The notes beneath the pieces are model-generated. The model made no database searches. It was not told the origin of the DNA and saw nothing but the letters and a program-made list of their open reading frames with translations. A stretch of DNA of 44,865 bases, taken from positions 1 to 44,865 of the forward strand of contig NZ_QREV01000042.1 of assembly GCF_003363715.1 (NCBI RefSeq), read 5' to 3'. Position 1 is the first letter of the stretch. Every line of letters begins with the position of its first letter. Source of the stretch: Parabacteroides acidifaciens (GTDB lineage: Bacteria; Bacteroidota; Bacteroidia; Bacteroidales; Tannerellaceae). This document shows, in pieces, positions 1 through 44,865 of the stretch. Position numbers and translations under genes: made by a program.

Positions 1-96
1 TTGCGATATTTGGAACGCCGTCCGTTTTATTTTCAAATATTCGATTCTCCGGGAGTTAAGCTTTATCACATTGTCGGTGTTTCCTTCTTTTGGTAA
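1..96 (+). CDS. C-terminal end of an unidentified protein (partial)
   Basis: An open frame runs in from the left edge of the window and stops with TAA at 94-96, giving about 31 residues that end in VGVSFFW. Its aromatic and hydrophobic make-up looks like a real protein C-terminus, but it is too short for me to recognise a family. The start lies outside the window. It could also be a chance open frame. No terminator hairpin is obvious just after it. Confidence 0.3.
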   Translation: MRYLERRPFYFQIFDSPGVKLYHIVGVSFFW

Positions 97-353
97 TCAA
101 ATTGCACGTTTTTCGCAACGGACTGCGCACCTCACTCCATCTGTTGTCAGTAAAGAAGATTAAAACCGTGAAAAGAGTCAATCTAAAATGGATCAAGATT
201 TCGGACGAAATAGAAAAACGCCCAAAAAGAGGGTTATTGTATAATTTGCCTCATCCTTGTGGTTATCCCCAATGATTATCGGGTGAACCGTATGCTTACC
301 GTTGTCAGGGCGCATTAGGGACTTACACCCGTTAGGATATGTCGTGCTGGGCG
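97..353. other. gene-free stretch
   Basis: About 260 bases between the first stop codon and the aldolase terminator. Short open frames occur on both strands, but none has a recognisable product, a good ribosome site or a promoter element. The part around 290-350 is GC-richer than the rest and could be a decayed repeat or gene end. I see nothing I can name. Confidence 0.4.
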
Positions 354-387
354 AAATAAAAAAAGGGACGCCCACCGGCGCCCCTTT
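354..387 (-). terminator. Rho-independent terminator of the aldolase gene
   Basis: On the minus strand an 11-bp stem (362-372 with 377-387, one G-T pair) and a 4-base loop are followed by a T-rich tract broken by a single A. It lies 25 bases past the aldolase stop codon. Confidence 0.9.
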
Positions 388-412
388 CCTATATCTCGTT
401 CCCTTGCAGGAA

Positions 413-1411
413 TTAGAGTTTGTCGTTAGAACCAAGTACATTGATAATTTTGTGCTTGTACAGCTTTTCCATGTTATCACGAGCCGGGCCCAGATATTTA
501 CGCGGGTCGAATTCAGCCGGTTTTTCAGCGAAAGTCTGACGGATAGCAGCAGTCATAGCCAGACGAGAGTCTGAGTCGATGTTGATCTTGCAAACAGAAG
601 ATGTAGCAGCCTTACGCAACCATTCTTCAGGAATACCGATAGCAGCCTTCAAAGCGCCACCATATTTGTTGATTGTTTCAACTTCTTCCTGCGGAACAGA
701 AGAAGAACCGTGAAGAACGATAGGGAATCCCGGAAGTTTTTCCATTACAGCGTCCAAAACGTCGAATGCCAATGGAGGAGGAACCATCTTGCCTGTAACA
801 GGGTCGATTGTGCATTGTTCCGGAGTGAACTTGTAAGCACCGTGAGAAGTACCGATCGAGATAGCCAAAGAATCGCAACCTGTGCGAGTAGCGAAGTCGA
901 TTACTTCTTCAGGGTTCGTATAAGTGTGGTGGTCGGAAGAAACTTCGTCTTCAACGCCGGCCAGAACACCCAGTTCACCTTCTACGGTTACATCGAACTG
1001 GTGAGCATATTCAACTACTTTCTTAGTCAACGCAATGTTATCTTCATAAGGCAGGTGAGAACCGTCGATCATGACAGAAGAGAAACCGGAGTCGATACAG
1101 CTCTTGCAAGTTTCAAACGTATCACCGTGATCCAGGTGAAGAACGATCTGAGGTTTTTCACATCCTAATTCCTTAGCATATTCAACCGCACCCTGAGCCA
1201 TGTAACGCAACAGAGTTGCATTAGCATACTGGCGTGCACCTTTGGAAACCTGCAGGATAACCGGAGACTTTGTTTCTACAGCAGCCTTGATGATAGCCTG
1301 CATCTGTTCCATGTTGTTGAAGTTGAAAGCCGGAATAGCGTATCCGCCTTTGATGGCCTTAGCGAACATTTCTCTTGTGTTCACCAAACCTAAATCTTTG
1401 TAATTTACCAT
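413..1411 (-). CDS. fba: class II fructose-bisphosphate aldolase
   Basis: Cytosolic, zinc-dependent enzyme that reversibly splits fructose 1,6-bisphosphate into dihydroxyacetone phosphate and glyceraldehyde 3-phosphate in glycolysis and gluconeogenesis. The 332-residue product has class II hallmarks: LHLDHGDTFE at about 91-100 with a zinc-site histidine (H95), VEGELGVLAG in the middle, the glycine-rich GTSHGAYKF loop, and VLHGSSS near the phosphate-binding region. The frame extends 27 codons upstream, but the ATG at 1409-1411 gives MVNYKDLG, the usual family N-terminus. A -7 element at 1452-1459 lies between the two possible starts, so the upstream one is unlikely. The gene is monocistronic, with its own terminator and a divergent L31 gene. 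Nothing is unusual. Confidence 0.95.
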   Translation of the reverse strand: MVNYKDLGLVNTREMFAKAIKGGYAIPAFNFNNMEQMQAIIKAAVETKSPVILQVSKGARQYANATLLRYMAQGAVEYAKELGCEKPQIVLHLDHGDTFETCKSCIDSGFSSVMIDGSHLPYEDNIALTKKVVEYAHQFDVTVEGELGVLAGVEDEVSSDHHTYTNPEEVIDFATRTGCDSLAISIGTSHGAYKFTPEQCTIDPVTGKMVPPPLAFDVLDAVMEKLPGFPIVLHGSSSVPQEEVETINKYGGALKAAIGIPEEWLRKAATSSVCKINIDSDSRLAMTAAIRQTFAEKPAEFDPRKYLGPARDNMEKLYKHKIINVLGSNDKL

Positions 1412-1451
1412 TGTTGTATATGTTATTACGTTAATGATTGAAAATCTTGCA

Positions 1452-1459
1452 CAAAGATA
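1452..1459 (-). promoter_or_regulatory. -7 element of the aldolase promoter
   Basis: On the minus strand this reads TATCTTTG, a full match to the Bacteroidota -7 consensus TAnnTTTG, 40 bases before the chosen start codon. I see no good TTTG -33 element at the usual distance. Confidence 0.65.
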
Positions 1460-1540
1460 ATAACTATCCGTGAACATTATGCTTTTGAACATGTAAAATA
1501 ACGCAAAAGTAGACTTCCGAGAAAAAATACTTGGATTTTC

Positions 1541-1571
1541 TTTGTTAGTTCAACTCTAATCCATACCTTTG
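1541..1571 (+). promoter_or_regulatory. promoter of rpmE2 (TTTG / TACCTTTG)
   Basis: TTTG at 1541-1544 and TACCTTTG at 1564-1571 are separated by 19 bases, a textbook Bacteroidota sigma-ABfr promoter. It leaves a leader of roughly 60 bases before the L31 start codon. Confidence 0.85.
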
Positions 1572-1637
1572 CAACCCAAAATACCGGTTACCAGACTAAG
1601 TAATAAGAATATAAATTAAAAATAAGATAACAAAGCA

Positions 1638-1892
1638 ATGAAAAAAGGAATTCATCCTGACAACTATCGTCCTGTAGTATTCAAGGACATGTCAAACGAG
1701 GACGTATTTATCACTCGTTCTACTATCAATGCAAAAGAAACGATCGAAATTGACGGCGTTACTTATCCGTTGGTAAAAGTCGAAATCTCCAGCACATCTC
1801 ACCCGTTCTACACAGGTAAGGCTAAATTGGTGGATACTGCCGGACGTGTCGATAAGTTCATGAGCCGCTACGGTAACCGCAACAAGAAATAA
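1638..1892 (+). CDS. rpmE2: 50S ribosomal protein L31 type B
   Basis: Structural protein of the large ribosomal subunit. The 84-residue product starts [15 protein letters not shown] and ends in the family's basic tail, [12 protein letters not shown]. It has no CxxC pairs, so it belongs to the zinc-independent B type rather than the zinc-ribbon type. In many bacteria the B type replaces the zinc form under zinc limitation, but in Bacteroidales it is commonly the only L31, so zinc control should not be assumed. It is a single gene with a strong promoter and a strong terminator. Confidence 0.96.
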
Positions 1893-1898
1893 TTATTC

Positions 1899-1930
1899 AA
1901 TTGACAATGTAGAATTGACAATTGACAATT
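1899..1930. repeat. AT-rich short direct repeat after rpmE2
   Basis: The unit AATTGACAAT occurs about three times back to back just past the stop codon. Similar low-complexity repeats occur at 3731-3765, 18122-18146 and 43341-43370, always next to a gene end or between genes. Confidence 0.6.
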
Positions 1931-1939
1931 ATAAAAAGA

Positions 1940-1979
1940 AATAAGAAAGGCTGTCCTTCACGGGATGGCCTTTCTTATT
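1940..1979 (+). terminator. Rho-independent terminator of rpmE2
   Basis: A 17-bp stem (1940-1956 with 1963-1979, two G-T pairs) closes a 6-base loop. The T-rich 3' arm continues into TTATT. Confidence 0.92.
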
Positions 1980-2053
1980 ATCATTACATTCCGTTTATAA
2001 GATGAAATAGCAGATTACACAGAACAAAACATAGAAGATTGGAAAGAAATACA

Positions 2054-2061
2054 TATCTTTG
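2054..2061 (+). promoter_or_regulatory. -7 element for the DUF4160/DUF2442 pair
   Basis: TATCTTTG is a full match to TAnnTTTG and lies 27 bases before the ATG at 2089. It overlaps an in-frame TTG at 2059, which therefore cannot be a practical start codon. No clear -33 TTTG is seen. Confidence 0.65.
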
Positions 2062-2088
2062 TCTAAAAGTTATTCTAAACAGTCAACT

Positions 2089-2346
2089 ATGCCAGAGATC
2101 AGTCGTTTCTATGGAATTGTTATTTATATGTATATAAATGAACATAATCCTCCCCATTTCCATATATGGTATGAGGAATATAAAGCGATAATCACCATAA
2201 AAGACGGTATTATTACAGGCTGTTTGCCAAGAAGGGCTCTGACGTTGGTTTATGAATGGCTTGACTTACATAAAGACGAATTATTGGCAAATTGGGAACG
2301 TCTCTGCAATTATGAAGCGCCGTTAAAAATTGAGCCTTTAAAGTAG
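2089..2346 (+). CDS. DUF4160 family protein
   Basis: Small cytosolic protein of 85 residues. The segment MPEISRFYGIVIYMY followed by NEHNPPHFHIWYEEY is the typical DUF4160 signature, with its conserved PPHFH motif. The biochemical role of the family is not established. It is very often encoded next to a DUF2442 protein, and that pair has been suggested to act as a toxin-antitoxin-like module. Here the DUF2442 gene follows after 9 bases, so the two are almost certainly co-transcribed. I chose the ATG at 2089 because an in-frame TTG 30 bases upstream lies inside the -7 promoter element. Confidence 0.85.
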   Translation: MPEISRFYGIVIYMYINEHNPPHFHIWYEEYKAIITIKDGIITGCLPRRALTLVYEWLDLHKDELLANWERLCNYEAPLKIEPLK

Positions 2347-2355
2347 TATTGCATC

Positions 2356-2604
2356 ATGAACGGAAATAAATTGCTTACTGTATTAAAAGCCGAATACGTC
2401 CACGATTATATTTTACGTATTTGGTTTAGTGACGGCCAGGAAAAATTAATGGATTTTTCTTCCTTGCTGTCTAAAGGAATTTGCAGCAAACTTCGTGATC
2501 TGAATTATTTCAAACGATTCAATATTGATCCTTTTACGATCGATTGGAATAATGAGATCGGATTCGCTCCTGAGTTCCTTTATGAAAACAGTGTACCAGC
2601 TTAG
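2356..2604 (+). CDS. DUF2442 family protein
   Basis: Small cytosolic protein of 82 residues. The first half has the pattern VLKAEYVHDYILRIWFSDG, and the second has the conserved FTIDWNNEIGFAPEFLYE ending seen in DUF2442 proteins. The family's function is unproven. Some members are annotated as the DNA-binding or antitoxin-like partner of DUF4160. It follows the DUF4160 gene by 9 bases and ends 26 bases before the kinase gene, so read-through into the kinase is possible. Confidence 0.85.
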   Translation: MNGNKLLTVLKAEYVHDYILRIWFSDGQEKLMDFSSLLSKGICSKLRDLNYFKRFNIDPFTIDWNNEIGFAPEFLYENSVPA

Positions 2605-2630
2605 TTTCATTTATCAATTAACATTATACC

Positions 2631-3728
2631 ATGTCAAAAACTAAAGAACAATTGCTGAACATCCTGGACCAGTTCCAGCTCACAGAGAAAGTTGTTTCCG
2701 CAGAACCATTCGGAAACGGACACATCAACGATACGCTGAAAGTAACGAACGAAAAAGGCGAAATCAAATACGTGTTGCAACGCATCAACCACCTGATCTT
2801 CACCAATGTGGACATGTTGCAAAACAACATCCAGGTCGTCACTTCACATATCCGTAAGAAACTGGAGGAAAAAGGCGAAAGCGACATCGACCGCAAGGTG
2901 CTGACCTTCCTTCCGACAAAAGACAACAAACTGTATTACTTCGACGGCGACAGCTACTGGCGCGTATGCCTGTTCATTCCGAACAGCAAAAGCTACGAAG
3001 AGGTGACACCCGAACTGTCTTACGAAGCCGGCAAGGCGTTCGGCGACTTCCAGTCCATGCTGTCCGATATTCCGGAAGGAACGCTGGGCGAAACGATCCC
3101 CAACTTCCATAACATGGAGTTCCGTCTCGAACAGTTCCACGACGCCGTGAAAGCGAATGCCGCCGGACGTCTGGACGAAGTGAAAGACCTGATCGACGAA
3201 ATCGAGAAACGCGCCGAAGCCATGTGCATCCAGGAACGCCTCTACCGCGAAGGCAAGCTGAAGAAACGTACGAACCATTGCGACACGAAAGTCAATAACA
3301 TGATGTTCGACGCCGAAACCGACAAGGTTTTGTGTGTGATCGACCTCGACACCGTCATGCCAGGCTTCGTCCTGTCCGACATCGGCGACTTCATCCGCAC
3401 AGGAGCCAACACCGGTGCCGAAGACGACGAGAACCTGGACAACGTCAACGTCAACATGGACATCTTCAAAGCCTACACGCGCGGCTACATGGAGAAAGCC
3501 AAGTCATTCCTGACACCGACGGAGATCAAGCTGCTCCCGTATGGAGGCCGCCTGTTGACTTATATGCAGACCGTCCGTTTCCTGACCGACTACATCAACG
3601 GCGATACATACTACAAAATCCACAGCCCCAAACACAACCTGATCCGTACGAAAGCACAGTTCAAGCTCCTCCAGAGCCTTGAAGCGCATGCGGAAGAGAT
3701 GGATGCGTTCATGGGAGAATGGCTGTAG
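2631..3728 (+). CDS. nahK: N-acetylhexosamine 1-kinase-like phosphotransferase
   Basis: Probable cytosolic sugar 1-kinase of the APH/choline-kinase fold. Bifidobacterial NahK, the best-known relative, phosphorylates GlcNAc or GalNAc at C1 during mucin or milk-glycan use. The 365 residues match NahK in length and in landmark order: FGNGHINDTLKVT near 27-39, WRVCLFI at about 110, AFGDFQ at 136-141, the catalytic loop HCDTKVNN (H216, D218, N223), the metal-binding DLD at 238-240, and the C-terminal HNLIRTKAQFKLLQ. Assignment to this family is strong, but the exact sugar is inferred. Older databases call related Bacteroides proteins mucin desulfatase, which does not fit the kinase motifs. GlcNAc-6-phosphate genes lie at the far end of the window but are not in the same operon. 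Confidence 0.85.
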   Translation: MSKTKEQLLNILDQFQLTEKVVSAEPFGNGHINDTLKVTNEKGEIKYVLQRINHLIFTNVDMLQNNIQVVTSHIRKKLEEKGESDIDRKVLTFLPTKDNKLYYFDGDSYWRVCLFIPNSKSYEEVTPELSYEAGKAFGDFQSMLSDIPEGTLGETIPNFHNMEFRLEQFHDAVKANAAGRLDEVKDLIDEIEKRAEAMCIQERLYREGKLKKRTNHCDTKVNNMMFDAETDKVLCVIDLDTVMPGFVLSDIGDFIRTGANTGAEDDENLDNVNVNMDIFKAYTRGYMEKAKSFLTPTEIKLLPYGGRLLTYMQTVRFLTDYINGDTYYKIHSPKHNLIRTKAQFKLLQSLEAHAEEMDAFMGEWL

Positions 3729-3730
3729 GG

Positions 3731-3765
3731 AATTAAGAATTAAAAATTAAGAATTAAAAAATAAA
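3731..3765. repeat. AT-rich short direct repeat after nahK
   Basis: Repeated AATTAAGAATTAAA units start 3 bases past the kinase stop and lead straight into the palindromic element at 3766. It resembles the repeats after rpmE2 and between the nagA genes. Confidence 0.6.
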
Positions 3766-3922
3766 AGGGGGTGTGTCAAAAGTAAGTTCTAACGCTTTAG
3801 CGTGTCATTGCGGGCTTGACCCGCAACCTCATCCTAAGCTGATTTACAGTAATTAGTATGAGATGGCGGGTCAAGCCCGCCAGGACACAGACGCTATAAA
3901 TAGGACTTTTGACACATCCCCT
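3766..3922. repeat. composite palindromic (BIME-like) intergenic element
   Basis: An 18-bp outer stem (3766-3783 with 3905-3922, one G-T pair) encloses two inverted copies of a REP-like unit. Each unit is a short GC stem around a 5-base CTTGA/TCAAG loop: one at about 3809-3825, the other at about 3866-3882. The outer arm shares 20 identical bases (3773-3792) with the complement of 13002-13021 in the terminator after the M28 peptidase. It lies between two plus-strand genes and could end transcription after nahK. Confidence 0.75.
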
Positions 3923-3972
3923 GTTTTGATGCCCCCCCTCTGTTTGTAATATCTAATTCAAAATCAATATCC

Positions 3973-5130
3973 ATGTCAGAAACAGTAATCCCTTCAGCCG
4001 CATTTACGGACAGCAAACCTCATTACGAGCTCCTCGACGGCTTGCGTGGAGTGGCAGCCCTGCTGGTTGTCTTCTACCACATCTTCGAGGGCCTTTCCTT
4101 TGCCGCCGGAGGGACTCCGATTACAACCATCAACCACGGCTACTTAGCTGTCGACTTTTTCTTCATCCTCTCCGGCTTCGTCATCGGTTACGCCTACGAC
4201 GACCGCTTGGGGAAAACGATGACGACCGGTAACTTTTTCAAGCGACGCCTGATCCGTCTTCATCCGATGATCATCATGGGAGTGATTTTAGGGGCGATAG
4301 CCTTCTTCATACAAGGCTCCGTCCAGTGGGACGGCAAGCACATGGCGGTCTCGGCCGTGATGTTGTCCGCACTTTGCGCGATGTTTTTCATCCCCGCCCT
4401 GCCCGGTGCGAGATATGAGGTGCGTGGCAACGGTGAGATGTTTCCGCTCAACGGCCCGAGCTGGTCGCTCTTTTTCGAATATATCGGCAACATCCTTTAC
4501 GCCCTCTTCATCCACCGCCTTTCCACCAAAGCCCTGACCGTGCTCGTCGTCCTGTTAGGTGCAGGGCTGGCGGGATTCACTCTTTTCGACGTTTCGGGAT
4601 ATGACATGATCGGTGTGGGCTGGACGCTCGACGGCGTGAATTTCCTCGGCGGTTCCTTGCGTATGCTTTTCCCCTTCTCGTTGGGAATGTTGTTATCCCG
4701 CAACTTCAAACCGTTCAAGATGAGAGGCGCTTTCTGGATCTGCTCGGCCGTCCTGCTTCTTCTTTTCTGTGTACCTTACCTGAAGGCAGAAGTCCCTTTC
4801 AGCCTCAACGGGCTCTTCGAAGCGATCTGCATCATCCTTGTTTTTCCGGTCCTTGTCTGGTTGGGCGCTTCGGGCAGGACGACGGACAAACGTTCCACAC
4901 AGGTTTGCAAATTCTTAGGTGACATTTCCTATCCTCTCTACGCCGTCCACTACCCGATCATGTACCTGTTCTACGCCTGGCTGATAGACAACGAACTCTA
5001 CACCTTCGCCGAAATCTGGCCCATGGCAATAGCAATCTACGCAGGCAGCATCATTTTAGCTTACCTCTGCCTGAAACTTTACGACGAACCGGTAAGGAGG
5101 TGGTTAAGTAAAAGGCTCTTGAGAAAATGA
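3973..5130 (+). CDS. acyltransferase 3 family membrane protein
   Basis: Probable inner-membrane O-acyltransferase that moves an acetyl or other acyl group onto a surface sugar such as O-antigen, capsule or exopolysaccharide. The 385 residues contain about ten hydrophobic segments. Family motifs are LDGLRGVAALLVVFYH at about 21-36 (R25, H36), FFILSGFVIGYAYD near 62-75, KRRLIRLHP at about 90, and a late FLGDISYPLYAVHYP segment. The substrate cannot be read from the sequence, and there are no polysaccharide genes nearby. It is downstream of the kinase but separated by the palindromic element, so it is probably its own unit. It ends convergent with the efflux operon. Confidence 0.9.
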   Translation: MSETVIPSAAFTDSKPHYELLDGLRGVAALLVVFYHIFEGLSFAAGGTPITTINHGYLAVDFFFILSGFVIGYAYDDRLGKTMTTGNFFKRRLIRLHPMIIMGVILGAIAFFIQGSVQWDGKHMAVSAVMLSALCAMFFIPALPGARYEVRGNGEMFPLNGPSWSLFFEYIGNILYALFIHRLSTKALTVLVVLLGAGLAGFTLFDVSGYDMIGVGWTLDGVNFLGGSLRMLFPFSLGMLLSRNFKPFKMRGAFWICSAVLLLLFCVPYLKAEVPFSLNGLFEAICIILVFPVLVWLGASGRTTDKRSTQVCKFLGDISYPLYAVHYPIMYLFYAWLIDNELYTFAEIWPMAIAIYAGSIILAYLCLKLYDEPVRRWLSKRLLRK

Positions 5131-5243
5131 ATGTATCACTTTTGGCTTCCCTCTCGAACGTCGTACGCTTCAACTTCTTGTTTACGACTTCGGAAGCACG
5201 AAAGGTCATCCATATTGATCAAAGCGAAGCACCCAAGCCGCCT

Positions 5244-6500
5244 CTATAGTTCTACATCCCAAACCCCAGCGCTCTTCTCCAACTCAACCAAAGCGGTGCT
5301 GTGGTTAAACAACGTTTCGATGTATTGGGCTTGCACGTCGTCATACGTCCGTTGTGCGTCCAGTACTTCCAGAAGTGAGACTTCGCCCCGGTTGTAGCTG
5401 TAGATTTTCCCGTCTATCACTTCACGCGCCTGGCTTAGCATACCATTCTCGTAATGCTCCACCTGTTTGGAGAAAGACTGGTAGCTGCGATAAGCCTGCA
5501 TCACCTCTGTCTGCACCTGCAATAAAGCCTGCTGGTATTGCGTCTCGGCCTGTTGCTCGCGGAAGCGGGCGGCACGGACTGTCCCCTTGTTGAAATTGGA
5601 AAACTTCAAGGGGATGGCAACACCTGCCGTCACCCCGGTAAAGGGAGGAGCAGGCGCTTCTTCATTGTGCACCCGGGCATTGCGACTGACGGCGATGGAA
5701 AGATCCACATCCGTATTCCGGTCGCGCCGGGCCACTTTCAAGGCACGGGAAGCGACTTCTTTATTCTTGAGCGCGGCAACCAGATCAGCCCGGTTCTCTA
5801 CCGCATTCGAAAGCAGATCGGCCATCACAAACTCGCGCGGCGATATGCGCAGAACGGCTTCCGGCTGGAAAAGGGTATCGTGGGCAAGTGTACCGGTCAG
5901 GAGGTTCAGATTGGAGAAGGCATTCTGCAACTCGGCGTCGGCCTGCAGCAGTTCGTTATGCAGGATTCCGGCTTCCAAGCGGCTCTGTGTAGCATCGATC
6001 TCCATGATTTTCCCCAACCGATAGCGTACACTGTCGCTTTCGGCAAGCTGCCGGATCGTCTCGTAGGCATTCTCTTTTACCTTGTACAGTTCGTATTGCT
6101 TCAAGGCTTCCAGATAGGAAACGGTCGCTTCGGCACGCAGGTTACGGAAATAGTCGGCAAGCAATGCCTTCGTCAGTTCGCTTTCGCTGCGGGCAAGGGC
6201 GATCCCCGCACCACGCTTGCCGAAACTGAAGGTCTTGCTCAGTTCGACTTCCACCCCTTCTCCCATCTGAAGGTTGTTATTCTCGTTATTATAATAAGAG
6301 ACGGCCAGATTGGGATCATTAAACACTTTGGCTGCCGTCACCTCCGCTTCAGAGACATTCACGTTGAGCCGTTCGGCGGCATATTCCAGATTCCCTTCCG
6401 CCACCTTTTCCATATACTGGTGATAGGAAAGGGGGATGATCTGCTGGGCTGAGGCTGTCAGTGTTGCACATAGGCAGGCGATAGATATGTATAGTTTCAT
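5244..6500 (-). CDS. TolC/CzcC-like outer-membrane efflux channel
   Basis: Outer-membrane factor of a tripartite metal-efflux pump. The 418-residue product has an N-terminal signal peptide ending near SAQ (about residue 19) and two long alpha-helical repeats typical of the family, rich in A, E and Q. Examples are AEATVSYLEALKQYELYKV and, in the second half, TEVMQAYRSYQSFSKQVEHY followed by YNRGEVSLLEVLDAQRTY. The last motif is a common OMF landmark. It is the fourth gene of the operon, 141 bases past the pump stop codon. That gap contains three 23-base repeats, so separate control or partial termination is possible. Confidence 0.92.
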   Translation of the reverse strand: MKLYISIACLCATLTASAQQIIPLSYHQYMEKVAEGNLEYAAERLNVNVSEAEVTAAKVFNDPNLAVSYYNNENNNLQMGEGVEVELSKTFSFGKRGAGIALARSESELTKALLADYFRNLRAEATVSYLEALKQYELYKVKENAYETIRQLAESDSVRYRLGKIMEIDATQSRLEAGILHNELLQADAELQNAFSNLNLLTGTLAHDTLFQPEAVLRISPREFVMADLLSNAVENRADLVAALKNKEVASRALKVARRDRNTDVDLSIAVSRNARVHNEEAPAPPFTGVTAGVAIPLKFSNFNKGTVRAARFREQQAETQYQQALLQVQTEVMQAYRSYQSFSKQVEHYENGMLSQAREVIDGKIYSYNRGEVSLLEVLDAQRTYDDVQAQYIETLFNHSTALVELEKSAGVWDVEL

Positions 6501-6569
6501 TTGTCTGTTTATTCTTTAATATTCAACAATAGCAAAAAAGAAAATAACTGTCTTTGCTCCGGGCATCGG

Positions 6570-6638
6570 ATGTTACCACATAAGACACTACGATGTTACC
6601 ACATCGGACACTCGGATGTTACTACATCGTACAGTCCG
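6570..6638. repeat. three tandem 23-base palindromic units between pump and channel genes
   Basis: Units start at 6570, 6593 and 6616 with an exact 23-base period. Each carries ATGTTAC-C/T-ACAT, an inverted repeat ATGT/ACAT with a 4-base spacer. In the middle unit the arms extend to CGATGT/ACATCG. They lie just after the CusA-like stop codon and before the TolC-like gene on the minus strand. This could be an operator array, an RNA processing site or a mobile repeat. Confidence 0.8.
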
Positions 6639-6641
6639 CAC

Positions 6642-9600
6642 TTATAACAACGACTCCCCGCTACCGATATTTTTATCCACTTCGCGGAGGGGTTCTTTGT
6701 TGAGGTAATGTTTTTCCACCATATAATAGAGAGCCGGAAGCACATACAGGGTGATGATTGTCGCAAACAACAGACCATACACGATCACCGTTGCTAACGG
6801 GCGCTGCACATCCGAACCGATACCGGTACTGAGCGATGCCGGAAGCAAACCGAGCACAGCAACCGTCGCCGTCATCAGGATCGGACGGAAACGGTGCTTC
6901 GTCCCGGTAATAACCGATTCCTTGAAATCGCGTCCGCGGGTACGCAGGTTATTGATATGCGAGATCATAATCACCCCGTTCTGGATCGCGACACCGATCA
7001 GGGCAATGAAGCCGACTGCGGACGACACATTCAGCGTCATACCCCGCACATTCAGCGCCAGCATACCGCCAAACAACGCCAGCGGAACCACACACATCAT
7101 CAGGGCAGCCTGCCGAAACTTGCCACAAGCGGCAAACAGCAGCAACAGCATGATCCCCAACGCCAACGGCACGACCGCCGCCAGACGGTTGTAGGCACGA
7201 TGCTGGTTCTCGAACTGTCCGGCCCATTTCAGATGCACCTGTTCATGATCGTACTTCACATCCCGGTCAATTATCTTGTTCGCCTTATTCAGGAAAGCCG
7301 TCAGGTCGACGCCACGCAGGTTGACGCGGACGGTCAGGTGACGCTTGTTCATCTCGCGGGTAATCGTGCTCGCACCAGTCGTCATCTTGATAGCGGCCAC
7401 CTGCGAAAGCGGGATCTTCGTTCCGGCATCCGTTGTCAGCAATAGGTTTCCGATCCGTTCGGGAGAGTTACGGCTGGCGTCGTCGAAGCGGCAGATCACA
7501 TCGTAGCTCTTACTGCCGACAAAGATCTGTGAGATTGCTTTCCCACCGATCGCCAGCTCGATCAGGTCTGCCACATCCGAGACGTTCAGTCCATACTGCG
7601 CAATACGTTCGCGGTCAGCAATAATCTGGAGCTGCGGAAGAGGTGGTTCCTGGTCCACAGCCACATCAGCCGCTCCGGGGATCGCCTTCAGGACATTGGC
7701 TACCTTATCGGCGATATGGCGCGTTTCGATTATGTCGTCTCCATAGATTTTCAACGCCAAGTCACTGTGCGCACCGGCAATCTGGTCCATCACCATGTCG
7801 ATGATCGGCTGTGAGAAACCGACAGAATAGCCCGGCATGGTAGAGAGCTTCTCGGACATCTCCTCGATCAGATCCGCCTTTGTCTTCCCATACTTCCAGG
7901 TGCTGTAGGGTTTCAGGCCGACACCGACTTCTATATGCGACAGGGAGAACGCTTCCGCCCCCTCGTCGTCACGGCCTACCTGCGTCATGACATACGACAC
8001 CTCTTCAAACTGCTTCAGTGTCTTACGCAACTCGGCTCCCATCTCCTTCGACTTCTCGATCGAGATTCCCGGAGGCAGCTGCACCTGTACCCAGATCGCC
8101 CCTTCGTCCAACGGCGGCAGGAAGTCTTTCCCGACGGTATAACTCAGAATACCGGCGCCTACCAGGATCAGGACCAACGGCAACAACACCTGCTTCGGCT
8201 TTTCCATTAAAGCTGTAATCTGCCTGTTATAGATTTCCGACAGCTTTTCTAACCAACGGTTATGATACTGTTTACGCGGTTTGCGGTAGGCATAGAAAGC
8301 CAGTCCCGGAATCAGCAACAGAGCTACACATAAAGCGCCTAACAACGCATATCCGACCGTATAGGCCATCGGTGTAAACAGCTTCCGCTCGATATGTTCA
8401 AAAGCGAAAAGCGGAAGATAAGCCGTGATAATAATCAAAGTAGAGAAGAAGATTGGCCGTGCCACTTCCGTGGTCCGGCGCAGGATCGAATCCTCCGTCA
8501 ACACTTCGTCCGGATGCCGTTCGCGCTTCTTCAGCACCGTTTCCATCATCACGATCGCCCCGTCCACCAGGATACCGAAGTCAATCGCTCCTAACGATAA
8601 CAGGTTCGCCGGAATATCGGTAAGATGCATCAGGATAAAAGCGATCAACAGAGATAATGGAATGGTCAAAGCCACCAGCAACGCCCCGCGCCAACTTCCC
8701 AGGAAGAGAATCAGCACCAAGATAACCAGCACCATCCCTTCGAAAAGCGTATGCGAGACGGTATGCAAAGTCGTATTCACCAAGTCCGTCCGGTCCATAA
8801 ACACATGGATGCGGGTTCCTTCGGGCAACGTCTCATTATTCAGTTCCTCGACAGCGGCATGCACGCCTTCCAGCACCTGCGACGGGTTCTCGCCGCGCAA
8901 CATCTGGACAATACCTTCCACACCATCGGAAATATCGAGCGTGCCATCCATAAAACCTAACACGCCTTTACGCTCTAAGTTCCCATATTTTAAGCGTCCG
9001 AGATCGTTCAGGTAGACCGGCACGCCGTTCACCGTCTTAATCACGATCCGCCCCAGATCATCCAAATCCTTCACCAGACCGATTCCGCGGATCACATAAC
9101 TCAAGTTACCCCGGCTCAGCATACTGCCGCCGGCATTCACATTGTTCTTTTCGATCTTCTCGGTGATGTCGCCTAACGTGACATCGTATTGATCCAGCTT
9201 GTGCGGGTCCACTTCGATCTGATACTGGGTCGTGATGCCGCCATAGTTGCTGACATCGGCAACACCGGTCACCTGTTTCAAGCGCGGAATAATCACCCAC
9301 TTATGCAAGTCGGTCAACTCGCGACGGTCCAGACGGTCGCTTTCCAGCACATACCGGAAAATCTCGCCCGTCGGCGAGGTCAGCGGATTCAGCCCCGGCA
9401 CAGCGTCATAAGGCAGTTCCACATCCACCAGCCGTTCCTGCACACGCTGACGCGCCCAGTAGTCCTCTATGCCGTCATCAAAAACCAATACGACGGTCGA
9501 GAGACCGAATGTATTCTTACTACGCATCACATTCAATCCCGGCATCCCGTTCATGGCACGTTCAATCGGGATACTGATCTGCTGTTCTATCTCCTCGGCT

Positions 9601-9767
9601 GCCAGGCCCGGCACTTGGGTGACGACCTGCACCGTCGTATCGGCAATATCAGGATAGGCGTCTATCGCTAACTTTGTCCACGAATAATAACCGACAACCG
9701 CCAGAAACAGGAACAGGACGAACATCAGGCCTCGCCGATGTATCGCCAGATAAATGATCCTTTTCAT
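6642..9767 (-). CDS. CusA/CzcA family heavy-metal efflux RND pump
   Basis: Inner-membrane proton-driven pump that exports metal ions through the adaptor and outer-membrane channel. The 1041 residues match full-length HME-RND pumps, with a first membrane segment near 13-30, large periplasmic loops, and further membrane blocks at about 340-490 and 860-1025. TM4 carries the proton-relay pattern DFGILVDGAIVMMET (D396, D402, E409), where D402 and E409 match CusA D405 and E412. I did not find an obvious Cus-type methionine cluster, so a divalent metal such as Zn, Co or Ni is as likely as Cu or Ag. It follows the adaptor gene by 6 bases. Confidence 0.93.
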   Translation of the reverse strand: MKRIIYLAIHRRGLMFVLFLFLAVVGYYSWTKLAIDAYPDIADTTVQVVTQVPGLAAEEIEQQISIPIERAMNGMPGLNVMRSKNTFGLSTVVLVFDDGIEDYWARQRVQERLVDVELPYDAVPGLNPLTSPTGEIFRYVLESDRLDRRELTDLHKWVIIPRLKQVTGVADVSNYGGITTQYQIEVDPHKLDQYDVTLGDITEKIEKNNVNAGGSMLSRGNLSYVIRGIGLVKDLDDLGRIVIKTVNGVPVYLNDLGRLKYGNLERKGVLGFMDGTLDISDGVEGIVQMLRGENPSQVLEGVHAAVEELNNETLPEGTRIHVFMDRTDLVNTTLHTVSHTLFEGMVLVILVLILFLGSWRGALLVALTIPLSLLIAFILMHLTDIPANLLSLGAIDFGILVDGAIVMMETVLKKRERHPDEVLTEDSILRRTTEVARPIFFSTLIIITAYLPLFAFEHIERKLFTPMAYTVGYALLGALCVALLLIPGLAFYAYRKPRKQYHNRWLEKLSEIYNRQITALMEKPKQVLLPLVLILVGAGILSYTVGKDFLPPLDEGAIWVQVQLPPGISIEKSKEMGAELRKTLKQFEEVSYVMTQVGRDDEGAEAFSLSHIEVGVGLKPYSTWKYGKTKADLIEEMSEKLSTMPGYSVGFSQPIIDMVMDQIAGAHSDLALKIYGDDIIETRHIADKVANVLKAIPGAADVAVDQEPPLPQLQIIADRERIAQYGLNVSDVADLIELAIGGKAISQIFVGSKSYDVICRFDDASRNSPERIGNLLLTTDAGTKIPLSQVAAIKMTTGASTITREMNKRHLTVRVNLRGVDLTAFLNKANKIIDRDVKYDHEQVHLKWAGQFENQHRAYNRLAAVVPLALGIMLLLLFAACGKFRQAALMMCVVPLALFGGMLALNVRGMTLNVSSAVGFIALIGVAIQNGVIMISHINNLRTRGRDFKESVITGTKHRFRPILMTATVAVLGLLPASLSTGIGSDVQRPLATVIVYGLLFATIITLYVLPALYYMVEKHYLNKEPLREVDKNIGSGESLL

Positions 9768-9773
9768 AGTGCC

Positions 9774-10883
9774 TTACCGTACGTCTATTAAGTAAAAAGC
9801 TCCGGTAGTCACAATCTCGTCGCCGGGAACCAATCCGGACAGGATAACCGTCTTCTCATCCTTGCTGACGCCGGTCTCTACCTTCTGTTTCCGGTAGTTA
9901 TTACCGCCCAATGCCACCAGTACGTAGTTGGCGTCTTCCTCCTGCAAGATTGCGGAAGTCGGGATACGGACCACTTCGGCCGCCTTGTCACTCAGCTTGA
10001 CCATGCCATACATGGCGGGTTTCATCAGCCGCTCACTGTTATCGCATTCGATCAGCACTTCCACCGAACGAGTGTCTTCGTCCAGCATCTCACTGATATG
10101 ATAGATCTTTCCCGTAAACGGTCGCTCCGGCGCTCCGACCAGGCGTATCTCCACGTCGTTGAGCGCCTGTACCAGCCGCATATCCTTTTCCTTCACGTGA
10201 GCAACGACCCATACTTTATTCAGGTCAGCAATCACTGCAACCGGATCGGCATCTTCTTTCATATACTGTCCGATGACGATGTTGTCCTTGACCACCTCGC
10301 CGGCTATCGGCGAACGGACCACAAGCGGCTGTCCTAACACCAATTCGTCGGGATTGATCTGGAACACTTTCAGGGCTGCTTCCGCATTTTCGTAGTCTTT
10401 CTTTTTCAGTTCGTAATTCACTTCGGCCTCTTCCAGCTCTTTCTGGACGCCGACTTTATTTTGCAGCAGGTCTTTTTCGCGCTTCAGGCTCTTCAACGCC
10501 AGCTCCATCTCCTGCTTGGCCTGGTAATAGTCTTTTCCCGTTTCAAAAAATGTCGGGGAGCTGATCTCAAATATAGGGCTGCCCGGCACGACCTTCTGCC
10601 CCAGGCGGACAAAAGACTTGCTGATACGCCCGGCAAACGGCGAAGCAATCTCCGCATAGTTCGCCGGAATAGCTTTCACCACACCGGATGTACTAAACTC
10701 CATACTATAGGGTTCGCTCGTCACCTTTTCTGTTTTCAGGCGGGACAGGATCGGCGAGTTTGCACCGATCTGTATCGTATCTCCTTTTAATGTCACGGCA
10801 ATAGCCGCCTCATCGTCCTGCCGGTTTGAATGACAGGAGCAAAATACCATTGCCGGGAGCAACAGTAAAAATATTCGTTTCAT
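9774..10883 (-). CDS. RND periplasmic adaptor lipoprotein (CusB/CzcB-like)
   Basis: Membrane-fusion protein linking the RND pump to the outer-membrane channel. The 369 residues begin with a lipoprotein signal ending FCSC, with lipidation probably at C17. A beta-barrel and lipoyl half (KAIPANYAEIASPFAGRI) follows, then a coiled-coil hairpin at about 120-175 rich in K and E, the second lipoyl half (VVRSPIAGEVVKDNIVIGQY), and a C-terminal membrane-proximal domain. The order and length are standard for HlyD-type adaptors. Six bases separate it from the pump gene, so the two are translated from one message. Confidence 0.92.
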   Translation of the reverse strand: MKRIFLLLLPAMVFCSCHSNRQDDEAAIAVTLKGDTIQIGANSPILSRLKTEKVTSEPYSMEFSTSGVVKAIPANYAEIASPFAGRISKSFVRLGQKVVPGSPIFEISSPTFFETGKDYYQAKQEMELALKSLKREKDLLQNKVGVQKELEEAEVNYELKKKDYENAEAALKVFQINPDELVLGQPLVVRSPIAGEVVKDNIVIGQYMKEDADPVAVIADLNKVWVVAHVKEKDMRLVQALNDVEIRLVGAPERPFTGKIYHISEMLDEDTRSVEVLIECDNSERLMKPAMYGMVKLSDKAAEVVRIPTSAILQEEDANYVLVALGGNNYRKQKVETGVSKDEKTVILSGLVPGDEIVTTGAFYLIDVR

Positions 10884-10938
10884 ATAATGTAAGTAATTAT
10901 TGCGTTTGATTATAAATCTTCTTCTCTATACCTTTTTA

Positions 10939-11286
10939 TTATATGAATACAGGAGGGGCACGCAGGTTTCTGTGGCGGATAATCCGGAAAACAGAGTTAT
11001 AAATGTTTTGTAGTAGAAATGTTGCAAGAAGCACCCACGCAATGCTGAACGCAAGGACCGGCGTCTCTTCCAATATAATATCGTTCAGCAGATTGATCGT
11101 TTCAAACGCAGCCGAACTATGCTCATGCAAAGGCTGGCCGTCCTGGCCGGGCAGGTACGGATGCGAGTGAATAATCGTATAGGTAGGGAAATGATGGACG
11201 TGAGTGAAGGCAATACCTCCTGCGTAGTAACTGATAAAGAGCACTACCAACAGGTACTTCAATATAGAATTGCGAAACAACTTCAC
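10939..11286 (-). CDS. small His-rich membrane protein of the efflux operon
   Basis: First gene of the metal-efflux operon, with no function assigned. About 115 residues: an N-terminal hydrophobic segment (KYLLVVLFISYYAGGIAF), a short external loop rich in histidine (HVHHFPTYTIIHSHPYL and HEHS), and a second membrane segment (VLAFSIAWVLLATFLL). The histidines could bind Zn, Co, Ni or Cu and might sense or buffer the exported ion; this is inference. The longest frame begins at a TTG at 11305-11307, but that codon lies inside a perfect -7 element (11305-11312). I therefore use the GTG at 11284-11286. The true start remains uncertain because the N-terminus has no ATG. Confidence 0.72.
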   Translation of the reverse strand: MKLFRNSILKYLLVVLFISYYAGGIAFTHVHHFPTYTIIHSHPYLPGQDGQPLHEHSSAAFETINLLNDIILEETPVLAFSIAWVLLATFLLQNIYNSVFRIIRHRNLRAPPVFI

Positions 11287-11304
11287 TTGCCCGGGATTTT
11301 GCTG

Positions 11305-11312
11305 CAAAGATA
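11305..11312 (-). promoter_or_regulatory. -7 element of the efflux operon
   Basis: The minus strand reads TATCTTTG, a full TAnnTTTG match. It overlaps the most upstream possible start codon (TTG) of the His-rich gene. That implies a very short leader and translation from the downstream GTG. Confidence 0.65.
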
Positions 11313-11376
11313 TTTATTTATTTCTGTTATTTCTATATGAACTTGTTACGTTTATATGATATTTCCTTAAAATCTA

Positions 11377-11408
11377 TTTGGAACACGTGCTTTTTATCTC
11401 TTAATTTG
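11377..11408 (+). promoter_or_regulatory. promoter of the M28 peptidase
   Basis: TTTG at 11377-11380 and TTAATTTG at 11401-11408 (one mismatch to TAnnTTTG) are 20 bases apart. The start codon follows 23 bases later. Confidence 0.7.
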
Positions 11409-11431
11409 CATCACTATAAAAACACACAAAG

Positions 11432-12976
11432 ATGAAAAGAGCGTTACTTATTTGGGCGGCTATGGCATGCATGGCTGTCAATTCTGTTCCGGCACAGGAA
11501 GCGGCCGTCAACAAAATCATTGAAATCGGACAAACAGATAATCAGGTGATGGACCATCTGGACGTTCTGACCAACCGCATCGGAGGACGTGTGATCGGTT
11601 CGAACGCCTATGACAATGCCGTCGACTGGGTCGCCTCGAAATTCAAGGAATGGGGACTGGAAGTCGAACTTCAGGAAGCCGGTACACTGCCGGTGGGCTT
11701 CAACCGCGGCCCCTGGTTCGGCAAGCTTTTAGGCGAAAACGGAATGGAACTGCATTTCGTCACTCCCTCCTATACAGCCGGAACCAAAGGCGTACAGCGC
11801 GGACACGTCCTGCAGGAACCGCTTACCCAAAGCGAGTTCGACCGTATAAAAGGACAACTCAAAGGCGCATGGGTCCTGATTAACGGCAAGAACGTCGGCT
11901 GGCCTGTCGATCGTTCCGCCAAGGGCGATTCCATTCGTGCCGCCATCATTGCCGAGAACAACGAGGTTGCCAAAAAGAACCGCCGGATCATGGAAGACAA
12001 CTGGCGCAACAACACGAACACCCCGCTCCTTCCCATGAAAGAAGATGTTCCGGCATTGTTTTACAAAGAGATGTGCGAAGCCGGCGCATTAGGCTTTATC
12101 CAATCGGCATCGGTTCCGCTGCGTGCGCTCTACGATAAAGCAGTCATGCACGATCCGACTTTCACGTTCGATAACCTGCCGACTGTTTGTGACATCAAGC
12201 TCGACGAACATCAGTATGCCACCATCAAGCAGATGGTCAAGGAACGCCGTACTTTCTTCCTCGAATTCGACATCCGCAACCATTTCCGAATGGGCCCGGT
12301 GAAATATCATAATGTGATCGGAAAGATCAAGGGCACTAAATATCCGAACGAATATGTCATGGCAAGCGGCCATCTGGATGCGTTCGACATAGCGACAGGC
12401 GGTGTCGACTGCGGTTCCGGTGTGACCCCGGTTATGGAAGCTGCCCGTATGATTATGAAATCCGGCGCAAAGCCTAAACGGACGATGCTGTTCTGCGCCT
12501 TTGCCGGCGAAGAATTCGGCCTGCTCGGTTCCACAGCCTGGGTGAAAGCGAATAAAGATAAGTTAGACAAAATCTCCAACCTCTTCAACCGCGATGGTGG
12601 CCCGACACCTCCGGTTGGTATCGACGTGCCGAAGGCCATGTATAAAGATTTCGTCAAGATTTGCGAGCCGATCAGGAAAATCCGTCCCGACTATCCGTTC
12701 GAAGTAAAAGAAGCCGGCCCTTTCACCAAGCCGACACAACCGGGAGGCACGGATGCTTCCGTCTTTGCAATAGAAGCAGTCCCCACCATCGACTTCAATG
12801 AACAGGATATCAAAGGCTATAACTTCAGCTACGGCGAAATCTGGCATACCGAACGCGACACCTACAACAAGAGCATCCCGGAATACCAGGAACAGGCTGC
12901 TACGGTGATGGCGATCGTAACGTTAGGCATTGCCAACCTGGATCACCTGTTGTCGCGGGAAGGACTATACAAATAA
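11432..12976 (+). CDS. secreted M28 family zinc peptidase
   Basis: Probable periplasmic or outer-membrane-exported aminopeptidase or carboxypeptidase with a two-zinc site. The 514 residues begin with a signal peptide cleaved near SVPAQ (about 22). A region resembling a PA-type insert (about 100-240) precedes the catalytic domain. Candidate ligands and catalytic residues in family order are H314 and D316 (SGHLDAFD), D326 (VDCGSG), the pair E360-E361 (FAGEEFG), D388 and H472 (WHTERDT), so the site looks complete. Substrate preference cannot be read. It stands alone with its own promoter and converges on the SusC/SusD pair. Shared function with that pair, for example peptide uptake, is only a possibility. 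Confidence 0.93.
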   Translation: MKRALLIWAAMACMAVNSVPAQEAAVNKIIEIGQTDNQVMDHLDVLTNRIGGRVIGSNAYDNAVDWVASKFKEWGLEVELQEAGTLPVGFNRGPWFGKLLGENGMELHFVTPSYTAGTKGVQRGHVLQEPLTQSEFDRIKGQLKGAWVLINGKNVGWPVDRSAKGDSIRAAIIAENNEVAKKNRRIMEDNWRNNTNTPLLPMKEDVPALFYKEMCEAGALGFIQSASVPLRALYDKAVMHDPTFTFDNLPTVCDIKLDEHQYATIKQMVKERRTFFLEFDIRNHFRMGPVKYHNVIGKIKGTKYPNEYVMASGHLDAFDIATGGVDCGSGVTPVMEAARMIMKSGAKPKRTMLFCAFAGEEFGLLGSTAWVKANKDKLDKISNLFNRDGGPTPPVGIDVPKAMYKDFVKICEPIRKIRPDYPFEVKEAGPFTKPTQPGGTDASVFAIEAVPTIDFNEQDIKGYNFSYGEIWHTERDTYNKSIPEYQEQAATVMAIVTLGIANLDHLLSREGLYK

Positions 12977-12984
12977 CGCCTGAA

Positions 12985-13027
12985 GAGGGCGTATCAAAAT
13001 ATTAGAACTTACTTTTGACACGCCCTC
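12985..13027. terminator. bidirectional terminator between M28 peptidase and susD
   Basis: Fifteen-base arms (12985-12999 and 13013-13027, one mismatch) form a hairpin between two convergent genes. The segment 13002-13021 is the exact complement of 3773-3792, so this is a short member of the same dispersed palindromic element. Confidence 0.8.
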
Positions 13028-13061
13028 CTAAACATTTCATCTGCTTATTTTCAATGTCCGA

Positions 13062-14594
13062 TCAATATCCCGGATTCTGATACATTAATTCCGGATTCAA
13101 CTTATACTCGTCGAAAGGAATCGGGTAATAGATATCCTTCGTGCCGAAATTCTTTATATTGGAGATGCCATAATCATCCTGTTTTTTATTATGGATGTAA
13201 GTAACCAACTCGTTCGCCGTAAAGAAGCGGAGCAAGTCGAACCAGCGTTGGTTCTCGAATGCCAGTTCAACCCGGCGTTCATGGAGGATTGCCAGTTTGA
13301 GAGTCGGGCATAAGGTCTTATAAACGACATTACTTTGCATTGCCGCATAACCCGGCATTCCGGCACGTGCACGCACCTCATCCAGATAACCGATAGCCGC
13401 CGTTTCGTTCCCCAGATACATATTGACTTCCGCCAGCATCAGGATAATATCGGCATAACGCATCAAGATCCAGTCGTTACCCCCATATCCCAGTGTCCCG
13501 GCAGCATCGCTGACGTCACGGAATTTGGTGATAAAATAGGATTTGGCAACCGCATCATCCGCATATTTCACCGACCATTCCTTACGGGAATCCGTTTCTT
13601 CATACTCCTTTACGATATCCGTATTCACATAATTACCGGCACCGGTCGATTTCTTCTGGGAGTTTATCGTTTCGCCTTTTGCCTGGTTGTTGGCAGCGAT
13701 GGAGGAGTAATAATCCTTATCCCCCTGTTTGTACACAATCTGGAAGATGATTTCCGGGCAGGTCGACTTCTTGGACACATCAAACACATCCTCGTACGGG
13801 ATTTCGCTCAGTGAACCAAACTTACGCATGCCGTAACACATCTCCAGATAGCTCTTCGCCTGCTGAAGATACGAATCCTTGTTTCCATCGGACAAGGTCG
13901 TCGCCATCGTCAGGTAGACCTGTCCTAACAATCCGCTGACAGCGGCTTTACAAGCCCGTCCCTTCCCCGACTCCGGCTGGATATCCGGCAGGTCGCTGTT
14001 CAACGCATCTTTCAGGTCCTGCACGATTTGAGCATACACGGTTTCTTTCTTTTCACGGAAAGTATTGGCATTGATCTCCTCCGTTGTCGTCAGGTAAGTC
14101 GTGACCAAAGGCACGTCTCCCCATTTGCGTACCAGATGAAAATAGACTAAGGCGCGAACAAATTTGGCTTCCGCCTTATATCTCGTGCGGACCGCCTCAT
14201 CTTCAAAGGCTACCTCATCTATATAAGTCAGCAGGAAATTACTGCGGGTGACTGCCGTAAACATCGCCACCCAATGGTTCTTCAAATAGGTATTACTGGG
14301 CAACAAGGAGAAATCGGTAAACTGGAAAGGCTCACCTGAGCTGGACTGGTTATCCAGACGTCCCATATTGTCCGAGCGCTCTTCCGTGAACATGGTACTC
14401 CCTTCTCCCAGGCAGTTGTTGCTCCTTAAAGCCAGATAAACGCCATTCAAGGCCCGTTCTGCATCATTTTCCGTCTGGAAATAAGATTCGGCAGCGATCT
14501 TGTTCGGGTTTTCCTGTGTCAGGAAACCTTCGCACGAAGAAAAGGATAAAAGCATGGCTGCCAATGCCGTCGATATTATAATATTCTTTTTCAT
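13062..14594 (-). CDS. SusD/RagB family outer-membrane nutrient-binding lipoprotein
   Basis: Surface lipoprotein that caps its SusC partner and captures a glycan or peptide ligand. The 510 residues start with a lipoprotein signal, lipidated at C21 (LSFSSC), followed by the family opening FLTQENPNKIAAESYFQTENDAE. TPR-like helices fill the first half, including VRALVYFHLVRKWGDVPLV, a classic SusD segment at about 146-164. The end has WILMRYADIILMLAEV, ERRVELAFENQRWFDL and YYPIPFDEYKLNPEL, all family landmarks. It is 18 bases downstream of susC. With no glycoside hydrolase nearby, the ligand is unknown. Confidence 0.95.
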   Translation of the reverse strand: MKKNIIISTALAAMLLSFSSCEGFLTQENPNKIAAESYFQTENDAERALNGVYLALRSNNCLGEGSTMFTEERSDNMGRLDNQSSSGEPFQFTDFSLLPSNTYLKNHWVAMFTAVTRSNFLLTYIDEVAFEDEAVRTRYKAEAKFVRALVYFHLVRKWGDVPLVTTYLTTTEEINANTFREKKETVYAQIVQDLKDALNSDLPDIQPESGKGRACKAAVSGLLGQVYLTMATTLSDGNKDSYLQQAKSYLEMCYGMRKFGSLSEIPYEDVFDVSKKSTCPEIIFQIVYKQGDKDYYSSIAANNQAKGETINSQKKSTGAGNYVNTDIVKEYEETDSRKEWSVKYADDAVAKSYFITKFRDVSDAAGTLGYGGNDWILMRYADIILMLAEVNMYLGNETAAIGYLDEVRARAGMPGYAAMQSNVVYKTLCPTLKLAILHERRVELAFENQRWFDLLRFFTANELVTYIHNKKQDDYGISNIKNFGTKDIYYPIPFDEYKLNPELMYQNPGY

Positions 14595-14612
14595 TCTACT
14601 TATTTTTTACAA

Positions 14613-17600
14613 TTAAAAAGATAACTGGATACCTGCATTGTAGGCACGTACCAGGGGATATTTACCATAATCCACACCCGGCGTCAGGTTTGAACCGTCA
14701 TTATAATCCACCTCCGGATTATACCCTCTATATTTTGTAATGGTAAACGGATTATCCACAGCGACATACAAACGGATATTACTGATATATCCATTCGCAA
14801 AACGTGCGATGCCGGGAACTGTATAGCCAAGCGTTATATTCGTGCAACGGAAGAACGAACCATCCTGCAGGTAGAATGTAGACAGACGGGTACTGTTGCT
14901 CTGCGTACCGCCGCGTGAAGAACGATAGATCCATCCATTACCAGGGTTTGCCTCATTCCGGTAACGTTCGGTCACCACTTTATACTGGTTGCCGGAACCT
15001 TCCATATTGAAGATATAATAATCCTGCCCGTCCAACACCTTGTTGCCATAAGAACCGTTAAACGAAGCTGCCAGGTCGAAATCCTTGTAGCGCCCGCTCA
15101 AGTTGAAACCATACGTGAACTTCGGATGCGGTGAACCGATCACCTGTTTGTCGTCATCATCCACAACCCCGTCTCCGTTCACATCTTCAAAATAAATGTC
15201 GCCGGGAGCCAAAGCCGTTGTCTGGGACAAAGAGCGGGCCGGACCTTTCAGGACATAGCCTTCCGGGAAAGATTTGGTAGAACTGTTATAATATTTATCG
15301 TCTTCCGCGATATTCGCCATATCCGATTCGCGCACCATGCCGGCCACCTTGAAACCATAAAACATACCGATCGGCTGTCCCTCTTCGGTGATATGTGTCT
15401 TATAGGAACGTTCCGCACCATTGGTAATAATCGTATTGCCACCACCCAAATCCATCACCTTGTTACGGTTTACCGAGATATTGCCGCTTAGCTTCAGCTC
15501 ATAATCCTTTCCGGCAAGGATACGTCCATCCACCTGGATATCGACACCCTGGTTACGGATTTTGGAATCCGGAAGGTTTGTCAACATGGAAGTCGTACCC
15601 GAAATGGCGGAAACAGGCTGTTCAAACAGCAGATCACGCGTATAACTCAGGTAGTAGTTGACAGACAATGACCAGCGGTTGTTCATGAAAGACCAGTCGA
15701 AACCGGCGTTAAACTGCGAAGTCGACTCCCATCCCAAAGCCTGGTCCTTAAATGCTCCCGGATACATCGCCGAATTGACAGAGCCATTCCCCATCACGAC
15801 GCCCGTCGGCGAACTCATCACCTGTAAAAAGTTATAGTTCCCGATATCGTTATTTCCGCTCATACCCCAGCTTGCTCTCAACTTCAGAGAAGAAGAACTG
15901 CCCAGCCTGTCTTTATAAAAAGATTCGTTCGAGATCGTATAAGCACCGGATACAGACGGGAAATACCCCCAGCGGTTCAAAGGTCCGAAGAGCGAAGATG
16001 CATCTCCACGAAAAGAAGCCGTCAGATAATATTTATTGGCAAAGTTGTAATTCAAACGGGCAAAATAGGAAACCATTGTCCAGATAGACTTTAACGTATT
16101 GTTAGTCAGCGTCAGATTGCTGGCATCCGCCCCGTGGCCGGTCACTTCCTTAATATGGTCGTCTTCAAAACCGGTTGCCTTGACTTCCACAATGTCTCTT
16201 TCGTTCTGCTGCAACGAATAACCGGCTACGCCACTGAAGTTATGAATATCATTCCAGCTTTTATTATAGCTTAGCGTAAACTCACCCAGGTAATCCCTTA
16301 CTCCCGTATTCTTGGAAAGGGCATACGCATCGGCCTTAGCTTCGTCCGAGTAAGGGGGATTGGCTCCGCTGCTTAAGCTGGTCGGCTTATAAAATTCATA
16401 CTTCTCATTATAATTGTACATGGCCAAGTTCGCTTTGAAGAAAAGGTTCTTGACCAATTCGTATGTTCCGAACACATTATACGTATTCCGCATTCCATCC
16501 CGGGAAATCTTTGTTTCCGTAGCCAGCGCCACCGGGTTCTCGATCTGCTGCATACCATACGCACTCGAATAGGAAGCCATTTCATTTTTGACCAAATTGC
16601 CGCTGTCATCATAACAACGGAATATAGGAGCGTAAACCAGTGCGCCCAATACAGGTCCCTGGTTAAAGCGGCCTTCCTGGATTTCATGGTTCCAATTCGC
16701 CGACATGGAAAAATTCACTCCCAACTTCAACTTCGGGTTTACATCTATATCCAGGTTACTGCGCAGGTTCGCTCTTTTCTGGCCGGTAGACAAGACGATA
16801 CCTTCCTGGTTCTGGAAACCGCCGCTCACCTGGTAACGGATACTTTCACTACCGCCCGAAACAGAAACAGAATGGCGGTGGCTGGGGGCGTTCCTGTACA
16901 ACTCGTCCTGCCAGTCCGTATCGTATTTCGGATCCAAGATTTCCTGTGTGGCGAAATTATACATGAATTCCGGAATCATGGCAGCACTGTTGCTCGATCC
17001 CAGACGTTGGGCACGCACCTCGTTGGTATCGCCGAAATAAGAATCGTTCCATTCCTTACCGGCATTCAGCAACAGGTTCTTATACGCATTGTTATGGCCT
17101 TCGACATGAAGCTCGGCAAATTCACGCGCATTCAGCATATCGACCTTCTTTGCCAGCTGGTTGACACTGAACTGGAAATTATAGTCGACACGCGCTTTGC
17201 CGGTCTTCCCTCTTTTGGTCGTGATCAAGACAACACCGCCGGCCGCACGGGAACCGTAGATAGCGGCGGAAGCTGCATCTTTCAGTACTTCTATAGACTC
17301 GATATCCTCCGGGTTTATAACAAGATCTTCATTGGAAGGATAACCGTCAATCACATACAGAGGGTCAGAACTTGCATTAATGGAAGCCGTACCACGCACA
17401 CGGATCTTCGTTCCGTTGTAAGGGGCACCACTCACCTGCGAAATCTGTACACCTGCCACCTTACCGACCATACTCTGTCCTACGTTCGGTGTTGTCAGGT
17501 TCAATTCTCCGGCTTTCAGGCTGGCAACAGCACCGGTCAATTCTGTTTTACGCATGGTCTGATATCCGACCACAACCACTTCATCCAGATTCTGGCTATC

Positions 17601-17951
17601 TTCTTCCAGCCAGATAGACAGCGTTTCACCCGTCTTTGCCGGCAATTCTTTCGGATTAAAACCGATGTAAGATACAACAATAAGTCCCTGCTTATTCTGC
17701 AAAGACAATGTGAACTTACCATCGATATCCGTAACAGTCCCATTGGTCGTTCCTTTCTCGACAACATTCGCTCCAATAATCGGCTCGCCATTCATGTCCG
17801 ACACAACTCCGCTAACCACAGCGACTTGCTGGCTGACAGCCATACGTTCGATCGATCCTTTTGCATCCAGAGGCGAAGCAAACAACGGATGTATGCCGGC
17901 AACACCAAAGAACAAAGCAGGCACCATAAAAGCCAAGTACTTTCTTTTCAT
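14613..17951 (-). CDS. SusC/RagA family TonB-linked outer-membrane transporter
   Basis: TonB-dependent outer-membrane channel that imports the ligand captured by SusD. The 1112 residues have a signal peptide (to about residue 26) and a CarboxypepD_reg-like domain at about 45-120 (VSGVVSDMNGEPIIGANV). A TonB-box-like DEVVVVGYQT at about 124 and a plug domain to about 260 follow; the plug includes SIEVLKDAASAAIYGSRAA, a strong SusC signature. The rest is a 22-strand-type barrel ending in the aromatic C-terminus AGIQLSF. No anti-sigma or sigma gene and no hybrid two-component regulator lies beside it. The 599-base upstream region contains a 22-base repeat array and other repeats. Confidence 0.96.
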   Translation of the reverse strand: MKRKYLAFMVPALFFGVAGIHPLFASPLDAKGSIERMAVSQQVAVVSGVVSDMNGEPIIGANVVEKGTTNGTVTDIDGKFTLSLQNKQGLIVVSYIGFNPKELPAKTGETLSIWLEEDSQNLDEVVVVGYQTMRKTELTGAVASLKAGELNLTTPNVGQSMVGKVAGVQISQVSGAPYNGTKIRVRGTASINASSDPLYVIDGYPSNEDLVINPEDIESIEVLKDAASAAIYGSRAAGGVVLITTKRGKTGKARVDYNFQFSVNQLAKKVDMLNAREFAELHVEGHNNAYKNLLLNAGKEWNDSYFGDTNEVRAQRLGSSNSAAMIPEFMYNFATQEILDPKYDTDWQDELYRNAPSHRHSVSVSGGSESIRYQVSGGFQNQEGIVLSTGQKRANLRSNLDIDVNPKLKLGVNFSMSANWNHEIQEGRFNQGPVLGALVYAPIFRCYDDSGNLVKNEMASYSSAYGMQQIENPVALATETKISRDGMRNTYNVFGTYELVKNLFFKANLAMYNYNEKYEFYKPTSLSSGANPPYSDEAKADAYALSKNTGVRDYLGEFTLSYNKSWNDIHNFSGVAGYSLQQNERDIVEVKATGFEDDHIKEVTGHGADASNLTLTNNTLKSIWTMVSYFARLNYNFANKYYLTASFRGDASSLFGPLNRWGYFPSVSGAYTISNESFYKDRLGSSSSLKLRASWGMSGNNDIGNYNFLQVMSSPTGVVMGNGSVNSAMYPGAFKDQALGWESTSQFNAGFDWSFMNNRWSLSVNYYLSYTRDLLFEQPVSAISGTTSMLTNLPDSKIRNQGVDIQVDGRILAGKDYELKLSGNISVNRNKVMDLGGGNTIITNGAERSYKTHITEEGQPIGMFYGFKVAGMVRESDMANIAEDDKYYNSSTKSFPEGYVLKGPARSLSQTTALAPGDIYFEDVNGDGVVDDDDKQVIGSPHPKFTYGFNLSGRYKDFDLAASFNGSYGNKVLDGQDYYIFNMEGSGNQYKVVTERYRNEANPGNGWIYRSSRGGTQSNSTRLSTFYLQDGSFFRCTNITLGYTVPGIARFANGYISNIRLYVAVDNPFTITKYRGYNPEVDYNDGSNLTPGVDYGKYPLVRAYNAGIQLSF

Positions 17952-18121
17952 CCTTCTCTTTTTTAATTTTACACAGTCTTATTTATTTTTCGCCTGCAAA
18001 GAACTTTAAACAATATTGTCAAGGTATAACAAAGGCATTAATTTTATATTTCAGCCAATCGGCAACAAAGCTAAGCGTCAACTATATTTTAATACAATAA
18101 GCCCCCCTAAGATAGTTGAAT

Positions 18122-18146
18122 GTTGAAAGTTAAGAGTTGAAAGTTA
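18122..18146. repeat. short direct repeat GTTGAAAGTTA
   Basis: Two exact copies of the 11-base unit at 18122-18132 and 18136-18146. It resembles the AT-rich repeats found beside other genes in the window. Confidence 0.5.
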
Positions 18147-18206
18147 GAAAGGATCGTATTTAAGAATATTTGAATCAATAACGGATAAACGCCGGTCCTC
18201 TATTGC

Positions 18207-18294
18207 ATGTTACGGTTGTATTCTTTTCATGTCACAACTGTCTTCCTTCTATGTTACAGTTGAATTTCTTTTGTTTCACGGCTGTAACATGAAT
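18207..18294. repeat. four degenerate 22-base tandem repeats upstream of susC and ABC-F
   Basis: Units begin at 18207, 18229, 18251 and 18273 with an exact 22-base period. The shared core is ATGTYACRRYTG, and the fourth unit is the most divergent. The complement contains GTAACAT, also present in the 23-base repeats at 6570-6638. The region could bind a regulator on one face of the DNA, since 22 bases is about two helix turns. Confidence 0.7.
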
Positions 18295-18400
18295 AGCGGG
18301 TAGGAACGGAGGGGGTACACATCCCACATCGTTCATTCTATCTGCCGGGTTATTCATTCCTTTACGGCACTATAAACCCATGAAGTACTGCATTTGTTGA

Positions 18401-20164
<1,764 letters not shown>

Positions 20165-20168
20165 CCTT

Positions 20169-22091
20169 ATGAAGAAAAGAGTCCTGTTCCTCCTCGCTCT
20201 GTTTGTCATCTGGTTGCCGATGTTAGCGATCCAGAAGCCGGTGTTCATGCTGTATCACCATGCCTTAGCGAACGGATGTTCGCTAAGCGATTACCTACGG
20301 GTAATCACACACGGGTTACTGCTGGACTGCACGATAGCCGGGTATCTGACAGCGTTGCCGCTGCTGATGACGTTAGTGTCGGTATGGCTGCCGGGGAGGT
20401 TTTACAGGAAACTGCTGAAAGGCTACTTCGGAATTATGGCCGTACTGATCGCAGCTATCTTTGCAGTAGATGTGGCACTGTACGGTTACTGGGGGTTCAG
20501 GCTGGATGCAACGCTTTTCTTCTATCTGCAATCGCCCGGCGATGCGATGGCGAGCGTTCCGATGGGGCAGTTCTTCGGCCAACTGCTGATGTTCATTGTC
20601 TATGCATCCGGAATATACTGGCTGTTAAAACAGTTTATCGTGCCGCTCTTTCCCGAAACGCCGGTACGGAAGCGGTTAGGAGGAAGCCTAATTGTTCTCA
20701 TGTTGGGCGGGATACTCTTTATACCGATACGGGGAGGCGTGACGACTTCGACTGCGAATGTGGGAATGGTCTATTTCAGTAAGAACCAATTCCTGAACCA
20801 TTCGGCGATCAATCCTTGTTTCAGCCTGCTTGCATCGCTCAGCAAACAGCAGGATTTTGCGGCGCAGTTCAATTTCTTTCCGGAGGAGGAACGGAGGGAG
20901 ATAATGGGAAGCCTGTCCCCGCACTCGATGCGGGGTCGCACTGGGACAGACCTTGTTGAGACGGATTCACTGTCCGCGTCTTTGCGATCCCGCATCGAGT
21001 GCGGGAACGAGAAAGGTGATACGATACCGAAAGTCCTTCTGAATACGCAGCGTCCGAATATCCTGATTGTTATTATGGAAAGCTTCTCGGCGAATGTTGT
21101 CGGGGCTGTCGGTGGTGATTCTATCGTTACACCGAACCTGAACAGGCTCAGCAAAGAGGGAGTGCTTTTCACGAATATGTATGCAAGCTCATTCCGCACG
21201 GACCGGGGAATCGTGTCGGTATTGAATGGTTACCTGGCACAGCCGACCACTTCCATCATGAAGTATCCGGCCAAGAGCCAGACACTGCCGTCTATTGCCC
21301 GAAGTCTGACAAACGAAGGATATGTAGCCGACATGCTGTATGGTGGAGATATCAACTTCACCAATATGCAAAGCTATTTCTTCAGCTCCGGTTACAGCCG
21401 GATCACGGCAGACCGCGACTTCCCGCTCACCAGCCGCCTCAGCAAATGGGGAGCGAACGACGACGTCACCTTCCGCCATTTATATGAAGATATCAAGAGT
21501 CGTGACAGCCAAAAGCCCTGGCTCAGCACCTTCCTGACGCTTAGCAGCCACGAGCCGTTCGAAGTGCCTTACCACCGGTTGGATGATATGGGACTGTATG
21601 CGAACTCGGTTGCCTTCACGGACAGTTGCATCGGTAACTTTATCGACAAGCTGAAAGAGCTGCCGGTATGGAAGAATACGTTAGTTATTTTTGTTTCCGA
21701 CCACGGATATCCTTATCCGAAAGATGTGGTCAACTACGAACCCCGCCGCTATCATATCCCGATGTTATGGATCGGCGGTGCCGTGAAAGAGCCGGTCGTC
21801 ATCGACAAATATGCCAACCAAACAGACCTTGCCGCCACGTTGCTGAACCAATTAGGGATCGGGCACGACTCTTTCACATTCAGCCGCAACGTGCTTAGTC
21901 CCGATTATCCCGAATATGCCTTCTATACCTATTCGAACGGCTTCGGGTTTATCGACAGCACCGGCATCTCCGTCTACGACAATGAAGGGAATAAGCCTCT
22001 GATCGAAACGCCACACGAAGGTAGTGAACAGCGTCTCCGCAAAGGGAAAGCCCTGCTGCAAACGTTGTATGACGATTTAGGCAGCAGGTAA
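20169..22091 (+). CDS. LTA-synthase/sulfatase-family membrane protein with in-frame palindromic insert
   Basis: Inner-membrane protein with about five N-terminal membrane segments (residues 5-210) and a periplasmic alkaline-phosphatase-fold domain. Relatives transfer phosphoglycerol, phosphoethanolamine or similar groups. Catalytic landmarks are E304 (IVIMESF), the nucleophile threonine T344 (SSFRTDRG) and D511-H512 (VSDHGYPY), so the enzyme looks active. A linker at about residues 248-281 is encoded by a palindromic repeat (20913-21010) and reads as low-similarity sequence (SPHSMRGRTG, then SLRSRIECGN). The insert keeps the frame and sits between the membrane and catalytic parts. The gene starts 4 bases after the ABC-F stop, so the two are co-transcribed. 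The substrate is unknown; Gram-negative members usually modify lipid A, glycans or periplasmic glucans. Confidence 0.9.
   Translation: MKKRVLFLLALFVIWLPMLAIQKPVFMLYHHALANGCSLSDYLRVITHGLLLDCTIAGYLTALPLLMTLVSVWLPGRFYRKLLKGYFGIMAVLIAAIFAVDVALYGYWGFRLDATLFFYLQSPGDAMASVPMGQFFGQLLMFIVYASGIYWLLKQFIVPLFPETPVRKRLGGSLIVLMLGGILFIPIRGGVTTSTANVGMVYFSKNQFLNHSAINPCFSLLASLSKQQDFAAQFNFFPEEERREIMGSLSPHSMRGRTGTDLVETDSLSASLRSRIECGNEKGDTIPKVLLNTQRPNILIVIMESFSANVVGAVGGDSIVTPNLNRLSKEGVLFTNMYASSFRTDRGIVSVLNGYLAQPTTSIMKYPAKSQTLPSIARSLTNEGYVADMLYGGDINFTNMQSYFFSSGYSRITADRDFPLTSRLSKWGANDDVTFRHLYEDIKSRDSQKPWLSTFLTLSSHEPFEVPYHRLDDMGLYANSVAFTDSCIGNFIDKLKELPVWKNTLVIFVSDHGYPYPKDVVNYEPRRYHIPMLWIGGAVKEPVVIDKYANQTDLAATLLNQLGIGHDSFTFSRNVLSPDYPEYAFYTYSNGFGFIDSTGISVYDNEGNKPLIETPHEGSEQRLRKGKALLQTLYDDLGSR
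20913..21010. repeat. REP/BIME-like palindromic element inside a coding gene
   Basis: Two 24-base arms (20917-20940 and 20983-21006) are inverted copies with 22 matches. Each arm also folds on itself (CCCGCA-TCGAG-TGCGGG type). A further stem, CTGTCCC/GGGACAG, lies at 20913-20919 and 20943-20949. From arm to arm it spans 90 bases, a multiple of three. The right arm is identical over 24 bases to 41880-41903, between genes. Confidence 0.88.
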
Positions 22092-22097
22092 CTACAT

Positions 22098-22574
22098 CTA
22101 TTCTTCCTGCTTTTCCTCGCTTATCAATTGACCGTCATCATCCCAGGTACGCCAAACGCCGCTTTTCTTTCCTTTGGTGTAGAACATCTCGAAGCGGAGG
22201 ATGCCTTTGTCGTTCCATACACGCCAGGGACCGTCTTTCTGCCCGTCTTTATAGGTTGCGATACCGGTTAGCTGTCCGGCTTCGTTGTAGGTTCGCCATT
22301 CTCCGTGGAAGATACCATGATAGTAAGAACGGACTTCGGCAATCTTTCCGTCAGGATAATAAATCACATACGTTCCTTCGGGCCGACCGTCTTTGAGGAA
22401 AAGCTCCATCTTCAGCATACCGTCGTCATAGAACTCGGTGTAACGACCGGTATAGGGGGTGGTTTGCGTTTCGTCTGTGTAGTACTGGCCTTCGTTAAGG
22501 AACAAGTCCTGCGCCTGGATTACCAGGGCAGAACTTGCCAATAATGTTGATGTTAATAATAACTTCTTTATCAT
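22098..22574 (-). CDS. exported YwqK/MORN-2-like repeat protein
   Basis: 158 residues with a signal peptide (cleaved near IQAQD, about residue 21) and five or six short repeats of the form G-x-W/Y-x-x-Y/W-x-x-x-G-x-L. These are typical of the MORN_2/YwqK family, for example DGKIAEVRSYYHGIFHGEW and DGQKDGPWRVWNDKG. In Bacillus, YwqK is listed as an antitoxin component, but exported Bacteroidota relatives have no proven role, so a toxin-antitoxin function should not be assumed. It starts 5 bases after the Big2/beta-helix lipoprotein gene and is the third gene of that operon. It ends 6 bases from the convergent LTA-synthase-like gene. Confidence 0.82.
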   Translation of the reverse strand: MIKKLLLTSTLLASSALVIQAQDLFLNEGQYYTDETQTTPYTGRYTEFYDDGMLKMELFLKDGRPEGTYVIYYPDGKIAEVRSYYHGIFHGEWRTYNEAGQLTGIATYKDGQKDGPWRVWNDKGILRFEMFYTKGKKSGVWRTWDDDGQLISEEKQEE

Positions 22575-22579
22575 ATCTA

Positions 22580-24223
22580 TTAATATTCAGTATTCTGAGG
22601 ATCAAAGTTAGCCCAACCTTTTGTCCAGTCGTTTGTTCCGTCGAAAGCGCCTTTGTAAGTTACTTTTTCAAAGAAGCTGTTGTTCAGGACTGCATCGGCA
22701 AAATCAGCACCCTGTACGGCAGAAGCCACTACGGAAGAGTAATCGCCGTCTTTGGAGATGATTGCATTGGTTGTCTCCAATATCGTGTTGTTCATGCCTG
22801 CACGGTTGAAGAAGTTTTCGCTGAACTTTTCGTCATCGTAGAAGTTGCTCCACATACCGGCAAGAATAACATTCTTCACGATCGCACCATCGTTAGCAGA
22901 ACCTTTCTTATCTGTTGCACGCAATCCGTAAGGCCATCCCGTGAATACGGAGTTATAAACATTCAGGCTTGTGTTACGACGCAGATGCATTGCAGCCTGA
23001 AACTTACCACCTTTGGCACCATTAGCAGCATCAGCAGTCTTAGCTTCTACTTCAGCCTGTGTCTTATCAGACACTTTGCCATAGAACGGGCCGATCAGGG
23101 TTACGTTAGAAAAGACAGGTTTAGTAAGCGGAGTATTGGAAGAACCGTCACCATCGTTATCAGATTCAAAACCGTTGGAATCAGATGTATCGGCAATATC
23201 CTTATCACGTACGCTCAGCAAGAACTGCAAGTTACCACTGTAACCGAAGTCTGTATCGAAATCATCATCCCAACCATGATAAGCAATCAGGTGCTTTGCA
23301 TTCACCGTACCACCGAACCATTCGTATGAATCGTCATTTGAATAAGAAACCTGAATAAACTCAACTTCCGTACCACTACCAACGCCACCGAAAGTCAAAC
23401 CATTAATTTCCTTATCCGGTTCCAGAGGATAACCGGCAAACTCGATACGAACATATTTCAGCTTACCGGAGCTTTCACCATTAAACTCATCAGAAGTCGT
23501 ATTACCGTACGGCGTATCAGGACCACCTTCAATAGTAGGACGAGTCACACGATTCACGCGTGCATTACCACAGATAATCAAACCACCCCAGTCACCTGTC
23601 AGACGCTGTCCGGCCGGTTTATCGGAAGTAAACACAATCGGTTTCTCAACTGTTCCGACAGCCATAATCTTAGCCCCCGGCTCGATAATCAGGGAAGCAG
23701 CTTTTTCACCCGGATTTACGGAAATACCTTTAATAACAGAACCTGCTTCGATCGTCAGGGTTGCACCCGGTTTCACATATACAAACCCTTTCAGGAAATT
23801 CTTGTCGGCTGCATTAAGCGTAAGATCAGAAGTGATATTACCTTCCAGAATCACTTCTTTGGAAGCCGGAGCATCCTTAGAGACTGTTACCGTAGAAGTA
23901 GCCGTCTTACCGCCATCCTTAGTTGTAGCTGTAATTGTTGCAGAACCTTCGGCAACACCCGTTACCTTACCGGCGTCTACCGTTGCGATCTTGTCATCGG
24001 AAGAAGTCCATGTTATTGTTTTCTCCGCAGCATCAGAGGGAGTAATTGTTGCAGACAATGTGACCGACTCGCCAACCTTAACTGTTGCAGTTGCCGGACT
24101 CACAGAAACGGCTGAGACTGCTACAGGCTTGCTGTCGTCATCGTCGTCACTACAAGAAACTGTTCCAAACATCACGGCCATCGTAAACACAGAGGCCAAA
24201 CCTTTTAAAAGAAATCTGTTCAT
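22580..24223 (-). CDS. surface lipoprotein with Big2 domain and beta-helix-like region
   Basis: 547 residues. The signal peptide ends at the lipidated C24, followed by S and five aspartates (CSDDDDD), which fits the lipoprotein export signal that sends Bacteroidota lipoproteins to the cell surface. Residues about 35-115 form a bacterial Ig-like Big2 domain (AVSVSPATATVKVGESVTL). The remainder has the repeating hydrophobic and glycine pattern of a right-handed beta-helix (LTIEAGSVIKG, then LIIEPGAKIMAVGTVEKPI). It follows the TonB receptor gene by 45 bases, so it is probably the receptor's surface partner. The ligand is unknown. Acidic clusters such as DGWDDDFDTD-like stretches could bind calcium, but that is inference. 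Confidence 0.85.
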   Translation of the reverse strand: MNRFLLKGLASVFTMAVMFGTVSCSDDDDDSKPVAVSAVSVSPATATVKVGESVTLSATITPSDAAEKTITWTSSDDKIATVDAGKVTGVAEGSATITATTKDGGKTATSTVTVSKDAPASKEVILEGNITSDLTLNAADKNFLKGFVYVKPGATLTIEAGSVIKGISVNPGEKAASLIIEPGAKIMAVGTVEKPIVFTSDKPAGQRLTGDWGGLIICGNARVNRVTRPTIEGGPDTPYGNTTSDEFNGESSGKLKYVRIEFAGYPLEPDKEINGLTFGGVGSGTEVEFIQVSYSNDDSYEWFGGTVNAKHLIAYHGWDDDFDTDFGYSGNLQFLLSVRDKDIADTSDSNGFESDNDGDGSSNTPLTKPVFSNVTLIGPFYGKVSDKTQAEVEAKTADAANGAKGGKFQAAMHLRRNTSLNVYNSVFTGWPYGLRATDKKGSANDGAIVKNVILAGMWSNFYDDEKFSENFFNRAGMNNTILETTNAIISKDGDYSSVVASAVQGADFADAVLNNSFFEKVTYKGAFDGTNDWTKGWANFDPQNTEY

Positions 24224-24268
24224 AATAAAAACATTTTGTTTGTAATAGAAATATTATTCAATTAAACT

Positions 24269-27067
24269 TCAAAACTTAAGAGAGACGCCGACATTGATAT
24301 CCACCCCCGGACGGAAGCTGCGGATCAACTGTTCACGTTCGCGCTTGCCTCCATTTTCGTCTGTCAGTTTCACGAACTGCTTGTACTCGACTTTGGAGTT
24401 CAACATATCCTGGATTCCAGCTTTGATCTCGACAACCTTGCCGATCTTCTTCGAGAAAGTCAGGTCCAACGAATTGCGGGGCATTTCATATATATCGGGT
24501 ATATCTTCATTCTGGTTCTGCATCGGGACACCGACCGACTCGATACGCTTCCCGATCCGGTTATAGAGCAGCGAAGCGGAGATCCCTTTGTCATCATGCT
24601 GGTAGAAAAGTCCGGCATTGACCAAGTAGGGAGACTGTCCCGCCAACGCACGGTCGCGTTCAGGCGCTCCTTTCTCAAAACGGACGCGGCTATGGATGTA
24701 AGCGGCGTTGCAGACCAGGCTCAGTCCACGCAGGCCGATAAAGTCCAGATTCTTCTTCACGTCCAGTTCCACACCGAAGGCTTCGGCGTTCTTCGCATTG
24801 TGATAGGTATATTGCAAACCGGAACCGGCTTCGTTGTAGGTTTCCTCGATCGGGTCTTTGAAACGCTTATAGAAACCGCCGATCGTAATCATCTCGCCAG
24901 AGGCAGGATAGAACTCATACCGCAAGTCGATATTGTCGGCATAAGCATTCTTCAGTTCCGTATTTCCCACAATGTTCGCATCCCGCTCGAAGTTGAAGTA
25001 CACATAAGGCACCACCTCACGAAACTCCGGTCGGTTGACCGAACGACCGTAAGCGGCACGCACCAGATGTTTCGGCGACAGGTTGTAAGCGACATTGACA
25101 GAAGGGAAGAAGTCAGTCGTCTTGTTATCCAGATGAACCGGAGTCGTACCGTCCGAACTGTATCCGTCCATCTGTAACCGGTAGTATTCCATACGGACAC
25201 CGATATTGGCATTCAGCACCTCCCCGTAGTTCAACTTGGCAGAAACATAAGCGGAGCCAAGCATATTTTCAGAGGTGTACGAGTCGCTGTTTGTCGTCGT
25301 CTCGCGCATCCAGATCTTGTCTGCCGAGATGTTCTCGTCGGTAAATAGGTCTGTATAGTCCCAGTCTGCATACCGGTCATATCCTTTACCCAACAGATTG
25401 TAACCAAAACGACGGGCGTCGAACGTACGGCTCTTATATTCTCCGTAGATACCTCCGTTGAAAACAGGGGCGAACATATCGGACACCACGAACTTATGTT
25501 CATAGTTTGCCGCTAACGACGCACTGTGATCCTTCAGGTCCTGATAGTAGCGCATCGGGTCGGATACGTAGTAGTCCGGCTTCTCCGTCCGGTTCTCATC
25601 GAGAATGGAGTTCACGATCTTGCGGTCCGGTTCGCGATAGGAGGCGAAAGCGTAGCCCGCTGTCCAATCTACTTTATTGATATTTTCCTGCAAGGTATGG
25701 GTACCGCTGATCTGACCGGAGTAAGTCGTACGCCCGGTATAGAGGGATTCCCATTTGCGGATATTCTTGTCGGAATAGTAGTTCACTCCTTCCCGCTGTG
25801 TCAGGGCGAAAACACCGCGCTGGTTGAAGAAGTTGCGAAGTTCATATTTGTTGTTGCCTTTCAGAAACGACCAGTTGAAGAGGGCGCCTATCTTCGAGGT
25901 GTTCTTATAGCGGATGTCATCGTACTCGAAGCGGGGACGGGAGGCATCGTTCTTCACGTCGTATGCGATGAAGTTGTTGTTTACCGTCTCCGAATAATCG
26001 TACTCGGTACTCCAGTTTACGTTCGTTATATTCCCGATCTTCCAGTCGCCCACGTCATAAGAACGGTGCGCCGTCAGTGATATCTTCTGGTCGGGAATGG
26101 CAGTAAACTTGTCGATTCCCCACCGCTGGTTGATCTGCCGGGTAAAGGCGGCGGCTTCTTCCGTCGTGTGTTCCCCCAAATGCGAAGGGAAAGAAGAAGG
26201 CAGGCTTCGCACGCCAGCGCCGAACCCGAGGTAATCCTTCCACGTCCCATCCGTCAACCGGAAGTCGCAGAAAGTGGCATTCGTATTGAAACCCATCTGG
26301 TAGGATACATTAAAGGTATTCCCATCCGGGATATTCTTCGTCATCACCTGCACAAAACCACCGGAGAAATCGGCAGGCAGTTCGGCAGACGGGCTCTTGT
26401 AGACCATCATATTGTCAATCAGCGAAGAGGGAAGCACGTCGAACGAAAACGCCCGGCTGTCCGTCTCGCTTGAAGGCGTAGTCGCATTGTTGAGCCATAC
26501 GTTGTTATAGCGTTGCGCCAGTCCGCGCACGACAACGAAGCGGTCCTCCACGATCGTGATCCCCGGAATACGTCGAAGTACTTCGGCTGCATCGCTATCC
26601 TGCGTCTTACCGATCTGTTGGGCAGAAATACCGCTCACGACGGGAAGGCTTTTACGTACGGTATTGATGATAGCGGTTTCCGTCCCCAACTTCCGTTGTG
26701 CCACGACCACCACGTTTTGCAGTTGCAGGTCGGCATCCGAGAGTTCGATCCGGAGCACCGATTCCTGGTGCGCTTTCACCACCACATCTTTGATTGTTTC
26801 CGATTTATAAGACACATAAGACGCTACTAAAGTATATTTCCCCGGTTTGACATTCTCGATCCGGAAATTACCCTCCACATCAGCAATCGCGCCTACCGTC
26901 GTTCCTTCGATCACAACCGAAGCACCGATCAGCGCATCCTTATATTTAGCATCCGACACCGTTCCGCAGATAACACCTGTCTGTGCCCAGGCGGACAGCG
27001 AGAGGACACAACCCAACACCAGAAGAAAGAACGACCTGCCGTTCCCTGTTTCACCAATACGTCTCAT
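24269..27067 (-). CDS. TonB-dependent outer-membrane receptor
   Basis: Outer-membrane barrel that imports a ligand using TonB. The 932 residues have a signal peptide (to SAWAQ, about residue 29) and a CarboxypepD_reg-like domain at about 32-115. The plug follows, with LQNVVVVAQ near 117, AAEVLRRIPGITI at about 160 and VRGLAQRYNNVWLNN at about 185. The barrel ends in VGVSLKF. It is shorter than SusC proteins and lacks a SusD partner, so it belongs to the non-SusC receptors. Its partner appears to be the Big2/beta-helix lipoprotein. No Fur box, riboswitch or anti-sigma gene is visible to suggest iron, cobalamin or another substrate. Confidence 0.93.
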   Translation of the reverse strand: MRRIGETGNGRSFFLLVLGCVLSLSAWAQTGVICGTVSDAKYKDALIGASVVIEGTTVGAIADVEGNFRIENVKPGKYTLVASYVSYKSETIKDVVVKAHQESVLRIELSDADLQLQNVVVVAQRKLGTETAIINTVRKSLPVVSGISAQQIGKTQDSDAAEVLRRIPGITIVEDRFVVVRGLAQRYNNVWLNNATTPSSETDSRAFSFDVLPSSLIDNMMVYKSPSAELPADFSGGFVQVMTKNIPDGNTFNVSYQMGFNTNATFCDFRLTDGTWKDYLGFGAGVRSLPSSFPSHLGEHTTEEAAAFTRQINQRWGIDKFTAIPDQKISLTAHRSYDVGDWKIGNITNVNWSTEYDYSETVNNNFIAYDVKNDASRPRFEYDDIRYKNTSKIGALFNWSFLKGNNKYELRNFFNQRGVFALTQREGVNYYSDKNIRKWESLYTGRTTYSGQISGTHTLQENINKVDWTAGYAFASYREPDRKIVNSILDENRTEKPDYYVSDPMRYYQDLKDHSASLAANYEHKFVVSDMFAPVFNGGIYGEYKSRTFDARRFGYNLLGKGYDRYADWDYTDLFTDENISADKIWMRETTTNSDSYTSENMLGSAYVSAKLNYGEVLNANIGVRMEYYRLQMDGYSSDGTTPVHLDNKTTDFFPSVNVAYNLSPKHLVRAAYGRSVNRPEFREVVPYVYFNFERDANIVGNTELKNAYADNIDLRYEFYPASGEMITIGGFYKRFKDPIEETYNEAGSGLQYTYHNAKNAEAFGVELDVKKNLDFIGLRGLSLVCNAAYIHSRVRFEKGAPERDRALAGQSPYLVNAGLFYQHDDKGISASLLYNRIGKRIESVGVPMQNQNEDIPDIYEMPRNSLDLTFSKKIGKVVEIKAGIQDMLNSKVEYKQFVKLTDENGGKREREQLIRSFRPGVDINVGVSLKF

Positions 27068-27099
27068 TCCTTTTAATACTTGTTACATTTATTTGACGG

Positions 27100-27107
27100 C
27101 AAAAGTA
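27100..27107 (-). promoter_or_regulatory. -7 element of the TonB receptor operon
   Basis: The minus strand reads TACTTTTG, a full TAnnTTTG match, 33 bases before the receptor start codon. A TTTG lies further upstream with only a 14-base spacer, so the -33 assignment is uncertain. Confidence 0.6.
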
Positions 27108-27271
27108 GAGCAGGTATATTGCAAAAGAATGTAAACCTTATTACAATGCTAAAACAATTATTACAATTCGTTTACATGCTTGCCCAATCCGAATTAGTCG
27201 CGATCTCTGCGAAGAGCAACAAATCTCCCTCCATATTATTCCCCTTTACGCCATAATCCGGATTTCTTTAT

Positions 27272-27279
27272 TATCTTTG
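27272..27279 (+). promoter_or_regulatory. -7 element of the first TPR histidine kinase
   Basis: TATCTTTG, 35 bases before the start. The surrounding 27251-27291 closely resembles the region before the second kinase gene (29473-29514), so the promoters were duplicated with the genes. Confidence 0.65.
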
Positions 27280-27314
27280 CCTTGATTTTCAACATACTTA
27301 CAATCAACTCTTGA

Positions 27315-29351
27315 ATGAAAACCAACATAACAATCATACTGTTTCTCTGCTGTTACTGCCAGATGCTACTGGCCAATGAAAACTTCTTGAAGCAACGTCA
27401 GGACAGCCTTTGCGCCGCATTAGGCAAAACGACGAATCCAAAGAACCGTATTGAACTGCTGAAAAAGCTACATGAAATAAAACTCGACACACCTGCCTCC
27501 CTGAAATGGATACAGGAAGCCCGGACAGAAGCCCGGAAAATCAATTTGCAAGAGGAGGAAGACTGGACGATACGTGCCCTGACGATCTACTATTATAACG
27601 CCGGAAAGCTGGACAGCGTCATCCATTACGCTGCACAGGCCGACTCGCTCGCCAAGGAAATGGGAACACGGACTAAATATTACTACGAAACACAAGCTGT
27701 GCTATGCCAGAACCTGTTATGGGCTGGACAACAGGAAAAAGCATCCGATATAGCGATCCGCCAGTTCAAACAGGCCAAAAAAGATAATAATACAGGGGGA
27801 ATCATTAGTCTTAGCGAAACCCTTGGCCTTATTAACCAGCAGGTCGGACAGGATAGCATTGCCGTCACATACATGACGGAAGGACTGGAACTGTTGGCTG
27901 GGATTTCCGGAAAATACGGACGTGCAATCCAGATACTGAACAGTATTATCGAATCGGAGCTACGGCTACAACGGTTCGAAGACAGCCGGAAACACATAAA
28001 ATTGCTGCAAGAATACCTAATCAAAAGAAAAGAAAGTACTGCCTCTTTTTCATACGGCTGCTACTACTTACTGTCCGAAGCATATTATATTAACCTGAAC
28101 GTGCAGCTTAAGAATGCAGCCGAGGCTCATAAGCACTATCTGTTAGCCCAACCTTACGAAAAAGATATAGACGACGATTTCGTAAAACACTTTTACGAAT
28201 ACAGCCTGGCCGCCTACTACAAATTAACAGGGCAGTTCGCCCAAGCGTTGGATATGATCGACCGTGTACTGGACATCAAAGTCACTCCCGAAGCGATGAA
28301 GCTCAAAGCCGAAATACTGTTTGACAAGGGAGATACCCGAGAAGCTGCCATCCTGTACCGCAAGGTGCTCGAAGAAAACGAGAGCCGGAACGTCGAAACA
28401 TTCATACGTCAGATAAGCGAACTCCGTGCCATCCACGATATGAACCAACTGGAACTGGAGGTAAAAGAACTACGAGTCAAAGAGCTCGAGCTGGAAGCCA
28501 AACAGCTACAGTTGAAGTGGACGATCGCCCTGGCGACACTCTTCTTCTTCATCTTGATATTGGGTACCGTCATCTACTCACACACCAATAAGCTGAAGAA
28601 CGAGTTGCAAAAAGACAAACAGGCCTTGCTGAGCTCGGAAGAAGCACTGCGCATCGCCCGTGACCATGCCGAGGAATCGGACCGCCTGAAAAGCCTCTTC
28701 CTCTCCAATATGAGCCACGAGATACGCACGCCGCTGAATGCGATCGTCGGATTCGCACAGCTGCTGGATATCGAAACGGAAGAGGGGGACGAGCGGAAAG
28801 AATATACGAAGATCATCATGGACAACTCCGCCCTGCTGCTCAACCTGGTAAATGACATCCTCGATATCTCACGCCTCGAATCGGAACGCTACCGCTTCTC
28901 CTTCGCCGAAGAGAATTTGGCGGAGTGTTGCCGGGGAGCACTGACGAGTACGGAACATCGCGTGAAGCCCGGTGTGGAACTACGCTTCTCTCCTGAAAGT
29001 GAGGATTTCGTACTGAACACGGACAAGCTGCGCCTGCAGCAAGTGTTGATCAACCTGATCGGCAATGCGGCCAAGTTCACCACAAATGGATTTATTGAAC
29101 TGGCTTACACGATAGACAAGGCAAAAGGCTTGGTCCGTTTCACCGTCACAGATACGGGATGTGGCATACCGGCAGAGAAACAAGACACCATCTTCGAACG
29201 TTTCGAGAAGCTGAACGAACATGTGCAGGGTACGGGATTGGGACTTTCCATCTGCCGGATCATTGCCGAAAGGTTCGAAGGGGAAGTGACGCTCGACAAG
29301 AAATATACCGATGGGGCACGCTTTATCTTCACGCATGCTCTGACCCTGTAG
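27315..29351 (+). CDS. TPR-type sensor histidine kinase (first of three paralogues)
   Basis: Inner-membrane sensor kinase of 678 residues. After a signal peptide (to about residue 20), residues 25-370 are helical TPR-like repeats predicted to lie in the periplasm. A charged coiled coil (LEVKELRVKELELEAKQLQL) leads into one membrane segment at about 402-422. The cytosolic part has a HisKA domain with phospho-acceptor H468 (SHEIRTPLNA), then a HATPase with an N-box LINLIGNAAKF, the G-boxes DTGCGIP and GTGLGLSI, and no receiver domain. No response regulator is nearby. It ends in a hairpin at 29365-29406. The ligand is unknown. Confidence 0.93.
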   Translation: MKTNITIILFLCCYCQMLLANENFLKQRQDSLCAALGKTTNPKNRIELLKKLHEIKLDTPASLKWIQEARTEARKINLQEEEDWTIRALTIYYYNAGKLDSVIHYAAQADSLAKEMGTRTKYYYETQAVLCQNLLWAGQQEKASDIAIRQFKQAKKDNNTGGIISLSETLGLINQQVGQDSIAVTYMTEGLELLAGISGKYGRAIQILNSIIESELRLQRFEDSRKHIKLLQEYLIKRKESTASFSYGCYYLLSEAYYINLNVQLKNAAEAHKHYLLAQPYEKDIDDDFVKHFYEYSLAAYYKLTGQFAQALDMIDRVLDIKVTPEAMKLKAEILFDKGDTREAAILYRKVLEENESRNVETFIRQISELRAIHDMNQLELEVKELRVKELELEAKQLQLKWTIALATLFFFILILGTVIYSHTNKLKNELQKDKQALLSSEEALRIARDHAEESDRLKSLFLSNMSHEIRTPLNAIVGFAQLLDIETEEGDERKEYTKIIMDNSALLLNLVNDILDISRLESERYRFSFAEENLAECCRGALTSTEHRVKPGVELRFSPESEDFVLNTDKLRLQQVLINLIGNAAKFTTNGFIELAYTIDKAKGLVRFTVTDTGCGIPAEKQDTIFERFEKLNEHVQGTGLGLSICRIIAERFEGEVTLDKKYTDGARFIFTHALTL

Positions 29352-29364
29352 GACTCCGGAAAGG

Positions 29365-29406
29365 CGGCTGAAAATAATCGCATATTCTTGCGGTTTCTTT
29401 CAGCCG
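29365..29406 (+). terminator. stem-loop after the first kinase gene
   Basis: A 9-bp stem (29365-29373 with 29398-29406) encloses a second short stem (29376-29382 with 29389-29395). No long T-run follows, so termination may be partial and allow read-through into the next kinase. Confidence 0.5.
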
Positions 29407-29493
29407 ATGTAAAACAATCCGACAGCCCTGATTCCGTCCACTTATCTATGATTCAGGCATCTAATTCATCATTCATAATCCATATTTCTTTAC

Positions 29494-29501
29494 TATCTTT
29501 G
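29494..29501 (+). promoter_or_regulatory. -7 element of the second TPR histidine kinase
   Basis: TATCTTTG lies 36 bases before the ATG at 29538, the same spacing as in the first paralogue. It supports that start over the upstream frame start at 29388. Confidence 0.65.
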
Positions 29502-29537
29502 TCTTTATTCTCAAATATAATCGAACCAATATACAGA

Positions 29538-31604
29538 ATGAAGACATACTCTTTTATCATCCTTTTTCTCTATTGCATCTGCAACGTTTCAATGGCTAAC
29601 GAAGACTCAATGGTACAATCCGAGGATAGCCTCAGCAATGTATTAGCTAAGACAACAGACCCTGCCAAACGTATAGAAATATTACAGGAACTATGTGCCC
29701 TAACAACCAACACACCGGCAACACTGAAATGGATACAGCAAACCAGACTGGAAGCCCGAAAGAATAACTCGCGGGAAAACGAAGACTGGGCACTCGGACA
29801 TCTGGCAGTCTACTTCTACAATTTCGAGATGCTGGATAGTCTCATCTATTATACATCACAATCCGACTCGCTCTCCAAGGTAATGGGGAAACACAGCAGC
29901 TACTACTATGGTTCACAAGCACTGTTATGCCAAAACCTCCTGTGGATCGGACAACGGGAAAAGGCCTCCGACACTGCCATCCGCCTCTTCAAGCAAGCGA
30001 AGGAGGAGAATAGTACGAACGGCATTATTAACCTTGGGGAGACTCTCGGACTTATCAACCAACAAATCGGACAGGACAGTATCGCCGTCACCTACCTGAA
30101 GGAAAGCCTGGATATGCTGATCGAAACCTCGGGAAAAGTACCCTACATCATCCGCGTACTCAACAGTATCATCGACTCAGAACTGAAACTCAAGCGGTTT
30201 GACGATGCCCGCAAGCATATAGAAGAGTTGCAGGCCCACTTAGACAAAATGAAGAAGAACATTCCTAACTCGGGAATGTCCCAACTGTACAGCAGCAATT
30301 ATCTGCTGTCTGAAGCATTTTACATCAACTTGTTCGTACAACTTGGAAATGCAGACGAAGCTAAGAAACACCTCCTCATGGCCCAATCGTATGAGAATGA
30401 TATAAACGATGGATACGTCGAACACTTCTATAAGCTCAGTCTGGCCGCCTACTACAAACTGACGAAACAATATGCCCAAGCACTCAACATCATCAACCAG
30501 GCGATGGAGCTCAACGACTCGCCCGAAACGATGAAGCTCAAAGCAGAAATACTGTTCGACAAGGGAGACTCCCGTGAAGCCGCCATCCAATATCGTGATG
30601 CACTCGAACAGAATGAGAGCCAGAACGTCGAGACATTCATCCGCCAGATAAGCGAACTCCGCGCCATCCATGACACGAACCAGCTGGAATTGGAGGTGAA
30701 AGAACTCCGTGTCAAAGAACTCGAACTGGAAGCCAAACAACAGCAACTGAAATGGTCGATTGCCCTGACTTCCCTTTTCCTCATCATCCTGATACTGGGA
30801 ACTTTTGTCTTTATTCATACCCGCAGGCTGAACAACGAGTTGAAAAAGGATAAACGGGCTTTACTAAAATCAGAAAAAGAACTGCGTATTGCCCGCGACC
30901 ACGCCGAGGAATCGGACCGCCTGAAAAGTCTGTTCCTCTCCAATATGAGCCACGAGATACGTACCCCGCTGAATGCGATCGTCGGATTCGCCCAACTATT
31001 GGATATTGAAACAGAAGAAGGGGACGAACGGAAAGAGTTTACCAAAGTCATTATGGACAATTCCGCCCTTCTGCTCAACCTGGTCAACGACATCTTGGAT
31101 ATCTCCCGCCTCGAATCGGAACGATACCGTTTCTCTTTTGCCGAAGAGAATTTAGCAGAGTGTTGCCGGGCGGCACTGACGAGCGCGGAACATCGCGTAA
31201 AACCGGGCGTGGAACTGCGGTTCTCTCCCGAAAGTGAAGATTTCATACTGAACACGGATAAGCTGCGCCTGCAACAGGTATTAATCAATCTGGTTGGCAA
31301 TGCGACCAAGTTTACCAAGCAGGGTTTTATTGAACTGGCATTCACTGTTGATAAGAAAAATGATCTGGTTCGCTTCACCGTCACAGATACCGGTTGTGGC
31401 ATACCGGCGGACAAACAAGACGCCATCTTCGAGCGTTTCGAGAAGCTGAACGAATATGTACAAGGTACAGGGTTAGGACTTTCCATTTGCCGGATCATTG
31501 CCGAACGATTCGGTGGCGATGTTATACTGGACAAAAAATACACCGGCGGTGCACGCTTCATCTTCACTCATTCATTAAACATCTCTCAAGAGAAAGATAT
31601 ATAA
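29538..31604 (+). CDS. TPR-type sensor histidine kinase (second of three paralogues)
   Basis: 688 residues with the same layout as its neighbour: a signal peptide MKTYSFIILFLYCICNVSMA, TPR-like periplasmic repeats, a coiled coil, one membrane segment (SIALTSLFLIILILGTFVFI), HisKA with H472, and HATPase with DTGCGIP and GTGLGLSI. The kinase half is nearly identical to that of the first paralogue, while the sensor half is clearly more different. That fits duplication followed by sensor divergence or gene conversion in the kinase half. I chose the ATG at 29538 because it gives a signal peptide matching the paralogue and lies 36 bases past a -7 element. It has no receiver domain and no adjacent response regulator. 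Confidence 0.93.
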   Translation: MKTYSFIILFLYCICNVSMANEDSMVQSEDSLSNVLAKTTDPAKRIEILQELCALTTNTPATLKWIQQTRLEARKNNSRENEDWALGHLAVYFYNFEMLDSLIYYTSQSDSLSKVMGKHSSYYYGSQALLCQNLLWIGQREKASDTAIRLFKQAKEENSTNGIINLGETLGLINQQIGQDSIAVTYLKESLDMLIETSGKVPYIIRVLNSIIDSELKLKRFDDARKHIEELQAHLDKMKKNIPNSGMSQLYSSNYLLSEAFYINLFVQLGNADEAKKHLLMAQSYENDINDGYVEHFYKLSLAAYYKLTKQYAQALNIINQAMELNDSPETMKLKAEILFDKGDSREAAIQYRDALEQNESQNVETFIRQISELRAIHDTNQLELEVKELRVKELELEAKQQQLKWSIALTSLFLIILILGTFVFIHTRRLNNELKKDKRALLKSEKELRIARDHAEESDRLKSLFLSNMSHEIRTPLNAIVGFAQLLDIETEEGDERKEFTKVIMDNSALLLNLVNDILDISRLESERYRFSFAEENLAECCRAALTSAEHRVKPGVELRFSPESEDFILNTDKLRLQQVLINLVGNATKFTKQGFIELAFTVDKKNDLVRFTVTDTGCGIPADKQDAIFERFEKLNEYVQGTGLGLSICRIIAERFGGDVILDKKYTGGARFIFTHSLNISQEKDI

Positions 31605-31608
31605 AAAT

Positions 31609-31645
31609 AGTGCCAAAAGCCCGCGAGAGACGGACTTTTGGCACT
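31609..31645. terminator. bidirectional terminator between the second kinase and the LruC gene
   Basis: Fifteen-base arms (31609-31623 and 31631-31645, one mismatch) with an A-rich 5' flank and a T-containing 3' flank, located between convergent genes. Confidence 0.8.
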
Positions 31646-31657
31646 GTTTCCGATAAA

Positions 31658-33406
31658 CTATTCGACAATATGCGGAGAATAGGGACCGGGAACTAAATCC
31701 TCAAACTGTTCCCAGGGGATCGGATCGAACTCCATTTCCACCGTAATACGGATTGGTTCGTTCGCATCGATCTTGTTACGTAAGGAAAGAATCTTACGGA
31801 GAATTTCTTCGTTCGCTGTATTCTTCCGGATCGACATAGCGTAGGCATCAACTTCCATTTCGACCTCGACTGTCATGCCACGTACGGTAGTCTTGACAAA
31901 GATACGTTTCTTTTCCGTGGTAGCCGTCTTGGTCCTGCGGATCGTCGTCTTAACGAATATCCGGGAAGACGCAGCGTTAACAGGCTGTTCGACTATCAAA
32001 CTGTTCATCGTACGGCTGTTAGCAACGATCAGTTCTTCTTTCAGCCCGACGATACTGCCGTAGCTATCCAAATTCTCCTGATCGGAGACATTCCAGTTTA
32101 ATGTAGACTTGGAGGCAATCCAAAGATCATTCCAGAAATCAGGATCGTCGGAAGGGAGATCCATCACTTCAGACAACTGCTGTATGGCATCCACATCTTC
32201 CGTTTCTTCAGTAGCACCGCTGCCATCCGGGATCTCCGGTATGTCATACGTGATAGCGTCAGCCGGATAAGAGGAAACGTGGAACATCAGGTCGTTGCAA
32301 TCACCATCACCCTTCAAAAGATTGATACGTTCGTTCGGCAGGTCTTCAAAACCGACAACGACGAAATTATCTTTCTTGAACAACACCGTATGGCTCTTAT
32401 TACCGGATTCCGGGTTCCATTCGGGATAAGAATAGAAACGGAACTTACCGTCACTGATCGTACGGTTCAACAAATTATAACCATCGGAACGGAGTACCCA
32501 ACCGATGGAAGTCCCTTGCGGGAAGGTGTTTTCCAACTGACCAGTCTCAGGATTATAATACTTCAACTGGACAGCCTCTCCGGCTTTCAAGCCCGAACTG
32601 AGAAGACGGACAATGCTTGCCCTCGGAAACGCTATAATCTCTTTGATCGAAGCGGGATCTACATCTTTAATATCCCCTTTGTAAGAGAAATATCCCAGCA
32701 CGTTATCAAACAAACTGCCGGAATGGAGCATACTCACCCAAATCTGAGCGTCTTTCTGCACATAGATGTCAGTCCGCTTACGATACTCCGGCGCGGCACT
32801 CTTCCATTCCGGGAATGCCTGGTTAATCGCCTTCAAGATAGAACTGCTGACGTCTTCCTTCTTGGTAATATAATCCGGCTTACCCAACGAATTCCAGCCG
32901 CCGAGCTTCAGATAGGGGAAATTATCGGACCAACCGAGCAAAGCTTTTGTCTCCGCATCGTCCCGGCTCTGTTCGACTTCTTTAAAATCCGCCGTTCCAT
33001 TTGCAATCCGACCATACAACAGGGAGGGAACTCCTATATAAGAAGAATAGACATACAAATCCCCGGCTTGCTCCGGTAGCAGGCGGGACAGCATATATTC
33101 TCCCCGACCGTTCGTGATGCCGGTAAAGATAGGCGACAGATTCGACTTCTTAACCAACAAGCCACCCTGAGTTTCGAGCGGATTTTCTCCATAGACCTCA
33201 AATGACACGCGGTAACCATCCGGCACGTCATATTTGAGATTGAACATTACCGGTTGTGCACCGATCTCGGCAATTGCATTTTGCCGGCCATAGGAATCAC
33301 CTGTTCCAATCTCTTTCAAGTCCGTATCCGAACAGGAAACGAGCAATAACAAGACAAGATTCCATAAAGAATTCTGAAGAATACATTTTGTGTTCATAGG
33401 CAACAT
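31658..33406 (-). CDS. LruC-domain surface lipoprotein
   Basis: 582 residues. The N-terminus is a lipoprotein signal ending in LVSC (lipidation near C25), followed by SDTDLKE, an acidic stretch compatible with surface export. The middle has beta-rich sequence. The segment VVGFEDLPNERINLLKGDG followed by DCNDLMFHV is the hallmark of the LruC domain. The role of this domain in Bacteroidota is not established; the name comes from a Leptospira outer-membrane lipoprotein. Two in-frame ATGs (33404-33406 and 33395-33397) both give a workable signal peptide, and I keep the longer. It sits in opposite orientation between the second and third paralogous kinases, so it may be their signal source or simply an insertion. 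Confidence 0.82.
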   Translation of the reverse strand: MLPMNTKCILQNSLWNLVLLLLVSCSDTDLKEIGTGDSYGRQNAIAEIGAQPVMFNLKYDVPDGYRVSFEVYGENPLETQGGLLVKKSNLSPIFTGITNGRGEYMLSRLLPEQAGDLYVYSSYIGVPSLLYGRIANGTADFKEVEQSRDDAETKALLGWSDNFPYLKLGGWNSLGKPDYITKKEDVSSSILKAINQAFPEWKSAAPEYRKRTDIYVQKDAQIWVSMLHSGSLFDNVLGYFSYKGDIKDVDPASIKEIIAFPRASIVRLLSSGLKAGEAVQLKYYNPETGQLENTFPQGTSIGWVLRSDGYNLLNRTISDGKFRFYSYPEWNPESGNKSHTVLFKKDNFVVVGFEDLPNERINLLKGDGDCNDLMFHVSSYPADAITYDIPEIPDGSGATEETEDVDAIQQLSEVMDLPSDDPDFWNDLWIASKSTLNWNVSDQENLDSYGSIVGLKEELIVANSRTMNSLIVEQPVNAASSRIFVKTTIRRTKTATTEKKRIFVKTTVRGMTVEVEMEVDAYAMSIRKNTANEEILRKILSLRNKIDANEPIRITVEMEFDPIPWEQFEDLVPGPYSPHIVE

Positions 33407-33584
33407 TAATAACCCTTTTTACTACACAAAGAAAGTAATAATTATCAATAAACAAGCATATAAATGACATATTTATTCAAACATGCATATATTCGCCGGG
33501 CAACGATCTTTTTTTTAACGCTTGAATATCAAAAATAGAATAACCATTAAGAATGATATGATATGATTTGTCAAACATTATATA

Positions 33585-33592
33585 TATCTTTG
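33585..33592 (+). promoter_or_regulatory. -7 element of the third TPR histidine kinase
   Basis: TATCTTTG lies 53 bases before the start. A TTTG at 33567-33570 is only 14 bases upstream, so the -33 element is uncertain. The surrounding sequence does not resemble the promoters of the other two kinases. Confidence 0.55.
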
Positions 33593-33645
33593 TAAACATA
33601 TCATGAATTAAAAATACTATACATACTAATACATAAACAGGCCCC

Positions 33646-35694
33646 ATGAGCAAGAATAAGATTTTCCTCCAACTGATATTCTGCCTCTGCAGCATTGTCA
33701 CGTTATACGGTTCCGAATTGGAACAGCGAAAAGACAGTATTAAAGAATTGCTTATGGTTACATCCGAAACCAATAAACGTCTGGAATTACTGGAAAAGAT
33801 GTCTTACCTTTCCATGGACGATTCAACCGGATATTTCTGGTTGAACCAATTACGGAAAGAGGCAAGTGAAGCACGGGATACGGATAAAGAAGGATGGGCG
33901 ATCCGTACACTGGTCCGCTTCTATTACAATATGGGAGATGTAGACAACGTCTCGCACTATGTGTCCCGAATTGATTCTCTTGCCAAAGTGACGGGAGAGT
34001 ATAAAGATTACTATTTCGATGCTCATACCTTCCTCTGCCAACTCCTGCTCTGGGACGACCAATTTGAGAAAGCAGCAGACGCTGCCATACGTTTGTATAA
34101 TCTGGCTAAAGAAGAAAAGAATGAAACCGGTATTATCTGTAGTTGCGAAACACAGGGACTGATCAATCAACGAATTGGCCGTGACAGTGTCGCCGTCGAT
34201 TTTTTCCTCGAAGGGTTGGATCTACTGCAAACAAAAAAAACAGAGTATCGCTACGTCGTCCAATACCTCAACAATATGATCGAATCCGAGTTAAAACTGA
34301 ATAGGTTCGAAAGCGTCCACAAACATCTCGATCAGTTGCAAACATTGATTGCCGACATCAAAAGCGGAAATTACGGTCCCGACCCTTCTTTTCCCTACGA
34401 CCGCTGCACATTGCTGTCGGAGGCCTTTTATCTCAGTCTATACGTCCGTCAAAAGAATGCTCCGGAAGCAAAAAAACACATGGAGGCCGCAATTCCCTAT
34501 CTTGACAATTTGGATGATACATATGTGCGCATCTTCTATATGTTTAATGTAGCCAGCTACTACAAATTAGCAGGCCAATATACACAGGCTCTGAATACAA
34601 TCAACGCTGTGGCGGAACTGGATAACAGTCCGGACGTAAAAAAGCTGAGAGCCGAGATACTGATGGATATGGGAAACACGCGCGAAGCAGCCCTGCAATA
34701 CAAGGAAGCATTAGTGCAAAATGAAGAGATAAATAGCGCCTCCTTTGTCCGGCAGTTGAGCCAACTGCATGCACTCCACGACATGAACAACCTCGAACTC
34801 CAGATAAAAGAGCTTCGCGTGGCAGAGCTCGAACTGGGAGCAAAACAACAACAGTTGAAATGGACGCTTGCCCTGGCCGGCTTATTTCTGGTCATACTGA
34901 TATTGGGTACAATCATTTATATGCACACCCACAAGCTGAAGAATGAACTGCAAAAAGATAAACAGGCCTTATTGGAATCGGAGAAAGCATTGAGAATCGC
35001 CCGTGACCATGCGGAAGAATCCGACCGCCTGAAAAGCCTGTTCCTTTCAAATATGAGCCACGAGATCCGTACTCCGTTGAATGCTATCGTCGGGTTTGCC
35101 CAGATTCTGGATGTGGAAACGGAAATAGGAGACGAACGGAAAGAATATACGCGTATCATCATGGATAACTCGGCTCTCCTGCTCAACCTGGTCAATGACA
35201 TTCTGGATATTTCCCGCCTGGAATCAGAAAGATACCGCTTCACTTTTGCCGAAGAGAATCTGACGGAGTGTTGCCGCAGCGCACTGATGAGCGTGGAACA
35301 CCGTGTGAAACCCGGAGTCGAACTGAGACTCACACCGGAAAACGAGAACTTCACCCTGAAAACAGACAAACTACGCCTCCAGCAAGTGCTGATCAACCTG
35401 GTCGGGAACGCAACCAAATTTACGGAGCGCGGTTTCATCGAACTGGCTTACACGATCGACGAAGCAAACGGAGTCGTACGTTTCACCGTCACCGACACAG
35501 GTTGCGGAATACCGGCAGATAAGCAAGACGCTATATTCGAACGTTTTGAGAAACTGAACGAATGCGTGCAGGGAACCGGATTGGGGCTTTCCATCTGCCG
35601 TATCATAGCCGAACGTTTTGAAGGAGAGGTTACGCTGGATAAAGATTACACCGACGGGGCACGCTTTATTTTCACGCATTCTCTCCACCTCTAA
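33646..35694 (+). CDS. TPR-type sensor histidine kinase (third paralogue)
   Basis: 682 residues with the same order of parts: signal peptide (to about residue 22), periplasmic TPR-like repeats, coiled coil LQIKELRVAELELGAKQQQL, one membrane segment, HisKA with H472 (SHEIRTPLNA), and HATPase with VLINLVGNATKF, DTGCGIP and GTGLGLSI. It is more divergent from the first two than they are from each other, and it has a different promoter region, suggesting an older duplication. It has no receiver domain, and no response regulator is visible. The DUF3843-like gene follows after 62 bases with its own -7 element. Confidence 0.93.
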   Translation: MSKNKIFLQLIFCLCSIVTLYGSELEQRKDSIKELLMVTSETNKRLELLEKMSYLSMDDSTGYFWLNQLRKEASEARDTDKEGWAIRTLVRFYYNMGDVDNVSHYVSRIDSLAKVTGEYKDYYFDAHTFLCQLLLWDDQFEKAADAAIRLYNLAKEEKNETGIICSCETQGLINQRIGRDSVAVDFFLEGLDLLQTKKTEYRYVVQYLNNMIESELKLNRFESVHKHLDQLQTLIADIKSGNYGPDPSFPYDRCTLLSEAFYLSLYVRQKNAPEAKKHMEAAIPYLDNLDDTYVRIFYMFNVASYYKLAGQYTQALNTINAVAELDNSPDVKKLRAEILMDMGNTREAALQYKEALVQNEEINSASFVRQLSQLHALHDMNNLELQIKELRVAELELGAKQQQLKWTLALAGLFLVILILGTIIYMHTHKLKNELQKDKQALLESEKALRIARDHAEESDRLKSLFLSNMSHEIRTPLNAIVGFAQILDVETEIGDERKEYTRIIMDNSALLLNLVNDILDISRLESERYRFTFAEENLTECCRSALMSVEHRVKPGVELRLTPENENFTLKTDKLRLQQVLINLVGNATKFTERGFIELAYTIDEANGVVRFTVTDTGCGIPADKQDAIFERFEKLNECVQGTGLGLSICRIIAERFEGEVTLDKDYTDGARFIFTHSLHL

Positions 35695-35703
35695 AATATT
35701 TGT

Positions 35704-35711
35704 TACATTTG
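35704..35711 (+). promoter_or_regulatory. -7 element and inverted repeat before the DUF3843-like gene
   Basis: TACATTTG is a full TAnnTTTG match. It overlaps the left arm of an 8-base inverted repeat, ATTTGTGC (35707-35714) with GCACAAAT (35738-35745), which could be an operator. A nine-codon frame (35734-35760, stop included) then ends in ATGA, overlapping the gene's start codon. Confidence 0.5.
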
Positions 35712-35756
35712 TGCCCTTAATTAACTAATAATTATGAGCACAAATAAGTCCAAGAT

Positions 35757-37004
35757 ATGAAGAACATTAAAATTTACCCGAAAGATTGGTTGCAACTGCA
35801 TCCCTATAAACAATCCGACTCGACAGACCTTTATTATACAAATATAGCAAACCGTATTTATGATATGCTGGAAGAGACGCATCTTGCCAACTCTTTTGAT
35901 AAAGAAGAAGTCAAGCAGATCAGTATGCGTATGGCCGCCCATTTCGAAGATGTCATTTCCGGCCTGAATATCTGGCGTTCGTTTATCAGGGAGCATAAGG
36001 CGCTATACGGCAAATACCTGCCGTTCTATACGCCCGGCGACTACTACTACGAAGACGAGGTCAACTACGAAGATATCCGGTTCCTGCTTTGGCATTATAC
36101 ACAGCAATACCACGGAGCCCGTAAAGGGACATTCGTCAGCCCGGACAATGCGGCAAACGGGGATACGGCAGGCTTGATCTACCAGTTATTTTGCGACGAA
36201 TGGACTACTGCTCCCGAAAACGAAAGGATGCAACAGCTTTTTGCACCGGAAACCCGGTATGAAGAACAACCCCAATATAATGAACTGTTGTACTGGTTTC
36301 ATTATAAATGTTATCTGTTTACCGATGCGCAGGAAGTGTTAACCGAGACGATCAAGGAATATTGGCAACAAACCGAAGAACGGAACGATCAGGCCATTAT
36401 GGTCATCCACGATTCGCTGGCCCGCGTCTCAAAAAGTCCTTTCCTTACCTACACGTCTCCGAAATGGCTTTCCCTGATCCTTCCGGCCGAACACCCGGAC
36501 CATGAGCTGTTTGCCGGAGAGGGCGAGAAAACCCAGTCGTTCAAAGAACCGGTATCGGAAGAAGCCGAAAAAACATTAGCCGAACATTTCAGGAAGTTCA
36601 CTACTGCCGCAGAAGGCAAACCGCTTCTTTATTTCAAAACCAAACAAGAATTTCTGGATTTTCTCACAAATATCGGCATAGACACGCAAGGCGCAGCCGG
36701 TGACACCGTTCCACAGAAATTTGCCGTTTACGCCACACCGATGGAAGGGCTGCAGGTCCTGACTAACGGAGTCGAATATATCAAAGATGAAAACAACCCC
36801 TTCTACGATCAGAAGAAAGCGGAAGACCAAGGTATCTCTTTCTTTATGGTCAAACGATGCAGCCCTTATCTGCTCCGGATACTGGAAGAAAAAGGCATGC
36901 TGACAGACGCCCAGGCCAAAAGCCTGCTCGGCGAAGAACGCAGCAAGGCGATCATTCATGAGAACTGGGACTTCCTGATGCGCTATTTCCTCCGGGAATA
37001 TTGA
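35757..37004 (+). CDS. DUF3843-like protein of unknown function
   Basis: 415 residues, apparently cytosolic: no signal peptide and no membrane segment. The opening KNIKIYPKDWLQLHPYKQ and the overall mixed helical make-up match my memory of DUF3843, a Bacteroidales family with no known role; this match is from recall and should be tested. There is a hydrophilic linker around residues 245-265 and a compact C-terminal part ending RYFLREY. Its start codon overlaps the stop of a tiny upstream frame (ATGA), so translation may be coupled. It ends 4 bases from the convergent oxidoreductase gene. Confidence 0.6.
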   Translation: MKNIKIYPKDWLQLHPYKQSDSTDLYYTNIANRIYDMLEETHLANSFDKEEVKQISMRMAAHFEDVISGLNIWRSFIREHKALYGKYLPFYTPGDYYYEDEVNYEDIRFLLWHYTQQYHGARKGTFVSPDNAANGDTAGLIYQLFCDEWTTAPENERMQQLFAPETRYEEQPQYNELLYWFHYKCYLFTDAQEVLTETIKEYWQQTEERNDQAIMVIHDSLARVSKSPFLTYTSPKWLSLILPAEHPDHELFAGEGEKTQSFKEPVSEEAEKTLAEHFRKFTTAAEGKPLLYFKTKQEFLDFLTNIGIDTQGAAGDTVPQKFAVYATPMEGLQVLTNGVEYIKDENNPFYDQKKAEDQGISFFMVKRCSPYLLRILEEKGMLTDAQAKSLLGEERSKAIIHENWDFLMRYFLREY

Positions 37005-37008
37005 TCTG

Positions 37009-38040
37009 TCATTCCTGATCCGCCGGATAGACAATCCCTAACTGCCGGCGGACCTCATCTATTATTTCCAGGGTGATGAGTGAATGCTCATGGCTGTTAA
37101 TCGCGGATTCGCGTCTACCGGACAGGACCAGGTCGATAAACTCGGCAACTTCGTAATAATACTCGTCCCGATCCGTCACGGCGCTGATATCCTGCGGTTC
37201 GGCAACCGGACCTTTACCGGATGCCGCTGCCAGGCGAGGCGTATAGGTGACTTTGCTGATGATATTGATCCGGTCGAGCGTCATATTGCCGTCTTCACCC
37301 TGTATCTCCGTCGGAAGAGACGAGTTGGCTATCTTGGAATAGAGAACCGTCGCATTCATTCCGTCATATTCAAAATTGACCACCCCCTGCCCGTCCGCTC
37401 CTGATGACAGAACGATTCCGGAAGCATCGACCTTATCCGGGCGGCCGAATAAAACGACCATCGGATAAACCGTATAGATGCCGATATCCATCATCGCCCC
37501 GTTCGACAATTCCGGCTTGAAAGCATTCAGGACAATCCCTTCTTTAAACTTGTCATAACGGGAAGAATACTGGCAATAGGAAGAGAAATAGCGGCGCACA
37601 GTACCCAACCGTCCTAAATTCTCCCGTACAGACAGGAAATTAGGGGTAAGTGTCGGCTTCATAGCCTCCATCAACGTAACATTATATGTACGGGATGCAG
37701 CAATCATCTCCCCCGCCTCCCGGGCATTCGACGCGAAAGGTTTCTCACAAAGCACATGTTTACCGTGTTTCATACACAAGATACTTTGTTCGGCATGGAG
37801 GAAATTAGGCGAGGCGATATACACCGCATCGACCAGCGGGCTCTTCGCCATCTCTTCCAGTGAAGTGAATGTATGCGGTATCTGATGTTTGGCAGCGAAA
37901 GCATCCGCCGTTTCCTGCTTGCGGGAACAGACTGCCGCCAACTCGAAGCGTTCGTCCTGCCGGGCCCCGGCGATCACCCAGTCGGTTATAAAGTTCGTAC
38001 CGACCACTCCAAAACGTACTTTTCCGGTATGTTTATCCAT
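37009..38040 (-). CDS. Gfo/Idh/MocA family oxidoreductase
   Basis: Cytosolic NAD(P)-dependent oxidoreductase, 343 residues, probably acting on a sugar, inositol or related polyol. The N-terminal Rossmann fold begins with VRFGVVGTNFITDW (about 8-21). The family's catalytic EKP is at E99-K100-P101 (VLCEKPFA), and DIGIYTVYPM at about 190 is the substrate-domain motif with aspartate and tyrosine. The length is normal. The substrate cannot be deduced. It is 16 bases downstream of the comB-like gene on the same strand, so the two form a likely operon, although no shared pathway is obvious. Confidence 0.92.
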   Translation of the reverse strand: MDKHTGKVRFGVVGTNFITDWVIAGARQDERFELAAVCSRKQETADAFAAKHQIPHTFTSLEEMAKSPLVDAVYIASPNFLHAEQSILCMKHGKHVLCEKPFASNAREAGEMIAASRTYNVTLMEAMKPTLTPNFLSVRENLGRLGTVRRYFSSYCQYSSRYDKFKEGIVLNAFKPELSNGAMMDIGIYTVYPMVVLFGRPDKVDASGIVLSSGADGQGVVNFEYDGMNATVLYSKIANSSLPTEIQGEDGNMTLDRINIISKVTYTPRLAAASGKGPVAEPQDISAVTDRDEYYYEVAEFIDLVLSGRRESAINSHEHSLITLEIIDEVRRQLGIVYPADQE

Positions 38041-38056
38041 CTATTCTATCTCCTCA

Positions 38057-38773
38057 TTAACGTAATATCAATACTCCATCTTCGGTCACAACAAGTTCGG
38101 GCACCTTGTCTGTCAGATTCAACGTCAGACAATAGGGCACGGCATCTTCCAGATGATTGGCTTTCAGGCGCGCTATATGCTCAGACAGCTCCAGATAGCC
38201 AGCCGGGTCTTTCTTGTTATTCGTCCACATATCACGGGCTATCACAGCGGCATCGCTCCCCGTCCCATACAGGCCGGTATTGACCAGGATATCGGCCAAG
38301 GCTCCCCCGAAAAGCGTATCTTCCATATTCACCTTATCCTGCCATCCGGAACACAGCACGACTACATCCCGTTTATACGCCAGGCAATAACCGGCTACTG
38401 CATGCAAATTGATAAACGCCCCCGTCACCACCCGGTAAGCCGAACGGGCAATCGTGATCGCACGTGTGCCATTGGTGGTGGTAAAGACGATATCTTTTCC
38501 GGAAACCTTTTCCGGCGTATAGTCGAACGGAGAATTGCCGAAGTCGGCAAACTCACACCGTTTCACATTCCGTTCGGCACCGACCAGCCACCCTTTTGCC
38601 TTATACGCCTGCGCCTCCTCGACCGTCGCCACCGGACGAATACTGCGCACGCCATTACCGAAAGCGGCAGCCATTGTCGTTGTTGCCCGGAATACATCCA
38701 CCACGACAACGATCGCTTCCGGATTATGGTAAACCGGGTATAAAGCCGGTGAAAAACAAACATCTATTTTCAT
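38057..38773 (-). CDS. comB: 2-phosphosulfolactate phosphatase-like protein (ComB family)
   Basis: 238 residues. ComB removes phosphate from 2-phosphosulfolactate to give sulfolactate in archaeal coenzyme M synthesis. The family landmarks are here: VVVDVFRATTTMAAAF at about 23-38, LVGAERNVKRCEFADFGNSP at about 63-82, and FTTTNGTRAI at about 96-105, followed by GAFINLHAVA. The protein is of normal length. The upstream enzyme ComA is not in the window, and coenzyme M is not expected in Bacteroidales. The true substrate may be another sulfonate or phosphate ester, possibly linked to sulfonolipids, but this is inference. It leads a two-gene operon with the oxidoreductase. Confidence 0.85.
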   Translation of the reverse strand: MKIDVCFSPALYPVYHNPEAIVVVVDVFRATTTMAAAFGNGVRSIRPVATVEEAQAYKAKGWLVGAERNVKRCEFADFGNSPFDYTPEKVSGKDIVFTTTNGTRAITIARSAYRVVTGAFINLHAVAGYCLAYKRDVVVLCSGWQDKVNMEDTLFGGALADILVNTGLYGTGSDAAVIARDMWTNNKKDPAGYLELSEHIARLKANHLEDAVPYCLTLNLTDKVPELVVTEDGVLILR

Positions 38774-38794
38774 ATCAATCGATTATTATCCGTA

Positions 38795-38802
38795 CAAAAA
38801 TA
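38795..38802 (-). promoter_or_regulatory. -7 element of the comB-oxidoreductase operon
   Basis: The minus strand reads TATTTTTG, a full TAnnTTTG match, 21 bases before the comB-like start codon. Confidence 0.55.
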
Positions 38803-38979
38803 CAGGATAAATCATTTCCGAGCACCATTCCAGGCAAGTTTCCCGCATAAATATCGCGATTAACATAAATACTCCGATAGAATGTTATTGTATCTGTAAT
38901 CGCGTACTTGCCAGAAACATTTCCACAATCCGGTTGTTTTTCTATTACATTTTTGAATAAACGTTTTAAACTAAATTGT

Positions 38980-39573
38980 ATGAAAAGAATTGTATCAATG
39001 ATGGTGGTCTGCACCCTTCTGTTGGGTGGCATGACACACGTGCAGGCTCAGACAAGCAAGGCTGCAGAAAAGGCTGAAAAAAAGCTGGAAAGAAAAGAGA
39101 AAAAAGAGGAAAGGTTAGCTAAGGATGCCGTTATGGGCGAAGAGGCATTCAACAATGCCATGCAGGCTATCACAAACCAGTCGTTCGTTCTCGAAGCCAA
39201 CTCCGTACAACCGTTGAACGGGCGCGTTTACTATGTAAACTCCAACACCAACTTCGTTTCGCTGAACGACGGACAGGCAATGGTACAGATTGCTTCCAAC
39301 TCTCCCTATCCCGGCCCTAACGGATTAGGCGGTATCACCGTACAGGGATCTGCCTCCAACGTACAGGTCAAACAGGAAAACAACGGAAACGTATATCTGT
39401 CCATGAGCGTACAGGGCATCTTCATTTCCGCAACCGTCAATCTCGTCTTGTACAGCGGGACCAACAATGCGATGGTAACCGTAGACCCGAACTTCTCAGG
39501 AAACGATCTGACAATGAACGGAACTTTGCTTCCTTATTCAGATTCTAACGTGTTCCAGGGAACTACCTACTAA
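38980..39573 (+). CDS. DUF4251 family exported protein
   Basis: 197 residues with a signal peptide (MKRIVSMMVVCTLLLGG, cleaved near VQAQ, about residue 24). A very basic and acidic helical linker at 25-50 (KAEKKLERKEKKEERLAKD) leads into a beta-rich domain with FVLEANSVQPLNGRVYYVN, typical of DUF4251. The function is unknown; the family is common in gut Bacteroidales and probably periplasmic. I chose the ATG at 38980 because it gives the signal peptide; the frame's upstream start at 38908 would add 24 residues without a signal. It is monocistronic and ends in a long hairpin. Confidence 0.85.
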   Translation: MKRIVSMMVVCTLLLGGMTHVQAQTSKAAEKAEKKLERKEKKEERLAKDAVMGEEAFNNAMQAITNQSFVLEANSVQPLNGRVYYVNSNTNFVSLNDGQAMVQIASNSPYPGPNGLGGITVQGSASNVQVKQENNGNVYLSMSVQGIFISATVNLVLYSGTNNAMVTVDPNFSGNDLTMNGTLLPYSDSNVFQGTTY

Positions 39574-39579
39574 TAAATT

Positions 39580-39681
39580 ACCGGACGCAGATTTCACAGA
39601 AGACGCAGAATAACGCAGACAATATTTATTACAAATAAAAGTCTGCGTTTTTCTGCGTCTTCTGCGTTGTCTGCGTCCGGT
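39580..39681. terminator. long bidirectional hairpin built from ACGCAGA repeats
   Basis: Two 41-base arms (39580-39620 and 39641-39681) pair with five differences around a 20-base loop. Each arm is made of repeats of ACGCAGA. It lies between the convergent DUF4251 and NagB-like genes and probably ends both transcripts. Confidence 0.82.
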
Positions 39682-39692
39682 TTTAACAGGGT

Positions 39693-41678
39693 TTATCGAA
39701 CCGGAACATATTGCACGAATGCTTCCATCGCTTCATAAGAAGCAAGGCCCAACTGGTGATATAGCTCGGCTGTAGCCCGGTTACGGTCTTCGGCACGCTG
39801 CCAGAACAAACGTTCGTCATCACCCAGGAACGGAGCGCTTTCTGCCTGCGACTGGTGTTTCAGGATCGCATTCCGCTTATGGCGCAATTCTTCGGGAGAG
39901 ATAGGCACGGCCATTTCCACATGGTCCATTTCCCACTCGGCCCACGCACCGCGATACATCCAGATACGGCAGTTCTTCAACCATTCTTCATCTTTCAGTT
40001 CGTCGAGGGCTGCCAGGACAGCATTCAGACAGACACGGTGAGTCCCGTGCGGGTCGGCAAGGTCACCGGCCACAAACATTTCATCGGGCTGCACATCCAT
40101 CAGCAACTTCTTCACGATTGCGATGTCGGCTTCTCCCAGGTCGTTCTTCTTCACCAGCCCGGTTTCGTAGAACGGCAGGTCGAGGAAGTGGATATGGTCG
40201 TCACTCTTGATTCCGCTGTAACGGGCACCGGCACGGGCTTCTTCCCGCCGGATCGTACCTTTCATAAAGAGCACGTCACGCTTTTCAGCCTCGCCTTCCA
40301 CCTTCTCATAACGCAGGAAGTGGATGATTTCTTCGGCCTTCTTCTTCACCGTTTCGTCTTTTGTGTACTTTTCACATACGTCGCGCAGGTATTCGCAGTA
40401 GCGGATTACCTCTTCATCGCCGACCGCAATGTTTCCGGAAGTCTCATAAGCGACATGCACATCGTGGTGCTGTTCGCACAGGCGATGGAATGTTCCACCC
40501 ATGGAAATCACATCATCATCGGGGTGCGGGCTAAATATTATCACCTTCTTCGGATACGGGGTTGCACGTTCGGGACGGTTCGAATCGTCGGCATTCGGCT
40601 TGCCGCCCGGCCATCCGGTAATCGTGTGCTGGATATCGTTGAATACTTTGATATTTACGTTATAAGCGGAACCGTAAAGGGCAAGCAGTTCACCCAGGCC
40701 GTTTTCGCTGTAATCCTTGTTTGTCAGTTTCAGGATCGGTTTGCCGGTCAACTGGCACAACCAGACGATTGCACGGCGGATCAGCTTATTGTCCCATTCG
40801 CAATTGGTCACTAACCAGGGATGGCTGATACGGGTCAGATCATAAGCGGCGGACAAATCGACTACGACTTTCGCATTCGTATGGTTCTGCAGATAAGAAG
40901 AGGGAACAGCGTCGCTCACCTTGCCTTCCACTGTCTTTGCAATGATATTGGCTTTATCCTCGCCCCATGCCATCAGGATCACATTACGTGCCCTCATCAT
41001 GGTTGCGATACCCATCGTAATAACGCCGGCCGGAACATTATCTAATGACGGGAACGTGCGCGAAGCCTCTTTACGGGCCGCACCTTCCAGCAGAACCAGG
41101 CGTGTACGGGAACTCAAACTTGCTCCGACACCGTTGAACATGATATTGCTGGCATGTCCTACGCCTAACAGAATGTAATCCAAACCACCTGCCTTCTGGA
41201 TATTTTCTTCATATATCCGGCAGAAATCGATGATAGCATCTTTCGGCATACAACCATCGGGTGCATACACATTCTCAGGAGCGATATCGATATGATCTAA
41301 CAAAGCCTCTTTCAACTGTGCCACATTACCGGCGGAAGAAGAAACAAGCGGGTAAAATTCATACTCAACAAAGAGAACCACATTGCGGAAGCTCAATTGC
41401 TCTTCCTTATGCATACGGATCAATTCCTTATATATGCTCAACGGAGAACGGCCTCCGGGAATAGCCATCACGAAGTTTTCTCCGATTTCCTGTTTCTTAC
41501 GGATTTGATCGGCTATCTCTTTGGCAATAGCAAACGAGCCTTCATCGGCCGATTTATAGATGTTTGTCGGAATCTTTTCCAGACGGGTTAAAACTGAATG
41601 CTCGAAAGCATTTTCCGGACGATAGTACCGTTGCGGTATTCTCGTCAGGGTAATCTGCGAACTAAGGTCTGTCTTCAT
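39693..41678 (-). CDS. NagB-like domain fused to LmbE/PIG-L deacetylase
   Basis: 661 residues in two parts; UniProt calls the B. thetaiotaomicron counterpart a putative glucosamine-6-phosphate deaminase-like protein. Residues 1-290 have the NagB/RpiA fold (AIPGGRSPLSIYKEL; SSRTRLVLLEGAA). However, the catalytic loop reads GHASNIMFNG (174-183), where active NagB has GxDGHIAFNE. The positions of D141, H143 and E148 are A176, N178 and G183, so deaminase activity is doubtful. Residues 375-650 form an LmbE deacetylase with an intact zinc motif PHPDDD (384-389) and DPHGTH (542-547). LmbE enzymes remove acetyl groups from GlcNAc-type sugars. The NagB part may be a sugar-phosphate sensor or allosteric domain. 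It has its own -7 element and is 498 bases from the nagA genes. Confidence 0.9.
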   Translation of the reverse strand: MKTDLSSQITLTRIPQRYYRPENAFEHSVLTRLEKIPTNIYKSADEGSFAIAKEIADQIRKKQEIGENFVMAIPGGRSPLSIYKELIRMHKEEQLSFRNVVLFVEYEFYPLVSSSAGNVAQLKEALLDHIDIAPENVYAPDGCMPKDAIIDFCRIYEENIQKAGGLDYILLGVGHASNIMFNGVGASLSSRTRLVLLEGAARKEASRTFPSLDNVPAGVITMGIATMMRARNVILMAWGEDKANIIAKTVEGKVSDAVPSSYLQNHTNAKVVVDLSAAYDLTRISHPWLVTNCEWDNKLIRRAIVWLCQLTGKPILKLTNKDYSENGLGELLALYGSAYNVNIKVFNDIQHTITGWPGGKPNADDSNRPERATPYPKKVIIFSPHPDDDVISMGGTFHRLCEQHHDVHVAYETSGNIAVGDEEVIRYCEYLRDVCEKYTKDETVKKKAEEIIHFLRYEKVEGEAEKRDVLFMKGTIRREEARAGARYSGIKSDDHIHFLDLPFYETGLVKKNDLGEADIAIVKKLLMDVQPDEMFVAGDLADPHGTHRVCLNAVLAALDELKDEEWLKNCRIWMYRGAWAEWEMDHVEMAVPISPEELRHKRNAILKHQSQAESAPFLGDDERLFWQRAEDRNRATAELYHQLGLASYEAMEAFVQYVPVR

Positions 41679-41719
41679 GTTTAATTATTGATTTAGTATA
41701 TCATTCATAACTTGAATCA

Positions 41720-41727
41720 CAAATATA
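41720..41727 (-). promoter_or_regulatory. -7 element of the NagB-like/LmbE gene
   Basis: The minus strand reads TATATTTG, a full TAnnTTTG match, 41 bases before the start codon. A TTTG at 41754-41757 is 26 bases further, too far for a normal -33. Confidence 0.6.
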
Positions 41728-41879
41728 ACAATTAATCCACGAATCCAGCTTTACAAACCATTTAAAAAATCAATACATCGATAGGAAGTATATATAAAAC
41801 AGGTTTTGGCAGAGGGAAAAACTGTAAATGAGATAGAGCCTGACGGCTCTGTTGAGGATTGTGACACCGGTCGTCCCTA

Positions 41880-41941
41880 TGCGATCCCGCATCGAGTGCG
41901 GGAACAGGGGAATCATCCTTGTCCCCGTGTTTGACACGGGG
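41880..41941. repeat. REP-like palindromic pair between genes
   Basis: 41880-41903 is identical to the right arm of the element inside the LTA-synthase-like gene. 41923-41930 pairs with 41934-41941 (CCCCGTGT/ACACGGGG), giving a second, related GC hairpin with a TTGA-type loop. Confidence 0.8.
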
Positions 41942-42025
41942 CTTCAAAGAAACAGGCGGTGTCGGCCATCCCAAGAGAAAGCGGAGCTTTCTAAGAAAGG
42001 CCTAAGCGGACAGGCGTCAAGCGGA

Positions 42026-42163
42026 GGGTAAAGGCGAAGCGCCCGGAGCCTGCGCTGTCTGAGCGAAGCGAGTTTCGCAGGCGACAGCGTAGCCTTTACC
42101 CGGAGTAGCCTGGACGGTTAAGCCTTGACTTTTTGGTTACTTTTGGGTCAAGCCAAAAGTAAC
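42026..42163. repeat. nested GC-rich stem-loop element
   Basis: Stem 42026-42035/42092-42101 (10 bp, GGGTAAAGGC) encloses 42053-42059/42083-42089 (CGCTGTC/GACAGCG) and an inner GCGAA/TTCGC hairpin at 42063-42078. A separate stem, 42136-42146/42153-42163 (GTTACTTTTGG), follows. It lies just past the nagA paralogue's stop on the minus strand, so it may end that transcript or form a structured RNA. Confidence 0.7.
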
Positions 42164-42176
42164 ACATAAATCATCA

Positions 42177-43337
42177 TTAATATAATGTATTGGCATCCGG
42201 AACAAGATGTCCCAGCGACCAAACGGCACGGACAGCCAGATTGCGGTCCATGATGATGATATCGGCATCCTTGCCGCGCTGCAAAGTTCCCGTACGATCG
42301 GCAACCCCCATCAGGCGCGCCGGCGTTTCGGAAGCCATACGGATTGCATCGGCCAATGGGATATTCGCCTTCTGGACCATTGTGCGGACCAGTACGTCCA
42401 TCGTCGCAATACTTCCGGCAAGCGAAGAATGGTCTGCCAGCTTACAAACACCGTCTTCTATGATAATACGCGAATCCTCATCCGGCTTTATATCGCTGGC
42501 GGCATACGACAACGCGTCGGTCACCAGACAAGTGCGTTCCACACCTTTCAACTTGTAAACCAGGCGGAGGATCGTGGAAGGCAAATGCTTGCCGTCGGCA
42601 ATCACTTCGACTGTCATATCATCCATCAGGAACACACTTTCCACCGTTCCCTCATATTTATATTCACGACGCTTGTGGAAACCGGGCATTGCATTATAGA
42701 ACTGGGCAGCATGTGTGAAACCGGCAGCATAAGCAGCCTTGATATCACCAAACTCGGCTTCCGTATGCGTGATAGCAGCCAGAATGCCTTTCGACCGGAG
42801 GTAACGGGCAAAATCATGCGCACCGGGCAATTCCGGACTGGCATCCCAACGCTTGATGCAACCGGTACTTTCCAGAATAGAGGTATATTCCTCTTTATCC
42901 GGGTCTTTCACATCATACAGGCTGCCTGCCATCTTTGTATTCAGGTAAGGGCCTTCCACATGAAGCCCCAAAACCGTACTGTTCTTTTCAGCCATCAGGC
43001 CCTCGCAGATGGAAACCGCTTTGCAAATGGATTCTTTCGGGGAAGCGGACAAAGTAGGGAATATAGTCGTCGCCCCATGTTTCAAATGGGCTGCAACCGC
43101 CGTACGAAAGGCCTCTTCCGTACACTCCTTAAAATCGTGGCCGCCACCGCCATGCACGTTCATGGCCACAAAACCGGGAACGATATACATTCCCTTGGCA
43201 TCTATCACCTTGGCGCCTATCACAGCCAGGTCGCTATTTGTCACTTCCAGTATCTTACCGTCGCTTACCAATACGGAGCCGTCTTTCAACCATCCCTGCG
43301 GGGTGAGAATCTGGCCATTTATAATCTGAGTCAGCAT
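42177..43337 (-). CDS. NagA-like deacetylase, divergent paralogue
   Basis: Amidohydrolase of the N-acetylglucosamine-6-phosphate deacetylase family, 386 residues, closely related to the neighbouring nagA. Family landmarks are VHGGGGHDF at about 61-69, GLHVEGPYLN (E128), ITHTEAEF (H191), KHLPSTILR (H251) and VTDALS (D274). Two metal-site positions differ from the neighbour: the first histidine of HxH is N60 (NVH), and the second-shell or zinc ligand H214 is Q212 (AQFYNAMP). The enzyme may use a different metal, act on another N-acetyl sugar phosphate, or be weakened. I chose the ATG at 43335-43337, since the frame's upstream TTG adds three residues absent in the paralogue. It is co-transcribed 30 bases after nagA. 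Confidence 0.9.
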   Translation of the reverse strand: MLTQIINGQILTPQGWLKDGSVLVSDGKILEVTNSDLAVIGAKVIDAKGMYIVPGFVAMNVHGGGGHDFKECTEEAFRTAVAAHLKHGATTIFPTLSASPKESICKAVSICEGLMAEKNSTVLGLHVEGPYLNTKMAGSLYDVKDPDKEEYTSILESTGCIKRWDASPELPGAHDFARYLRSKGILAAITHTEAEFGDIKAAYAAGFTHAAQFYNAMPGFHKRREYKYEGTVESVFLMDDMTVEVIADGKHLPSTILRLVYKLKGVERTCLVTDALSYAASDIKPDEDSRIIIEDGVCKLADHSSLAGSIATMDVLVRTMVQKANIPLADAIRMASETPARLMGVADRTGTLQRGKDADIIIMDRNLAVRAVWSLGHLVPDANTLY

Positions 43338-43340
43338 AAT

Positions 43341-43370
43341 TTTCAATTTTCAATTCTCAATTTTCAATTA
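43341..43370. repeat. AT-rich repeat in the spacer between the nagA paralogues
   Basis: Repeats of TTTCAATT/CTCAATT fill the 30-base spacer. On the coding strand this reads AATTGAAAATTGA-type units from the nagA stop codon up to the next start. It is like the repeats after rpmE2 and nahK. Confidence 0.6.
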
Positions 43371-44534
43371 GAACAGCTTATTGGTTCCTTCGACCAATTT
43401 TCCCATCGCCCAGACAGCACGTACATTCAGGTCCTTATCCAAAATCTGGATATCGGCATCCTTACCACGCTGTAAAGAGCCCTTACGGTCATACACACCC
43501 ATGATGCGTGCCGGTGTTTCAGAAGCCATACGGACAGCGTCCTCCAACGGAATCTCCGCTTTCTGGACGATCGTACGGATCAGGCGGTCCATCGTGGCGA
43601 CACTGCCGGCAAGGGCGGAACGGTCCGCCAGTTTGCAAACGCCGTCCTCGATGATCACACGCGGGTCGAACGCCGTCTGGCTGTCGCTTGCCGCACAAGC
43701 TAACGCATCGGTAATCAGACAAGTGCGTTCCACCCCTTTAATTTTATAGACCAGGCGAAGGATCGTTGGCGGCACATGAATACCGTCAGCCACAACCTCG
43801 ACTGTCATATCGTCGATCAGGTAGATACTTTCCACCGTACCTTCATATTTATATTCGCGACGTTTGTGGAAGCCCGGCATTGCATTGTAGAAGTGTGTCG
43901 CATGCGTATATCCGGCCTCATAGGCAGTCTGGATGTCTTCATATTCAGCCTGTGTATGCCCGACGGAAGCCACCACGCCTTTCGATGTGATGTATTTTCC
44001 GAACTGCATAGCGCCCGGAAGTTCGGGGGCTGCGTCCCAACGTTTGATACAATGTGTCTCTTCCAGCAAAGGAATGTATTCTTCCGGGTCCGGATTCTTG
44101 ATGTTTTCAGGCAACTGTCCGCCGGCCATCTTCATGTTGAAGTAGTGCCCTTCGAGGTGAAGGCCCAGAACCGGACTGTCTTTTTCAGCCATCAACTTTT
44201 CAGTCGTTGCAGCCGCCTCGCGGATCATCGGGATTGTGGAAGAAGACAGCGTAGGGAAAATACTGGTCGTACCGTGCTGCATATGGGCGGCTATTGCCAC
44301 CCGGAATGCCTCTTCTGTGCCTTCCATAAAGTCACGTCCACCACCGCCGTGCACATGGATTTCTACTCCGCCCGGCACGATATACATGCCTTTGGCGTCT
44401 ATCAAAGTGGCTCCAACAACTGCTAAGTCGCAGTTCGTCACTTCCAGAATCTTGTTATCGCTTATCAGAACAGAACCGTCTTTCAACCAGCCCTGTGGGG
44501 TAAGGATCTTGCCATTTATAATCTGAGTTAACAT
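43368..44534 (-). CDS. nagA: N-acetylglucosamine-6-phosphate deacetylase
   Basis: Cytosolic amidohydrolase converting GlcNAc-6-phosphate to glucosamine-6-phosphate and acetate, the step before NagB in amino-sugar use and cell-wall recycling. The 388 residues have a complete metal set of the HxH type: H60 and H62 (EIHVHGGGG), E128 (LHLEGHYFN), H193 (GHTQAEYED), H214 (THFYNAMP), H253 and the catalytic D276 (ITDALA). The HxH motif suggests a two-metal site, as in Bacillus NagA, rather than the one-metal E. coli type. Note GH in place of the usual GP after E128. It is the first gene of a two-gene operon, with a -7 element at 44575-44582. The start at 44534 matches the paralogue's N-terminus. Confidence 0.93.
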   Translation of the reverse strand: MLTQIINGKILTPQGWLKDGSVLISDNKILEVTNCDLAVVGATLIDAKGMYIVPGGVEIHVHGGGGRDFMEGTEEAFRVAIAAHMQHGTTSIFPTLSSSTIPMIREAAATTEKLMAEKDSPVLGLHLEGHYFNMKMAGGQLPENIKNPDPEEYIPLLEETHCIKRWDAAPELPGAMQFGKYITSKGVVASVGHTQAEYEDIQTAYEAGYTHATHFYNAMPGFHKRREYKYEGTVESIYLIDDMTVEVVADGIHVPPTILRLVYKIKGVERTCLITDALACAASDSQTAFDPRVIIEDGVCKLADRSALAGSVATMDRLIRTIVQKAEIPLEDAVRMASETPARIMGVYDRKGSLQRGKDADIQILDKDLNVRAVWAMGKLVEGTNKLF

Positions 44535-44574
44535 AGCGCAAGAATTAAGTTTGTGTTTTTTAGTTTTAAGTAGG

Positions 44575-44582
44575 CAAAGGTA
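44575..44582 (-). promoter_or_regulatory. -7 element of the nagA operon
   Basis: The minus strand reads TACCTTTG, a full TAnnTTTG match, 40 bases before the nagA start codon. No clear -33 TTTG is seen. Confidence 0.7.
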
Positions 44583-44649
44583 GAAAGAAATTTAAACGAC
44601 AATTAAGAATCAAGCGTTAATATTTGCTTTTGGCAAACAAATAATCCGA

Positions 44650-44718
44650 TTATAAAGAAGCAATCTCTTCTTCCGTCAGGCCGGAATAGTTGACGATACT
44701 TTCAACTATCGGGGGGGC
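44650..44718 (-). pseudogene. possible C-terminal remnant of a nuclease/transposase-like gene
   Basis: A short minus-strand frame reads IVESIVNYSGLTEEEIASL and then stops. The pattern of an alpha-helix followed by GLTEEEI is common at the C-terminus of PD-(D/E)XK (Rpn-type) putative transposases. The frame is interrupted just upstream by a stop and a C7 tract. It could equally be chance; there is no body of the gene left. Confidence 0.35.
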
Positions 44719-44833
44719 TTATTGTATAAAACACTTTTTTCAGATTCAAAAGACATCCGAAACAAAACAAATGTTAATCCACTTTTTCGACCTCAAAAAG
44801 GGACTTTTTCCTCTTTTTCGAGCGTTTCCAGCA

Positions 44834-44865
44834 ATTACGACCGTCCTCTTTGCCATTACGACCGT
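44834..44865. repeat. 21-base tandem repeat cut by the window edge
   Basis: ATTACGACCGT occurs at 44834-44844 and again at 44855-44865, a 21-base period. The array may continue beyond the window. Confidence 0.6.

Follow-up and report, generated by a model that had tools for sequence, protein, structure and literature searches.

Within the window, the 44,865-nucleotide stretch of Parabacteroides acidifaciens DNA analysed here, a palindromic repeat lies inside the open frame of a membrane sulfatase-family gene, and a relative of that repeat lies between genes. The features are as follows.

20169..22091, plus strand: LTA-synthase-like membrane sulfatase-family gene, 640 aa, with Pfam Sulfatase (PF00884) at residues 296-564
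20908..21015, no strand assigned: REP-dimer element, limits from covariance model R1; core 20915-21008, codons 249-280
20918..20934, plus strand: left REP hairpin, CCCGCA-CTCGA-TGCGGG
20941..20982, no strand assigned: spacer of 42 nt separating the two REP units
20989..21005, minus strand: right REP hairpin, an inverted copy of the left one; its 24-mer is identical at 41880-41903
41873..41940, no strand assigned: intergenic relative, with a REP unit of the same core at 41886-41902 followed by a second hairpin at 41924-41940 (CCCGTGTTTGACACGGG)
3767..3921, no strand assigned: 155-bp sister MITE with ends GGGGGTGTGTCAAAA and TTTTGACACATCCCC (of the 15-bp GGGGRTGTGTCAAAA type), two TGTC-tagged REP-like hairpins and stops in six frames

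Pfam describes the product of 20169-22091 as Sulfatase; the LTA-synthase name is an assumption, taken over from the first-pass annotation. The N-terminal part of the protein is helical and presumably transmembrane. Two other repeats occur in the window, namely a CGCAGA-rich 41-nt inverted repeat at 39580-39681 (88% complementary, with 20 nt between the arms) and, at 6569-6637, three tandem 23-nt repeats that start with GATGTTACCACAT or a close variant of it.

The palindrome described in the first-pass annotation is real. Its arms at 20917-20940 and 20983-21006 pair at 22 of 24 positions, span 90 bases in all and lie inside the open frame, while a wider pair of arms (20915-20940 and 20983-21008) is 92% complementary; the exact identity of the right arm over 24 bases to 41880-41903 is likewise confirmed. 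The insert codes for residues ~249-280 with the frame open throughout. What the first-pass annotation did not record is that each arm, taken singly, is itself a hairpin (CCCGCA-CTCGA-TGCGGG), which makes the window element a REP dimer, i.e., two self-complementary hairpins set face to face. A single strand of 20908-21015 is predicted to fold into one long hairpin, with z = -7.3 as RNA and z = -6.2 as DNA, and 0/200 shuffles equalled the fold in either case. Against the family model the window copy reaches 83.8 bits (E 8.8e-16), a value to be read with the fact that this copy is also among the model's 19 training sequences, and a scan of the window against Rfam gave 0 matches at the gathering score.

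An AlphaFold2 prediction for the window protein with 39 relatives has a mean pLDDT of 87.1, and values below 50 are confined to residues 121-123, 254-272 and 278-284, the last two ranges being the insert and the stretch directly after it. The blocks flanking the insert average 91 and 95. Together with the copies in other genes and the remnants in relatives (both described below), the prediction supports the first-pass reading of a mobile REP/BIME-like repeat that entered, with the frame kept, the linker joining the membrane part to the catalytic part, the predicted fold on either side being undisturbed.

A chance palindrome, or a low-complexity linker that converged on this form without any mobile copy, would suit a linker whose length and sequence differ greatly from one orthologue to the next, but it is refuted by the copies found elsewhere and we give it next to no credence. 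The arm 24-mer is abundant, as the first-pass proposal of a mobile repeat implied, with 49 matches at up to 3 mismatches in the 5.1-Mb genome and 0 for the reversed control. A covariance model (R1) built from 19 paired copies, the window copy included, has matches at no fewer than 58 distinct sites in the same genome (115 hits with both strands counted), and its match at the window copy covers both arms and the spacer. Two stock insert peptides, VPALDAGPQ...AIPRQARE and LSPRLTRGR...RSRVKRGN, recur in unrelated proteins, which also speaks against chance. Model sites were found in four relatives as well, with at least 44 in G011, at least 16 in G014, at least 5 in P. massiliensis (G013) and at least 4 in G008, and none among the candidates scored in G012 and G001; all these counts are lower bounds, given that 150 of ~840-1430 candidates were scored per genome (150 of 1390 in the window genome). 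Among 118 genomes drawn from the host's family, 13, its own included, have a model match at E 1e-8.

Across the copies, the REP stem (CCCCGCG/CGCGGGG) reaches 7 bp at most and has no AT start, the loop is CTTGA or CTCGA, the stem is preceded by TGTC, TGTT or CGTT, and the sites are paired as inverted dimers. These traits invite comparison with the CGTC-tagged REPs, which the accessible part of PMC3733652 places in five phyla, Bacteroidetes among them, with some families nested in larger palindromes. The inverted dimers, the 5-base loop (within the 4-5 bp of CGTC REPs) and the presence of some copies in genes are shared with that group, and the TGTC-like tag may be, the group's terminal tags being CGTC, TGTC or CCTC, whereas the stem of 6-7 bp without an AT start differs from the CGTC stems, which are 8-9 bp long and nearly always begin with AT. 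CGTC REPs also have a short unpaired tail, in most cases CCA. Judged by eye, the 155-bp sister element is closer to the CGTC-REP description.

Many of the intergenic copies belong to a larger unit. The 15-bp end GGGGRTGTGTCAAAA has 84 matches at up to 2 mismatches (reversed control, 5), and inverted pairs of ends fall 8 times at exactly 141 bp, 8 times at 155 bp and six more times at 133-176 bp; a further 39 ends are unpaired, some of them at contig ends. The 141-bp form encloses the window-type REP dimer and occurs in many intergenic copies. Terminal inverted repeats and a fixed length, the marks of a MITE, are thus present in the intergenic copies and absent from the window copy, which may be a bare REP dimer and not the remnant of a MITE. 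No target-site duplication was legible at the inserts examined, because the linkers are too diverged.

The two lengths differ in what they permit. Of the six frames, one is fully open in one of two 141-bp copies that were read and two are in the other, while both copies of the 155-bp form that were read have stops in all six, and none of the 8 fetched sites of the 155-bp family (154-176 bp) lies in an ORF. The length of 141 bp, a multiple of three, together with the open frames would enable this form, unlike its 155-bp sister, to enter genes. A similar contrast is described for the Correia/NEMIS elements of Neisseria, where, in the accessible part of PMC2229807, a 107-bp form is open and found in genes and a 155-bp form is almost only intergenic; there the genus and the element are others, and we compare the two contrasts by description. 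It is possible, if rather doubtful, that the 141-bp MITE acts as a coding-compatible mobile linker that repeatedly supplied or replaced inter-domain linkers of Parabacteroides with two stock peptides, possibly through hairpin-driven gene conversion and not by plain transposition.

A ~125-bp subfamily of REP dimers was also seen, with 12 sites of 123-161 bp (e.g., G000:C92:11886-12010) and flanks that recur, such as gaactatcccgttcc and gggatagctcactttttctta. Its 12 sites include none inside a frame that passes the rule by which we assigned copies to genes, namely that the frame run open for 40 aa or more to each side of the site.

By this rule 13 of the 58 sites in the window genome pass, and 10 of these lie in Pfam-supported proteins, nine of them beyond the gene considered in the first-pass annotation. 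The ten hosts are two outer-membrane beta-barrel proteins, an RND/ABC fusion, a PAP2 phosphatase, the glutamate synthase large subunit, the window sulfatase, a hydrazine-synthase-like/SUMF1 protein, a BlaR1-type M56 protein, an HU-type DNA-binding protein and an M1 peptidase. Left out, without a Pfam test, were C133:6772-6882 (165 aa), C78:20834-20944 (183 aa) and C105:388-498 (134 aa). In addition, a single hairpin with 3 mismatches lies at C105:7190 inside a frame of more than 1100 aa. The midpoint of the insert falls outside the Pfam matches in 10 of 10 hosts, for which the outside fractions multiply to 0.0012, a guide value since an insert within a domain might itself weaken the Pfam match.

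In G011, 42 of 44 sites were examined and 6 pass the rule, of which 3 were counted as in genes; those at 867788, 1031706 and 2538786 were left out for their short frames. All 16 sites of G014 were examined, with 3 passing and counted (including a 167-aa frame at 105693), and 0 of the 4 sites examined out of 5 in G013 are in genes. Some of these insertions are the same, G011:3883689 corresponding to G014:3573789 and G014:105693 matching the uncounted G011:2538786. Over 16 in-gene copies from the three genomes with such copies, the left arm is in phase 0 in 8 and in phase 2 in 8, and never in the phase with a stop. We rejected these counts as independent proof, since keeping the ORF alone rules out the stop phase; some of the 16 copies are also common by descent.

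The sites outside the 125-bp subfamily are in genes at a rate of 10/46, compared with 0/20 for the 12 subfamily sites and the 8 sites of the 155-bp family together (p 0.019) and with the 12 subfamily sites alone at p 0.078. The coding bias of the former is only suggestive, the family of the long intragenic copies C70 and C77 being uncertain.

In-frame insertion into several unrelated genes is the hallmark of the Rickettsia palindromic elements (RPE), which, in the accessible parts of PMC10969869 and PMC2229807, are ~100-150 bp long and lie in frame in many unrelated protein genes, and it is what we find here. By description, the present element resembles them in being an in-frame palindrome that is apparently tolerated in several unrelated conserved genes and also occurs between genes. 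It differs in belonging to another phylum, in having 10/58 model sites in Pfam-supported genes and in its many intergenic copies with 15-bp terminal repeats. REPs inserted in frame have also been described inside tnpA-REP genes of subclass 2.4 (PMC6006769, accessible part), where the host is a transposase gene; here the hosts are ordinary genes, and no such transposase was found. Taken together, the accessible parts of PMC10969869, PMC2759123, PMC2229807 and PMC3733652 report intragenic in-frame REPs or MITEs from Rickettsia, enterobacteria, Neisseria, O. terrae and others. The first-pass remark that such elements are rare outside Rickettsia is not supported, as intragenic REPs alone are reported from many species in what is accessible of PMC3733652.

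The history of the window insert can be read at the same site in relatives. In P. massiliensis the left hairpin is present in decayed form (CCCGTACCCGATACGG), followed by some of the spacer, and G014 retains 16 of 17 core bases of the left hairpin; both have lost the right half, and across the aligned part the window gene exceeds each of the two by 45 nt. G011 carries a shorter and less certain remnant, and the frame is open at the site in all three. Among 38 of 80 orthologue loci that were aligned, where linker length and sequence vary freely, insert-like residues occur only in P. massiliensis (L032). When all 80 loci were searched for the hairpin core (up to 4 mismatches), it turned up inside the gene only in that same near relative, and seven other loci had chance-like matches outside the gene. 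Distant orthologues carrying the residues without the palindrome, which would have spoken against the first-pass proposal, did not appear. From the site remnants and the orthologue search together, one entry in a common ancestor of close species is therefore most likely, followed by in-frame decay in some of them.

The first-pass annotation had further suggested that the repeat was domesticated as protein sequence. In its full form this would give the peptide a present role in the LTA-synthase-like protein, be it spacer length, binding or control by a hairpin at the RNA level, and the open frame in P. massiliensis, G014 and G011, the very stable RNA hairpin and the 92% complementarity of the window arms would all agree with it; the last of these, retained while P. 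massiliensis eroded, may reflect some conservation. We nevertheless consider it improbable. The relatives keep eroded parts only (in G011 a short remnant at most), the right half having been lost from P. massiliensis and G014 with the 45 nt, and the insert lies mostly below a pLDDT of 50. The in-gene copies of the family are also the more diverged ones, with a median score of 79.2 bits vs. 114.5 for the others (n = 10 vs. 48, the 48 including the three dropped frames C133, C78 and C105; p 0.004), as decaying sequence would give. Given the eroded state of this site in relatives, the insert has the look of sequence that is tolerated while it decays.

Four of the ten host genes (the window sulfatase, GltB, the M1 peptidase and the SUMF1-like gene) were compared with relatives that have no insert. 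The insert of glutamate synthase (GltB) is missing from 8 of 8 relatives read, and in that linker one of them, G012, carries another, different insert (L256 1724-1814), with imperfect 18-nt inverted arms that are 83% complementary and a fold of z -5.3 that 0/200 shuffles equalled, so that the same permissive site was possibly used twice. The M1 peptidase insert is missing from 4 of 4 aligned relatives, and its copy adjoins a 15-bp MITE end (2 mismatches) within the coding sequence at C1:207389-207403. For the SUMF1-like gene the linker differs in 6 of 6 aligned relatives and the window genome's own gene is 39-45 nt shorter there, from which the element seems to have replaced the host linker. 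As for the RND/ABC fusion, the insertion of the window genome is common to G014, while in G011 a different loop of that RND gene is the one interrupted (L311 5103-5213). The gene, as read at L311 and L206, carries insertions in different loops in different species.

The first-pass annotation looked to a RAYT (TnpA-REP) transposase as the mover, which would make the element a REPIN mobilized by its cognate enzyme. The inverted pairs of REP hairpins are of the expected kind, and one Y1_Tnp gene is present in the window genome (L001 / G000:C61, around 13711-14046). This gene, however, is flanked by a different repeat (agccctgtaagggcggcagat..., read by eye) with the REP element absent around it, and its motifs (DHVH, WQ, YILNQEEHH) are close to the subclass 1.2 motifs in the table of PMC6006769, whose accessible part assigns that subclass no REP type. 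Across four genomes, 8 loci surrounding 7 Y1_Tnp genes were searched for the REP core (up to 3 mismatches), which occurred at none of them, and no Y1_Tnp match exists in either of the element-rich relatives, G011 (44 sites) and G014 (16 sites). As no Y1_Tnp gene among those examined is flanked by the same REP, we reject a RAYT as the mover for these genomes; the proposal is largely refuted there and very improbable overall. The Y1_Tnp gene and its own repeat possibly constitute a different REP-like system.

Nor did the end pairs of the window genome reveal an autonomous IS bounded by these 15-bp ends, the sole pair at transposon distance (2853 bp) proving to join the ends of two separate small elements. 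A dedicated transposase is absent as far as the Y1_Tnp family was searched, as in the CGTC-tagged REPs, for which the accessible text of Di Nocera et al. (2013, PMC3733652) gives none.

The explanation that we consider very probable is that a dispersed non-autonomous REP dimer inserted once into a disordered linker, was kept open by selection on the host gene and is now decaying. The ~98-bp palindrome would be a copy of this element, which in many intergenic copies forms the inside of the 141-bp MITE. Movement may have been due to an enzyme acting in trans, and a single insertion would have taken place before the window species parted from its close Parabacteroides relatives. The gene could stay open because two of the three hairpin phases are open, because the net length is divisible by three and because nearly any residues would be acceptable in the linker. 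The frame would then be held by selection on the host gene while the insert, probably near-neutral, decays. The window species would have retained both hairpins, with relatives losing parts through in-frame deletion or divergence, and the same filter may account for the remaining in-frame copies of the genome. Counting against this explanation, the window copy lacks the 15-bp ends, neither a legible target-site duplication nor an autonomous partner was found, the window arms are still 92% complementary although P. massiliensis has eroded, and the apparent replacement of host linker sequence by the SUMF1-like and M1 copies is not predicted by plain transposition.

The element of Bacteroidota is new; the phenomenon itself is known from the RPEs of Rickettsia, intragenic REPs and coding MITEs. 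A search of the openly accessible literature (subscription papers and supplements lying outside its scope) on Parabacteroides and palindromic repeats gave, among the matches listed, mostly work on CRISPR, phages or microbiomes, one on palindromic intragenic REP elements of Bacteroidetes returned PMC3733652 only, and the main text of a 2025 REP survey (PMC12306157) makes no mention of Parabacteroides.

With the present case, in-frame palindromic insertion reaches a gut genus for which dozens of close relatives have been sequenced, so that one can date and test how inserts are gained, shared and lost to decay. Two MITEs with identical ends, one compatible with coding and the other not, also occur there side by side. 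For the annotation of Parabacteroides proteins the case carries a warning, in that recurrent linker peptides such as VPALDAGPQ or AIPRQARE are repeat DNA and not domains.
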